Source: a virus. Taken from it: a stretch of 47,803 nt of DNA. The stretch lies in IMG/VR virus record IMGVR_UViG_3300025086_000049, positions 1 through 47,803 of that record. One strand, 5' to 3'. Under the pieces are notes generated by a model, which saw nothing but the letters and a program-made list of their open reading frames with translations, searched no databases and was not told the DNA's origin. Shown here piece after piece: positions 1 through 47,803 of this stretch (positions are counted from its first letter, which is position 1; each line of letters begins with the position of its first letter). A program made the position numbers and the translations under genes.

Positions 1-493
1 CAGCTCCGCGTCTAACTGATCCTTGATTTGTAGCAAGTATTGTTGAATCGTATATCTTGCAGAAGGGTACGACTCCATCTGATGTTCCATTGCCTGTTAT
101 TGTTGCGCCGGCGGGTCTAATCATATTTATACCAATGCCAACTCCGCCGCCGTGCTTTGCGAGTAACATCATCTCTAAATTTTTTGTACCAATATCGTTT
201 ATACTATCTCCAACATCAATACCAAAACAACTAATAGGTAGACCACGATCAGTACCTGTATTAGATAATACTGGTGACGCCAAGCACAACCAACCTTTCC
301 AGATATAATCAAAGAAAGTATCTGTCAGTTCTGGCTTATACAAACGCTTAGCAATTACACTAGCTACACGCATGTAAGCATCACGTGGTGATTCCCATGG
401 TAATAAGTAACCTCCTGCTATAGTTTTTTTGTATACATCAGTGTCACCCCAAGCAGGATAGTCTACACCTTTTTTCCAATCGTTATTCCACAT
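1..493 (-). CDS. nrdA: Ribonucleoside-diphosphate reductase class I, large subunit (partial, 3' end beyond window)
   Basis: The visible 164 residues are the N-terminal part of the catalytic alpha subunit, which reduces ribonucleotides to deoxyribonucleotides together with the NrdB encoded at 1602-2561. Diagnostic segments are ASPVLSNTG near residue 72, ISCFGIDVGDS near 87 with C89 at the place of the first redox cysteine (C225 in E. coli), then HGGGVGIGINMIRP and a final GSVRRG. The ATG at 493 is the first in frame and overlaps the preceding zinc-finger ORF by 11 nt. Because the redox cysteine lies only 89 residues from the start, the regulatory ATP-cone and much of the usual N-terminus are missing, so dATP overall-activity control is probably absent (inference). 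The identification is very secure; the C-terminal half lies outside the window. Confidence 0.95.
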   Translation of the reverse strand, partial: MWNNDWKKGVDYPAWGDTDVYKKTIAGGYLLPWESPRDAYMRVASVIAKRLYKPELTDTFFDYIWKGWLCLASPVLSNTGTDRGLPISCFGIDVGDSINDIGTKNLEMMLLAKHGGGVGIGINMIRPAGATITGNGTSDGVVPFCKIYDSTILATNQGSVRRGA

Positions 494-614
494 CTTTATT
501 TTCTTTAGCATATTCCATTGCCCAATCTAAATGAGCTTCTTCCCAATGTTCTCTGTAATCCCAACCGTTGAAAAACGTTTGTTTACACAAACTACATTTA
601 ATTGTTTTTTTCAT
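483..614 (-). CDS. Small C2H2-type zinc-finger protein (43 aa)
   Basis: Short ORF of 43 residues. The N-terminal half carries CSLC followed by REHWEEAH, giving a C-x2-C ... H-x4-H arrangement like a single classical zinc finger. The C-terminal part is a charged helix. It overlaps nrdA by 11 nt at its 3' end and the preceding membrane-protein gene by 4 nt at its start, as expected for a translationally coupled phage operon. Nucleic-acid or protein binding is the likely activity. The role is unknown; its place directly before nrdA does not by itself show a link to ribonucleotide reduction. Confidence 0.75.
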   Translation of the reverse strand: MKKTIKCSLCKQTFFNGWDYREHWEEAHLDWAMEYAKENKDVE

Positions 615-838
615 TTAAAAAATAACATTGCATACGCTATCATTACATTTAAATTTACTATTACTAAATTCCATTGCTTTGCAACCCAAACTTGCGGCGT
701 GCAAAACAAACCAGCTAAAAAATATATTACTATACCTGGTGTATCAGGCAACATATGAGGAGCAGTTACAAAAAAACCAGTACCCATATAACCTAATCTA
801 TTAGCCAGTCTTTCCGTCGGTGTCAAACGACGTTCCAT
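611..838 (-). CDS. Small membrane protein, two predicted TM helices (75 aa)
   Basis: I do not recognise a function. From the ATG at 838 the protein starts MERRLTPTERLANRLGYMG and then has two hydrophobic stretches, roughly residues 27-45 (around PGIVIYFLAGLF) and 52-73 (around LVIVNLNVMIAYAMLFF). An upstream in-frame ATG at 889 would add 17 basic residues but would overlap the preceding gene by 89 nt instead of 38, so 838 is preferred. It lies in the run of small genes between nrdB and nrdA and is probably an inner-membrane protein of the early/middle operon. Confidence 0.7.
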   Translation of the reverse strand: MERRLTPTERLANRLGYMGTGFFVTAPHMLPDTPGIVIYFLAGLFCTPQVWVAKQWNLVIVNLNVMIAYAMLFFK

Positions 839-1028
839 TACTAGGCTCTTCAGCCACTTTCTCTTTAATTTGTTCGATAGCTTGTTCATAACCTGGCATT
901 AATTTTAAAGTTTCATGTGTGCCATAAGATAAAGTTTTCATTGCTGATATTTCGCCAAGTAACAACTCAACTATTCTACCAAGAGACTCTATCTTTTTTT
1001 GCATTTCAATTAATTTACTCTCTTTCAT
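801..1028 (-). CDS. Hypothetical 75-aa coiled-coil protein
   Basis: Function unknown. Residues 1-35 have heptad-like spacing of I, L and V (MKESKLIEMQKKIESLGRI and onward), suggesting a short coiled coil. The C-terminus is acidic and polar. The gene overlaps the end of the 2OG-oxygenase gene by 14 nt and the next gene by 38 nt, which supports it being a true cistron of the operon. Confidence 0.7.
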   Translation of the reverse strand: MKESKLIEMQKKIESLGRIVELLLGEISAMKTLSYGTHETLKLMPGYEQAIEQIKEKVAEEPSNGTSFDTDGKTG

Positions 1029-1578
1029 ATTTATAAAACATTACTACAACTACACGTTGATCTTTGTATTCATTTGGATATTTACTATGAAAATAATTAC
1101 AAGGGTAAGACAGCAACCTATTGTCTTTATAACCTACTATTGAATTTATTTTCCATTTAGATTTGTCGTTGGCATCTTCAGTAAGCATACGATTAAACTC
1201 TTCTGGACTTGATTCATCATAAGTGTAACCGTAATTTTCATGCTCCCAAAAAGCTGTACCATTTAATTTATCTTCATTAGCCTTTACATATAATACTAAA
1301 GCTCTGTCTGGTTGTTGCTCTTCTATTATAGTATCATTATGTATACGCCACTCATTATCTTGATCTTGTTTTGCTTCTCTAGCAAAAGATAATATATTAT
1401 TTATTTTTTTACCTTCTAATTTTTGTAATTTATTTATCATAAAGTTTTCAAACTCTTTAGGTAATTTTTTAATCCAAAAAGATTTACCAGAAGTTTTTAC
1501 TTCTTCAAATTCATCGCAATAATTAACCAACTCTTTGTATAAGTTTCGAGGTAAAAAATTATCTTTAATATATATCAT
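1015..1578 (-). CDS. 2OG-Fe(II) oxygenase-like protein (187 aa)
   Basis: The protein has the layout of an Fe(II)/2-oxoglutarate dioxygenase of the prolyl-4-hydroxylase type. The metal triad is visible as H80-x-D82 in WRIHND and H164 in NYFHSKYP, followed by R175 in DQRVVVVMFY, at the spacing expected for the residue that binds the 2-oxoglutarate C5 carboxylate. Predicted beta strands (ALVLYVK, RLLSYPC, VVVVMFY) match a double-stranded beta-helix. Substrate unknown: phages use such enzymes on proteins, nucleotides or DNA bases. It lies between nrdB and the small genes before nrdA, a place that hints at nucleotide or DNA chemistry but does not prove it. It is 23 nt downstream of nrdB. Confidence 0.75.
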   Translation of the reverse strand: MIYIKDNFLPRNLYKELVNYCDEFEEVKTSGKSFWIKKLPKEFENFMINKLQKLEGKKINNILSFAREAKQDQDNEWRIHNDTIIEEQQPDRALVLYVKANEDKLNGTAFWEHENYGYTYDESSPEEFNRMLTEDANDKSKWKINSIVGYKDNRLLSYPCNYFHSKYPNEYKDQRVVVVMFYKYERE

Positions 1579-1601
1579 CTATATCGTCTTTATTTAATAT
1601 C

Positions 1602-2561
1602 TCACCAAATGTCTTCGAAGTCTTCTCCTTCGTTAGCCTTCGAATAATCAGTTGGCCTAATAGCAAAGAAATCTGTATGAGTATGACCACCGGTAAGATG
1701 ATAAAACCAATCAAGATTATCAGCCGCTTTAGTGTTGACTTCAAAGAAGGCTCGGTAGCCAAGTTCTTGTAGTTTTTCATTTGTTCTTTTTCTTATAAAC
1801 TCTTTAAGATCAGATGCTTTTAAGTTTTCAATATCACCCATCTCAAACATCTTGTCAATATATTTTTCTTCTAACTCTACCATAGTCTTAGCAGCTTCTA
1901 ATATATCTTCTTGACAATCTTGTAATAAACTAGGTGTTTCATTACACATATCACGAAACAGTTTGCAACCCATTTTACTATGCAATGATTCATCTCTTAC
2001 ACTCCATTTCATTTGTTGTCCTATACCTTTCAGTAAGTTTCTTAATTGAAAACTATAGAGTACAGCAAATGCAGAGTATAAACTAACCCCTTCAGCAAAA
2101 GCGCTAAAGACAGCAAGAGACTTACCAATACCAATAGGATCGGTGCCGCTATAACTAACCAGATTGTCAAACCTTCCAGCAGTCGCTGGCTCGTGTAAAA
2201 AAGCTTCATAATCTTCAAGACCTAATGTTTCATTTAAATAACTATAAGCTACAGCATGTATTGTTTCTTGCGAACCAAACATCATTGCCATTTGCTGTAT
2301 CTCGTGTTTAGGAAACCACGACACGACCTTCTGGGTCCAGTAGTCTGAAACGGCACACTCTGTCTGTGCAAAACCGAGTAGTATGTTTCCAACCAGATTC
2401 TTCTCTTTATCATTTAATTTTTCTTTCCAATCTTTAATGTCGCCTTGCATTGGTATTTCAGTATGTAACCAAAAAGCCTGTGCTTGCTTTAGCCAACCCT
2501 CTGTGTAGTACTCAGGGTACTCAAATGGTTTGTACGCTACGCGCTCATTAAACAATCCCAT
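1602..2561 (-). CDS. nrdB: Ribonucleoside-diphosphate reductase class I, small subunit
   Basis: Ferritin-like radical-generating beta subunit of 319 aa, partner of the NrdA at the window edge. Metal ligands can be placed: E68 (AQTE), E99 and H102 (ETIH), E157 (AFAEGVS), E191 and H194 (RDESLH). Tyrosine 106 is four residues after H102, exactly where the radical tyrosine sits in E. coli-type NrdB (Y122), so this is a conventional tyrosyl-radical enzyme. The C-terminus is acidic and ends in aromatic Trp (EDFEDIW), as needed to dock on NrdA. The start at 2561 shares one base with the stop of the upstream gene (TAATG). Five small or medium genes separate nrdB from nrdA. Confidence 0.96.
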   Translation of the reverse strand: MGLFNERVAYKPFEYPEYYTEGWLKQAQAFWLHTEIPMQGDIKDWKEKLNDKEKNLVGNILLGFAQTECAVSDYWTQKVVSWFPKHEIQQMAMMFGSQETIHAVAYSYLNETLGLEDYEAFLHEPATAGRFDNLVSYSGTDPIGIGKSLAVFSAFAEGVSLYSAFAVLYSFQLRNLLKGIGQQMKWSVRDESLHSKMGCKLFRDMCNETPSLLQDCQEDILEAAKTMVELEEKYIDKMFEMGDIENLKASDLKEFIRKRTNEKLQELGYRAFFEVNTKAADNLDWFYHLTGGHTHTDFFAIRPTDYSKANEGEDFEDIW

Positions 2562-2722
2562 TATTTAAACACTTCATATGCCACATCAAAAAATGGCAGA
2601 TAAAATACATACGCTGTTTGCTTAGGTTCTTCGTATGTTCTCATACCGAATAATATACCTGGGTAAAACCCAAATGATAATGACCAAGTCTTATCGACCT
2701 TGTCCCCTGTATTGTTTGACAT
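2561..2722 (-). CDS. Conserved small phage protein (53 aa)
   Basis: Begins MSNNTGDKVDKTWSL and contains the aromatic-rich segments FGFYPGILFGMRTY and YVFYLPFFDVAYEV. I recall similar short proteins next to RNR genes in marine phages, but no function is known. The longer frame starting at 2806 would run through the neighbouring 44-aa gene in another frame and is rejected. The stop overlaps the nrdB start codon by one base, so translation is likely coupled. Confidence 0.7.
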   Translation of the reverse strand: MSNNTGDKVDKTWSLSFGFYPGILFGMRTYEEPKQTAYVFYLPFFDVAYEVFK

Positions 2723-2825
2723 AATTTTTACTTTGTTTATTATTACTATGTTTTGTTTTAGCGTGAACACCTGGTCTACGCACTTTTGATTTTTCTTTAT
2801 ATGCAAATAAATTTAATTTAGCCAT
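2691..2825 (-). CDS. Small basic phage protein (44 aa)
   Basis: Reads MAKLNLFAYKEKSKV followed by a Lys/Arg/His/Asn-rich body with the typical segment RRPGVHAKTK and the end YRGQGR. Strongly basic, so nucleic-acid or virion association is plausible. Very similar tiny proteins occur in many uncultured marine phages, from memory and without assigned role. The start overlaps the preceding stop by 8 nt (ATGGCTAA) and the 3' end overlaps the next gene by 32 nt in a different frame. Confidence 0.75.
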   Translation of the reverse strand: MAKLNLFAYKEKSKVRRPGVHAKTKHSNNKQSKNYVKQYRGQGR

Positions 2826-2991
2826 ACACTTTTATGTTGTGTTTATTGTGTTGTTCAATTAGATCTTTATACTTTAAAAAACCACGTTGATCAACTGACC
2901 ATTTAATAAACTTATCGATCTGTCTCTCTGCATACTTACGTCTTGCTACGTCCTTTGCTTTTCTAGGATTAGCTGTATTGTTCTGTCGCAT
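2818..2991 (-). CDS. Hypothetical 57-aa basic protein
   Basis: Starts MRQNNTANPRKAKDVARRK and continues as a charged helix around KYAERQIDKFIKWSVDQRG. Not recognised. It overlaps the end of the endonuclease I gene by 46 nt and the next gene by 8 nt, so it fits the overlapping chain of the operon. Basic N-terminus with a helical body could bind nucleic acid (inference). Confidence 0.65.
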   Translation of the reverse strand: MRQNNTANPRKAKDVARRKYAERQIDKFIKWSVDQRGFLKYKDLIEQHNKHNIKVYG

Positions 2992-3401
2992 TCAGCTTGA
3001 TTTTGTGGTTTGTATAATACAGTATCAGGAAATTGTTGTGTAACTAATAGTTTAAATAACTTCCATCTCATTGGAAAAGATTCGTTGGCTCTACCTTTTG
3101 TTTCAATAATAAATCCATCACCAATAAAATCAGGTGTATATTTAATAGGTAGTATACGCTTAGAACCTCTGTTCTTATAATCGCCTTTACCATTTGCTTG
3201 GCGAGCATAACACTCATTTGGAAAATGAAAGCCATTCATCAGTACAAATGTTTCTCCTTCGTATTTGGCTCTGATCTTTGATTTTTTTAAAGCCATATAC
3301 ATATAACGTTCAAGACCCGAGGCAAAGTTGATACCGTCATATGATATCTTCTTTGCCTGTACTGGCCCTCGTTTTTTACGCTTATACTTTTTGCGTATCA
3401 T
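2946..3401 (-). CDS. T7 endonuclease I-like Holliday-junction resolvase
   Basis: 151-aa PD-(D/E)XK nuclease resembling T7 gp3 in size and in the order of its active-site residues: E31 in ASGLERYMY, D91 in KYTPDFI, and E100-x-K102 in IIETKGR, followed by FPMRWKLFKLL. The N-terminus (MIRKKYKRKKRG) is strongly basic. In T7 the enzyme cuts branched DNA, debranching replication intermediates before packaging and degrading host DNA. The gene overlaps the preceding pyrophosphohydrolase gene by 20 nt. Family assignment is confident. Confidence 0.85.
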   Translation of the reverse strand: MIRKKYKRKKRGPVQAKKISYDGINFASGLERYMYMALKKSKIRAKYEGETFVLMNGFHFPNECYARQANGKGDYKNRGSKRILPIKYTPDFIGDGFIIETKGRANESFPMRWKLFKLLVTQQFPDTVLYKPQNQAECDRTIQLILEKQRT

Positions 3402-3678
3402 AATGTAAACCTTCGTTACCGTTTTGACCTATGATATCTATTCGGCGTAACATTGCCTCTTCAATTTCATCAGTCAAGCATCGTCGCGCTGCTTCAATAT
3501 AAAGTAATGCGTCCATTATTTCTTCTTGAACATCAACTAAGAAACGATCTAAGTCTTTAACCTGACCTTCAATCTCTTCCATCATTGTAGCGCCATATTT
3601 TTCTTGGCCTATGATACTACGTTCGTCCATCTTCCTTAGTACTGCCTGTACTATCTTGTCTTTAGTTTTAATCTGCAT
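3382..3678 (-). CDS. MazG-like / all-alpha NTP pyrophosphohydrolase family protein (98 aa)
   Basis: Helical protein with the segments RSIIGQEKYG and RFLVDVQEEIMDALLYIEA. The pattern R-x-x-x-G-x-x-KYG, then EE-x-x-DA-x-x-YLE-like, is one I associate with short phage members of the MazG/all-alpha NTP-PPase group. Such enzymes remove pyrophosphate from (d)NTPs; here the substrate cannot be told. It lies beside a second MazG-domain gene and a TS/dCMP-hydroxymethylase-type gene, so a role in shaping the dNTP pool is reasonable. Assignment is moderate because the sequence is short. Confidence 0.55.
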   Translation of the reverse strand: MQIKTKDKIVQAVLRKMDERSIIGQEKYGATMMEEIEGQVKDLDRFLVDVQEEIMDALLYIEAARRCLTDEIEEAMLRRIDIIGQNGNEGLHYDTQKV

Positions 3679-4429
3679 CTTTTACAAATGTTCCGTTTAC
3701 CATATTTCCAGATCTAGCGCTGATTTCATTGTAAGCGGACTCAATACACCGCTCAATGTTATGGCCACCCAATTTGGCCAGGTTGGTGAGTACCACAACG
3801 GAATCACCAATAGCATCAATAAACTCAGCTTCATCGTTTTTAAGTATTGCCTGTCCGAGTTCGCCGATCTCTTCCATAAGTTTAACAAATTGTGTTTTAG
3901 TATCTCCACTATCATATATACCTCGTTTATCAGCCCAGCTACGAATACTATCAAAGATAGTTGCGTCTACACCTTCAGAGCCTAGTTCAGCTAAGAAAGC
4001 TTCGTAATAAGCTTTGTTATAAATGTAACATCTCTCGTTATTATACATAGACGTCTTTGCGTTATGTATAATCCATGGTATTGTAGTTGAATTGATTTCG
4101 AATTTACCGTGTAGAGTTTTCCAGCTTAGCCCAATGTTATCCATCAGATGCCCTTTAAGTTTGTTAGCTGGACACGGAAAGGTTGACGTTTGTTCAGTAG
4201 CGTTTATATTCATATTTGATTTAAATAAATTTTTATATAATTTTCTGTCGACCTTATAGCCATAAGACTTTTGAAGTTCTATTTCGCGGTCTGATATAAA
4301 ATCTATATCGTCTGACTGCTCAAGAACTTCGTATTCACCCTCCTTATAGCCTTGCATAAGGGTTACTCGGGTATTAAGATTACGTGTAACGCCTATCTTT
4401 TTACCTGGTATGTGGTATAAATAATACAT
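3668..4429 (-). CDS. Fusion protein: N-terminal GIY-YIG-like domain plus C-terminal MazG-type NTP pyrophosphohydrolase
   Basis: 253 aa with two parts. Residues 160-240 are a MazG-like domain: E186-E187-x-x-E190 in LMEEIGELGQ, then E202-x-x-D205 and D209 in EFIDAIGDSVVVL, the acidic clusters that hold Mg2+ in this family. Residues 1-65 resemble a GIY-YIG nuclease module: YYLYHIPGKKIGVT with downstream R21 and an acidic helix DREIELQKSYGYK, where E49 or E51 could be catalytic. The link (66-155) is unassigned. The MazG half probably hydrolyses a (d)NTP. The nuclease half may be degenerate. The stop overlaps the next gene by 11 nt and the start follows the TS-like gene by 5 nt. Confidence 0.75.
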   Translation of the reverse strand: MYYLYHIPGKKIGVTRNLNTRVTLMQGYKEGEYEVLEQSDDIDFISDREIELQKSYGYKVDRKLYKNLFKSNMNINATEQTSTFPCPANKLKGHLMDNIGLSWKTLHGKFEINSTTIPWIIHNAKTSMYNNERCYIYNKAYYEAFLAELGSEGVDATIFDSIRSWADKRGIYDSGDTKTQFVKLMEEIGELGQAILKNDEAEFIDAIGDSVVVLTNLAKLGGHNIERCIESAYNEISARSGNMVNGTFVKDAD

Positions 4430-4434
4430 TTAAA

Positions 4435-5094
4435 TTATATTTTATCGTTATACAAATGTAAGTTATGTGCGTGATGGTAATATGTACCAACAGGCAAACT
4501 TAATCTCTCTGCAACCATTTCTTGCAACGATGCAAACTGATACTGATCGTTACAGAAACCGTACCAGAGATCATTAGAACGCATATAGACAGACATATAC
4601 AGTTTGCTTTGTACTACAGTAAACTGTACTGCGTATGTACATGGCGTATCAAACTTATAACTATTTATTTCTTTACCATCGTAAATACTTATTGCTGCTT
4701 GTCTGTTTCCTTCTGTTCGTAACTTGTATATAACATGCTCGAGCTGATTGTTTCTTTGCCATTGCCAACCGTAGTTTGAATTAACTTCTCCATCAGGATC
4801 AGCCATCTGTTTCCATATAGCAGGTATTTTGCCATATATCTCACCTAGCTTAGCTATATTTCTGTCACCAGACATATACCATTTCCATTCAGCTTCAGCA
4901 TAGTCATGTTTCCAATTACGTTCTTTATTTGTAATTACTTTATTAGTTGGGTTTTCTATTGTAAACCCTATATTAAACAAAGCTTTGGTACCTGCAAACT
5001 CAACACCATTTGTAATGATCTCGTTGTGCATATACTCATAAGCCTCATTTGCTGTCTCGAAAGTATTTCTCATAATAATATCTATAATATTCAT
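4435..5094 (-). CDS. Thymidylate synthase-fold pyrimidine methylase/hydroxymethylase; residues favour dCMP hydroxymethylase
   Basis: 219-aa member of the ThyA superfamily. The catalytic cysteine is C152 in DTPCTYAVQF; the phosphate-binding motif is R172-S173-N174-D175; the active-site strand is GEVNSNYGWQW; the end HNLHLY matches the usual D/N-x-HLY. Eleven residues after R172 lies D183 (in GFCND). This position is Asn in thymidylate synthase (N177 in E. coli) and Asp in T4 dCMP hydroxymethylase (D179). The RSND...GF-x-ND and GE-x-NSNYGW strings also match T4 gp42. I therefore favour dCMP hydroxymethylation using methylene-THF, with TMP synthesis as the alternative. It overlaps the preceding gene by 50 nt; M8 (start 5073) is another possible start. 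Confidence 0.8.
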   Translation of the reverse strand: MNIIDIIMRNTFETANEAYEYMHNEIITNGVEFAGTKALFNIGFTIENPTNKVITNKERNWKHDYAEAEWKWYMSGDRNIAKLGEIYGKIPAIWKQMADPDGEVNSNYGWQWQRNNQLEHVIYKLRTEGNRQAAISIYDGKEINSYKFDTPCTYAVQFTVVQSKLYMSVYMRSNDLWYGFCNDQYQFASLQEMVAERLSLPVGTYYHHAHNLHLYNDKI

Positions 5095-5317
5095 AGATCT
5101 TCTCCCATATCATATCTCTAATATAAACATGAGGCGATCGGTTTGTTTTACCGTTTATTGTTATATCTATATACCATGAACCTGGCTCTTTAGCAAATGG
5201 TGCTATTTTTATACCATTATTAATACACCAATTCATAGCTTTATGGTCTAGCTCTGTAGTTTCGTATGTACCCATACTCCACTCAGATTTTTTCTTAGGT
5301 CTCCAATGCGGAGGCAT
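5045..5317 (-). CDS. Hypothetical 90-aa protein
   Basis: Function unknown. Begins MPPHWRPKKKSEWSMGTYET; the middle has a beta-like stretch GSWYIDITINGKTNRSP and the C-terminus is rich in Tyr and Lys (IYEYYRYYYEKYF), suggesting a compact basic fold. The start shares one base with the stop of the primase-helicase gene (TAATG), so it is probably translated by re-initiation. It lies between the replication helicase and the TS-like enzyme. Confidence 0.65.
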   Translation of the reverse strand: MPPHWRPKKKSEWSMGTYETTELDHKAMNWCINNGIKIAPFAKEPGSWYIDITINGKTNRSPHVYIRDMIWEKIYEYYRYYYEKYFRDSK

Positions 5318-7038
5318 TATTCCCAGGGCATTTTCTCACCTTCAGCCATACCAGGCAGAACATGAGGCATAAAACGACCAGACTTTGGTTCCCATTTGAA
5401 ATGAGCTTCAGCTCCGTTTTCACCTAAGTTTTGAAACTTAACTTTAAGTATCTTTGCTTTAACAGTTTTAGCATCATAGTCTCTATGTACTAGTATACCA
5501 TGGTAACTAGCATCATACCATTCGCCGCCACCTTTAATGTTATACATAGTTGGCTCTTCAATTTTACCATTACTATCTTTATACATTTTAGTTGGGTGCG
5601 CTACAATAAACGTAAGCACATCGTACTTCTTACAAAACATTTCGATCTTAGTTAGATACTCCATTGTGTATCTGTTTACATCTTCTGTTTTGCAATCAAC
5701 ATCTCTGATCTTATTAAACGGATCAATGACTAAGCATTTAATACCTTTACGTTTAACTAGCTCAGCACCTTTACGTAGCACTGATTCAAGGCTGTACTTG
5801 TCCATATCAATGAAAAAATAATTATCATTAACATGCTCTGCAACTTGATTCCATTTACCACTACCAATGTCTGAACGTGTAGGCATATCGCCCCACGTCT
5901 TACGCATTAGTTTATGGGCATGTAAATAAGTTGGCGCATTTTCTGGACTAGCAAACGCTGTCTTCCAACCATAGTTCGCGTTATATCCAACGACCATTTG
6001 ATCGACAAAGTCACTCTTACCGGAACTAGGAATACCAGTAACAGTAATAAACTGACCAGTGTAAGTTGAAAAGATATCATCAAAATTCTGAAGGCCGATT
6101 TGGTAACCGGGCTTGAAACCATTTTTAACGAAGTCAGTAACTTCATCTTCAATGTCTTTGAAAGTTGTGACGTTTTCAAGGGGTACTGGTCTGGCTTTGG
6201 TAATACGCTCTGCCAGTTTTTCTTTTCCATATTTTAATAAATATTCATTAGCATCTTTACAGTCTTCAAAGGTTACTAAGAAACATACTTCAGCACCGAG
6301 CCTACGTATAAGTTCTTGCTGTAGCATTTGACCAGCATCATCTTGATCAACTGCAAGTATTACTTTTTCTTTATCTTCAAAGTAATCAATACAATTATCT
6401 AGGTAATCTAGGTTATTGTTTCCAAGTGTTGCTCCGTTAGGAACTGATATAGTATTTTTAACACCAGCCTCGTGTAAAGCTAACACGTCCATCTCACCTT
6501 CGGTAATTATACACGTGTCATAGCCTACAATACTATTGATATTGTAAAATACTTTTTCAGCACCTTTGTATAACTTAAAGTTTTTACGACCGTCTCTGTA
6601 TTTAACATTAATAAGTTGATCGCCCATAAAGTAGTTAAACTTTATAGTATTCTCGGTCTTACCGGTTTGCGGCATATACTCAGGACCCTCACTGATTTTT
6701 AAGTCAATGAGAGTCTGAGCTGATACACCTCTTGTTTTAAACCATTCAGCTACTTTGGTTTGTGGTATGTTCCACTCATCAGCCGAAGGCGATGTTGGTC
6801 TTACATACTCTTTTTCACTAGCACCTTTACGTTGGTACGTGTGCAACTGAAATGATGTACTACAATTGTGACAAGTACCGAGACCCCGTTCCCAATCATA
6901 CGAAGCACATTGTGCTTTTTGATTTTTAGGTTGCCTGTTGTGTGAGCACAAAGGGCATATACCCTGTGTCTTACCTTCTTTTAGGCCATATTGATTGAAC
7001 TCATCAATCAAGAATCCATTGATCTCTATTGTCTGCAT
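5317..7038 (-). CDS. Bifunctional DNA primase/helicase, T7 gp4-type
   Basis: 573 aa with the full T7-type order. Zinc-binding domain: C28 and C31 (CPLC), C44, then C56/C59 (CHNC). TOPRIM primase core: ITEGEMD around E180/E182 and AVDQDDAG around D231-D234. RecA-like helicase: Walker A GIPSSGKS at about 335-342, Walker B CLVIDP near 435-440, then FIVAHPTK and IKGGGEWYDAS, which match DnaB-family motifs 3 and 4. It primes the lagging strand and unwinds the fork. It is the central replication enzyme in this window; the polymerase must be elsewhere. The SSB gene is 4 nt upstream and a small coupled gene follows. Confidence 0.95.
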   Translation of the reverse strand: MQTIEINGFLIDEFNQYGLKEGKTQGICPLCSHNRQPKNQKAQCASYDWERGLGTCHNCSTSFQLHTYQRKGASEKEYVRPTSPSADEWNIPQTKVAEWFKTRGVSAQTLIDLKISEGPEYMPQTGKTENTIKFNYFMGDQLINVKYRDGRKNFKLYKGAEKVFYNINSIVGYDTCIITEGEMDVLALHEAGVKNTISVPNGATLGNNNLDYLDNCIDYFEDKEKVILAVDQDDAGQMLQQELIRRLGAEVCFLVTFEDCKDANEYLLKYGKEKLAERITKARPVPLENVTTFKDIEDEVTDFVKNGFKPGYQIGLQNFDDIFSTYTGQFITVTGIPSSGKSDFVDQMVVGYNANYGWKTAFASPENAPTYLHAHKLMRKTWGDMPTRSDIGSGKWNQVAEHVNDNYFFIDMDKYSLESVLRKGAELVKRKGIKCLVIDPFNKIRDVDCKTEDVNRYTMEYLTKIEMFCKKYDVLTFIVAHPTKMYKDSNGKIEEPTMYNIKGGGEWYDASYHGILVHRDYDAKTVKAKILKVKFQNLGENGAEAHFKWEPKSGRFMPHVLPGMAEGEKMPWE

Positions 7039-7042
7039 TTAA

Positions 7043-7357
7043 TTAAAATGGTAAGTCATCGTCGGCCTGAGCGACCGCAGCTTGTTGTACAGGTGCAGGC
7101 CCACCATCTCGAGGCGCAGCCGCTACGTTGTCTCCGTTTGTCCATACTACTTTTACATTTCCTAGATAAACTTTATCTTGTTTAGCATCACGCTCGTCCT
7201 TAGTTTGTTGTACAATAACAGGACCATTGTTGCCAAACTGATCTGGCTCATCATTGATTGTAATAGTAATAGGTAAGTATTTACCTTTTTTACCTTCGAT
7301 AATTTTATCTTTAGGTATTTTAGTAAGATCAATACTAGTTGCTATAATACTAGCCAT
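7043..7357 (-). CDS. Single-stranded DNA-binding protein-like, acidic DDDLPF tail
   Basis: 104 aa. The body has beta-rich segments KGKYLPITITIN, GPVIVQQT and VYLGNVKVVW compatible with an OB fold. It is followed by a Pro/Ala/Gln-rich linker and the tail DDDLPF, almost identical to the DDDIPF tip through which bacterial SSBs recruit replication and repair proteins. Its place directly before the primase-helicase and after the annealing protein and exonuclease supports a ssDNA-binding role. The body does not closely match E. coli SSB, so it is probably a phage-type analogue. The start overlaps the preceding stop by one base. Confidence 0.75.
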   Translation of the reverse strand: MASIIATSIDLTKIPKDKIIEGKKGKYLPITITINDEPDQFGNNGPVIVQQTKDERDAKQDKVYLGNVKVVWTNGDNVAAAPRDGGPAPVQQAAVAQADDDLPF

Positions 7358-7536
7358 TACACATAAGAATTTAATTGATTAAACATACGCTGCAGCTGAT
7401 CTTTAGTTGCATTAGAATTGCGACGTAAGTTGTCTACAGCTTTAACATGGGTTTGGTTCGTGTAAAAGTTATTTACATTTGTTTCAATACCTGATACTGA
7501 ACATACTTTAGTTTGAGTTTTTCTTGCTCTTGCCAT
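7357..7536 (-). CDS. Hypothetical 59-aa basic protein
   Basis: Starts MARARKTQTKVCSVSG and continues with the segment NVNNFYTNQTHVKAVDNLRR, ending in a Gln/Asn-rich helix. Not recognised. The longer frame from 7674 lies inside the exonuclease gene and is not used; the ATG at 7536 follows the exonuclease stop by 10 nt. It is coupled to the SSB-like gene through TAATG. The basic N-terminus suggests DNA contact. Confidence 0.65.
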   Translation of the reverse strand: MARARKTQTKVCSVSGIETNVNNFYTNQTHVKAVDNLRRNSNATKDQLQRMFNQLNSYV

Positions 7537-7546
7537 ATTAATTGGT

Positions 7547-8278
7547 TTAAAGGGTTTTATTAATAAAATATTGTGAAGGATCAAAACCTTCTTGCTTATA
7601 AAACAAATCATAAGCATCATTTGCTCTTGCAACTTTATCAGAGCCTCGCTCGTAAAAGCCTGTTGAGCAATCAAATAATCCGATCTGATGTGTTTCTTTA
7701 TCTATAACAATAAATAGCATTTCATAACCGAACAGTTTACTATATATGTACGCTTGACTGTCGTAATTGTACATACGTGCACTATTTTGAAACTTGTTTA
7801 TGTTAGCTGTAGTCTTTAAATCAATCACTAATTTTTCATCATGATTAACTATATCAGCTTTACCTTTCCATTTGTTAGTTCCAAGTTGTGTTATTGCAGG
7901 CACTTCGTACTCTACGTTTTCTCCACGTATAAGACCTTCGCAAACTTCGTTGCTTAACATTTTATCTGTCATCAATTCGATCTTATCTACTTCGTGTTGT
8001 AATAAACATAGTTCACCACCTGATATCTCTTTGTAAGCCTTAGTGTTCCTAGTTGATGATTCAACTACTTTGTACTTTTTCAGTTTATCTGGTTCAAGTA
8101 TTGCAGTGTGAAAATATCCACCAACTAAGAACGCTGCTGAAGGCTTCGAAGGTTGACCGTAACCTAGAGGGTTAGTTAAAAGAGCTGATATGTCGCTATT
8201 ACTAAGATAACGTCTACCAAATTCCCCGTAATAATCCTCATCATTGCGCAGTTTGTTTACTATTTGTTTTTGTTCCAT
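7547..8278 (-). CDS. PD-(D/E)XK exonuclease, RecE/exonuclease VIII-like
   Basis: 243 aa. Motifs in order: the early G-x-x-x-H (VGGYFHTAILEP, H57), D142 in KGKADIV, D153-x-K155 in VIDLKTT, and the helix SQAYIYSKLFG with Q175, as in RecE-like and lambda-type exonucleases. It would resect duplex ends to ssDNA for the annealing protein encoded just upstream, the classic exonuclease plus annealase pair. The start lies 38 nt inside the annealing-protein gene. The N-terminus LSNSDISALLTNP is also common in this group. Confidence 0.85.
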   Translation of the reverse strand: MEQKQIVNKLRNDEDYYGEFGRRYLSNSDISALLTNPLGYGQPSKPSAAFLVGGYFHTAILEPDKLKKYKVVESSTRNTKAYKEISGGELCLLQHEVDKIELMTDKMLSNEVCEGLIRGENVEYEVPAITQLGTNKWKGKADIVNHDEKLVIDLKTTANINKFQNSARMYNYDSQAYIYSKLFGYEMLFIVIDKETHQIGLFDCSTGFYERGSDKVARANDAYDLFYKQEGFDPSQYFINKTL

Positions 8279-8816
8279 GAACTTCTGCTTGTTTTAATTT
8301 AGCCAACGCTTCAGGGCTTACTTTATACTTTTTAGTTATAGCAGTTATATCACCGCCTGACTTTAGGTATTCAGTTGCCTTTGTAAACGCTTGCGTGTTT
8401 ACTGATAATGATGGTTTAACATCTTTAGTTGTTTTACCGTGATTGTTTGTAGCATCACTATCTTGTGTGTCGTCGATAAGAAATAAATTACCTAATGCAT
8501 ACTTCTTACCGTAGCTTGAAGCTGAACCGTATCGTTGAGGCATTTGCATACCTTTCTGATCAAGATCAACACCTACGACTGCAGTAGCAGTTATAGTGTC
8601 AGCCCCGTCAGTTACAGTAGCTGTGCTTTGTAATACTGCCGTGTCAACTAACTCTTCATTAATTGTAACAGTAACACCTAACTCCTTAACAAAGGGTTTA
8701 ATAGCTTCGAGAATGTCTTCGGCTGATCTGAAGTAATATTTGCCGAATGAATTAAATCTAGATTTTTTAGATTTAAACTTAGTTTGTATTGTTGCTAACT
8801 TTTCGTTTAACGTCAT
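8241..8816 (-). CDS. erf: ERF-family single-strand annealing protein
   Basis: 191 aa. The core from about residue 20 to 125 shows the ERF pattern: GKYYFRSAEDILEAIKPFVKE, then alternating strands (STATVTDGADTITATAVVGV) and the conserved block RYGSASSYGKKYALGNLFLI with D-D following. ERF proteins anneal complementary ssDNA and circularise or recombine phage genomes. The C-terminus carries a small helical domain. It is paired with the downstream exonuclease. The 63-nt spacer before it (8817-8879) is very AT-rich and may hold a promoter, but none could be defined. Confidence 0.88.
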   Translation of the reverse strand: MTLNEKLATIQTKFKSKKSRFNSFGKYYFRSAEDILEAIKPFVKELGVTVTINEELVDTAVLQSTATVTDGADTITATAVVGVDLDQKGMQMPQRYGSASSYGKKYALGNLFLIDDTQDSDATNNHGKTTKDVKPSLSVNTQAFTKATEYLKSGGDITAITKKYKVSPEALAKLKQAEVHGTKTNSKQTAQ

Positions 8817-8879
8817 AAAGTTTTGGTATTTGGTATACTTATATAATTACATATAAATATATTGTTTTACATCACTAAC

Positions 8880-9644
8880 TTACAGATAGTCAATCACTTG
8901 CGAGTGATCAACGTTATCAATTAATTTCTGTACAGCTTGCTTTTTTAGCTCGCTTATGCGTACATAATTACTGACACCATCTATATTTAATTTAGCTGCG
9001 ATTTCTTTAGCTGTATGCTTATCGCAGTCAAGTCCGTAGCTTAATCGTAACACCTCATATTCTTTTGTACTTAAGTGTTTTAACAATAAGCTTTTCAAAT
9101 AACCGTTTAGCAAAGCAATATTGTATGGCTCTGACTTATCTGCTATTTGATGTATCATTTGCTCTCCTTCGTCGTTAGTTGGTTGAGCATCTATAGACAA
9201 AAACATGGAGTTAAAAAACATTGCAACCATTTTTTTATCTTTAGGATTTTTACGTATCTCATTTATTTTATGTTCTGGAATACGTATATCACCCCTATGC
9301 ATATCAATGCGTCTACGTATAGCACCTTTAACACGTTTACTAAAAAAAGATTTTAAAGTTTTTTCAATATCTTCAGAATCATTTAATTTGTCCCATGTTA
9401 ACTTATCAACAGCTTTAATTAAACCTTCAGCTCCAATTTGGATTAAGTCATTTATGCTCAATACGCCTGACGCTTGCTGTGTTGTTGAAAACTTACGTGC
9501 TAGATTTTCTACAAGAGGTAGAAACTTTACAATAAGCTCGTCGCGAGTATATAAAGAAAAATGATATTCACTCCATACTTTAGGCATAGATTTTTTTAAA
9601 TCTTCTTTATACCTTATATAGTTTTGTACGTTGTACTTTTTCAT
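8880..9644 (-). CDS. Phage-encoded RNA polymerase sigma-70-family factor
   Basis: 254 aa. Region 2 (about 35-112): LPLVENLARKFS, SINDLIQIGAEGLIKAVDKL and KRVKGAIRRRI, the core-binding and -10-recognition helices. Region 3 (about 115-150) follows with MHRGDIRIPEHK. Region 4 (about 185-245): HLSTKEYEVLRLSYGL, then the HTH HTAKEIAAKLNIDGVSNYVR, which reads the -35 element. No region 1.1. This factor would redirect host RNA polymerase to phage promoters; the repeated motif at 14-17 kb is a candidate target. It overlaps the small upstream membrane gene by 4 nt (ATGA). Confidence 0.9.
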   Translation of the reverse strand: MKKYNVQNYIRYKEDLKKSMPKVWSEYHFSLYTRDELIVKFLPLVENLARKFSTTQQASGVLSINDLIQIGAEGLIKAVDKLTWDKLNDSEDIEKTLKSFFSKRVKGAIRRRIDMHRGDIRIPEHKINEIRKNPKDKKMVAMFFNSMFLSIDAQPTNDEGEQMIHQIADKSEPYNIALLNGYLKSLLLKHLSTKEYEVLRLSYGLDCDKHTAKEIAAKLNIDGVSNYVRISELKKQAVQKLIDNVDHSQVIDYL

Positions 9645-9796
9645 ACTAATTCTTCTATTACACCGATTACTTCGCTAGCGATAAGTACGCCTGCTGCTAC
9701 TTCAATGTCAATAAAAATGAGACAATAGCCTCCTACTCTTATAACACTCTTTGTCATACTAGCCCAAAAGTGTTTGTCTGCATCTGGATATTTCAT
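9641..9796 (-). CDS. Small membrane protein (51 aa)
   Basis: Starts MKYPDADKHFWASMTKS and has two short hydrophobic stretches, RVGGYCLIFIDI and AAGVLIASEVIGVIEEL, which probably insert in the inner membrane. I recall similar tiny proteins in marine phage genomes, without known function. It overlaps both neighbours by 4 nt (ATGA junctions at 9793-9796 and 9641-9644), strong evidence that it is a real coupled cistron. Confidence 0.8.
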   Translation of the reverse strand: MKYPDADKHFWASMTKSVIRVGGYCLIFIDIEVAAGVLIASEVIGVIEELV

Positions 9797-10413
9797 AATT
9801 GTGAATTTAAAAGTTCTTTTTCTTTCTTTAGTTCTTGTGTGATATTTCTATAAATAGTACGAGCTGAGCAATTAAAATAACTTGCTAGTTTTTTAACAGT
9901 TATAGTTTGTTTCATCTCATTCAATGCTAGCATAGCATCATAGATATCATCTGCAGCTACGGCTTTAGATCTACCTATAATGCTACCTACAATACTTAGC
10001 TTTTCACTAACCTCAAGACCACACGTATCGTTAAATATAACTTTACGTAATTTGTTTTTTGGTGGATATTCTAAGTCATACATGCTAACATCATAAATAA
10101 TGTTTTTAAACAATTGCTCTGATACATTAAATGTAACAAAACCATTAGCTTTATCTACTAAATGCATTGCAATATACTCAAACTTATCTTGATCAAGTTG
10201 AGGGTTTAAATACCACAATACAAGCAAATGCCATTTAAGAGATTTATAAGTTGTAATCTTAGCTCTAGTTCTAAACAATTCATAACACTCGTGTGTACCG
10301 TTATGATACACCACGCCCCAGTCGTGTACTTCATCTGGCTTGTCCATTATTGGATTTCGCCTGTATACGATGCGATGGTTGTTTAGAAATTTTAAGTTTC
10401 TGTCTTGTGACAT
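9793..10413 (-). CDS. Putative DNA-binding protein with C-terminal HTH (206 aa)
   Basis: The C-terminus (about residues 165-200) reads ITVKKLASYFNCSARTIYRN, a clear helix-turn-helix with the turn around NCSAR, like Hin/resolvase or MerR-type HTHs. The N-terminal 150 residues are unassigned, with aromatic-rich stretches such as HDWGVVYHNGTHECYELF and LKWHLLVLWYL. It lies upstream of the sigma factor and is probably a regulator or DNA-structure protein of the early operon. It could also be a replication initiator; no further evidence. Confidence 0.65.
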   Translation of the reverse strand: MSQDRNLKFLNNHRIVYRRNPIMDKPDEVHDWGVVYHNGTHECYELFRTRAKITTYKSLKWHLLVLWYLNPQLDQDKFEYIAMHLVDKANGFVTFNVSEQLFKNIIYDVSMYDLEYPPKNKLRKVIFNDTCGLEVSEKLSIVGSIIGRSKAVAADDIYDAMLALNEMKQTITVKKLASYFNCSARTIYRNITQELKKEKELLNSQL

Positions 10414-10420
10414 TAGCCTA

Positions 10421-10543
10421 TTACTCCTTATTATTAGGGGCTGTTGTCACAGCCTCTTCAGGTTTTAAAGTACACACAATTATGTGTTCTTTTAAAAATT
10501 CTTCTTCTCTTAATTTAGTAAATAACTCTTTTGTTTTTCCCAT
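10421..10543 (-). CDS. Hypothetical 40-aa protein
   Basis: MGKTKELFTKLREEEFLKEH followed by IIVCTLKPEE and a Thr/Asn-rich end. The N-terminal half is a charged amphipathic helix. No family recognised. It ends 7 nt before the HTH gene and starts 41 nt after the stop of the upstream gene, filling a gap that would otherwise be unusually long in this operon. Confidence 0.6.
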   Translation of the reverse strand: MGKTKELFTKLREEEFLKEHIIVCTLKPEEAVTTAPNNKE

Positions 10544-10584
10544 TATTGTTAGGTTTTTGTTTCTTTTTATGAAAACTTTTGATC

Positions 10585-11085
10585 TTATGCGCTATATTCA
10601 TATAGTTTACGCTGATCATATGGTCGTATAATGATTTGCTCATTTTTGTTTGCTACTTTATATTTATCTTGTTCATAATAATTCCAATAGGCAGTTATGC
10701 TGCAGCCAGGCACTTTGTACTTGTCAGGCATACATTGAGGTGGTTCTGTAAATACCACAGAAGTGATACCATCAGGACAAAAGCGTAATGCATCTTTGCA
10801 TTTATCTATCGACATATGTACTTTGTCGTAGCGTTTTGTATACTCTTGCCCTAATGCTATCATGTGCTCGTATAACCAATAATAATTTGGTTTGCTTTGT
10901 CTAACCCATATTGTTGACGGGTGGTTTAGATGCGCCTGCCTATAAGGTACATCGTCAGGATTACCACACACATGATGAGCCGTGCAAAGCATTTGAGCTG
11001 ATTCTAATATCATCTTTACTTTATGCTTGTCATAAAAATAACTAGCAGCTTTGTAAGGATCTCGATCTAGATAAAATATATTCAT
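10585..11085 (-). CDS. Conserved phage protein of unknown function (166 aa)
   Basis: Begins MNIFYLDRDPYKAASYFYDK and contains HKVKMILESAQMLCTAHHV, HPSTIWVRQSKPNYYWLYEH and CSITAYWNYY. I recognise this as a family common in marine and T4-like phages (D-x-D-P...DKH-x-VKMILE...HP-x-x-x-W), rich in His, Cys, Trp and Tyr, as in an enzyme or metal-binding protein, but its activity is unknown to me. It overlaps the preceding 28-aa ORF by 4 nt (ATGA). Confidence 0.75.
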   Translation of the reverse strand: MNIFYLDRDPYKAASYFYDKHKVKMILESAQMLCTAHHVCGNPDDVPYRQAHLNHPSTIWVRQSKPNYYWLYEHMIALGQEYTKRYDKVHMSIDKCKDALRFCPDGITSVVFTEPPQCMPDKYKVPGCSITAYWNYYEQDKYKVANKNEQIIIRPYDQRKLYEYSA

Positions 11086-11168
11086 TCGTATAATTTATCC
11101 AACAAGATTTGCGCTACTTCTTCGCTAATCATATTTTGAGCATAAAGTTTCCATATTAATTTACTCAT
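11082..11168 (-). CDS. Micro-ORF, 28 aa
   Basis: MSKLIWKLYAQNMISEEVAQ plus eight further residues. It starts inside the last codons of the ligase gene (GATTATGAGTAA) and ends in an ATGA overlap with the next gene, so it bridges the two perfectly. Such spacing argues for a real translated cistron or for a translational-coupling leader. No function can be assigned. Confidence 0.5.
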   Translation of the reverse strand: MSKLIWKLYAQNMISEEVAQILLDKLYE

Positions 11169-11997
11169 AATCGCGAATACATTTAAACAGCGGGTGACGA
11201 TAATTACCTGCTTTAGTTCGTTCGAAATAAGTAAATGTAGCACGTTTACCAATATAGTCGTGTACATTATCTAGTATATTAGCTAGATCTTTGTAGTTGT
11301 AACCTTTACCTGGTGGACAACCAAACTTAATACCGTTGTCGTCCATCATAAAAAACTTGCCAAGTGTGCCAGTGCGTTTACCTTTGCCAGCTTCATAACC
11401 TACAATTGTAGCTTCATCATCGCTAAAGTCTTTGAATTTTTGTAGGTTGTAGCTACGTTTTTGCTCATAAGCACCGTTTAGTCTTAGTATAGAGCCTTCG
11501 TAACCTTGTTTCAAAAAACCGTCGTGGTGCATATTAGCAGCTTCTTCGTACTTGTATACTCTGTGAGTCTCAACAGGCATAATTACATTACCCCACCACA
11601 ACACTTTGTTTGACATTAGCCATTTAAGTCTAGCTTCGTAACCAATAAACGGAACAATGTAGTCATACACATGGTATTGTATGAGTTTTCGCGCATTTAA
11701 ACGATCCTCGTCAGTTGGTTTTTGTTTTCTGACTAATGATATGATTTGCTCGAAATCGTCTCTTAGAGCATGATTATACAGCTCACCATCAAGTTGCACC
11801 TCTGGATTTAGTTTAAAAAATCCTTTAAGTCGCAGTTCAATGTGTTGTAGATTATGGAACTGTTTACCCGTACGTGAGTATGCTCCATCTTTTGTAAATA
11901 TACAACGCACGCCGTCAAGCTTAGGTTGTATAAATACAGGCTCAGTAAAGTCAATTTTTTTATCATTAACTTTATGAGCTAACATAGGTTTTATCAT
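11161..11997 (-). CDS. ATP-dependent DNA ligase
   Basis: 278 aa, a compact phage-type ligase. The nucleotidyl-transfer motif I is K26-L-D-G (QPKLDGVRC), with K26 the AMP-accepting lysine. Then motif Ia-like YSRTGK, motif III LDGELY, motif IV EGSILRLN and motif V KRSYNLQKFK. The C-terminal OB-fold domain has GKGKRTGTLGKFF and ends PLFKCIRDYE. It seals nicks using ATP in replication and recombination. The small upstream gene overlaps it by 4 nt. Confidence 0.93.
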   Translation of the reverse strand: MIKPMLAHKVNDKKIDFTEPVFIQPKLDGVRCIFTKDGAYSRTGKQFHNLQHIELRLKGFFKLNPEVQLDGELYNHALRDDFEQIISLVRKQKPTDEDRLNARKLIQYHVYDYIVPFIGYEARLKWLMSNKVLWWGNVIMPVETHRVYKYEEAANMHHDGFLKQGYEGSILRLNGAYEQKRSYNLQKFKDFSDDEATIVGYEAGKGKRTGTLGKFFMMDDNGIKFGCPPGKGYNYKDLANILDNVHDYIGKRATFTYFERTKAGNYRHPLFKCIRDYE

Positions 11998-12239
11998 AAT
12001 TTTCTTATTATATTTTCTAATTTACTAATTTTATTTTTGATTATAGCAGCTTTCTCGTATTCTTCAGTATCTTCATACTGTGACATTAGCGTCATAAGTC
12101 TAGCGATTTCAGCTACAATCATCTGTTCATCTGTAGCAGCAGGTAAAGTAGATACTTCAAAGTCTTCAGAGTTAAACATTCTATCGAAAACAGCATCTGC
12201 TACCTTTTCTGCTAAATAATCTAGTTCTTTTTTAGTCAT
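11994..12239 (-). CDS. Hypothetical 81-aa protein with UVR-like helical motif
   Basis: The C-terminal half (about 50-80) reads MSQYEDTEEYEKAAIIKNKI and SKLENIIRKL. The Y-E-x-AA-x-x-x-x-x-I pattern resembles the UVR motif that pairs UvrB with UvrC and occurs in Clp-linked proteins. The N-terminal half is an acidic helix. A protein-interaction role is plausible but unproved. Overlaps the ligase start by 4 nt. Confidence 0.6.
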   Translation of the reverse strand: MTKKELDYLAEKVADAVFDRMFNSEDFEVSTLPAATDEQMIVAEIARLMTLMSQYEDTEEYEKAAIIKNKISKLENIIRKL

Positions 12240-12756
12240 TAATACTATTTTTTAGTATATCTATTATTTTATTTGCGTTAGAAAGAGATAAATTAACTTT
12301 ATTTGACTCATTATTTTCATTCCATCTAGTTTCATTGTTAGCAAAATCAGTGTAATCCATCTTTTCCATGTATCTTGATATTACTTTTTCAGGTGTTAAC
12401 ACAAATACATTTCTGCTAGTGTGTTGGTCCCAACAGCTAATCCATCTATCTTTTTTACCTGACCATATAATATATGTATAATGGTGATCAATAGACCTTG
12501 GTAGTTGATATAAGTAGCAACTGTCATAGTACATATCGTGCACTAATTTAGCAGCTAATCTGCTACCATCAGTGCCTGGGTTAGCGTGTAGCCAGTTTGC
12601 TAATTGCACGCCTTGCCACTCTGGATAACCGTCGTGATGTAAGTACATATTCACATAACTTTCGTGAGCATATACATCTGGGTTGTTTGCAAAACCAAGA
12701 CCATATTTTTCAGCATGTTCTCGATCAACAACCATTGTTAAATTTCTAGTTGCCAT
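12232..12756 (-). CDS. Conserved phage protein of unknown function (174 aa)
   Basis: Starts MATRNLTMVVDREHAEKYGL; contains YVNMYLHHDGYPEWQGVQLA and HHYTYIIWSGKKDRWISCWD. I recall a family with a Y-V-N-M-Y...DGYP...LA-x-x-L pattern in marine and T4-like phages. The His/Trp/Tyr-rich character suggests a globular enzyme or binding protein. Function unknown. The end overlaps the next gene by 8 nt and the start overlaps the previous one by 11 nt. Confidence 0.75.
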   Translation of the reverse strand: MATRNLTMVVDREHAEKYGLGFANNPDVYAHESYVNMYLHHDGYPEWQGVQLANWLHANPGTDGSRLAAKLVHDMYYDSCYLYQLPRSIDHHYTYIIWSGKKDRWISCWDQHTSRNVFVLTPEKVISRYMEKMDYTDFANNETRWNENNESNKVNLSLSNANKIIDILKNSIND

Positions 12757-12943
12757 ATTCTTCTAGTATTTGTTCAATATCATTTTCGTAATCTACGATA
12801 ACTTTACCTAGCTCTAAAAAATACTGTAAAGCTTTTACCTCGTAGTCGCTAAGATTGCTTATTTCACGATCTTCAATCGCATTTAAGCAGTCTTGCATGT
12901 CGTTTACCGTGTTTTCAAACCGGCAATAACTCATGTTAGGCAT
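12746..12943 (-). CDS. Conserved small phage protein (65 aa)
   Basis: Begins MPNMSYCRFENTVNDMQDCL; the rest is an acidic helical region with SDYEVKALQYFLELGKVIV. The MSYCRFENT beginning is one I associate with a widespread small phage protein of unknown role, often beside the family encoded just downstream here. An AT-rich leader of 17 nt separates it from the T-arm RNA element. Confidence 0.75.
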   Translation of the reverse strand: MPNMSYCRFENTVNDMQDCLNAIEDREISNLSDYEVKALQYFLELGKVIVDYENDIEQILEEYGN

Positions 12944-12960
12944 AATAATTAATTTAAAAT

Positions 12961-13004
12961 TAGTGGACGTACAAGAATCGAACTTGTATTAACCGTTACG
13001 TCCT
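12961..13004 (-). ncRNA. tRNA-like T-arm minihelix, element A (44 nt)
   Basis: On the minus strand, 5' AGGACGT pairs with 3' ACGTCC (six bp) and encloses a 10-nt linker AACGGTTAAT and a canonical T-arm: stem ACAAG/CTTGT with loop TTCGATT. It ends ACTA. This is the acceptor plus T half of a tRNA; the linker has the GG of a D-loop but there is no D-stem and no anticodon arm. No 5' half that could pair with it is seen upstream. It sits in the 91-nt gap between two genes of the operon. A second copy with the same architecture but different stem bases is at 16369-16412. Function unknown; a processing site or tRNA mimic is possible. Confidence 0.6.
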
Positions 13005-13034
13005 GTGTTGCTAGTCTAGCAAAGTCATGTATTA

Positions 13035-13484
13035 TTATTCTTCCCACTCATATCCGTCATCAATTAGCTTTTCAATTAGTTCTTGTTTTTTATCATTGTA
13101 GTACTCTTCGTACACGTTTTGCACAACATCTTCAAACTCATAGTTATCATCGTTAAGTTCTTGAAAGTAAATAGTCAAACCATCTGTCATAGCGTCAGCC
13201 ATTTTTTCAAGCCAATCACTTTCATAGTAGTATATATCTTCATTGATTGATGGTCGTTGATCATCGTCTGTTGCCACCCACACTTCATAACCATCAGATG
13301 TTGTCTCTGTGTAAAACATCATGTCAGGATTTTTAGCCCAACCATCTGTTATTTCAAAGTCAAAATGGTTTTTAGTACGTTCAAGCATAATAGCAAAGCT
13401 AGTATCTTCAGCACCAGTTACATTATCTTCTGCTAGTAGTTGTTGCAAAAGCTCTTCGTCTAGTTTTAATTTATTATCTGTCAT
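13035..13484 (-). CDS. Hypothetical highly acidic protein (149 aa)
   Basis: Asp/Glu content is very high, with runs such as DEELLQQLLAEDNV, WVATDDDQRPSINEDIYYYE and LIDDGYEWEE. It also has aromatic patches. Not recognised. Small acidic phage proteins sometimes mimic DNA to block host enzymes; that is only a possibility here. It overlaps the previous gene by 11 nt and is followed by the gap holding RNA element A. Confidence 0.65.
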   Translation of the reverse strand: MTDNKLKLDEELLQQLLAEDNVTGAEDTSFAIMLERTKNHFDFEITDGWAKNPDMMFYTETTSDGYEVWVATDDDQRPSINEDIYYYESDWLEKMADAMTDGLTIYFQELNDDNYEFEDVVQNVYEEYYNDKKQELIEKLIDDGYEWEE

Positions 13485-13824
13485 TGTTATTCCATTTAAA
13501 ATAGTTTTTTAGTATGTACTTTAGAATATAGTTTAATCTAGATTCTTCATTGTATATCATAATGCGTTTTTTATTTTTACCTTCGTAAAACTTACCGTCC
13601 CATCCAACTGCTTTATAGTCAACGTCATACGTCTTGTTTATCTGGTACATTGAGTGGCAGTTTCTATCAATACGAACATAACCTCTTTTGTAAGAATAAA
13701 ATCTCACTGGTTTTCTACGTACTTTAAACGGAGCTTCAAAAGCTCTTGTGCCATTAACCTTCTGCCGCGAAGTCGTAATCTCGTTGATACCCAAGTATTT
13801 CATCAACGTAAGTGTGTTTTCCAT
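13474..13824 (-). CDS. Hypothetical basic protein (116 aa)
   Basis: Begins MENTLTLMKYLGINEITTSR and has Arg/Lys/Tyr-rich strands: FKVRRKPVRFYSYKRGYVRI and YKAVGWDGKFYEGKNKKRIM. Strongly basic, so nucleic-acid binding is plausible. M8 (13803) is an alternative start. It overlaps the preceding gene by 71 nt from the first ATG and 50 nt from the second. Unrecognised. Confidence 0.6.
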   Translation of the reverse strand: MENTLTLMKYLGINEITTSRQKVNGTRAFEAPFKVRRKPVRFYSYKRGYVRIDRNCHSMYQINKTYDVDYKAVGWDGKFYEGKNKKRIMIYNEESRLNYILKYILKNYFKWNNNDR

Positions 13825-14038
13825 AATCTTTTTCTATTAAAGTTGCTATATAATTCCATGCATCGAACTCTCTTAGTTGAGAATCTAATGTAGCTTGTAG
13901 TTGCTCTTCGTCAAATATACTTGACACCTTGCCTTCTAGTTGAAGTCTAGTTTGAGCCATTTCGATAGATAACTGATGCATATTTGCAAAAGCTTTATCG
14001 TGCGCTTGTAATTTAGTTGTATCAGTCATTGTCTTCAA
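13754..14038 (-). CDS. Hypothetical helical protein (94 aa)
   Basis: MKTMTDTTKLQAHDKAFANM followed by helices HQLSIEMAQTRLQLEGKV and EEQLQATLDSQLREFDAW. The true start may be M4 at 14029, since the first ATG lies inside the preceding gene. No family recognised. Member of the dense cluster of small early genes. Confidence 0.6.
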   Translation of the reverse strand: MKTMTDTTKLQAHDKAFANMHQLSIEMAQTRLQLEGKVSSIFDEEQLQATLDSQLREFDAWNYIATLIEKDYGKHTYVDEILGYQRDYDFAAEG

Positions 14039-14267
14039 ATAAATGCTCGCACCACATTAGATCATAGCTGTTAAGGTTGTGTAAACTTGTATCAGAAAAC
14101 GAATGCAATGAGCGTACATCGCCAATTGTTAAGTCGCTGATAAACTTAGTTTTGTCTAGTTTAGCAAATAAACTGCGTACTGCTGCAGAGTATTTACGGT
14201 CATTAGACTCAAGCTTTGCTTTGATGTCTGGTTTAAGCCGTTGTTTAAGTGTTTTAATTTTATTCAT
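14022..14267 (-). CDS. Hypothetical 81-aa protein
   Basis: Begins MNKIKTLKQRLKPDIKAKLE; basic N-terminus and the segment SDLTIGDVRSLHSFSDTSLH in the middle. Unrecognised. It is the first gene after promoter-like motif P1; the ATG is 8 nt from the TGGATAATAT box, so its transcript could be nearly leaderless. Its 3' end overlaps the next gene by 17 nt. Confidence 0.65.
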   Translation of the reverse strand: MNKIKTLKQRLKPDIKAKLESNDRKYSAAVRSLFAKLDKTKFISDLTIGDVRSLHSFSDTSLHNLNSYDLMWCEHLFEDND

Positions 14268-14275
14268 AATTGTAT

Positions 14276-14309
14276 ATATTATCCATTAGATAATGAATTT
14301 TGTTTGTAA
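14276..14309 (-). promoter_or_regulatory. Repeated promoter-like motif, copy P1
   Basis: Minus-strand TTACAAACAAAA, 12 nt, TGGATAATAT, 8 nt before the start of the 81-aa gene. It begins 2 nt after the 3' end of RNA element B. Same 34-nt layout as five other copies at 14785, 15460, 16069, 16749 and 16945. The second box resembles a -10; the first box is not a classical -35. Confidence 0.7.
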
Positions 14310-14311
14310 TA

Positions 14312-14408
14312 CAGTGGACGTGGCAGGGCTCGAACCTGCGTATAGTCAAACATTGTTTTCAACAAGTTGATTTTTGCTTGTGACTATCAAAATCCTGATT
14401 TCACGCCC
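14312..14408 (-). ncRNA. tRNA/tmRNA-like structured RNA, element B (97 nt)
   Basis: 5' GGGCGTG pairs with 3' CACGTCC (seven bp, one G-U). The T-arm is GCAGG-TTCGAGC-CCTGC. Between them, ATAGTC pairs with GACTAT just before the T-arm, where tmRNA has helix 2, and the preceding GGATTTTGAT resembles the tmRNA D-loop block GGATTTGAC. The internal loop is only 34 nt, with a small hairpin ACAAG/CTTGT and a TTGAAAA string like a Phe anticodon loop. It cannot be folded as a normal tRNA and has no tag reading frame. It ends ACTG. It could be a tRNA with a disrupted anticodon arm, a minimal tmRNA relative, or a tRNA mimic. Confidence 0.55.
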
Positions 14409-14451
14409 ATAAGGCAGCAGTTACGGACTGGTAGTTAACTAGTATTGTCAT
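14401..14451 (-). CDS. Possible micro-ORF, 16 aa
   Basis: MTILVNYQSVTAALWA. Its start overlaps the stop of the preceding open frame in an ATGA junction, and its own stop lies inside the 5' acceptor strand of RNA element B. Too short to judge by composition. The ATGA overlap is the only support, and the region may be purely structural RNA. Confidence 0.25.
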   Translation of the reverse strand: MTILVNYQSVTAALWA

Positions 14452-14570
14452 TTATCCGCTCTTTCTGTTTTGTACGCATCGAGCCGAATCAAGTTCGCCT
14501 TTAATTGTACTAACGTGACCAGTATGCCGCCGCCTTGCGCTTCACAACCCTACCAACTCAGGTAGTTCAT
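14448..14570 (-). pseudogene. GC-rich open frame interrupted by one TAG, or structured RNA leader
   Basis: Starting 4 nt after the upstream stop, an ATG opens a 41-codon frame: MNYLSW, TAG, then GCEAQGGGILVTLVQ and onwards to KTERADK before TGA. The stretch is richer in G+C than the neighbouring genes and contains CTACC/GGTAG and TTGTG/CGCAA hairpins. It may be a gene broken by an amber mutation, a readthrough product, or not coding at all but the 5' part of the RNA that includes element B. TAG is a normal stop elsewhere in the window (for example groEL, terminase), so general recoding is unlikely. Confidence 0.35.
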
Positions 14571-14574
14571 CGCG

Positions 14575-14763
14575 CTATTTACGTCGCCAAGCTCTGTGCA
14601 CACTCGCTGATACTTCTTGGCTGACGATTTGAATAGTATTGCCTGTCTTGTGCTCGATGATAGGTACATAGCTATAAGTTTGAGTGGTTGAACACTCGAC
14701 ACAAGTTTTGTAACCTAAGTCTATTCGCACTGGGTGCACAGATTTACCGCATCTACAATACAT
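14575..14763 (-). CDS. Small zinc-ribbon-like protein (62 aa)
   Basis: Begins MYCRCGKSVHPVRIDLGYKT and continues CVECSTTQTYS. C3-x-C5 and C21-x2-C24, with H10 nearby, can form a zinc ribbon. The C-terminal part EHKTGNTIQIVSQEVSA is typical of a small phage family I recall from marine genomes, without known function. The gene follows promoter motif P2 by 21 nt. Confidence 0.75.
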   Translation of the reverse strand: MYCRCGKSVHPVRIDLGYKTCVECSTTQTYSYVPIIEHKTGNTIQIVSQEVSASVHRAWRRK

Positions 14764-14784
14764 ATTTGTTTGTTTTTGTTTATT

Positions 14785-14818
14785 ATATTATCCAGTAGCT
14801 ATTGTGTTTTGTTTGTAA
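14785..14818 (-). promoter_or_regulatory. Repeated promoter-like motif, copy P2
   Basis: TTACAAACAAAA, 12 nt, TGGATAATAT followed by AATAAA, on the minus strand, 21 nt before the zinc-ribbon gene. The upstream box overlaps the last codons of the previous gene. Confidence 0.72.
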
Positions 14819-15005
14819 ACCACCTGTTGTATAGTATTTCAACAGTTTTAGCTGCTATAGCTTCTTGTGCTCGCAGGTAATCATCACCTTCAAGCTCATC
14901 AAAGCTAGTTCCGTCCATAGCCCACTCTGTATTAGAGATAATGCTATCGTCGATAGAATCAGCGATCCACGTCGCCATATCCTCTAGTTCTTTCATTTTA
15001 CTCAT
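14799..15005 (-). CDS. Hypothetical acidic 68-aa protein
   Basis: MSKMKELEDMATWIADSIDD and on to LEGDDYLRAQEAIAAKTVEI. Helical and acidic. Unrecognised. It starts in an ATGA overlap with the preceding gene, and its 3' end overlaps promoter motif P2. Confidence 0.6.
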   Translation of the reverse strand: MSKMKELEDMATWIADSIDDSIISNTEWAMDGTSFDELEGDDYLRAQEAIAAKTVEILYNRWFTNKTQ

Positions 15006-15253
15006 GATTTTGCTATTTGTTTTAGTTGTTCGACTGTATATTTACTACCTGTTTCGCGCCACATCTTGTGATGGGTGAACTTCCTAGCTTTTGGAAAACT
15101 AGATTTTTGACTGTGTTTTACTGAAAACCACTCTTTGTCAGTTAGTCCACCACATTCACCGTGATGCGCGAACTTGCGTCTATGCTCCGCAGCTCGAATT
15201 TGCTTTTGCTCTTCAACATAGTTGAGCAGATCTCTCATATTTTTAACTACCAT
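15002..15253 (-). CDS. Hypothetical basic 83-aa protein
   Basis: MVVKNMRDLLNYVEEQKQIR, then HRRKFAHHGECGGLTDKEWF and a basic stretch SFPKARKFTHHK. His- and Lys-rich. Not recognised. M6 (15238) is an alternative start. It overlaps the preceding gene by 7 nt and the next by 4 nt. Confidence 0.6.
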   Translation of the reverse strand: MVVKNMRDLLNYVEEQKQIRAAEHRRKFAHHGECGGLTDKEWFSVKHSQKSSFPKARKFTHHKMWRETGSKYTVEQLKQIAKS

Positions 15254-15444
15254 GGCAGTTCGGTTTTTTCAATGTAAGTTAAACCTTTGTAGTTAAACCA
15301 GTGTGATTTACCTTCTTGTCCGGCTGCATTAGTGATAAAGCCAAATGATGGAGGTAGATCGCCGATATTATAGCCTTTATACTCAGTATCGCCAAGTTTA
15401 GCTAGATGAGTATCGTATTTTTTGTAGAATTTAATTGATTGCAT
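15247..15444 (-). CDS. Hypothetical 65-aa protein
   Basis: MQSIKFYKKYDTHLAKLGDT, then GYNIGDLPPSFGFITNAAG and SHWFNYKGLTYIEK: an aromatic, beta-rich small protein. Unrecognised. First gene after promoter motif P3, with the ATG 15 nt beyond the TGGATAATAT box. Confidence 0.6.
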   Translation of the reverse strand: MQSIKFYKKYDTHLAKLGDTEYKGYNIGDLPPSFGFITNAAGQEGKSHWFNYKGLTYIEKTELPW

Positions 15445-15459
15445 AGTTTATTATTTATT

Positions 15460-15493
15460 ATATTATCCAAAAGATATTGTTATTTGTTTGTAA
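15460..15493 (-). promoter_or_regulatory. Repeated promoter-like motif, copy P3
   Basis: TTACAAACAAAT, 12 nt, TGGATAATAT then AATAAA on the minus strand. It starts 1 nt beyond the stop of the previous gene and lies 15 nt before the 65-aa gene. Confidence 0.72.
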
Positions 15494-15494
15494 T

Positions 15495-15650
15495 TTAATA
15501 CATCTCTCCTACCCATGAAGATAGTTCTGAGTTAAATCTATCGTAGTATTCACGTTCGATAGCTTCAATTTGCGCTTTAGTAATTTTAGAAATAACCTTA
15601 CGATTACGTAAACTTCTAGCTCTTTGGTATTTGTATAAGTCTTTTTTCAT
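15495..15650 (-). CDS. Hypothetical basic 51-aa protein
   Basis: MKKDLYKYQRARSLRNRKVI, then helix KITKAQIEAIEREYYDRF and the end SSWVGEMY. The ATG at 15650 follows the previous stop by one base; the longer frame from 15776 lies inside that gene and is rejected. Basic and helical; function unknown. Confidence 0.6.
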   Translation of the reverse strand: MKKDLYKYQRARSLRNRKVISKITKAQIEAIEREYYDRFNSELSSWVGEMY

Positions 15651-15651
15651 A

Positions 15652-15909
15652 TTAATCGCCTTTGTATTGACCCATAGAGTTATAAAACGATTCAGCCGCT
15701 TTATTAGAAAGTTCACGTCTAGCTTCATATTCCGCTTTGTGATCAAGAAGATCATCGATGCGCTCTTTGATACCATCTTCAGTCTCTGAAGTTAGTCTAG
15801 TGATATGATATGGAAATTCACTGAAAGCTTCGCATGAATAACCACTCGCTGATTTACCAGTGTGAGTAGTCCACTCGTTGTATTCGTAAGGTATATTTCT
15901 GTATTGCAT
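15652..15909 (-). CDS. Hypothetical 85-aa protein
   Basis: MQYRNIPYEYNEWTTHTGKS, then AFSEFPYHITRLTSETEDGI and a C-terminal charged helix RIDDLLDHKAEYEARRELS. The pattern of an aromatic beta part followed by a helix suggests a small folded domain. Not recognised. Confidence 0.6.
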   Translation of the reverse strand: MQYRNIPYEYNEWTTHTGKSASGYSCEAFSEFPYHITRLTSETEDGIKERIDDLLDHKAEYEARRELSNKAAESFYNSMGQYKGD

Positions 15910-15921
15910 AGTTATTTATTT

Positions 15922-16056
15922 TTAAAACATTCCAAAGTCAGCGTTTAAATTACCTGTTGCAAGATTGAATATAAGTCCAATAATGCCAAGTGATGCTAAG
16001 GTTATATAACCATAAACGACTAGTTTTAGAATTGTGTAGTGATTGAATTTACGCAT
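15922..16056 (-). CDS. Small single-pass membrane protein (44 aa)
   Basis: MRKFNHYTILKLVVYGYITL followed by ASLGIIGLIFNLATG and a polar end. One long hydrophobic segment from about residue 9 to 34 with a basic N-terminus predicts an inner-membrane protein, N-in. It follows promoter motif P4 by 12 nt. A role in superinfection exclusion or lysis timing is possible but only a guess. Confidence 0.6.
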   Translation of the reverse strand: MRKFNHYTILKLVVYGYITLASLGIIGLIFNLATGNLNADFGMF

Positions 16057-16058
16057 AA

Positions 16059-16199
16059 TTATTTTATATTATTATCCATTAGTTGTTGTAATTTGTTTGT
16101 AAGTTCCTCACGTCTAGTTTTAGACTGTGGAGTGATTTGAAAGTTTGCTTCAAACTCATTAATCAATTGTAACTCGTTAAAGATTTTATCTATAGTCAT
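16059..16199 (-). CDS. Hypothetical 46-aa helical protein
   Basis: MTIDKIFNELQLINEFEANF, then QITPQSKTRREELTNKLQQL. It looks like a short helical hairpin. It shares the MTI beginning and the K-I/L-x-x-L helix pattern with the 46-aa protein encoded just upstream, so the two may be diverged duplicates. Its 3' end overlaps promoter motif P4. Confidence 0.55.
   Translation of the reverse strand: MTIDKIFNELQLINEFEANFQITPQSKTRREELTNKLQQLMDNNIK
16069..16102 (-). promoter_or_regulatory. Repeated promoter-like motif, copy P4
   Basis: TTACAAACAAAT, 12 nt, TGGATAATAA on the minus strand, 12 nt before the small membrane-protein gene. It lies entirely within the 3' end of the preceding coding region, so the motif is conserved despite coding constraint. 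Confidence 0.7.
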
Positions 16200-16205
16200 A
16201 GCGAA

Positions 16206-16346
16206 TTAGTTTGAATATGATTCATCTCTTAATTTTTCTAGTTCAGTTATTTCTTTGTACACTTCTCGGTATTGAACCCATCGGTCATTGTCTTGAAGAA
16301 AATCTAGTTTGTTGTATAGTTTTTGTATTTTATTAGTAATAGTCAT
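16206..16346 (-). CDS. Hypothetical 46-aa helical protein
   Basis: MTITNKIQKLYNKLDFLQDN, then DRWVQYREVYKEITELEKLR. Mostly charged amphipathic helix. It ends 6 nt before the next gene and starts 22 nt after RNA element C, in an AT-rich leader. Unrecognised. Confidence 0.55.
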   Translation of the reverse strand: MTITNKIQKLYNKLDFLQDNDRWVQYREVYKEITELEKLRDESYSN

Positions 16347-16368
16347 AATTGTAATTTTAAAGAGTTAG

Positions 16369-16412
16369 TAGTAGTCACAGTGAGAATCGAACTCACATTA
16401 ACCATTGTGACT
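16369..16412 (-). ncRNA. tRNA-like T-arm minihelix, element C (44 nt)
   Basis: 5' AGTCACA pairs perfectly (seven bp) with 3' TGTGACT. Between them lie the linker ATGGTTAAT and a T-arm of stem GTGAG/CTCAC with loop TTCGATT; the end is ACTA. Size, linker, loop and tail match element A at 12961-13004, while both stems differ in sequence yet remain paired, which is covariation-like support for a conserved RNA. No D-stem or anticodon arm exists. Just upstream, ACTCG (minus strand) pairs with CGAGT across 21 nt (16436-16466). It lies between two small genes of the operon. Confidence 0.62.
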
Positions 16413-16483
16413 TTAATCTGTTCAACATTGTTTATACTCGTGATGTACACATTTCAACGCGCGAGTTAAAATGAAGAAGTCAA

Positions 16484-16714
16484 TTATATGACTTCAACAT
16501 TTTGTACAACTTTGGGAATTGAAGTTGATGAAGTGTAAGATTTATATTTTTCCCAGCAATTTAGTTTGGATAAATTGTCTTTCATTAGTTCATAAACTTT
16601 ATCATGATTGTATTTGAAAGTTTTTCCAGATTTGAAAGTAACTTCGATGATAGAGTTTTGACCGATTAGTGATTTGCGAATGACAAATCTTTTTGATTGA
16701 ATTGAATTTTGCAT
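16484..16714 (-). CDS. Hypothetical basic 76-aa protein, first gene of the leftward operon
   Basis: MQNSIQSKRFVIRKSLIGQN, then IIEVTFKSGKTFKYNHDKVY. The V-x-F-x-SGKTF-x-Y-x-x-V-P/Y pattern recalls the small KTSC-type domain, but no KTSC string is present. Basic, beta-rich N-terminal half. It follows promoter motif P5 with a 34-nt AT-rich leader and is therefore probably among the earliest genes expressed. Confidence 0.65.
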   Translation of the reverse strand: MQNSIQSKRFVIRKSLIGQNSIIEVTFKSGKTFKYNHDKVYELMKDNLSKLNCWEKYKSYTSSTSIPKVVQNVEVI

Positions 16715-16748
16715 AGTTATTATATTTAATTATTAGTATTTGTTTATT

Positions 16749-16782
16749 ATATTATCCAGTTTGAGTTTAGTTTTGTTTGTAA
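16749..16782 (-). promoter_or_regulatory. Repeated promoter-like motif, copy P5
   Basis: TTACAAACAAAA, 12 nt, TGGATAATAT then AATAAA on the minus strand. It lies in the intergenic control region upstream of the 76-aa gene at 16714. Confidence 0.75.
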
Positions 16783-16827
16783 AGTGTATATTTGTTTAGT
16801 GTATAAAAATTAGTTAGAGATATAACA

Positions 16828-16905
16828 CTACACTTCATTATGTGTATTAATAGTATTTATCATAGTTATTAATTCAGTTGTAGTAAACATAGTTAGATAG
16901 TGCAT
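16828..16905 (-). CDS. Possible micro-ORF, 25 aa, between promoter motifs P6 and P5
   Basis: MHYLTMFTTTELITMINTIN plus THNEV. It is the only ATG-started frame between the two promoter copies and lies 39 nt from the P6 box. It is Thr/Ile/Asn-rich. It could equally be a chance frame in AT-rich leader DNA. M6 (16890) is an alternative start. Confidence 0.25.
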   Translation of the reverse strand: MHYLTMFTTTELITMINTINTHNEV

Positions 16906-16944
16906 AGTATAGTGATTTAGTATATTAGTTATTGTGTTACATAT

Positions 16945-16978
16945 ATATTATCCAAATAGACTATTGTTTTGTCTGTAA
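16945..16978 (-). promoter_or_regulatory. Repeated promoter-like motif, copy P6
   Basis: TTACAGACAAAA, 12 nt, TGGATAATAT on the minus strand. One base differs from the other upstream boxes. It is the right-most copy and would start a transcript across 16930-16750 into the operon. Confidence 0.7.
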
Positions 16979-17130
16979 AATATAAGTAATAGTGTAGTAC
17001 ATGTACAGAAAAAGTCAAACACCGGGGCGTAATATACTGAAAATCAAGGGTATATACGTAAAAACCTAGAGAAACAGGGGGACCCGTAAAATCTAAAATC
17101 GTTTTTGTAACAGACTGATAATCAAATACA

Positions 17131-17153
17131 TAGGGGGTAACACTATACCCCTA
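17131..17153. repeat. Hairpin TAGGGG/CCCCTA in control region
   Basis: Six-bp inverted repeat with an 11-nt loop. On the plus strand, a run of seven T follows 13 nt later, too far for a textbook intrinsic terminator. It may insulate the two divergent operons or bind a regulator. Confidence 0.45.
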
Positions 17154-17173
17154 AATATCTAACAACTTTTTTT

Positions 17174-17217
17174 GTGACACTAGCCTTATAAGTAGTATAG
17201 TAACAGGCTTATGTCAC
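17174..17217. repeat. Two-block inverted repeat upstream of late operon
   Basis: GTGACA-ct-AGCCT, 18-nt loop, AGGCT-ta-TGTCAC: 11 paired bases in two blocks with a symmetric 2-nt internal loop. It lies 66 nt before the first late gene and directly after the seven-T run. It could be an operator, a cruciform or an mRNA 5' structure. Confidence 0.6.
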
Positions 17218-17283
17218 CCTGAGGTAAAATCTTAGTGAAATCTGTAAGTATATAAGATATAAACGAATTTTAAAAACAAGTAT

Positions 17284-17832
17284 ATGCCTATTATATATTC
17301 ATATCAACCAATAAGCAGTCTTTCGGGATTAGATACTATACTAGTAAACGATACTTCGGAAGACAACACTACTAAGACAGCTTCTATTGATGACATTAAA
17401 GATTATATTGGAGCTGATATACTTAAAAAAGACATAACACTAACATCTGCTCAACTACTAGGTCTTAATGGAGGTGGAGCAATAGAACTAATACCTGCAC
17501 CTGGAGCTGGAAAATTAATAGCCGTGCAGAACATGATTTATTTTTTAGATTATAACAGTGTATCATATAACTTTGTTAATACAGGGTTAAGTGACACTGT
17601 AACTTTTAAAATAGGTACAGTTAATACTTTTCAAAACCTTAATACAACAAACGATTTAAATGTTTCGGCAGATAAGTATATTAGTTTTGATTTTCCTAAT
17701 AATGATGAAAATGACGATATACAAGCAAATGTAGCTTTTACTTTAGATGCTACCCCTGGCGTAACTGTGTCTCAAGGCAATTCCCCGATTAAATTATCAA
17801 TTTTATACAGAAATGTAAATTTAAATTTTTAA
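17284..17832 (+). CDS. Putative tail-fibre/tail-accessory protein (182 aa)
   Basis: The N-terminus MPIIYSYQPISSLSGLDTIL and the following TSEDNTTKTASIDDIKDYI resemble the start of the next gene product (PIIxSY...D-x-x-L...T-K-x-x-x-I). This is a short module common at the front of phage fibre proteins and likely a virion-attachment tag. The remaining 130 residues are beta-rich (IELIPAPGAGKLIAVQNMI, VTFKIGTVNTF). No catalytic motif. First gene of the late operon, so highly expressed structural protein is likely. Confidence 0.65.
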   Translation: MPIIYSYQPISSLSGLDTILVNDTSEDNTTKTASIDDIKDYIGADILKKDITLTSAQLLGLNGGGAIELIPAPGAGKLIAVQNMIYFLDYNSVSYNFVNTGLSDTVTFKIGTVNTFQNLNTTNDLNVSADKYISFDFPNNDENDDIQANVAFTLDATPGVTVSQGNSPIKLSILYRNVNLNF

Positions 17833-17849
17833 TCATCAAACAAAAATAG

Positions 17850-18545
17850 ATGCCCATAATATCTTCGTATAAATTAAACAATACGCCTGAACCGTCAGAT
17901 ATACTGATTGGTACTGATGTTTCTAATGGGCAGACAAAAAACTTTAATATAGAATCGTTATCAGTAACATCTATAAATAGTTTTTTAAAACATACAGCTT
18001 GGAAGTTTATTATACAAGACCCTAATCCAGATCCAAGGCCAGAAGGTACTATATCTTTTGAAAACTATGGTGGTGCATCTACTCCTTGGGCAAACATAAC
18101 TAGCTTGTATATAAATGTACAGATGCCTTCTACATCTCCTGTAGCTTTACCTTATCTTCAAAGAATGATAGGTCACGATATAGTTATACAAGATGTAAGA
18201 TCATTAGGTAGATATGGAGTTTACACATTGACAGCATTAACTTCTGTTGGGTCGTCTGTGTACGACATGGAACTTACCTACGTTACAGGTAGCTCAACAA
18301 TAGAAGCACTTCAATATTATTCAATTCAAATAGATGAAGTAGAGGGCTTTGATTCTCACTTCGAATTTATACAAGGTGTACCAGCTACGTCTTGGGACAT
18401 AACACATAACTTAGGTAAGTTTCCTTCAATATCAGTTGTTGATACAGCAGACACAACAGTTATAGGTAGCTATGAGTATGTAACAAAAAATAGAGTAATA
18501 TTAAACTTTTCAGATGCTTTTGCTGGAAAAGCATTTTTAAACTAA
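17850..18545 (+). CDS. Putative tail-fibre protein (231 aa)
   Basis: Begins MPIISSYKLNNTPEPSDILI then GTDVSNGQTKNFNIESLSV, an attachment-like module shared with the preceding protein. The C-terminal quarter contains SWDITHNLGKFPSISVVDTA, then a tail ending FAGKAFLN; the W-x-I-x-HNLGKFPSV pattern is typical of phage fibre tips. Beta-rich between. It probably forms part of the adsorption apparatus. The next gene starts 6 nt downstream. Confidence 0.7.
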   Translation: MPIISSYKLNNTPEPSDILIGTDVSNGQTKNFNIESLSVTSINSFLKHTAWKFIIQDPNPDPRPEGTISFENYGGASTPWANITSLYINVQMPSTSPVALPYLQRMIGHDIVIQDVRSLGRYGVYTLTALTSVGSSVYDMELTYVTGSSTIEALQYYSIQIDEVEGFDSHFEFIQGVPATSWDITHNLGKFPSISVVDTADTTVIGSYEYVTKNRVILNFSDAFAGKAFLN

Positions 18546-18551
18546 AACACA

Positions 18552-20174
18552 ATGGCGATACAATTTGTAAATAATGTAGATTTTAATGCTAATCAAGCAC
18601 AGTCTATAAGAATAGAAAATTTAGCAGCAGATCCTTCTACAGAATTAGTTCTTGGTAGGATTATATTTAACACAGCTGCAGACACACTCAAGCAGTACGT
18701 GGCTGATGCTGGCGGCGGTAGCCCTGGTTGGGTTGAAGTAGGTAGCAGTAGCGGTGTAGAAACTTTTACAAATACTAGTGGTACATTTGTATCTTTTGGA
18801 ACAGATAATAGTTCAGCTGGTGGTGATGTTACTGTTGGTACTGTAGATCTTTCTGCAACAGGTTCGCCAAGTACATCTACATTTTTAAGAGGTGATAATG
18901 CTTGGGCAAATGCAGTAACATCTGTTGGTCTTTCAATGCCATCTGCTTTCACTGTAGCAAATTCTCCAGTAACAACCTCTGGTACTTTAGCTGTAACAGG
19001 TGCTGGTAGTACAAGTGAGTATATAAGAGGTGATGGCACTTTGGCTACTTTTCCTACTATACCAAGTGCTTATACATTTTCCGTAACTGCTGATAGCGGA
19101 ACTAATCAAACTATTAGTAACGGCAACACATTAGATATAGCTGGTGGTACCAATATAAGTACTGCTGTAGGTGCGACTGATACTGTAACAGTAAACTTAG
19201 ATGATAGTATATCTTTATCAGGTAGTTTAACAGTTGGAACAACTGGTTCATTTACAGGTCAAGTCACGGTACCAACTGCTACAGCTGGAACAAATGCGCC
19301 TAACTTAGCTCAAGTTCAATCTTTGATAGCTGGAGTTGGTGTATTCCAAGGTGGCTATAATGCTATAACAAACTCACCGGCTTTAACAGGTGGTAGTAAC
19401 ATAGCATTAGATCAAGGTGATTACTTTGCTGTGACAGATTCAAACAACACTTCGTTTTTAGGTACTATTCTAGAGGTTGGTGATTTAATATTTGCTAGCA
19501 CCGATATAACAGCAAGTTCAACACCAAGTGCTTCTGACTATACAATTGTACAATCAGGACAAAGTATAGCAGGCGAAGGCGCAACAGATGGTGCTACTAT
19601 AAAAGGTATAGCTGGTTTTAACTCTGCACATTTTAGTGTTACATCTAATGGTTTTGTTTCAGCTGATATAGCAACCGCTAGTGCAATTGGTATTGGTAAC
19701 GTAGTTGCTGATACAGACGTTGAATATGATGGTTTACAAGTTACTTATTCATCTGGCACAGCTACTGTTGGTTTAGATATAAACGGTATACCAGAAGTAA
19801 CATCTACTCCTTCTGGAGCAGGTGATGCTTATTTTCCGTTTTTTGACGATGGAAGCGCGGCAAACAAAAAAATATCTCTTGATAATCTAGCAGCTGAAAT
19901 TGATATATCAAAAGGAGTTAGAATATCTTTAAACGGATCATTATCTTATGTAACAAGAACTGAAGCTGGTGGTTTAACTACATTCGCTGTAGCTGTAAAT
20001 ACTGCAGCAGGACTTGGAGCATCAAGCGCTTTAGATGTTAAAGCAGAAATTACAACAGCTGCGGGACAAACAGTATACGCAGATGTTACAAGATCAGGCA
20101 CTACACTTAGCGTAATATTTACAGGTAGTGTAGCAAATGGAACTTACTCAGCTTTGCTAGTTGACGTAGGATAA
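18552..20174 (+). CDS. Tail-fibre-like repetitive beta protein (540 aa)
   Basis: Ser/Thr/Gly/Ala-rich protein with recurring short units such as STFLRGDNAWANAVTSVGL and STSEYIRGDGTLATFPT, TTSGTL and TVTVNLDDSISLSGSLTVG. The LRGDNAW/IRGDGTL pair repeats about 55 residues apart. Such sequence is characteristic of trimeric beta-helical fibres. Begins MAIQFVNNVDFNANQAQSI, sharing MAIQF with the next gene, which suggests a common virion-docking end. Probably a side or proximal tail fibre. Confidence 0.75.
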   Translation: MAIQFVNNVDFNANQAQSIRIENLAADPSTELVLGRIIFNTAADTLKQYVADAGGGSPGWVEVGSSSGVETFTNTSGTFVSFGTDNSSAGGDVTVGTVDLSATGSPSTSTFLRGDNAWANAVTSVGLSMPSAFTVANSPVTTSGTLAVTGAGSTSEYIRGDGTLATFPTIPSAYTFSVTADSGTNQTISNGNTLDIAGGTNISTAVGATDTVTVNLDDSISLSGSLTVGTTGSFTGQVTVPTATAGTNAPNLAQVQSLIAGVGVFQGGYNAITNSPALTGGSNIALDQGDYFAVTDSNNTSFLGTILEVGDLIFASTDITASSTPSASDYTIVQSGQSIAGEGATDGATIKGIAGFNSAHFSVTSNGFVSADIATASAIGIGNVVADTDVEYDGLQVTYSSGTATVGLDINGIPEVTSTPSGAGDAYFPFFDDGSAANKKISLDNLAAEIDISKGVRISLNGSLSYVTRTEAGGLTTFAVAVNTAAGLGASSALDVKAEITTAAGQTVYADVTRSGTTLSVIFTGSVANGTYSALLVDVG

Positions 20175-20187
20175 AAAATAAAATTTA

Positions 20188-22599
20188 ATGGCAATACAGT
20201 TTTTAAGTAATGTCGCGGTAGACACTAATGTTCTATTTGTAGATACAATAAACGATAGAGTTGGTATTGGGACGGCTTCGCCTTCATTTAAACTTGACGT
20301 AGATGGTGATGTTCGTGTGTCTCAGCCGTCGAAATTTACATTCGCGAATGGTCAATACCTAAAAGATGATGGTAGCGCAGGGTTAGATATAGCTTCAATT
20401 TCTGGGGCGGGAAATATTAATTTTTCAACCGCTGGAACAGAACGAATGCGCATTGATTCGGGCGGCGACATGACAATTAACGGTGGTAGAATATTTCTCA
20501 AAGAAAGTGACTTAGGCAATACTGCACTTACACTAACAAGGGACGCTGATGAAGGGTATCTGCAAATATTTAGTTCAGGAATACAAACTGTTCAGATAAG
20601 AGGTAACGGCGACAGTTATATAAATACAGGAAGCAATTTTGGAATAGGAACAAGTTCTCCAAGCCAAAGACTGACAGTTGACGGAAATATACAAGCTACT
20701 GGAACAAGGCATGTTGCCGCGCTTTATGATGCAAATCATTATATGAGAATCGAAGCAAATTCTTCTGGCGGGGTTTTAAAAGGCACAGACGGCGGAGTAA
20801 TTACAACTCTTGTAAAAACCTACGGAGATAGCTATTTTAATGGCGGCGACGTCGGAATCGGTACCACTTCGCCGATAGGTAAATTAGACGTTGTAAATGG
20901 TACAAGTGGTCAAAGTTATTCAAACGTTTCTGGAGTTTTAATTGATGTAAACGGAACTAGTAACGGTTATTTTGGTTTAAGAGTTGGAAGTAATACTGGA
21001 AATAACCACTTATGCGTCACAAATGCGGGTAATGTCGGCATCGGAACGTCAAGCCCTTCTGAAAAATTGAACATTAGCTCTGACAATCCAATTGTTAGAA
21101 TACATGATTCAAGCAGTACAACAAGATACGCCGCTGTGAATTTTGCAACTGCTGGAGGCAGCTGGTTTCTTTCAAGCGGAGATAACGCAACAAGTGGAAC
21201 GTCTTCAAATTTATTTATTACAAGAGGAAATGACGGAACTTCAAATAGATTTATATTCCACAGGGATAGCTATTATTTTGGAGTGTATGACAACACGAAC
21301 ACAATTAAAACTGTCATTCGAGCAAACGGTGATTCATATTTTAACGGAGGCGAGGTTGGTGTAGGCATCACAAGCCCTACAAATAAATTGCACGTAAGAG
21401 GTGCATCGAATATACTTAGAGTTGATTCTGGCAGCGATGAAACTTGGCTTGAAATGAGGCCGGACTCAAATCGTTCTTTCAATATTGGAGATATAGAAGC
21501 GGAATACTCTGGTGCTTACATAACAGGCTGGACCAGTAAAGATGTTATAGAAATTCAATCAAATTTAGGTATTGGTACTTCTAATCCAAGCACAAAACTT
21601 GAAGTTGGTCTTTGTAGTTCAAGTGGAAATATTGGCGATGGTAATATTGCGGTAAAAACAAATACAAATAATACTGCAATTGTAATGCAGGAAGCATCGG
21701 GCGCTGAACAATGGGGTCTTGGTGTTAACTCTGATGGTGATTTTGTTCTTACAGACTCAGGAACTGAAAGAGTAAGAATTGATGACAATACAGGAAATTT
21801 CGGGATTGGAACGAATGCTCCAGCAGAAAAATTAGTAGTTTCCGGAAGCGAAGATGTTAGCGTTAGAATAAATTCAACTAGGAACACCTCATGGACAGCG
21901 GATCAATTATTAGGCGCGTATGAGTTTTTTGGTAATGATGCATCTGGGGCAGGTGCTCAAATAAAAGCAAAAATAGACTGTGCATCAGTTAACGCATTTG
22001 GTGCTGCGTTTAGCATGAGATTTTTTACTACTACTGGTGCAGCCGGTACTACAGCGCAGGAAAGAATGCGTATTAGATACGATGGAATCGTTCTAATTGG
22101 AAAAACAGCCTCAGGTCAGAATATAGCTGGACTTGAATTTAATCCAATTGGTTTAGCTACAATTACAAGAAGCGGGAACTTGCCGTTACTTGTTAATAGA
22201 ACTACTAATGACGGCTCACTTGTTTCATTTAGAAGGGACAACAGTCAAAAGGGTTCAATTAGTATTTCAGGCTCAACAACATCTTACAACACTTCTTCAG
22301 ATTATAGGCTAAAGGAAAACGTTGTCGATATGACCGCTGCAATTGACAGAATTCAACAATTACAACCAAAACGTTTTAACTTCATTTCAAACACCGAAAA
22401 AACTGTTGACGGATTTATTGCGCACGAAGTTCAAAATATAATTCCTGAAGCGGTGCTTGGTGAAAAAGATGCAGTTGATGAAAATGGCGAGCCAGAATAT
22501 CAAGAAATGGATAACTCAAAAATTGTACCTTTATTAGTTGGTGCAATTAAAGAATTAAAAGCAGAAATTGAAAATTTAAAATTACAAATAAAATTATAA
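20188..22599 (+). CDS. Receptor-binding tail fibre with C-terminal S74 intramolecular chaperone (803 aa)
   Basis: The body carries seven G-(I/V)-G-(T/I)-x-x-P-x-x-(K/R)-L repeats (first VGIGTASPSFKLDVDG near residue 26, last FGIGTNAPAEKLVVSG), the pattern of trimeric fibre shafts. The last 110 residues are a peptidase S74 / endosialidase chaperone domain: SSDYRLKENVVDMTAAIDRI, VDGFIAHEVQNIIPEAV and a terminal coiled coil. In this family the chaperone helps trimerise the fibre and then cuts itself off just before the conserved Ser in S-D-x-R-x-K. It is probably the main host-range determinant. Last of the four fibre genes. Confidence 0.9.
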   Translation: MAIQFLSNVAVDTNVLFVDTINDRVGIGTASPSFKLDVDGDVRVSQPSKFTFANGQYLKDDGSAGLDIASISGAGNINFSTAGTERMRIDSGGDMTINGGRIFLKESDLGNTALTLTRDADEGYLQIFSSGIQTVQIRGNGDSYINTGSNFGIGTSSPSQRLTVDGNIQATGTRHVAALYDANHYMRIEANSSGGVLKGTDGGVITTLVKTYGDSYFNGGDVGIGTTSPIGKLDVVNGTSGQSYSNVSGVLIDVNGTSNGYFGLRVGSNTGNNHLCVTNAGNVGIGTSSPSEKLNISSDNPIVRIHDSSSTTRYAAVNFATAGGSWFLSSGDNATSGTSSNLFITRGNDGTSNRFIFHRDSYYFGVYDNTNTIKTVIRANGDSYFNGGEVGVGITSPTNKLHVRGASNILRVDSGSDETWLEMRPDSNRSFNIGDIEAEYSGAYITGWTSKDVIEIQSNLGIGTSNPSTKLEVGLCSSSGNIGDGNIAVKTNTNNTAIVMQEASGAEQWGLGVNSDGDFVLTDSGTERVRIDDNTGNFGIGTNAPAEKLVVSGSEDVSVRINSTRNTSWTADQLLGAYEFFGNDASGAGAQIKAKIDCASVNAFGAAFSMRFFTTTGAAGTTAQERMRIRYDGIVLIGKTASGQNIAGLEFNPIGLATITRSGNLPLLVNRTTNDGSLVSFRRDNSQKGSISISGSTTSYNTSSDYRLKENVVDMTAAIDRIQQLQPKRFNFISNTEKTVDGFIAHEVQNIIPEAVLGEKDAVDENGEPEYQEMDNSKIVPLLVGAIKELKAEIENLKLQIKL

Positions 22600-22600
22600 A

Positions 22601-22939
22601 ATGGCAAATACATACTCCTGGACAATAAATAAACTTGACGTACACCCAACTGAAGAAAGCCTTTCTGATGTTGTTTATAATGTGCATTGGAGCTATACAG
22701 TTACCTCAGATCAAAAAGATAAAGAAGACAAGCCCTACTCTATAACTTCAATTGGTACTCAGGACGTGGGCGCGCCGGATCCTGATAGCTATATAGCTTT
22801 TGACAGCCTAAAGGAATCAGATGTTATAGATTGGCTAGAAGCTAGCGATTTAGATATTGATCAATTAAAAACTGGTTTAGACTCGCAGATTTCTGAATTA
22901 ATAAACCCTACATCAGTCGCTAAAGATGTACCATGGTAA
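22601..22939 (+). CDS. Conserved phage protein, DUF7936-like (112 aa)
   Basis: Starts MANTYSWTINKLDVHPTEES; the next segment DVVYNVHWSYTVTSDQK and the end with VAKDVPW match, from memory, a small family widespread in T4-like and marine phages (Y-x-W-x-(I/V)...D-V-V-(F/Y)-NVHW). Role unknown; often beside structural genes. It starts one base after the S74-fibre stop. Confidence 0.75.
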   Translation: MANTYSWTINKLDVHPTEESLSDVVYNVHWSYTVTSDQKDKEDKPYSITSIGTQDVGAPDPDSYIAFDSLKESDVIDWLEASDLDIDQLKTGLDSQISELINPTSVAKDVPW

Positions 22940-22941
22940 AA

Positions 22942-22960
22942 ATCACTAAAAATAAGTGAT
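22942..22960 (+). terminator. Hairpin ATCACT/AGTGAT after fibre cluster
   Basis: Six-bp perfect stem with 7-nt A-rich loop in the 81-nt spacer between the fibre genes and the next gene. No following U tract, so a processing or stability element is as likely as a terminator. Confidence 0.4.
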
Positions 22961-22975
22961 ATATAATATATACCC

Positions 22976-22991
22976 TGCTCGGGAAAGAGCA
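22976..22991 (+). terminator. Hairpin TGCTC/GAGCA
   Basis: Five-bp stem with loop GGGAAA, second of two hairpins in the same spacer. Not followed by a U run. Together they may separate expression of fibre genes from the chaperonin region. Confidence 0.4.
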
Positions 22992-23020
22992 ACCAAATAA
23001 ACTAATATAAACCAAAACCA

Positions 23021-23305
23021 ATGACACTATATTACAAGACTCACACGTGGAGTAGTCAACCACAAATATCCGAAAACCAAATAAACTTTTGGAAGCATAT
23101 AGCTGATAAAACAAATTGGCGAATAGTACAACTACCAAATGGATATTACCAAACTGAATATAAAGATCAAGAAGATGAATGGCAAGATGTAACTCGTAGA
23201 GAAACTCTTGAAAGTGCTGAAGCTGCAATTGATGGTAGCATAGATCATTACAGCAAAAAGCTTGAATTTGTAAAAGGACCTAAGGTAGTAAAAACCTTTG
23301 AATAA
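23021..23305 (+). CDS. Conserved hypothetical phage protein (94 aa)
   Basis: MTLYYKTHTWSSQPQISENQ, then FWKHIADKTNWRIVQLPNGY and VTRRETLESAEAAIDGSIDH. A W-x-I-x-x-L-PNGYYQ-T-E-Y core followed by a T-x-x-E-A helix looks like a small substrate- or nucleotide-binding fold, but I know no function. Located just upstream of groEL. Confidence 0.65.
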   Translation: MTLYYKTHTWSSQPQISENQINFWKHIADKTNWRIVQLPNGYYQTEYKDQEDEWQDVTRRETLESAEAAIDGSIDHYSKKLEFVKGPKVVKTFE

Positions 23306-23340
23306 TTATATATTACAATTAAATTAAATCTAATAAAATC

Positions 23341-24897
23341 ATGACCGACAAAATTGTCAAGAACCTTAATTTTGGCCAAGAGGCCAAAGATAATGTATTT
23401 AAAGGTATAGAAAAACTCACAAAGGCTGTTAGCTCCACACTAGGGGCTAGTGGCCAGTGTGTTATACTAGAAGATGATCAAGGAAAACCTTTGATTACTA
23501 AAGACGGTGTAACTGTAGCAAACGCTATAACACTATTAAACCCAGTAGAGAATATGGGTGCGACGCTTTTAAAAGAAGCTGCTAGAAAAACTGTTCAAGA
23601 AGCTGGCGATGGAACAACAACGGCTACAGTACTAGCGCACTCTATCTTAACTGAAGCTTATAAAAATTTAGATAAAGATAATACTCGCAATATTAAAGAC
23701 GGCATAAACAAAGCTGTTGTTAATGTTGTTAAATACTTAGAAAAAAAAGCAATACCAGTTAAAGGTACTATGCTTGATGATGTTGCTACTATTAGTTGCA
23801 ACAATGATAAAGAGCTAGGTAAAATAATTGGAGAAGCGTTTAAAGCTGCTGGTGAAAACGGAGTTGTTGTTATGGAGCCAACAACCGAAGATACTACAGA
23901 GCTTGAGTTAGTTGATGGTGTTCAGTATGAAAAAGGGTTGACTAACTCACATTTTATAACAAGTAAAGATAAAAGAATAGCTGAGCTTGATAATCCATTA
24001 GTATTGCTACTAGAATCACCCATAGAATCTGTGCGTAAAATACAGTCGGTGCTAGAGTATGTGATTAAAAGTAAAAAACCTTTACTTGTGGTAGGTGATT
24101 TAGAAACTGAAGTGTTAGCGACTCTAGCAATGAATAGAGTTAAAGGTAATATAAAAGTTAATGTAGTCAATGCGCCAACATACGGTATAAACAAAAAAGA
24201 TACGCTTTCTGATCTAGCCGTATTAACTGGAGCTACTGTTGTTAACGAAGATCTTGGTGATGACTTAGACGTTATAAATCCTGATTTTTTAGGTACATGC
24301 TGGAAAAGCATTACTAATGACACAGAAACTATATTACAGGTAGATACGTCTACTGATGAAATAAAAAAATTGATTAGTTCAGTAAAAGACTTAATAGCTA
24401 AAGCTAAAGCTCCTGGTGAAGTTATACGTCTTGAAAAGCGTTTAGCTAGGCTTTCAGGTAAAGTGTCAGTTGTTAAAGTTGGCGCTAACTCTGAAATAGA
24501 ATTAAAAGAAAAATCAGATAGAGTTGAAGACGCTATCTGTGCTACTAAAGCCGCGGTAAAAGAAGGTATAGTATCTGGAGGTGGTATAGCCTTGCTTGAT
24601 GCATCTAATAAAACTAAAGCTAAAAGCGTTGGTGAAAAGATTCTTCTTGAAGCTATTAAAGCACCGTTTAAAACTATACTAAATAACGCTGGACTGGAAG
24701 AGGTTGGTACGCCCGAAGAAGGTATGGGTGTTAATGTAATTACAGGTGATATTGTAAATATGATTGATAAAGGTATTATTGATCCATTACTTGTAACTAA
24801 AAGCGCACTCAAACACGCGGCTTCAGTGGCTACCACTATATTATCTACAGATTGTGTAATCAATAATTTAAGAGTTGGCGATGAAAGCAATAGGTAG
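23341..24897 (+). CDS. groEL: Phage-encoded GroEL chaperonin
   Basis: 518 aa, full-length type I chaperonin. ATP site: ITKDGVTVA near 52-60 and GDGTTTATVLA at 89-99, with D90 the key phosphate-contacting Asp (D87 in E. coli). The equatorial return has KEGIVSGGGIALLDA and GVNVITGDIVNMIDKGIIDP, whose D of GD is near the catalytic D398 position. It ends ALKHAASVATTILSTDCVI. The GGM-repeat tail is absent, shortening the protein by about 30 residues. It should form a ring with the GroES encoded next, probably to fold capsid or fibre proteins. The GroES frame starts 17 nt inside this gene, reverse of the usual groES-groEL order. Confidence 0.97.
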   Translation: MTDKIVKNLNFGQEAKDNVFKGIEKLTKAVSSTLGASGQCVILEDDQGKPLITKDGVTVANAITLLNPVENMGATLLKEAARKTVQEAGDGTTTATVLAHSILTEAYKNLDKDNTRNIKDGINKAVVNVVKYLEKKAIPVKGTMLDDVATISCNNDKELGKIIGEAFKAAGENGVVVMEPTTEDTTELELVDGVQYEKGLTNSHFITSKDKRIAELDNPLVLLLESPIESVRKIQSVLEYVIKSKKPLLVVGDLETEVLATLAMNRVKGNIKVNVVNAPTYGINKKDTLSDLAVLTGATVVNEDLGDDLDVINPDFLGTCWKSITNDTETILQVDTSTDEIKKLISSVKDLIAKAKAPGEVIRLEKRLARLSGKVSVVKVGANSEIELKEKSDRVEDAICATKAAVKEGIVSGGGIALLDASNKTKAKSVGEKILLEAIKAPFKTILNNAGLEEVGTPEEGMGVNVITGDIVNMIDKGIIDPLLVTKSALKHAASVATTILSTDCVINNLRVGDESNR

Positions 24898-25144
24898 AAA
24901 TATAATTATAAAAAAGAAAAAAGAAGACAACGTCAAAAAAACAGACGGTGGTCTTATGTTGACAGGTACACAACGTGTTGATATACGTTATAAAGAAGCT
25001 AAAGTGCTTTATTGCGGTGATGATGTAAAAGGTATAGAAGAAGGTAAAACAATATTCTATGATAAAAATGCTAGTCATCGTCTTGAAGTAGATAAAGAAG
25101 TTTTTTATGTTATACGTGATGTTGATGTAGTTGTTGTGTTATGA
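24881..25144 (+). CDS. groES: Co-chaperonin GroES
   Basis: 87 aa starting MKAIGRNIIIKKKKED at the ATG 24881 (a TTG two codons earlier is less likely). The GroES pattern is visible: the mobile-loop region DGGLMLTGTQ, the strand EAKVLYCGDD, the turn EEGKTIFYDKNASHRLEVD and the end FYVIRDVDVVVVL, matching the C-terminal 'I-x-E-x-DIL-A-V-V' of bacterial GroES. Caps the phage GroEL ring. Overlaps groEL by 17 nt and the next gene by 4 nt (ATGA). Confidence 0.92.
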   Translation: MKAIGRNIIIKKKKEDNVKKTDGGLMLTGTQRVDIRYKEAKVLYCGDDVKGIEEGKTIFYDKNASHRLEVDKEVFYVIRDVDVVVVL

Positions 25145-25584
25145 AATTAGACGCTAGTGAAATTAGAGATTTAAATCTTTTCAAACACTACCGTATAATA
25201 CGTAAGTGGGCTTGTAAAAACAATAATCTTAATGATGCAGAACTAGAACTATTAATATATCTAGACTGCATGGATATGTTTACACGTAAAGATTTTGAAG
25301 ACGGTACATATTCTTTTAGTTGGGATAATAGACGTTGGAACAAGCTCTTACAAGAAGACTGGATTACACTTTGGAGAAAGTATAATAGAACTACACAGAA
25401 GTATAATATATACAAAGTATCATTTAAAGGTAAACAGTTAATATTACGCATGTATAGAATTATGTTAGGTGAAGAAGATATACCTACTAGTACTAGACGT
25501 AATAGCATAATGAAAGGTAAAACCTATAGTGATAAGGTTTTATCGTTTGCTATTAATAAAGTTAATAAAGATAAAAAAAGATAA
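25141..25584 (+). CDS. Conserved phage protein, winged-helix-like (147 aa)
   Basis: Contains FKHYRIIRKWACKNNNLNDA, ELELLIYLDCMDMFTRKDF, WDNRRWNKLLQEDWITLWRK and TQKYNIYKVSFKGKQLILRM. The helix-helix-helix-wing order (NRRW-x-x-LL...W-I-x-x-W-R-K...Y-x-V-S-x-K-G-K) resembles MarR/winged-helix DNA-binding folds. I recall close relatives in many marine phages near the structural genes. Possibly a late regulator or a virion DNA-binding protein. Confidence 0.7.
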   Translation: MKLDASEIRDLNLFKHYRIIRKWACKNNNLNDAELELLIYLDCMDMFTRKDFEDGTYSFSWDNRRWNKLLQEDWITLWRKYNRTTQKYNIYKVSFKGKQLILRMYRIMLGEEDIPTSTRRNSIMKGKTYSDKVLSFAINKVNKDKKR

Positions 25585-25586
25585 TT

Positions 25587-25910
25587 ATGGCTAAAAACAA
25601 AACAATGGCTTATATGGTAGATCCTACTATGGCGGCCGCAGGTATACAAGCTCAAGCGGCGCCTATTAGTCAACCTCAAGCTTTTAGCTATGATGTTCCT
25701 GTGCAAGCAAACATGATGGGTGGTGCTAAACCCGTATTCAATCAACAAGTACAAGGTATGGCTCAAACTGCTTTTGGCACACCTGCAATGAGACAAGCTT
25801 CAATAGGAGCACCTTTCCAAGCAAACGCTTTTTATGCATCTTTAAACGAAGCTAAAGAAAAAGGAGCCACAACTTTTGAGGTTGACGGTAAAACATTTGA
25901 TGTAAAATAA
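25587..25910 (+). CDS. Conserved small phage protein, probable virion component (107 aa)
   Basis: Low-complexity N-terminal two thirds rich in Ala, Gln, Met and Pro (MAAAGIQAQAAPISQPQAF, GAPFQANAFYASLNEAKEK). The end GATTFEVDGKTFDVK is a beta hairpin-like motif that occurs at the C-terminus of small phage proteins in related genomes, from memory. Function unknown; context favours a minor structural protein. Confidence 0.6.
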   Translation: MAKNKTMAYMVDPTMAAAGIQAQAAPISQPQAFSYDVPVQANMMGGAKPVFNQQVQGMAQTAFGTPAMRQASIGAPFQANAFYASLNEAKEKGATTFEVDGKTFDVK

Positions 25911-25915
25911 AAACT

Positions 25916-26119
25916 ATGGATCATAAAATAGAAAAACTAATTAGAAAACCTGTTCTTGAAGGACAAGTAGGTGAATCACACGTTTGGGACGGGCCACTAG
26001 ACACTAGTGGTTTTCCAATGGGAGAGGGTAGTAGCTCTGGTATAACTGGGTACAAGCTTAAAATGGCGAAATGTAAATATACACCAGGACCTATAACTAA
26101 AACAGCTCAAGGTGCCTGA
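25916..26119 (+). CDS. Hypothetical 67-aa protein
   Basis: MDHKIEKLIRKPVLEGQVGE, then SHVWDGPLDTSGFPMGEGSS and KMAKCKYTPGPITKTAQGA. Not recognised. Gly/Pro-rich, probably little folded on its own. The next gene starts at GTG overlapping its last codons (GGTGCCTGA), so the two are coupled. Confidence 0.55.
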   Translation: MDHKIEKLIRKPVLEGQVGESHVWDGPLDTSGFPMGEGSSSGITGYKLKMAKCKYTPGPITKTAQGA

Positions 26120-26375
26120 GGTAAACAAAAAAACCTTAAAGTGTAATAAACCTAGAAAAACACCAGGACACAAGAGTAAATCACATATTGTTAAAGCTTG
26201 TGAAAATGGTAAAGAAAAAATAATTAGGTTTGGCCAACAAGGTGTAAGTACTGCCGGCAAGAAGCAAGATAAAAAATCAAAAGCAAGAAGAGCTAGCTTT
26301 AAAGCTCGTCATGCAAAAAATATTAAAAAAGGTAAAATGTCTGCCGCTTACTGGGCTGACAAAGTAAAATGGTAA
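26112..26375 (+). CDS. Small basic conserved phage protein (87 aa, GTG start)
   Basis: Core TLKCNKPRKTPGHKSKSHIV, ENGKEKIIRFGQQGVS, then KARRASFKARHAKNIKKGKM and SAAYWADKVKW. The S-F-K-ARH-x-x-N-I-x-KGK-x-SAAYWA-x-K-VKW ending is a pattern I recognise from many phages and giant viruses. Highly basic (Lys/Arg), so nucleic-acid binding, perhaps a packaged or capsid-associated protein. No ATG is available; GTG at 26112 is the best start. Confidence 0.75.
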   Translation: MPEVNKKTLKCNKPRKTPGHKSKSHIVKACENGKEKIIRFGQQGVSTAGKKQDKKSKARRASFKARHAKNIKKGKMSAAYWADKVKW

Positions 26376-26377
26376 TT

Positions 26378-26641
26378 ATGGAAAAAGGACACTTTGGCCA
26401 CTACAGTGGTAACGCAAGACATTCACGCACTCCAGTCACGAAGAAAAATTATAGAGCATCAGTTGCGGACGATGCTGCTCATATTCATTATTTAAAAATG
26501 GACGTTATGTATGACGATCATCACGGGCATAGTGATGAAGATATGACTGCAGATGAAAAGCATATATCTAAGTTAGCAGGTGACATGAAGTATGATAAAA
26601 AACATCACGGATCACCAGCTAAAGCTCATTGTTATAAATAA
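26378..26641 (+). CDS. His-rich small protein with SPAK end (87 aa)
   Basis: From ATG 26378: MEKGHFGHYSGNARHSRTPV, then DDAAHIHYLKMDVMYDDHHG and, at the end, HHGSPAKAHCYK. About 15 percent His plus many Asp, so metal binding is plausible. An earlier ATG at 26369 lies inside the preceding gene and is rejected. The SPAK string recurs in neighbouring proteins. The stop shares a base with the next start (TAATG). Confidence 0.6.
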   Translation: MEKGHFGHYSGNARHSRTPVTKKNYRASVADDAAHIHYLKMDVMYDDHHGHSDEDMTADEKHISKLAGDMKYDKKHHGSPAKAHCYK

Positions 26642-26796
26642 TGAAATCAAAAGGTTTAGGTGACGACATAGCTAAGTTTACTAAAGCTACTGGTATTAAA
26701 ACAGTAGTTGATAGAATGGCTGAAGGTCTAAACATAAACTGTGGTTGTAATAACAGACAAGATTGGTTTAACGAAAAATTTCCATATAGAAACTAA
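26641..26796 (+). CDS. Conserved small phage protein with CGC motif (51 aa)
   Basis: MKSKGLGDDIAKFTKATGIK, then TVVDRMAEGLNINCGCNNRQ and WFNEKFPYRN. I recognise the pattern KSKGLGD...TKATGI...CGC-x-x-R-x-x-x-N-x-x-FPY from other marine phages. The Cys pair may bind metal. Function unknown. It overlaps both neighbours by one base (TAATG at each end). Confidence 0.75.
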   Translation: MKSKGLGDDIAKFTKATGIKTVVDRMAEGLNINCGCNNRQDWFNEKFPYRN

Positions 26797-27101
26797 TGGC
26801 ATTTAAAATATCACCTCCGTTTCCAATAGACAATACTCCAGTGTATCATGTTGATATGGAAGATGGTGTGTTAGGTAAAGCTAACAATAATGGTACTATT
26901 ATTATAAATGATAAAGTATCACCAGCTAAACTACACGAAGTTGTTGCTCATGAAAAAATACATATTGATCAAATGAAACGTGGTGATCTTGATTATGATG
27001 ATAAAAATGTATACTGGAAAGGTAAGGTAATACCAAGATCAAGTATAAAAGAAGGTGATAGCGCCTTGCCTTGGGAGGCAGAAGCTTATGAAAAATCTTA
27101 A
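26796..27101 (+). CDS. Small zincin-like metallopeptidase (101 aa)
   Basis: Contains the HExxH motif H52-E53-K-I-H56 in VVAHEKIHIDQMKRGDLDYD, then YWKGKVIPR and a downstream acidic LPWEAEAYEK, where E94 or E96 could be the third zinc ligand, as in gluzincins. It is very short for a protease and may be a minimal zincin or a wall-active factor. Similar small HExxH proteins occur beside structural genes in related phages. A role in capsid maturation or lysis is possible. Confidence 0.65.
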   Translation: MAFKISPPFPIDNTPVYHVDMEDGVLGKANNNGTIIINDKVSPAKLHEVVAHEKIHIDQMKRGDLDYDDKNVYWKGKVIPRSSIKEGDSALPWEAEAYEKS

Positions 27102-27152
27102 AAAATAGATAAAACAAGTGATAATATTAGTATAACAATTTAATCTAATATT

Positions 27153-27527
27153 ATGAAAAAACTATTTTTAGCACTATTATTTAATTTAATATCAATTACA
27201 TCTTTTAGCCAAGACAATTTTAAAGGTTGGTGGGAGTGTAAAGTGTCTGAATATATAACTATGATATACACTGGAGAATATGGTGTATCACAAGTTATGA
27301 ACTATAACCCGTTTAGTGATAGTTATGTAGAAGAAAAAATAATAAAGAAAAACAAAAATACTTTTATAACAACTTTATTTAATCCTGAAAATGGTTACTT
27401 TGTTAAGATAAAGTATAAACTAAAAGATAAAGATAATTTAATTTGTAAATATAGTGGAGACTATAATAAAACATTACGTCTTACTAGATACAAGTTTGAT
27501 TTTTTAAATAATAAACTAAAGAAATAA
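27153..27527 (+). CDS. Secreted/periplasmic protein with signal peptide (124 aa)
   Basis: N-terminus MKKLFLALLFNLISITSFSQ is a clear Sec signal peptide: KK, a hydrophobic core and the cleavage-type end SFSQ often seen in Bacteroidota. The mature part (GWWECKVSEYITMIYTGEYG and onward to LRLTRYKFDF) looks like a small beta-barrel with lipocalin-like alternation; no function can be named. It lies 51 nt after the preceding gene, so it may have its own promoter in the AT-rich gap. Candidate for superinfection exclusion or envelope modification. Confidence 0.7.
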   Translation: MKKLFLALLFNLISITSFSQDNFKGWWECKVSEYITMIYTGEYGVSQVMNYNPFSDSYVEEKIIKKNKNTFITTLFNPENGYFVKIKYKLKDKDNLICKYSGDYNKTLRLTRYKFDFLNNKLKK

Positions 27528-27529
27528 AA

Positions 27530-28399
27530 ATGCCGTATAATAATCCTATTAAAAAGAAAGATTCTGCTTGCAAGCAATTAAAAAGCGAAACAGGCAAACC
27601 ATCAGGTTTAATGATGGAAGGTTCTGTAGCTTACCAAGAGTCTGCGGAGCAAGAGAAAAAAGATTTAATGAAAGACATGCCCATTGATAATAAAGCATCA
27701 GCTCTTACTATGGGTCATGAAGATTCACCAGCTGAAATGGGTCACAGCCCAATGGAAATGGGACATGAATCACCTGCTAAAAACGTAAACAAAGGTTATG
27801 GTTATGAGACTCCAAAACCATCGGTAGCTAAAATGGGTCATGAATCACCAGCTAAATTTACCGGTATGAGTGGAGGTTCTGCAATGCATATGTCACCTTT
27901 AAATAATCACAAGATTGATCCTAAAACTGGTAAAGCTATACCACATGAGTTCTTAGATCCAGGGCCAGATCCATCTCAAGGTTTTATTGATGATTCTCGG
28001 CCTTACGATTATAGTGGGGGAAAAGGTCAATATGACTCTGAAGAAGCATCTCGCCGATTTATGGGTGCACAAAAACAAGCTCAAAATGCTTTAAATATAG
28101 CTGAACAGCAGCTTGGGGGAACTGATGTTATTAATCAAAAAATACAAGGTTACGGATCATCAAGTATATCAGGTCCTTCAGCTGCTCAAGTTATAACTGG
28201 ATATTCAACTAACCCTGAAGGTAAAGTAGTTTTTGAAAAAAGCAATGTTCAAGCAAAACTAAACGAACTTAAAAAGTTAGCAATTACAGATCCTGTAAAA
28301 GCAAGAAGTGTTATAAGCAGCAATATATCAAGCGCACCTTTAGGTGATTTTAGAAGTAAGTTCAGGAGAGATGTAAATCCTTTGAATAGACCTAAATAA
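27530..28399 (+). CDS. Repeat-containing virion-type protein with MGHESPAK motifs (289 aa)
   Basis: Residues 60-125 carry repeated Met-Gly-His / Ser-Pro-Ala units: MGHEDSPA (61), MGHSP (70), MGHESPAK (77), MGHESPAK (102) and HMSPL (120). The rest is Gln/Ser-rich with a helical part RFMGAQKQAQNALNIAEQQL. I recall similar repeat proteins in related marine phages near the terminase. Probably structural; the His-Ser-Pro units may bind metal or another virion protein. Confidence 0.65.
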   Translation: MPYNNPIKKKDSACKQLKSETGKPSGLMMEGSVAYQESAEQEKKDLMKDMPIDNKASALTMGHEDSPAEMGHSPMEMGHESPAKNVNKGYGYETPKPSVAKMGHESPAKFTGMSGGSAMHMSPLNNHKIDPKTGKAIPHEFLDPGPDPSQGFIDDSRPYDYSGGKGQYDSEEASRRFMGAQKQAQNALNIAEQQLGGTDVINQKIQGYGSSSISGPSAAQVITGYSTNPEGKVVFEKSNVQAKLNELKKLAITDPVKARSVISSNISSAPLGDFRSKFRRDVNPLNRPK

Positions 28400-28794
28400 T
28401 GAAAAAACTTTTAAGTCTTTTATCAGGTGGTATAATTAAAGACGTAGGTAATGTAATCGACAAGCTTACAACTACAGATGAAGAAAGATTAGCTGCTAAA
28501 CAAAAGATTCAAGAGTTATTAGAAAAAGCAGATCAAGATGCGCAAACTCAAATCACTGAGCGCTGGAAACTTGATATGCAATCAGATTCATTTTTATCAA
28601 AGAACATACGCCCGCTAGTGTTAATATATCTTACTGTTATATTTACGGCATTAGCATTTTTCGATGGTAACATTGGTGGGTTTAAAGTAGCTGAAGAATA
28701 TATCCCAATATTTCAGTCACTATTAATTACAGTATACGGCGCTTATTTTGTAGGTCGTACTTGGGAAAAATCAAAAAAAAGTAAACAAGAATAA
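28399..28794 (+). CDS. Holin, 3-TM GTA-type family
   Basis: 131 aa. N-terminal amphipathic MKKLLSLLSGGIIKD and a charged helix, then WKLDMQSDSFLSKNIRPLVL leading into TM 1 (about 70-92, LIYLTVIFTALAFF) and TM 2 (about 103-123, IFQSLLITVYGAYFVG) before a basic tail. The W-x-x-D-x-x-S-D...IRP-L pattern is typical of the holin family of phages and gene-transfer agents. Makes the membrane lesion that starts lysis. No endolysin is recognised in the window. The stop of the preceding gene overlaps the start by one base. Confidence 0.75.
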   Translation: MKKLLSLLSGGIIKDVGNVIDKLTTTDEERLAAKQKIQELLEKADQDAQTQITERWKLDMQSDSFLSKNIRPLVLIYLTVIFTALAFFDGNIGGFKVAEEYIPIFQSLLITVYGAYFVGRTWEKSKKSKQE

Positions 28795-28805
28795 AATTAA
28801 ATTAA

Positions 28806-29069
28806 ATGTCAAATAAAATTACAGCTGAAGAGCTTAAAACAATTAAAGATCAACAAACAGAATTAGGTCAAGTAATAAATCAAATAGGTCAACTAGAAGC
28901 AAACAAACATGCGCTGCTTCATAAAATTGCTGGTATCAATGAAGGCGTTGAAGAGACTAAAAAGCAATTAGAAGAAAAATATGGATCTATTAATATTGAT
29001 TTAGAGAAAGGTACTTACACAGAAATCGAAGACGAATCAGATTTAAGTGTTGTTAAATCAGAAGACTAA
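28806..29069 (+). CDS. Coiled-coil protein, 87 aa
   Basis: ELKTIKDQQTELGQVINQIG, then QLEANKHALLHKIAGI and EETKKQLEEKYG: a continuous coiled coil, followed by the strand SINIDLEKGTYTEIED. I recall this family downstream of holins in marine phages; it could be a spanin-like, structural or assembly helper, unproved. The stop shares one base with the next start. Confidence 0.65.
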   Translation: MSNKITAEELKTIKDQQTELGQVINQIGQLEANKHALLHKIAGINEGVEETKKQLEEKYGSINIDLEKGTYTEIEDESDLSVVKSED

Positions 29070-29296
29070 TGAGTACTGTTATAAGAAAAATCAGTATTGG
29101 TTCTGATTATAAGAATGATGCTATGCACTATGCGTTAGGTCAACAGGTCTACGGTGGCCATGAGATATCGCATATTCTGTTTGAAGGTGAAGACGCTTCT
29201 TATAACATATTCATAAAGAAAAACAATGAGGTATTGCCATGGAAGAAATTTAATTCTAACATGGCTATATCCGTTGAATATGATTTAGAATATTAA
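29069..29296 (+). CDS. Conserved small phage protein (75 aa)
   Basis: MSTVIRKISIGSDYKNDAMH, then YALGQQVYGGHEISHILFEG and VLPWKKFNSNMAISVEYDL. The pattern IRK-(I/V)-SIG-x-DYK-x-AMHY...W-K-x-FN-x-x-M is one I know from many marine phages just before the GroES-like protein and terminase. Function unknown. Confidence 0.75.
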   Translation: MSTVIRKISIGSDYKNDAMHYALGQQVYGGHEISHILFEGEDASYNIFIKKNNEVLPWKKFNSNMAISVEYDLEY

Positions 29297-29901
29297 TGAA
29301 AAGCGTTTTTGATTTTATAGTTGTACCAGACGGTAAAAGGTACAACAATGAGGTTGACATAAACGGCGATAAACTTATAGTTAATTCTAGTATAGAAAAC
29401 TTTAAGTTAATAAACAGAACAGCTATTGTACTTACAGTGCCAACAGCTTTTGATACGCCAATACAAGAAGGTGATAAAGTTATTATACACCACAATGTAT
29501 TTAGAAGATATTATAACCATCAAGGTAAAGAGGTTGATAGTAGTAAAACTTTTAATGACAATAAATATCTTTGTCAATACGATCAAATATATCTTTACAA
29601 ACGTATGGTAAAATGGTTGCCAGTTCGTAACCATTGTTTTATTATACCTATAAAAAGTAATGATACCTGGTCTAAAGAGCCAGAACAAAAAAACAAAGGT
29701 ATAGTAAAAATAGGTAATAAAACATTAGAGTCACTTGGTATATACGAAGGTGATTTAGTTGGTTTTAAATCTAACAGAGAGTTTGAGTTTGTTATAGATA
29801 AACAAAGACTATATTGTATGCAATCAAATGATATTTTAGTTAAGTATGAGTTCAAAGGAAACGAGGAAGAATATAATCCAAGCTGGGCAGAAAGCAGTTA
29901 A
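29296..29901 (+). CDS. GroES-like double-domain phage protein (201 aa)
   Basis: The sequence contains two GroES-like halves. First: RTAIVLTVPTAFDTPIQEGD, VIIHHNVFRRYY and the end DQIYLYK. Second: GIVKIGNKTLESLGIYEGD, VGFKSNREFEFVIDKQRLY, then QSNDILVKYEF, which copies the GroES core (E-G-D-x-V...E-Y/F...L-x-S-x-DIL). The last residues EEYNPSWAE match a family I recall as conserved in many marine phages. Since groES is also present, this one may serve another partner or act as a structural decoration. Confidence 0.7.
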   Translation: MKSVFDFIVVPDGKRYNNEVDINGDKLIVNSSIENFKLINRTAIVLTVPTAFDTPIQEGDKVIIHHNVFRRYYNHQGKEVDSSKTFNDNKYLCQYDQIYLYKRMVKWLPVRNHCFIIPIKSNDTWSKEPEQKNKGIVKIGNKTLESLGIYEGDLVGFKSNREFEFVIDKQRLYCMQSNDILVKYEFKGNEEEYNPSWAESS

Positions 29902-30121
29902 AGAGTTGATCAAGGTAGCTGAAGAAAAAATCATCACTAACACTGAAGATGATGTTTCTGCAGATAGACTTAAGAATGCAGCTGCAACTAAAAAGCTAGC
30001 TATATTCGATGCTTTTGAAATACTTTCTAGAATAGAAGAAGAAAAAAATATGCTTGAAGATAAGCCTGGAGAAGCTAAAGAAAAAAGTTTTAAAGGTTTT
30101 GCTGAAGGTAGATCAAAGTAA
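29846..30121 (+). CDS. Probable terminase small subunit (91 aa)
   Basis: Short helical protein: RKNIIQAGQKAVKELIKVAE, then SADRLKNAAATKKLAIFDAF and EILSRIEEEKN. Size, helical character and position directly before the large terminase gene (stop/start TAATG) are those of TerS, which binds the packaging site. No HTH is obvious. It begins 56 nt inside the preceding gene, unusually far, but no later ATG is suitable. Confidence 0.55.
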   Translation: MSSKETRKNIIQAGQKAVKELIKVAEEKIITNTEDDVSADRLKNAAATKKLAIFDAFEILSRIEEEKNMLEDKPGEAKEKSFKGFAEGRSK

Positions 30122-32346
30122 TGTACGAGCAGTCTTTAGTAAAAGTAATAAAAGACCATATAAAACCTAGCATTTTAAAGAAAAATAATAGGTATAAAAA
30201 ATGGGAGTATGGTTATGATATTGAAAACGATATTATAATTATAAGTAGAGATGGAACTGTAGGTGACATTATTGAAATACAAGGTCTAAGAATAGCTTTG
30301 CCTTTATTGTCAGATAACATTTATAGTTCTTCTGACAATATAAAAAATCAAGTTTGGGTTAAAAAAGAATGCCCTAAAGCTTTGTCTAAAATAAAAAGTG
30401 TATTTGATTGGGATCGTTACCCATCTAACTTTAAAGAGCAGTGGTATGATTACATTGATACAGAGTTTAAAAGGCGCGATGAAGGTTTTTGGTTTTATAA
30501 CAAAGGTGTTCCTACTTACATTACTGGTACTCATTACATGTACTTGCAGTGGTCTAAAATTGACGTTGGGGCCGCTGACTACAGAGAATCAAATAGATTA
30601 TTCTTCATTTTCTGGGAAGCTTGCAAAGCAGACCAACGTTGTTATGGAATGTGCTACCTCAAAAACAGACGCTCTGGTTTTTCATTTATGGCGTCATCAG
30701 AACTGGTTAATCAAGCAACAATATCTTCCGACTCTAGATATGGTATATTATCCAAGTCTGGAGCTGATGCTAAGAAGATGTTCACCGACAAAGTGGTGCC
30801 AATGTCAATTAACTACCCGTTCTTTTTCAAACCGATACAAGACGGTATGGACAGGCCAAAGACGGAGCTCGCCTACAGGGTACCAGCTTCAAAACTCACC
30901 AGAAGAAAACTTGATCAAGGTGAGTCGCCTGAAGAACGCGAAGGACTTGATACGACGATCGACTGGAAGAACACGGGTGATAACTCGTACGATGGTGAGA
31001 AGCTCAAACTCCTCGCGCACGACGAATCAGGAAAGTGGGAAAGGCCGGATAACATCCTCAACAACTGGAGAGTTACAAAGACGACGCTAAGATTAGGTAG
31101 TAAAGTCGTAGGTAAATGCATGATGGGGTCTACAAGCAATGCTTTAGACAAAGGTGGTGCAAATTTTAAAAAACTATATTATGCTTCAGACGTTACGAAA
31201 AGAAACCGCAATGGACAGACTAGCTCAGGATTATATAGTTTGTTCATACCTATGGAATGGAACTACGAAGGATTCATTGATTCTTATGGACTACCTGTAT
31301 TCGAAACGCCAAAAGACTCAGTTAAAGACGCGCAGGGTGATTTAATAACAACAGGTGTTATAGAACATTGGGAAAATGAAGTTGATGGTCTTAAAGATGA
31401 TCAGGATAGTTTAAACGAATATTATAGACAGTTTCCTCGTACAGAGAAGCATGCTTTTAGAGATGAAGCAAAGTTATCTTTATTTAATCTAACTAAAATT
31501 TACGAGCAAATAGATTACAATGAAGATATTAAAAATAAAGTTTTAGTTACTCAAGGTAATTTTCAGTGGGCTGGTGGTGTAAAAGATACTACAGTTAATT
31601 TTTACCCTGAAAAAAACGGTAGGTTTTTAGTTTCTTGGATTCCACCTGCAAATCTGCAAAATCGTGTAATAATAAAAAATGGAGTTAAATATCCTGGTAA
31701 TGAACATATTGGTGCTTTTGGTTGTGACTCTTATGATATATCAGGAACTGTAGACAAACAAGGGTCTAAAGGATCTTTACACGGTCTAACTAAGTTCAGC
31801 ATGGAAGACGCTCCGTTTAATATGTTTTTTTTAGAGTACATATCAAGACCACCAACAGCAGAAATATTCTTTGAAGATGTACTTATGGCATTACATTTTT
31901 ATGGTATGCCTATATTAGCAGAGAATAACAAACCAAGATTACTGTATTACTTAAAGCGTAGAGGTTATAGAAGATTCTCTATAAATAGACCTGATAAGCT
32001 TTACAACAAGCTTTCAGTTGCAGAAAGAGAAATAGGTGGAATACCTAACTCATCAGAAGATATTAAGCAAGCGCATGCCGCTGCTATTGAATCTTACATA
32101 GAAGATTACGTAGGATTAAAAGAAAATGAATATGGAAATATGTATTTTCAAAGAACGCTAGAAGATTGGGCTAAGTTTAATATAAACAATAGAACTAAGT
32201 TTGATGCAACAATAAGTTCTGGTTTAGCTATAATGGCTTGTAATAAAAACAAATATACTCCAGTTCAGTTAGTACAAAAAGATCCAGTTAGTCTAAGCTT
32301 CGGCAAATATGACAATACAGGTTATACATCAAAAATAATAAAATAG
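30121..32346 (+). CDS. Terminase large subunit
   Basis: 741 aa. Residues around 178-192 (YLKNRRSGFSFMASSEL) carry a Walker-A-like element in the degenerate form of large crAss-type terminases. KLLAHDESGKW near 300 is Walker B-like with D-E. The nuclease half contains HIGAFGCDSYDISGT with the first catalytic Asp and later acidic residues (IEDYVG). YITGTHYMYLQW is another family marker. It packages DNA into the prohead with the TerS and portal. A GC-rich stretch at 30841-31090, with codon choices unlike the rest, covers the Walker B region. Runs into portal with no gap. Confidence 0.88.
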   Translation: MYEQSLVKVIKDHIKPSILKKNNRYKKWEYGYDIENDIIIISRDGTVGDIIEIQGLRIALPLLSDNIYSSSDNIKNQVWVKKECPKALSKIKSVFDWDRYPSNFKEQWYDYIDTEFKRRDEGFWFYNKGVPTYITGTHYMYLQWSKIDVGAADYRESNRLFFIFWEACKADQRCYGMCYLKNRRSGFSFMASSELVNQATISSDSRYGILSKSGADAKKMFTDKVVPMSINYPFFFKPIQDGMDRPKTELAYRVPASKLTRRKLDQGESPEEREGLDTTIDWKNTGDNSYDGEKLKLLAHDESGKWERPDNILNNWRVTKTTLRLGSKVVGKCMMGSTSNALDKGGANFKKLYYASDVTKRNRNGQTSSGLYSLFIPMEWNYEGFIDSYGLPVFETPKDSVKDAQGDLITTGVIEHWENEVDGLKDDQDSLNEYYRQFPRTEKHAFRDEAKLSLFNLTKIYEQIDYNEDIKNKVLVTQGNFQWAGGVKDTTVNFYPEKNGRFLVSWIPPANLQNRVIIKNGVKYPGNEHIGAFGCDSYDISGTVDKQGSKGSLHGLTKFSMEDAPFNMFFLEYISRPPTAEIFFEDVLMALHFYGMPILAENNKPRLLYYLKRRGYRRFSINRPDKLYNKLSVAEREIGGIPNSSEDIKQAHAAAIESYIEDYVGLKENEYGNMYFQRTLEDWAKFNINNRTKFDATISSGLAIMACNKNKYTPVQLVQKDPVSLSFGKYDNTGYTSKIIK

Positions 32347-34767
32347 ATGATTTACACTAATGTTAATAGTTCATTTCCAAGTCAGGTGGTACCAGATATG
32401 GAAAAGAATACTTTAGACTACGGTTATCAAGTAGGTAGAGCTATTGAAAACGAATGGTTTAGAGGTGATCGTGGCCTAGGTGCTGGTGGTCGCTTTGGAA
32501 ACAATTGGCAAGATTTTCATAGATTAAGATTGTACGCTAGAGGAGAACAGTCTGTAGCTAAATATAAAGATGAGTTATCTATAAATGGTGATTTATCTTA
32601 TTTAAATTTAGACTGGAAACCAGTTGCTGTATTATCTAAATTTATAGATATTGTAGTAAATGGTATGACCGACAAAGGATATGAAATAAAATCTTTCGCA
32701 ACAGATCCATACTCTACTAGAGAAAGAACTGCACATGCTACAGGTTTAGCGGAAGATGCTTTTGCTGGAAATTTAATAAAAGAAGCAAAAGCTAGTTTTA
32801 ATATAGACCTACAAAGATCTAATGTGCCAGAAGATCAATTACCTAAAAGTAAAGAAGAACTAGAGCTTCATATGCAATTAAGCTATAAACAAGCTGTAGA
32901 AATAGCAGAGGAAGAGTTAATAAATAATGTATTTAATTATAATAAATACGAAGAAATAAAAAAGAGATTAGCTTACGATTTAGTTGTTTTAGGCATAAGC
33001 TGTGTTAAAACAGATTTTAATTTAGCGAATGGTGTTGTAGTTAACTATGTAGATCCTGCTAATTTAGTTTATTCATATACAGAAGATCCTAATTTTGAAG
33101 ATATATATTATGTTGGAGAAGTTAAAAGTGTAAGTTTAGAAGAACTTAAAAAGCAATTTCCATATTTAACTAATACTGAACTAGAAGAAATACAAAAATA
33201 TCCAGGTGATTCTAATTATACTAGAAACTACTATGGTCAAGATGATAAGTATAATAATATACAAGTTTTATATTTTGAATATAAAACATATAATAATCAA
33301 GTATTTAAAATTAAACAAACAGATCAAGGTTTAGAAAAAGCATTAGAAAAACCAGGTGATTTTAATCCTCCTGAAAACGATAATTTTGAAAGAGTACATA
33401 GAGCTATAGAAGTATTATACAGCGGAGCTAAAATTCTTGGTCATGAAAAAATGCTTAAGTGGGAGTTAGCTGAAAATATGACAAGGCCTTATAGTGATCA
33501 AACTAAAGTTCAAATGAACTATTCTATATCTGCGCCACGTATGTATAAAGGCAGAATAGAAAGTGTTGTAAGTAAGTGTATTGGTTTTGCTGACATGATA
33601 CAACTTACTCATTTAAAGATACAACAAGTTCTAGCGCGAATGGTGCCAGATGGAGTATTTGTAGACGTTGATGGATTATCAGAAGTTGATTTAGGAAATG
33701 GTACAAATTATAATCCGCAAGAAGCTTTAAACATGTACTTTCAAACTGGTAGTATAGTTGGTAGATCAAAGACTGTAGATGGTGATTTAAATCCTGGTAA
33801 AGTACCTATTCAAGAGTTACAAACTTCAAATGGTCAAGCTAAAATAGGTGCACTAGTACAAACGTATCAATATTATTTACAAATGATACGTGACGTGACA
33901 GGGTTAAACGAAGCTAGAGATGGTAGTCAACCAACTAAAGATGCTTTGGTAGGTTTACAGAAGCTAGCAGCAGCTGCGTCTAATACAGCTACTAAACATA
34001 TTTTACAGTCGCTAATGTATTTAACAGTAAGAACAGCTGAGAATATAAGTTTAAGAGCTGCAGATATGTTAAATTTTCCGTTAACTAAAAATGCTTTAAT
34101 GAATAGCATAAGTTCTTTTAACACAAGTACTTTAGAACAAATGTATAATTTAAATATGCATGAGTTTGGTATATTTTTAGAATTAGAACCTGAGGAAGAA
34201 GACAAACAAATTCTTCAAAAAAATATACAAATAGCATTGCAAACAGGCGGAGTTGATTTAGAAGATATTATAGACATAGAACAAATATCTAATATTAAAC
34301 TAGCAAATCAAATGCTTAAAATAAAACGTAAGCAAAAACAAGAAAGAGATCAATCTGCTGCTCAAGCTAATATACAAGCTCAAGCTCAAGCTAACGCTCA
34401 ATCAAATGAGCAAGCAGCTTTAGCAGAAATGCAAAAACAACAAGCTTTAACAGAAAGTAAATTGCAACTAGAACAAGGTAAGTCTCAATTTGAAATACAA
34501 CGTATGCAAACAGAAGCTGAAATTAAAAAACAATTAATGGCAGAAGAGTTTAATTACAATATTCAATTAGCTGAAGCTAAAGCTAGAGTTGAAAAACAAA
34601 AAGAAAAAGAAATAGAAAATCGTAAAGATGAGCGTGCTAGAATAATTGGCACGCAACAATCAGAGATGATATCACAAAGACAAAATGACGAATTACCAAA
34701 AAACTTTGAGTCAGCTGGTAATGATTCACTTGGAGGATTTGGCTTAGAACAGTTTGAACCTCGGTAA
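32347..34767 (+). CDS. Portal protein
   Basis: 806 aa, adjacent to terminase and the scaffold/capsid genes. The core contains FIDIVVNGMTDKGYEIKSFA, YDLVVLGISCVKTDFNL, YVDPANLVYSY and MIRDVTGLNEARDGSQPTKD, then the membrane-like clip helix region. From about 650 to 770 there is a long Gln/Glu/Lys-rich coiled coil (QSAAQANIQAQAQANAQSNE), the helical barrel extension typical of large podovirus-like and crAss-type portals. It forms the dodecameric DNA gate. Confidence 0.88.
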   Translation: MIYTNVNSSFPSQVVPDMEKNTLDYGYQVGRAIENEWFRGDRGLGAGGRFGNNWQDFHRLRLYARGEQSVAKYKDELSINGDLSYLNLDWKPVAVLSKFIDIVVNGMTDKGYEIKSFATDPYSTRERTAHATGLAEDAFAGNLIKEAKASFNIDLQRSNVPEDQLPKSKEELELHMQLSYKQAVEIAEEELINNVFNYNKYEEIKKRLAYDLVVLGISCVKTDFNLANGVVVNYVDPANLVYSYTEDPNFEDIYYVGEVKSVSLEELKKQFPYLTNTELEEIQKYPGDSNYTRNYYGQDDKYNNIQVLYFEYKTYNNQVFKIKQTDQGLEKALEKPGDFNPPENDNFERVHRAIEVLYSGAKILGHEKMLKWELAENMTRPYSDQTKVQMNYSISAPRMYKGRIESVVSKCIGFADMIQLTHLKIQQVLARMVPDGVFVDVDGLSEVDLGNGTNYNPQEALNMYFQTGSIVGRSKTVDGDLNPGKVPIQELQTSNGQAKIGALVQTYQYYLQMIRDVTGLNEARDGSQPTKDALVGLQKLAAAASNTATKHILQSLMYLTVRTAENISLRAADMLNFPLTKNALMNSISSFNTSTLEQMYNLNMHEFGIFLELEPEEEDKQILQKNIQIALQTGGVDLEDIIDIEQISNIKLANQMLKIKRKQKQERDQSAAQANIQAQAQANAQSNEQAALAEMQKQQALTESKLQLEQGKSQFEIQRMQTEAEIKKQLMAEEFNYNIQLAEAKARVEKQKEKEIENRKDERARIIGTQQSEMISQRQNDELPKNFESAGNDSLGGFGLEQFEPR

Positions 34768-34800
34768 AAAAAACTTTTAATTATTTAATTATATTATATT

Positions 34801-35994
34801 ATGTCAGAAGTAGTAAAACAAGAAGGTGAGTTTAAAGCTAAAAAACCTTCTAAACCTAAAAATTTAGGCAAAACAAACGAGGTAACTAAAATTGAAATAC
34901 CTAGTACAGCTGTAGAAGTTCAAGGTGAAGTAGTGCCTGAAGTAACTAAAGTTGAAATAAAACAAGAAGATGCCGTTCAAAAACAAGAGACAGATGGTAG
35001 CGATGTTGCTATCAAAGGATCCGAAGACAGTAGCGACAGCCAAGAAGTGGTTGAAGAAGTACGGGAAACCGAAGAGAAAATAGAAACACCTTTAACTTTA
35101 GTTGAAGAAACTGAAGTTAATGATCCAGTTGAAGTTTCTAAAGAACCTGTACAGGAAGCAGAACTAACAAAACAGTTACCTGAAAATATTGAAAAGCTAG
35201 TTTCATTTATGGAAGAAACTGGTGGCACAGTCGATGATTACGTTCGACTCAATGCAGATTACACTAATGTAGATAGTAATACGTTAGTAAGAGAATATTA
35301 TAAACAAACCCGGCCGCATCTTGATCATGATGATGTAAGTCTTTTATTAGAAGACTTTGGTTATGATGAGGAGTTAGACGACGAAAAAGAAATACGCAAA
35401 AAGAAAATTGCGTTTAAAGAAGAAGTTGGAAAAGCTAAAAACTTTTTGGAAGACTTAAAAGGTAAGTATTACGACGAGATCAAGTTGAGACCGGGCGTAA
35501 CCCAAGAGCAACAAAAAGCTGTAGACTTTTTCAATCGATACAATGAAGAACAAAATACTGCAAAGCAAATGCATAGCGATTTTGTTAGCCGTACTAATAA
35601 TTTTTTGACTGATGATTTCAAAGGTTTTGATTTCACCGTTGGGGATAAGAAGTTTAGGTATGGTGTTAAAAATCCAAAGCAGATAGCTGACGCTCAGTCT
35701 GATATTACTAATTTTATTGGGAAGTTCCTAGATAAAGAAAACAAAATAACAGATTTGTCAGGTTATCATAAGGCTTTGTATGCGGCTAGAAATGCTGATA
35801 CTTTAGCTCAACATTTTTATGAGCAAGGAAAAGCTGATGCTGTTAAAAATGTTATGGCTAAGTCAAAAAACATTTCGACTGAACCAAGACAAACAGCTCA
35901 AGGTGAAGTATTTGTAAATGGATTAAAAGTTAAGGCTGTTAGTGGTGTTGATTCTTCAAAACTTAAAATTAAAAAAGTAACATTAAAAAACTAA
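34801..35994 (+). CDS. Probable scaffolding/head-assembly protein (397 aa)
   Basis: The N-terminal 130 residues are disordered and acidic (Glu/Val/Lys/Ser-rich, for example DGSDVAIKGSEDSSDSQEVV). The middle is helical and very charged (EELDDEKEIRKKKIAFKEEV). The C-terminal part has QFAQH-like helical HKALYAARNADTLAQHFYEQ and ends KLKIKKVTLKN, basic, as needed to bind the capsid protein. Its position between portal and capsid and its composition are those of scaffold proteins. No protease motif seen. Confidence 0.7.
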   Translation: MSEVVKQEGEFKAKKPSKPKNLGKTNEVTKIEIPSTAVEVQGEVVPEVTKVEIKQEDAVQKQETDGSDVAIKGSEDSSDSQEVVEEVRETEEKIETPLTLVEETEVNDPVEVSKEPVQEAELTKQLPENIEKLVSFMEETGGTVDDYVRLNADYTNVDSNTLVREYYKQTRPHLDHDDVSLLLEDFGYDEELDDEKEIRKKKIAFKEEVGKAKNFLEDLKGKYYDEIKLRPGVTQEQQKAVDFFNRYNEEQNTAKQMHSDFVSRTNNFLTDDFKGFDFTVGDKKFRYGVKNPKQIADAQSDITNFIGKFLDKENKITDLSGYHKALYAARNADTLAQHFYEQGKADAVKNVMAKSKNISTEPRQTAQGEVFVNGLKVKAVSGVDSSKLKIKKVTLKN

Positions 35995-36005
35995 ATTAAT
36001 TAATT

Positions 36006-37472
36006 ATGGCTATAAGTCCTTTATTTGGGAGTATTGTCCCATCTCAACAACAACAATTGCTAGATACAAATTTCCTTTCTTTTAATGGAGGAAGTGGTAC
36101 TGGCGATTCTGATACATTTGCACAGCAGTATCTACCTGAGATTTATGAGCAAGAAGTAGAGCGATACGGAAATCGTACGCTTTCTGGATTCTTGCGTATG
36201 GTAGGCGCTGAAATGCCAATGACTTCTGATCAAGTCATTTGGTCTGAGCAAAACCGTTTGCACATTGCTTACGAAGGTTGTACTAACGACCAAACTAACA
36301 CAATTTCTATTCCTATTGCAGCTGACGTTAAAAACGTCGTTTCACCAAACTCAACTATTGTTGCGTTAGACGGCGCTGGTAACGAACTAACAGGTGTTGT
36401 AACTGCTTCAAACTTAACAACTGGTGATTTAACAGTTGCTCCGTATGATGCTACAACTACTGCAGCTCTTGCAACTACAGGTATTAAGATTTTCGTTTAT
36501 GGATCTGAATACTCAAAAGGTTCATCTACACCTAATAACACTGTTTCAGCTGGTGCTGCCGATGGTTATATTAGTGTAGATCCTGCGTTTACTCAGTTTT
36601 CTAACTCACCAATTATTATTAGAAACAAATATGTAGTTTCTGGTTCTGACACTGCTCAGATCGGTTGGGTTGAAGTTGCTACAGAAGACGGAACATCTGG
36701 ATATCTATGGTATCTAAAAGCTGAGTCTGAAACTCGCCTACGTTTCGAAGATTACTTAGAAATGGCTATGGTTGAAGGCGAAAAAGCTGATACTACTTTA
36801 GGTGCTGGTTCTGCTTTTAACGCTGGATTCAAAGGTACAGAAGGTTTATTTGCTGCTATTCAGTCTCGTGGTAATGTAGAGTCTGGCTTTAATGCCGCTG
36901 CTGCACAGCTAACTGAGTTTGATAATATTCTAAGAAACTTAGACACACAGGGAGCTATTGAAGAAAACATGCTTTTCTTGAATCGTGAAACTTCGCTAGG
37001 TTTTGATGACATGCTAGCTGCAGTAAACGCTGCTTACTCTGGTGGTACTTCTTTTGGTATCTTCGAAAATTCAGAAGATATGGCATTGAATTTAGGATTC
37101 AGCGGTTTCCGCAGAGGTTCTTATGACTTCTACAAAACTGACTGGAAATATCTAAACGATGCTTCTACAAGAGGTGCTATCGAAGATGGATTAATTCCTC
37201 CAGGATTTGGCGTTAGCGCTATTGACGGAGTATTGATTCCTGCAGGTACATCAACTGTATACGATCAAATTCTTGGTACTAACATCCGTCGTCCATTCTT
37301 GCACGTACGATACAGAGCGTCACAAACTGACGATCGTCGTATGAAGTCTTGGTTGACTGGATCTGTTGGTGGTGCTTTCACGAGTGATCTTGATGCGATG
37401 GAAGTAAACTTCCTATCTGAAAGATGTCTTTGTGTACAAGGTGCTAACAACTTTGTATTATTTACTAAGTAA
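36006..37472 (+). CDS. Major capsid protein
   Basis: 488 aa, in the expected portal-scaffold-capsid order. N-terminal FAQQYLPEIYEQEVERYGNR and TLSGFLRMVGAEMPMTSDQV, a central insert rich in Ala/Thr/Gly (about 110-190), then the C-terminal block LNLGFSGFRRGSYDFYKTDW and RRPFLHVRYRASQTDDRRMK. These belong to the HK97-fold capsid proteins of a group of large marine and crAss-related phages, from memory. Codon use is rich in preferred codons and a strong UUCG hairpin follows, as expected for the most abundant virion protein. Confidence 0.88.
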   Translation: MAISPLFGSIVPSQQQQLLDTNFLSFNGGSGTGDSDTFAQQYLPEIYEQEVERYGNRTLSGFLRMVGAEMPMTSDQVIWSEQNRLHIAYEGCTNDQTNTISIPIAADVKNVVSPNSTIVALDGAGNELTGVVTASNLTTGDLTVAPYDATTTAALATTGIKIFVYGSEYSKGSSTPNNTVSAGAADGYISVDPAFTQFSNSPIIIRNKYVVSGSDTAQIGWVEVATEDGTSGYLWYLKAESETRLRFEDYLEMAMVEGEKADTTLGAGSAFNAGFKGTEGLFAAIQSRGNVESGFNAAAAQLTEFDNILRNLDTQGAIEENMLFLNRETSLGFDDMLAAVNAAYSGGTSFGIFENSEDMALNLGFSGFRRGSYDFYKTDWKYLNDASTRGAIEDGLIPPGFGVSAIDGVLIPAGTSTVYDQILGTNIRRPFLHVRYRASQTDDRRMKSWLTGSVGGAFTSDLDAMEVNFLSERCLCVQGANNFVLFTK

Positions 37473-37489
37473 GATTATTTTAAGGGGAC

Positions 37490-37505
37490 GGGCGCTTCGG
37501 CGCCC
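37490..37505 (+). terminator. GGGCGC-TTCG-GCGCCC hairpin after major capsid gene
   Basis: Six G-C-type pairs closed by a very stable TTCG tetraloop, with an outer AAGG/CCTT pairing (37482-37512). It is followed by a short weak T run (TTTATTTAA). It is probably a partial terminator or 3' stabiliser that raises capsid mRNA over the downstream genes. Confidence 0.75.
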
Positions 37506-37540
37506 ATAACCTTTATTTAACAATTATATTATATTATATC

Positions 37541-38311
37541 ATGGCAAAAATAAAAGAAAAACCAGCTGTAGAAAAAAGTTGGGAGATTAAAGATAGAACG
37601 TATTTTGTAACTGGAAGATACAAACCGTTAACATTAAGAATACCATCTAAACATAGCACAAAAGTACCTATGTTGTGGTATGACGAAGAAACTAACACTC
37701 AAAGGGAGTTGCGGTATGCAACCAATATGGATAGCCCGTTTAAAGATGAACAAGAAGGCGAAGCTACTATTGGAACTATACTTTTTAAAGATGGAGCGCT
37801 TGTTGTACCTAAACGGTTTCAAGCTTTGCAAAAATTGTTATCATTGTATCACCCTTACAAAGGAAAACGTTATAAAGAATATGATTCAGTCGTTGAAGCT
37901 CACGATGAATTAGATATTATGGAGTTGCAAATTGATGCGCTCAACGCCGCAAGAAGTATGGATGTAGATCATTTAGAAGCTATTATGCGTGTTGAAGTTG
38001 GAAGTAAAGTAAATCAAATGTCATCTAAAGAATTAAAACGAGATGCACTTATGTTTGCTAGACAAAACCCAGCTTTGTTTATTGATCTTGCTAAAGATGA
38101 AAATGTACAGCTTAGAAACTTTGCTATATTAGCTACAGAAGCTAAAATTATAAAACTAGCAGATGATCAAAGATCGTTTACATGGGCGTCAAATGGTAAA
38201 AAATTAATGAGCGTACCGTTTGAAGAAAATCCTTACTCTGCTATGGCAGCTTTCTTTAAGACCGACGAAGGTGTAGAAGTCTTTAAGTCTATCGAGAAAA
38301 AGCTAAAATAA
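37541..38311 (+). CDS. Probable head-completion/structural protein (256 aa)
   Basis: MAKIKEKPAVEKSWEIKDRT, then TGRYKPLTLRIPSKHSTKVP, LHPYKGKRYKEYDSV-like segment and a helical C-terminal half with LKRDALMFARQNPALFIDLA. It follows the capsid gene and lies between two hairpins, as do head fibre or decoration genes in related phages. No enzymatic motif. Family known to me only as a conserved hypothetical in marine phages. Confidence 0.65.
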   Translation: MAKIKEKPAVEKSWEIKDRTYFVTGRYKPLTLRIPSKHSTKVPMLWYDEETNTQRELRYATNMDSPFKDEQEGEATIGTILFKDGALVVPKRFQALQKLLSLYHPYKGKRYKEYDSVVEAHDELDIMELQIDALNAARSMDVDHLEAIMRVEVGSKVNQMSSKELKRDALMFARQNPALFIDLAKDENVQLRNFAILATEAKIIKLADDQRSFTWASNGKKLMSVPFEENPYSAMAAFFKTDEGVEVFKSIEKKLK

Positions 38312-38322
38312 CATGTAACAAT

Positions 38323-38355
38323 AGTATAGGGCTCGTTCACTCGGGCCCTTATACT
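38323..38355 (+). terminator. Long GC-rich hairpin after the 256-aa gene
   Basis: AGTATA then GGGCTCG pairs with CGGGCCC, one bulge, then TATACT; loop TTCACT: 12-13 paired bases. A run of eight A follows on the plus strand, so it is not a classic rho-independent terminator; an attenuation or stability role is likely. Confidence 0.65.
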
Positions 38356-38369
38356 TAAAAAAAATATAA

Positions 38370-39152
38370 ATGGCAATAAACGTAGATTCAGTATATAAAA
38401 CCGTTTTGCTAATACTCAATAAAGAACAGCGGGGCTATATAACCCCTGATGAGTTTAATAAAACAGCCACACAAGTTCAATTAGATATATTTGAACAATA
38501 CTTCGATGATCTTAATCAACAGCTACGTGTGCCTCAAGCCGATTATGATTATACAGATCGGCAAATAAACATAGATGAAAAAATATCTTTTTTTAAAGCT
38601 ATAGGTAATTGTATTTATAATTCTAGTGGATATTGGCAGCTGCCAACTTCAGCTGTAGGTAGTTCTGCTTTTAATATAAGATACACCATACAACCTTCAC
38701 TAGCATCTGGTGATGCATATTTTTATAGATTAGGTACTATAACCTACACACCTCTAACTGGTTATCCAGTTGAGTTGCAAAGACTTCAACGCAACGATTT
38801 TTACAATATAGACAAATCACCGCTTACGAGACCAACAAAAAGTTTTCCTTGTTATCTCTATGAAGGTAATAGACTATACGTTAAACCTACAGATATACAA
38901 ACTGGAAACGGTACAATAGAAGCTTCTATACTTAGAAAGCCACTTGATGTTGTTTGGGGTTTTACACAAGGTGGCGCTGGTCAATATGTTTGGAGTCCAA
39001 CAACTTCTAGAAGTTTTGAATTAGAACAATCAGAACAAGTTAATGTAATACTTAGAATATTACAATATTCTGGTATAGTTATACGTGATCCACAAATTAT
39101 ACAAGCTGCGTCAGCTGAAATAGCGCAAAACGAAGCAAATAAAAAAAGTTAA
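38370..39152 (+). CDS. Head-tail connector/ring-type protein (260 aa)
   Basis: Begins MAINVDSVYKTVLLILNKEQ, continuing RGYITPDEFNKTATQVQLDI, a helical start I associate with connector proteins next to the capsid gene in crAss-like and related phages. The remainder is beta-rich (LPTSAVGSSAFNIRYTI, GTIEASILRKPLDVVWGF). Likely one of the ring proteins below the portal. Confidence 0.65.
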   Translation: MAINVDSVYKTVLLILNKEQRGYITPDEFNKTATQVQLDIFEQYFDDLNQQLRVPQADYDYTDRQINIDEKISFFKAIGNCIYNSSGYWQLPTSAVGSSAFNIRYTIQPSLASGDAYFYRLGTITYTPLTGYPVELQRLQRNDFYNIDKSPLTRPTKSFPCYLYEGNRLYVKPTDIQTGNGTIEASILRKPLDVVWGFTQGGAGQYVWSPTTSRSFELEQSEQVNVILRILQYSGIVIRDPQIIQAASAEIAQNEANKKS

Positions 39153-39155
39153 TAG

Positions 39156-40658
39156 ATGTCATTACTAACAGAAAACAATAGGCAATATTACGAAGGCGCT
39201 CAAGGCTTTAGATTAACGGGTGGTAAAGCTAGTATAACAACTACATTTGATACCGACTTAAAGTTTTATAGTTACAACCCAAGTGTAGAAAAGTATGCTT
39301 TAAATAACTTTAAAATATATACTAGCTCTACAGGCATACCGGGTAGTTGGGCTGAATATACTAGTGCTTATTCAGTGTCCGGTAATACTATAAGTTTCGT
39401 GGGAACTGGAAGCACTACTGGTTCTTCAGCTTCCCCACCAGGATCGTCTTTTGCTGTATTTACTTTATCACAAGGCAGCATAGTTCCAGAGATAGGTATG
39501 AAACTTGAAGCTACAGGTGTTATAGCCACGTGGACAGGTGGCTCTGCGGGTGCTGTAAATTTTGCTATTTTAAATGCTGTTACGGATAACTTAGATGGTA
39601 CGTACAATGTAGCTTGGGACGCATCTATATATGGCACTCTTCTTTACGGTGGAGGTGGAAATACTACTACTTTTACTTTTAAACAACCCGTTGTTAGTAC
39701 TAATGATTATTTAGTAGTACAGCTTAAAAAATTAGACGGTGGCAACTACGGTGTTGACATTAATCAAAAAGCGTTTGGTAATGTAGTTGAAGATAATTAT
39801 GGTTCATATGCTTACACTGCACTTAACGACGTTATAAACAATTTTTTAGTTGCATTTGTTGGTGCTGGTAAACTTATACCTAGTGTTAAAAGAACTGATA
39901 TTATATTTCACGCTAAACGAGCTATGCAAGAGTTTAGTTATGACACGTTAAAAAGTGTCAACTCTCAAGAGCTAACAATACCTCATAACTTAAGTGTGGT
40001 GCTGCCACAAGATTACGTCAACTATGTTAACTTGTATTGGGTCGACAATCAAGGTGTTCAACATCCTATACTTCCTACAAATAACCTAACTAGTAATCCA
40101 TATAATATACCTTTGCAAGATAACAAAGGCGTTCCATTACAAGACAACTTTGATAGTGATGTATCGGGTACATCTATTGTAGAAGATAGATGGAAAAATA
40201 ATTATTTAAAAGGAAACTATCCAGATAATAATTTGGCTAACAGTCCTGAATTTGGTTGGGAATATTATTATGGTGCCTCTGAATTTGGTTATGGTCAATT
40301 GTACGGCTTAGATCCTAAGCACGCAAACATAAATGGTTATTTTAACATAAATGAAAGAGAAGGTAAAATGTCTTTTTCAGCAAATTTAGTAGATAAAATT
40401 ATAGTGTTTGAATATATATCAGATGGGCTTTCCACTGATTTAGATACAAGAATACCTAAGTTGGCTGAAGAAGCTCTCTATGCTTATCTAAAGCATGCTG
40501 TACTAGCTAGTAGAATTAATCAACCAGAATATATAATACAAAGACTCAAAAAAGAGGCCAGTGCTCAATTAAGAAACGCTAAAATACGTTTATCCAACAT
40601 TAAGCTGGATCAAATCGTACAAGTTATGCGTGGTAAATCTAAATGGATAAAACACTAA
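39156..40658 (+). CDS. Tail-tube/ring structural protein (500 aa)
   Basis: Long beta-rich N-terminal half with Ser/Thr/Gly insertions (NTISFVGTGSTTGSSASPP). The C-terminal half contains IIFHAKRAMQEFSYDTLKSV, VVLPQDYVNYVNLYWVD, and the helical end LPKLAEEALYAYLKHAVLAS. Such a 'LP-x-DYVNYV' block followed by Tyr-rich repeats (WEYYYGASEFGYGQLYG) is typical of tail tubular/connector proteins of podovirus-like phages. It starts 3 nt after the previous gene. Confidence 0.68.
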   Translation: MSLLTENNRQYYEGAQGFRLTGGKASITTTFDTDLKFYSYNPSVEKYALNNFKIYTSSTGIPGSWAEYTSAYSVSGNTISFVGTGSTTGSSASPPGSSFAVFTLSQGSIVPEIGMKLEATGVIATWTGGSAGAVNFAILNAVTDNLDGTYNVAWDASIYGTLLYGGGGNTTTFTFKQPVVSTNDYLVVQLKKLDGGNYGVDINQKAFGNVVEDNYGSYAYTALNDVINNFLVAFVGAGKLIPSVKRTDIIFHAKRAMQEFSYDTLKSVNSQELTIPHNLSVVLPQDYVNYVNLYWVDNQGVQHPILPTNNLTSNPYNIPLQDNKGVPLQDNFDSDVSGTSIVEDRWKNNYLKGNYPDNNLANSPEFGWEYYYGASEFGYGQLYGLDPKHANINGYFNINEREGKMSFSANLVDKIIVFEYISDGLSTDLDTRIPKLAEEALYAYLKHAVLASRINQPEYIIQRLKKEASAQLRNAKIRLSNIKLDQIVQVMRGKSKWIKH

Positions 40659-40664
40659 AATTAA

Positions 40665-43600
40665 ATGGCGGAAGTTAAAAATGCTTTTCTAAAGTCTAAG
40701 ATGAATAAAGACTTAGACTCTAGACTTGTACCAAGTGGTGAGTATCGCGATGCTGTTAACGTTCAAGTTATAAAATCAGAAGGTGAAGACGTTGGCGCGT
40801 TAGAAAATGTACAAGGTAATGTTTTAGTTGCAAATTTTGATGCTTTAGTAGGTGGTCAAGATTTAGTTTGTATTGGTTACTTTGCAGATCAAAACTCCGG
40901 TAGAGTTTATGCTTTTTTTACTAACAACTTTTCTATTAATAGTGAAGCTTATAATCCAAGTGGTTTAAATTTAATTGCCATGTGGGATAGCAATAACGTT
41001 GTTGGTAACCAAGAGTTTGCTTTAGTAAACGGCGCATTCTTAAATTTTCACGAAAACTTTCCTATAATAGGTGTTAATGTTTTAGAAAATCTTTTATTTT
41101 TTACTGATAACAGAAACCAGCCTAGAAAAATAAATATAGACAACGCTTTAAACCAAAGTAATTATTACACTACAGAAGATCAAATATCTGTAGCTAAATA
41201 CAATCCTTATCAAGCTATTGAAGTTTTTTCTATATCCGATAATCCATTAGCACAGATAGATGATTCTTCAGGAAATCCAATTACAATAACTACAACACAA
41301 AGTGTGGTTAATAGCAATAGAGTAGAGGTTAGTTCTTTGCCTGTAGAACTAACGACTGGTTTAGGTATTAAATCACCTCAGCATGTTAATGGTGAATTAG
41401 ATCAAGTTGTTGTTGTTAAAAAAATTCCTGCAGATCCAGGTCCACCTGCCACCAACGATACCTTACAATTTAATCAACGCGTGACATTAAACTCTGGAGA
41501 TACTTTAGAGTTTTATAGAATTGAAACTTCTATGTACGACGTTGTTAGTGAATACATACCCTTAAACGTTTTAACCACGCCTCCCACCAATATAAATAAT
41601 CCATATAGAGAAATAGATTACCCAGGTGATCCACAGTTTTTAGAAGATAAGTTTGTAAGATTTAGTTATAGATTTAAATTTGATGATAACGAATATTCTA
41701 TACTAGCTCCATTTACACAAGCTTGTTTTATACCAAAGCAAGACGGTTATTTTTTAGAAGGTGATGAACAACAGACGTTTTCAAGTACTGTAGTAGAGTT
41801 TGCTCAAAATAAAGTTAACAAAATAGATCTGCATATACCGCTACCTTGCACTGGTAATCAATTAAGCGATGAATATAAAGTTACCGAGCTAGATATAATA
41901 TACAAAGAATCAGATGGTTTAGCTGTTCAAGTTGTTGAAACAATACCTATTGATAGAGTACAAGATGTGGCTAGTAGTTCTAATTATTTTACATTTACTT
42001 ATAGATCAACTAAACCTTATAAAACACTTCCTGAATCAGAGCTGATTAGAGTTTATGATAAAGTTCCTGTTAAAGCCTTTTCGCAAGAAGTAGCTAGCAA
42101 TAGAATTATATATGGTAACTTTCAAGACAAACATACACCGCCAGATGGTATAGATTATCAAGTACTAGCTAGCCAAAAAATAGATATAACAACTCAAAAC
42201 TCTAGTTTAGGCGTTGTTGAATACCCCGCTAGTAATGTAAAAGAAAATAGAAACTATCAAGTAGGTGTTGTGTTATCAGATAAATTTGGAAGACAGTCAA
42301 CTGTCATACTTTCAAGTAATACAAATTCAGTTTCTTCTGCCACTGGATTTGGTGCTGACACTGTATACTTGCCTTATAGAGATGAAGACAGCACAGGCGC
42401 TGTAACAACCGAAGCATGGGATTGGTTAGGGGCTTCTTTAAAAATTCAGTTTAACGAAACTATAAATCAACCTCAAAGTAATTTAACTGGAACTCCTGGT
42501 CTATACAATGGTGATTCAAATAGTATAAGTTATAATCCTCTTGGCTGGTATAGTTATAAAATAGTTGTAAAGCAAGTTGAGCAAGATTACTATAATGTAT
42601 ATTCAGCTGGAGCCATGAAAGACATACCATTTAATTATGATACTTTTACCCCTCCAACCGTTGGTAATGAAATAGAGCCAAACACCTCTTTTATAACTTT
42701 ATTAAACGATAACATTAACAAAGTACCTAGAGATTTATCAGAAGTTGGGCCACAAGATAAATCATTTAGAAGTTCAGTAAAACTTTTTGGTAGAGTAATG
42801 AATAACACTAATACTTATTCTACAACAGGTAACGAGCAATTTTCTCAGCAAAACTTTGGTACACCTGGCAGAACAGTATTTACAACAAATAACATTGAAG
42901 ATCTTTTTGATTTATTTGATGTGTCTCAATTTAAAGATGTTGTTGATCAAAATGTTTTTGTAACAAACGCTGGTAGTCCTTTTTATTCTTTTTTCAAAGC
43001 AGACTCAAATCCATTTATAGCTGAGTTTGTAACTTCACAAAATTCAGATTTTCAATTTGGAGTTTTAAATGAATTAACAAGTTCAGTCAAAGGTACTGCA
43101 GATGTTAATGGCGCTCCGCCTAATGACACGAGTGCGATGTTAACAAATTTAACACCTGGTGGATTAGAAATAACAGCAGGAGATTTAGTTACAGCTAACA
43201 GTGGTATTGAAGCTAATACATATGTAGTTAGTTATAATGGCGCAACAGGTATATTAGTTTTTAATAGAGCGCAACCTAATTTAACTGCTGGTACACAGTT
43301 GACATTTTCTACTCAACAATATTTAAAAATAGAAAACTTAGCTGTATTGGAAACAACACCAACAGTGTCTAAGCTTGATATATTTTGGGAAACAAGCACT
43401 TCTGGCTTGGTGAGTGATTTAAATACAGCTGTTAACGAGGGAACTACTGGTGCTGTAGCTATTGATGATTTTGATTTTGTTGCATTTGAAAATGCTTTAC
43501 CAGAAGGAACAATACAAGATCCTATAACAGGTGCTTCTGCTAACCCAACAGACTTGATAAATAATAGTACAAACTCTTTTGCTTTTATTGATAATTCAAA

Positions 43601-45542
43601 TCAAACTATAATACCTCAAAGTGTAGTTATGATTGTTACTGATAATGCTAATAATACATTAAATGATGGAGTTAATACAGGTAAATTTGTATTAATATCC
43701 GCTGGCAGTGGCAGGTATAAATTAAGACTTGCTACTGGAGAATACTTTTATTACGAAGGAACAACGTTTGGTGGTAGAAATACATTTAATTTTGAGTTCA
43801 TTGTTACAGATAGTAACAATGATACAACAACTTTATATCCAGATCTAGGTATATTAACAGAATTGCAAAACGTAGCTCCTGTTGTAAATCTACCAACTAT
43901 AGACCCTATAAAATATACTGATACAAAAATTTTAGATTTACTTAATAATGAAAACGGATCAAAAGATCCTACTCAATTTAGAAAAAATTTAATATTTTCT
44001 ATATCAAACATTAGTGGACCATCAGGGCAAACACCTACGTCTTCTACATATGGTTTTACATTAAACACAACTTCATCAACACCTACTAACGGGCAGGTTA
44101 GTATTGATCAACCTGCTAAATCAACAACTGGAACACCTAACGCAGGTGAAGAATCAAATTTTGGTTATTATACTTATGACGTTACGGTTACAGATGAAGG
44201 CGGTATGTCAACTACTGTATCGCTTACCGCTACAATTGGCATACCAAACATGGTAGATCATTTTCAAAACGTTAGTAAAATATTAGAGCAAGCGAATGGT
44301 AGTGTTGAATTTTTTGCAGATAGCTTGACAAATCTTAATAGCACAGCTGTAATACCTTCTAATTATCAAGTTGGATATACTACAACTAATTTAGGATATT
44401 TAAATCCTGTTGACGGAAATGTTTGTACTACAGGTGTAAATGATGCTAAGTATTTTGCTAGAGCAGCTGAAGCAAAACCAATAACAGCTCCTTCTAGTAC
44501 GTTTTATGTTTATTTTAAATTATTAGAAGCTAGCTTTGGAACAGCTAATCCTAGAATAGGTGGTACTTACGCTGCTATTGAGTATAGAGCAATAGGTGCT
44601 TCTACATGGAGTATTGCTACTGATGCTTTTGGCAATCAATGTGTTTTTGATAACCTTTATGAAAATAAAATTACCTCTACAGGCCAAGTTGTTTTAGCTG
44701 GAATGACAGAAGAAGATCAAGGTAATTACTCTAACCAACTTCGAATGAGCAACATTGATTCATCACAATCAAATCCTGGAAGTCTTGCAGGTGGTTTTAT
44801 ACTTTCAAGATTTGGTGGTAGAGTTTTTGCTTTAAATGATACAGGTGAATATAGAATAGCTAGTGGCAATGTTTACAATAACTACAGTGCATTTTTATTA
44901 TCTGGAGGTAAGCAATGTAATGATACACCTGATCTTGAAACAAATGTAGAATATTATATTGGTGATCTTGCAAACGTACCCACTGGCAGTTCAAATCAAA
45001 TTAGAGGTCAGCTCTTAATTGGTAGTGTTCAAAATATATACGAATACAGTATAGGTGCTTGGGCTCAAGGAACTGCAACCTGTGGCACAGGTACTTTTCA
45101 AGCAACTGGTGTTTCATTTTATTCTGCATGCCCAGTTACTAGATATTTATTTGCTCCTAATGAAACTATAGTTTCAGGAGGTTCAACTGGAGGTGATGAT
45201 AACGCTATATTTAGTCTGTGGGACAATGATAATTTAACAGGTAAGTTTACATCTTCTACCAACGTTCCTCAAACAGGTACAATAGCAAATCCTTTTTACA
45301 CTAGAATAGCTAGAGCAGATGGTAATAATCCTGAAGGTACTAGAGATGGAACGTATTTGTTAGTTTATCCAGGTTCTTCTGGTGGACCGGAAATATTAAA
45401 CCCATGTTTTGATAGTGAGCAAGCTAATAGCAGCTCAAGCAGTGATATCGGTACTGGGACAGGGACTGATACAGGTGGTGAAGGGGGTGATGATTTACCA
45501 GATTTAGATGGACCAGATTTACCAGGTTTTGGAGAAGGTTAA
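40665..45542 (+). CDS. Very large tail/baseplate-type structural protein (1625 aa)
   Basis: The largest gene in the window. It starts MAEVKNAFLKSKMNKDLDSR, then LVPSGEYRDAVNVQVIKSEG and DVGALENVQGN, a signature I know from a tail protein family related to tail tubular protein B. Around residues 1070-1190 is a cadherin/Ig-like part (NVAPVVNLPTIDPI ... YDVTVTDEGGMSTTV). The end is Gly/Asp/Ser low complexity (SSSSSDIGTGTGTDTGGEGG). It probably builds the nozzle or hub of a short tail and may contact sugars or receptors. Confidence 0.7.
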   Translation: MAEVKNAFLKSKMNKDLDSRLVPSGEYRDAVNVQVIKSEGEDVGALENVQGNVLVANFDALVGGQDLVCIGYFADQNSGRVYAFFTNNFSINSEAYNPSGLNLIAMWDSNNVVGNQEFALVNGAFLNFHENFPIIGVNVLENLLFFTDNRNQPRKINIDNALNQSNYYTTEDQISVAKYNPYQAIEVFSISDNPLAQIDDSSGNPITITTTQSVVNSNRVEVSSLPVELTTGLGIKSPQHVNGELDQVVVVKKIPADPGPPATNDTLQFNQRVTLNSGDTLEFYRIETSMYDVVSEYIPLNVLTTPPTNINNPYREIDYPGDPQFLEDKFVRFSYRFKFDDNEYSILAPFTQACFIPKQDGYFLEGDEQQTFSSTVVEFAQNKVNKIDLHIPLPCTGNQLSDEYKVTELDIIYKESDGLAVQVVETIPIDRVQDVASSSNYFTFTYRSTKPYKTLPESELIRVYDKVPVKAFSQEVASNRIIYGNFQDKHTPPDGIDYQVLASQKIDITTQNSSLGVVEYPASNVKENRNYQVGVVLSDKFGRQSTVILSSNTNSVSSATGFGADTVYLPYRDEDSTGAVTTEAWDWLGASLKIQFNETINQPQSNLTGTPGLYNGDSNSISYNPLGWYSYKIVVKQVEQDYYNVYSAGAMKDIPFNYDTFTPPTVGNEIEPNTSFITLLNDNINKVPRDLSEVGPQDKSFRSSVKLFGRVMNNTNTYSTTGNEQFSQQNFGTPGRTVFTTNNIEDLFDLFDVSQFKDVVDQNVFVTNAGSPFYSFFKADSNPFIAEFVTSQNSDFQFGVLNELTSSVKGTADVNGAPPNDTSAMLTNLTPGGLEITAGDLVTANSGIEANTYVVSYNGATGILVFNRAQPNLTAGTQLTFSTQQYLKIENLAVLETTPTVSKLDIFWETSTSGLVSDLNTAVNEGTTGAVAIDDFDFVAFENALPEGTIQDPITGASANPTDLINNSTNSFAFIDNSNQTIIPQSVVMIVTDNANNTLNDGVNTGKFVLISAGSGRYKLRLATGEYFYYEGTTFGGRNTFNFEFIVTDSNNDTTTLYPDLGILTELQNVAPVVNLPTIDPIKYTDTKILDLLNNENGSKDPTQFRKNLIFSISNISGPSGQTPTSSTYGFTLNTTSSTPTNGQVSIDQPAKSTTGTPNAGEESNFGYYTYDVTVTDEGGMSTTVSLTATIGIPNMVDHFQNVSKILEQANGSVEFFADSLTNLNSTAVIPSNYQVGYTTTNLGYLNPVDGNVCTTGVNDAKYFARAAEAKPITAPSSTFYVYFKLLEASFGTANPRIGGTYAAIEYRAIGASTWSIATDAFGNQCVFDNLYENKITSTGQVVLAGMTEEDQGNYSNQLRMSNIDSSQSNPGSLAGGFILSRFGGRVFALNDTGEYRIASGNVYNNYSAFLLSGGKQCNDTPDLETNVEYYIGDLANVPTGSSNQIRGQLLIGSVQNIYEYSIGAWAQGTATCGTGTFQATGVSFYSACPVTRYLFAPNETIVSGGSTGGDDNAIFSLWDNDNLTGKFTSSTNVPQTGTIANPFYTRIARADGNNPEGTRDGTYLLVYPGSSGGPEILNPCFDSEQANSSSSSDIGTGTGTDTGGEGGDDLPDLDGPDLPGFGEG

Positions 45543-45568
45543 GAAAAAATGTAAGAGACAATAATAAC

Positions 45569-46981
45569 ATGGCGGCAGTAGTAGAGGTTAAATTTTACAA
45601 TTCGTTTTTGCTTAGAAAAACAGTAACACAAGAAACACCAGCTGATCCAGTAATTAGATGGAACGGTTCGATGGGTATACCTAAAAATATACCTGGGGCT
45701 TTTCCTATATATACAGATCAAACTAATGATGAAGTAGTAAAAAATAAATGCTGGGTAATAGAGGAGTCTCGTGTAGAAGGCGGTTTTAATAACACAGAAA
45801 TGGGTTATGGTGCTAAAGCTTACTTAGTTGATGATGAGCCTAATGCTAACTTTAGAGTAGCTTCATTGATATACTCAGGTATATTTAATTCCAGAACAGG
45901 TATTAACGACACTAATGTATTTAGTGTAGGTGAAGATATAACTAAATCTCTTGATCCATCACAAGGTTCAGTACAAAAATTATATGCTGAAGATACTAAC
46001 TTAATTATATTACAAGAGAATAAAGTTAATAGAGCTCTTATAGATAAAGATGCTATATACACTGCCGAAGGTGGAGGTACAGCTGTTAGTCAACTTAATT
46101 TAGTTATAGGCCAAATAGTACCTTACGCTGGTAACTTTGGTATAAGTAAAGATCCTAAAAGTTTTGCTGTATATGGTTATAGAAAATACTTTACAGATAG
46201 AGACCGTAACTCAGTTATTAGATTGTCTCAAGACGGTATTACAGAAATATCTAACTATGGCATGGTTGATTATTTTAGAGATCAATTTGGCACTTTAAAT
46301 ACTGAATCACAAAAAGGAATTATTGTTGGTGGTTGGGATATACACACTAAGCAATATGTAGTTAGCCTGCAAAAACCAAACAACGACTTCCAAACACTTT
46401 CTTTTGACGAACAAGTTTTAGGTTGGCCAAGTAGATTTACATATAATCCAGATCAAGCGTTTAGTTTAAAAAATAAATTTTACACTATAAACGCCGGTAT
46501 GATATACCAACATAATTTTGAAAATCAAGACAACAACAATAGAGGTTATTTTTACAATCAATACTCACCTTCAAATATAACGTTTATATTTAATCCAAAT
46601 GTAAGCGCTTCTAAAGTTTTTAAAACAATAAACTATGAAGGCTCAACTGGTTGGGAAGCTACGGTTTTTAACGCAGCTAGATCTTTTGAGGTGAATGATA
46701 CTGCAGCTGCTATTAAAAGTTATGAAGAAGGATCTTATATTGATTCAGGTGTAACATATTATGCTGGTTTCAACAAGAAAGAAGGTAAGTATTTTGCTAA
46801 TGTAATAAATGACAGTCAACCAACCTCTGGAGAAGTTGTGTTTGGTAATAGTATATCAGGTGTAAAAGGTTATTATTCTACTGTAACTATACAAACAGAC
46901 GCTTCAACAAAAACAGGAGATGGTGGTGTACCAAGAGAATTATTCGCGGCATCATCTGAGTACGTAGAATCAAGTTATTAA
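45569..46981 (+). CDS. Tail structural protein (470 aa)
   Basis: MAAVVEVKFYNSFLLRKTVT; the middle has PSQGSVQKLYAEDTNLIILQ, KSFAVYGYRKYFTDRDRNSV and GIIVGGWDIHTKQYVVSLQK, successive beta strands like a beta-propeller blade pattern, as in tail tubular B-type proteins. The gene follows the 1625-aa protein after 26 nt and probably contributes to the same tail structure. Confidence 0.65.
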   Translation: MAAVVEVKFYNSFLLRKTVTQETPADPVIRWNGSMGIPKNIPGAFPIYTDQTNDEVVKNKCWVIEESRVEGGFNNTEMGYGAKAYLVDDEPNANFRVASLIYSGIFNSRTGINDTNVFSVGEDITKSLDPSQGSVQKLYAEDTNLIILQENKVNRALIDKDAIYTAEGGGTAVSQLNLVIGQIVPYAGNFGISKDPKSFAVYGYRKYFTDRDRNSVIRLSQDGITEISNYGMVDYFRDQFGTLNTESQKGIIVGGWDIHTKQYVVSLQKPNNDFQTLSFDEQVLGWPSRFTYNPDQAFSLKNKFYTINAGMIYQHNFENQDNNNRGYFYNQYSPSNITFIFNPNVSASKVFKTINYEGSTGWEATVFNAARSFEVNDTAAAIKSYEEGSYIDSGVTYYAGFNKKEGKYFANVINDSQPTSGEVVFGNSISGVKGYYSTVTIQTDASTKTGDGGVPRELFAASSEYVESSY

Positions 46982-46986
46982 ATCAA

Positions 46987-47394
46987 ATGGAATTAAATAT
47001 ACGTAGACTTACAGAAAATGATTGGGACACATTGTGCTTATGGTGGGATGCGTGGCCTGAATGGGTTAACCCACCTAAAGATTTTTTACCTGACAACGGT
47101 ACTGGTGGTCTTATTGTAGAAAAAGACGTGCCTATTGCTGCAGGTTTCATATATTATACTAATTCTAAGGGAGCTTTATTTGAATGGGTTGTATCTAATC
47201 CAGATTACAGAGAAGCTGACAGAAAAGACGCTATAGAACTTTTAATAAAAGCAGCTGAAGAAGTATGTAAAGCTAATGGAGTTAAATATATGTTTAGTAT
47301 AGGTAGATCTAAACCTTTAATTGAAATGCATAAAAAACTAGGGTGGACTGTTGATAAAGGTTCATCACATGAAATAACTAAAGTAATAAATTAA
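46987..47394 (+). CDS. GNAT-like N-acetyltransferase family protein (135 aa)
   Basis: MELNIRRLTENDWDTLCLWW, then GGLIVEKDVPIAAGFIYYTN, FEWVVSNPDYREADRKDAI and helix IELLIKAAEEVCKANGVKYM, ending MHKKLGWTVDKGSS. The strand-helix order and the terminal 'KLG(W/F)' are typical of GNAT folds; the acetyl-CoA loop R/Q-x-x-G-x-G/A is replaced by DYREADRKDAI, so cofactor binding is uncertain. Inserted among tail genes, so it may be a virion-linked or fibre-modifying factor. Confidence 0.65.
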   Translation: MELNIRRLTENDWDTLCLWWDAWPEWVNPPKDFLPDNGTGGLIVEKDVPIAAGFIYYTNSKGALFEWVVSNPDYREADRKDAIELLIKAAEEVCKANGVKYMFSIGRSKPLIEMHKKLGWTVDKGSSHEITKVIN

Positions 47395-47395
47395 T

Positions 47396-47803
47396 ATGGC
47401 AGCAATAGCAGCATTAGCAGCCGGCACAGTAATAGCAGGAGCTGTTTCGGCTAATCAAGCATCAAAAGCCGCTAAAGGAGCGAGAAATGAAAAGCAAAGA
47501 GCTGAAGCAGAATTACAAGCTGTAAAAGATGCTAGGGAAGATATTATAAATCCTTTTGATAACACTAAAAACTTAAGTGATTTAGCTCAAGATCTTAGCG
47601 GTCAAATGTCTAATCCATTTGAAAACATGGGTGTTGCTACGCAAGCAGCTGAAATACAAATGGAACAAGCTGATATCGCTTTAGCAAATACGCTAGACAC
47701 GCTTAGAGCAACTGGCGCTAGTGCTGGCGGAGCTACAGCTTTAGCTCAAGCAGCTCTTCAAAGCAAAAGAGGTATTGCAGCTAGTATAGAGCAGCAAGAA
47801 GCT
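47396..47803 (+). CDS. Internal virion/ejection-type protein (partial, 5' end only)
   Basis: The first 136 residues are visible. Starts MAAIAALAAGTVIAGAVSAN, a hydrophobic Ala-rich stretch, then a helical Ala/Gln/Glu region with AEIQMEQADIALANTLDTLR and ATGASAGGATALAQAALQSK. The G-A-S-x-GG-x-T-A-L-AQAAL-x-SK pattern is one I recall from internal virion or DNA-ejection proteins of podovirus-like phages. The gene continues beyond the window. Confidence 0.65.
   Translation, partial: MAAIAALAAGTVIAGAVSANQASKAAKGARNEKQRAEAELQAVKDAREDIINPFDNTKNLSDLAQDLSGQMSNPFENMGVATQAAEIQMEQADIALANTLDTLRATGASAGGATALAQAALQSKRGIAASIEQQEA

Follow-up and report, generated by a model that had tools for sequence, protein, structure and literature searches.

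Half-tRNA and tmRNA-like elements between genes of a marine phage: candidate processing sites for host tRNA enzymes

Introduction

In mitochondrial transcripts, intergenic tRNAs or t-elements define the sites at which messages are cleaved endonucleolytically (PMC8003010). RNase P is known to act on pre-tmRNA, phage C4 RNA, T4 gene 32 mRNA and operon mRNAs (PMC11143913), and the elbow and the T-stem/acceptor stack are where this enzyme, RNase Z and the CCA-adding enzyme touch their substrates (PMC4810234, PMC4919913). A tmRNA consisting of the tRNA-like domain only has been described in mycobacteriophage DS6A, and molecules of this kind inhibit tmRNA strongly, perhaps through titration of SmpB (PMC4131195).

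In the window analysed here, the whole 47,803 nt of IMG/VR record IMGVR_UViG_3300025086_000049 from a marine phage, we located three half-tRNA-type RNA structures (A, B and C; Table 1), all of them intergenic, among small genes and on the coding (minus) strand of the operon, as the initial annotation had proposed. Its description of them as T-arm elements was right as to T-arm and acceptor but incomplete: A and C also have a full D-loop, and B is a tmRNA-type domain with an insert. It had likewise been overlooked that short, long and true tRNA forms replace one another at one site. Like t-elements and mitochondrial punctuation, these are tRNA-like structures between the genes of a transcript (PMC8003010); the phage family differs in its fixed D-loop linker, T-loop and NCTA tail, and in that for the phage we infer cleavage from sequence. 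Non-tRNA RNase P substrates, plant-virus tRNA-like structures included, also present tRNA-like folds in non-tRNA transcripts, some of them of phages (PMC11143913), but those are single cases, whereas the half-tRNA is a recurrent intergenic feature of many phages, of which 5 kb can hold as many as 8 copies.

Results

Against the window, a covariance model of the short (mini) form, of which A and C or near-identical sequences were themselves a part, scored C at 66.7 bits (E-value 1e-15) and A at 52.3 bits (9e-12), the next-best match reaching 14.5 bits (0.23). Element B has a predicted fold of -25.6 kcal/mol (z = -2.3). All three elements are far above chance expectation. Chance hairpins were ruled out by the covariance-model scores together with the covariation given below, an ordinary tRNA by ARAGORN, which found zero tRNAs in the window, and a known Rfam family by a scan of the window in which zero families reached the gathering score.

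The mini form is 43–44 nt long and comprises a 6–7 bp acceptor, a stemless tRNA D-loop (AAYGGUUAAU), a T-arm of 5 bp and, at the 3' end, the tail NCUA, that is, the 11–12 bp upper arm and elbow of a tRNA. The acceptor (6 or 7 bp) and the T-arm with its TTCRANN loop are those of a tRNA; D-stem and anticodon arm are absent, the linker of A and C being 9–10 nt, and the score against the Rfam tRNA model (RF00005) was 22.2 bits against a cut-off of 29. Across 51 distinct relatives, 100% of the cells were paired with the stems varying, the covariation score was 1.18 (0.25 when shuffled) and double changes numbered 260 (79 when shuffled); across 93 rows, lower-scoring matches included, pairing was 98.7%. 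This is almost certainly a real tRNA-mimicking RNA family, and A and C are members of what is a widespread phage half-tRNA family, so far unregistered and carried by hundreds of other phage sequences. With the first search motif we recovered at least 119 viral contigs, the majority of them carrying the half-tRNA element. The contigs came from many environments, some being assigned to Bacteroidota or Bacillota, and the half-tRNA also occurs in a phage-like gene block of one cultured Corynebacterium (Corynebacterium sp. CNJ-954, locus L282). A literature search whose scope left out a 2017 survey of 224 candidate RNAs returned no description of the mini family, the DNA of the region had no match in named phages, and, among the matches listed, a 43 nt consensus gave nothing beyond ordinary tRNAs and weak matches. 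A peptide encoded inside the element (ATG GTT AAT...) was discarded as an explanation, many copies having no ATG any more (AACGG, AAAGG); aminoacylation of the mini form was rejected, as no acceptor identity pair is conserved.

Table 1. Features of the region, with coordinates in the window.
Feature	Coordinates	Strand	Description
Gene 3' of element A	12746..12943	-	65 aa, PHROG 8760 (function not assigned)
Element A, mini (half-tRNA)	12961..13003	-	GGACGT-AACGGTTAAT-ACAAG-TTCGATT-CTTGT-ACGTCC-ACTA (acceptor 6 bp, D-loop linker, T-arm, acceptor, tail)
Promoter-like motif	14276..14307	-	immediately 3' of element B, start ~5 nt after B
Element B, long form	14312..14408	-	GGGCGTG-[62 nt]-GCAGG-TTCGAGC-CCTGC-CACGTCC-ACTG (tmRNA-type tRNA-like domain, P2-like helix ATAGTCA/TGACTAT, T-arm, tail ACTG)
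Second structured RNA	14411..14536	-	scaffold S9 (GGCGGCGGCATACTGGTCA...GCGGATAAA...CTACCAGTCCG...GCTGCC), carries insert module m3; between B gene and element B
B gene	14575..14763	-	62 aa, CxC/CxxC zinc-ribbon-like, C-terminal SVHRAWRRK; upstream of B-site RNA island
Element C, mini (half-tRNA)	16369..16412	-	AGTCACA-ATGGTTAAT-GTGAG-TTCGATT-CTCAC-TGTGACT-ACTA (acceptor 7 bp, D-loop linker, T-arm, acceptor, tail)
Stem-loop region 5' of element C	16419..16476	-	ACTCG...CGAGT, then GTTGAACAGATTA; by inspection
Gene X	16484..16714	-	76 aa, no PHROG; directly upstream of element C, conserved there
Promoter-like motif	16749..16780	-	upstream of gene X and element C

Element B is longer: it corresponds to the tRNA-like domain of tmRNA, carries a short variable insert and lacks the message part. 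It scored 29.6 bits (E-value 2e-9) against the Rfam tmRNA model (RF00023), under the cut-off of 47, and four site-B homologues exceeded that gathering score (65.0, 64.7, 57.6 and 53.1). The acceptor (GGGCGTG/CACGTCC, with G3.U70 and A73), stemless D-loop, P2-like helix and T-arm of B, found also in most of its site-B homologues, are those of the tmRNA tRNA-like domain, that of DS6A included (PMC4131195). B departs from tmRNA in the mRNA-like domain, its alignment to the model having a 265-position gap; the long forms in general, at 80–100 nt, carry a variable insert with neither tag reading frame nor pseudoknots, and the mini forms have neither P2 nor G3.U70. Three site-B acceptor classes with different 4:69 pairs (C-G, A-U, G-C) all keep G3.U70 and A73, the alanine determinant, and the class AACTAGG/CTAGTT has no G3.U70. 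Under one acceptor/T-arm frame there were 61 distinct inserts, with an insert-closing helix of at least 6 bp in 59% (10% with swapped arms), and insert modules of the tRNA-like domains recur in two further scaffold RNAs of the B-site island, with 74 13-mers shared between scaffolds as against 0.03 in shuffles.

When loci were picked by neighbouring genes alone, not by the element, gene X was followed by such an element in 17 of 19, and the B gene by a long element or a tRNA in ~60 of 76, with elements missing after it in about a dozen relatives. The presence in close relatives that the initial annotation had called for is seen after gene X and is incomplete after the B gene. At site A the mini form is conserved in two genomes (G001 and G002) and a long form stands instead in two others (G003 and G004); an initiator-type tRNA-Met occupies exactly site B in one relative. 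Among the relatives compared, one site can hold a mini form, a long form or a true tRNA. By inspection, the region 5' of site C holds an optional pseudoknot (loop ACTTGTT with GAACAAGT) in many relatives. Terminase relatives mostly had no mini elements, and many were fragments or had no gene X; the cultured relatives elemo, phi13:2, phi19:3, phi38:1, Calle_2 and Gundel_1, as well as MW202828, gave no convincing element match.

The mini elements lie preferentially at gene junctions: in 64% of 138 distinct ones an ORF of 25 codons or more has its ATG 5–45 nt downstream, as against 23% at random positions, 29% at shifted ones and 9% on the opposite strand. In the window, the ATG of the gene at 12746–12943 is ~18 nt downstream of the 3' end of A, and that of the gene at 16206–16346 is ~20 nt downstream of C. 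A contig of an unrelated phage (L055) holds 8 mini elements in 5 kb, each intergenic and upstream of a GAGGAGG ribosome-binding site. C74 is present in 91% of the 138 tails, C75 in 6.5% and CCA in 3; real tRNAs of similar phages also have no CCA, ending in NCTAA, NCTAT or NCAA. The idea that each element is followed at once on its 3' side by a protective hairpin was rejected, as such hairpins were not general (5.6%, as against 5.0% when shuffled) and were confined to the L055 lineage.

A phage promoter-like motif, ACARAC-N-GGATAATAT, has five minus-strand copies (at 16976, 16780, 15491, 14816 and 14307) where 0.005 were expected. The initial annotation had placed A, B and C on one polycistronic transcript; that view is not upheld, because these five promoter-like motifs divide the region.

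Discussion

The best reading, towards which we lean slightly, is that the elements are host RNase P and RNase Z sites between phage genes. The half-tRNA would fold with a D-loop/T-loop elbow and be treated by the host enzymes as a pre-tRNA; the cut of RNase P would fall on the acceptor's 5' side and that of RNase Z (or the 3' trimming) after the discriminator base, so that phage RNA would be severed between genes. Of the two resulting messages, the downstream one would begin with a short 5' leader of defined extent, and the upstream one would have its 3' end defined as well. Recognition by tRNA-maturation enzymes is likely, and message punctuation as the main role is about evenly poised. Bacterial RNase P usually prefers G at +1, and this base is not favoured among the mini elements (31/138), which we count against the RNase P part of this reading. 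So do we count the tails without CCA, since RNase P processing can weaken when CCA is missing, e.g., in T4 tRNA-Ser (PMC11143913). Further points against it are that most terminase relatives have no mini elements, that about a dozen relatives have no element after the B gene, that the cultured relatives gave no convincing match and that the protective 3' hairpin is not general. In favour of processing, the parts kept in the elements are those that RNase P, RNase Z and the CCA-adding enzyme contact. The initial annotation's suggestion that host tRNA enzymes act here agrees with what we found: strong structural selection, recurrent junction placement and phage-tRNA-like ends are what substrates of RNase P and RNase Z should show. 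As a tentative extension, there may be a modular phage RNA-processing system in which half-tRNAs mark host tRNA-enzyme cuts, while small RNA modules, exchangeable among the tmRNA-like forms and at least two other scaffold RNAs that carry them, are set free by the same enzymes.

The long form invites other explanations. B could be a tmRNA decoy, a headless alanine-charged tRNA-like domain that would bind both SmpB and EF-Tu, with trans-translation blocked during infection; the homologues above the tmRNA gathering score, the G3.U70 and A73 kept in B and across three acceptor classes, and the DS6A precedent (PMC4131195) speak for this. We nevertheless consider it unlikely, as A and C sit at comparable junctions without G3.U70 or P2, mini and long forms replace each other at site A, one site-B class lacks G3.U70, and a single copy anywhere would suffice. 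Similarly improbable is that the long forms, like engineered tRNA scaffolds, stabilise a small RNA cargo in the variable loop by giving it matured, nuclease-resistant ends, with modules swapped between scaffolds. The diversity of inserts in one frame, their closing helices and the modules shared with two other B-site scaffold RNAs would fit, but the cargo-free mini forms are left unexplained, no module has an assigned function, and recombination alone could account for the sharing.

An uncut leader element is distinctly unlikely: a half-tRNA before the start codon might recruit or repel the ribosome, EF-Tu or a phage protein and so control translation, and both the frequent ATG 5–45 nt downstream and the optional stem-loop or pseudoknot immediately preceding site C are compatible with this; against it, the stems vary freely, the same sites hold true tRNAs and long inserts, and the tail obeys tRNA 3' rules, a combination that points towards general tRNA enzymes and away from a specific regulator. 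The initial annotation had also raised decoys against host tRNA-targeting defences. The tRNA mimicry itself would suit such a role, but what weakens this idea is the missing anticodon arm, without which the elements cannot mimic anticodon-nuclease targets, and it does not account for the placement at gene junctions; we regard it as very improbable. Next to negligible is an origin as decayed tRNA genes, attachment-site remnants or chance hairpins, for which the resemblance to tRNA fragments and the relative with tRNA-Met at site B could be cited: pairing is complete, with hundreds of compensatory changes and a constant D-loop linker added, and the covariation counts contradict decay because decay would not preserve pairing.

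If processing by host tRNA enzymes is true, phage messages would be punctuated as in mitochondria, with a minimal tRNA mimic serving as the mark, and the elements would provide minimal substrates of natural origin for RNase P, RNase Z and the CCA-adding enzyme. The ends of mRNAs would then be predictable in many uncharacterised phages, and with the long forms a widespread phage interference with trans-translation becomes directly testable.

Structure and distribution of the half-tRNA elements

Elements A and C share one compact layout (5' to 3': acceptor stem, AACGGTTAAT or AATGGTTAAT, T-arm, acceptor stem, ACTA), which lacks a D-stem, an anticodon arm and a variable loop. Their linker AATGGTTA is what we take to be a standard tRNA D-loop, whose GG can form an elbow by pairing with the T-loop. 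ARAGORN reported none of elements A, B and C on the window, and likewise none was found at Rfam cut-offs.

Coordinates of the RNA elements and other features in the window
Feature	Position	Strand	Description
Element A	12961-13003	-	mini form
Remnant of gene end	13011-13033	-	ATGACTTTGCTAGACTAG (...YMTLLD stop); gene intact upstream of site A in related phages G001, G002 and G003
Element B	14312-14408	-	long form; Rfam tmRNA match
RNA island	14411-14575	-	between B gene and element B
Element C	16369-16412	-	mini form
Promoter-like motifs	14276-16976	-	five copies
GroEL-like chaperonin	23341-24897	+	relative MW202828 annotated with GroEL and 10 kd chaperonin

A search motif of constant linker and T-loop (GGTTAAT-N4-GTTCGATTC), with the acceptor left unspecified, matched at least 119 viral DNA stretches; among the matches listed, at least five of the six acceptor pairs formed in 106 instances and all six in 99, the remainder being mainly ordinary tRNAs whose variable loop fitted the motif by chance. 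Second and third motifs gave 79 further stretches, mostly with a mini element, and 27 further stretches, respectively. Most contigs are metagenomic in origin, and the cultured relatives checked lacked the element. In 51 distinct mini sequences, selected for full acceptor pairing, all 11 pairs were kept in each, both-side changes occurred in 260 cells (79 when shuffled), and a one-base shift of the partner strand cut pairing from 100% to 38%; pairing was 98.7% in 93 mini rows selected by covariance score instead. The conserved linker and T-loop are partly imposed by the search motif; in elements found by synteny only (L252, L379, L380, L372) TTCGA was kept and the linker GG mostly kept. The newness of this half-tRNA family was judged against Rfam 15 and open-licence literature only.

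Mini tails read N-C-T/A-A (C74 91%, C75 6.5%, CCA in 3 of 138), and the true tRNA genes of similar phage contigs likewise finish in NCTAA, NCTAT or NCAA without CCA, a common pattern expected if RNase Z and the CCA-adding enzyme handle both. In contigs with CCA-encoding tRNAs (L035, L012, L029, L116), motif matches were mostly ordinary tRNAs.

Element B and the shared junctions

The tRNA-like domain of element B matches the Rfam tmRNA model (29.6 bits, E 2e-9), and the message domain is missing; judged by sequence the element is a headless tmRNA, and four homologues of 80 nt in other phages pass the tmRNA cut-off. An acceptor GGGNGTG/CACNTCC is common to 61 distinct long forms, in which G3.U70 is imposed by the search pattern, and three long-form acceptor classes were first met in an unselected B-site survey. 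A helix of at least 6 bp closes the insert in 59% of long forms versus 10% with arms swapped between sequences. The RNA island, also seen at loci such as L385, L394, L402, L408 and L432, holds at least three scaffold RNAs (the tRNA-like domain, S9 and S11), with inserts as interchangeable modules; Rfam matches there were to tRNA and tmRNA only.

The order C, B, A is identical in two close relatives, and in two further relatives a long form occupies site A. At loci found solely through the neighbouring gene's protein, a tRNA-like element follows gene X, the gene directly upstream of C, in 17 of 19 (12 mini, 5 long). Of 76 loci downstream of the B gene, 48 hold a long form, seven combine a long form with tRNA-Met, and three were called mini, one spuriously; the other 18 had no element within 420 nt, and in four of these Rfam places one slightly further on. 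An initiator-type tRNA-Met directly follows the B gene in one terminase relative. True tRNA, long and mini forms are thus alternatives at these sites.

Transcript context

Of 60 elements lying clear of any called gene, 58 are followed by a gene on the same strand, and an ORF ATG lies 5-45 nt past the tail in 64% of mini elements (n = 138 distinct; controls: random 23%, shifted 29%, opposite strand 9%). In contig L055 a 5 kb stretch holds eight mini elements with differing stems, one at each of eight gene junctions; all have a downstream GAGGAGG ribosome-binding site and most are immediately followed by a TTGACAC...GTGTCAA hairpin; such a 3' hairpin is not general across mini elements. At the eight L055 sites and in L115, this or another palindrome precedes GAGGAGG and may be an operator or 5' stabiliser. 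In six loci (L013, L018, L037, L041, L068, L081) a pseudoknot-like structure lies upstream of the site-C element, its loop ACTTGTT pairing with GAACAAGT, which shortly precedes the acceptor stem; the L052/L064/L085 group lacks it, the element directly following the stop codon.

In the window, A, B and C all lie among many small minus-strand genes that run leftward from position ~17 kb. The initial annotation had placed them in one polycistronic transcript; the phage promoter-like motif TTACARACAAA-N-TGGATAATATA, found in this region only, splits it, so that C and A would be internal to different units and B would end one.

Possible functions

The elbow, T-stem/acceptor stack and tail are the contacts of RNase P, RNase Z and the CCA-adding enzyme (PMC4810234, PMC4919913), and these parts are conserved in the mini elements while the decoding parts are absent. 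Known substrates of RNase P include pre-tmRNA, phage C4 RNA, T4 gene 32 mRNA and operon mRNAs (PMC11143913), and mitochondrial tRNAs and t-elements serve likewise in transcript processing (PMC8003010), the use proposed here for the phage elements. We therefore favour the reading that the elements would be processing sites for tRNA-maturation enzymes. Because position +1 is not enriched in G and a CCA end is lacking, RNase P processing may be slower or dependent on prior 3' maturation.

A serious second reading is that the long forms inhibit trans-translation, for which phage DS6A offers a single precedent (PMC4131195). Thirdly, they may scaffold small RNA modules, as suggested by modules that recur in tRNA-like domains and in a further two scaffold RNAs (13-mers in common: 74, versus 0.03 shuffled).

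Hosts

The window, a viral contig of 47.8 kb, encodes a terminase 62% identical to that of an uncultured podovirus and at most 46% to those of Flavobacterium, Cellulophaga, Tenacibaculum and Maribacter phages; on these identities its host is probably a flavobacterium. A stricter motif matched 18 genome contigs, 13 of which have the element. Their sources are one cultured Corynebacterium and MAGs labelled Bacteroidales, Prevotellaceae, Bacilli and others; several of the MAG contigs look phage-like. The mini element of Corynebacterium CNJ-954 (L282, ~5440-5500) lies between phage-like head genes in an apparent phage head-gene block; its first bases fall on the stop codon that ends the gene following portal, and a terminator-like hairpin comes after the element. 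L282, in a cultured strain, offers a practical test system.
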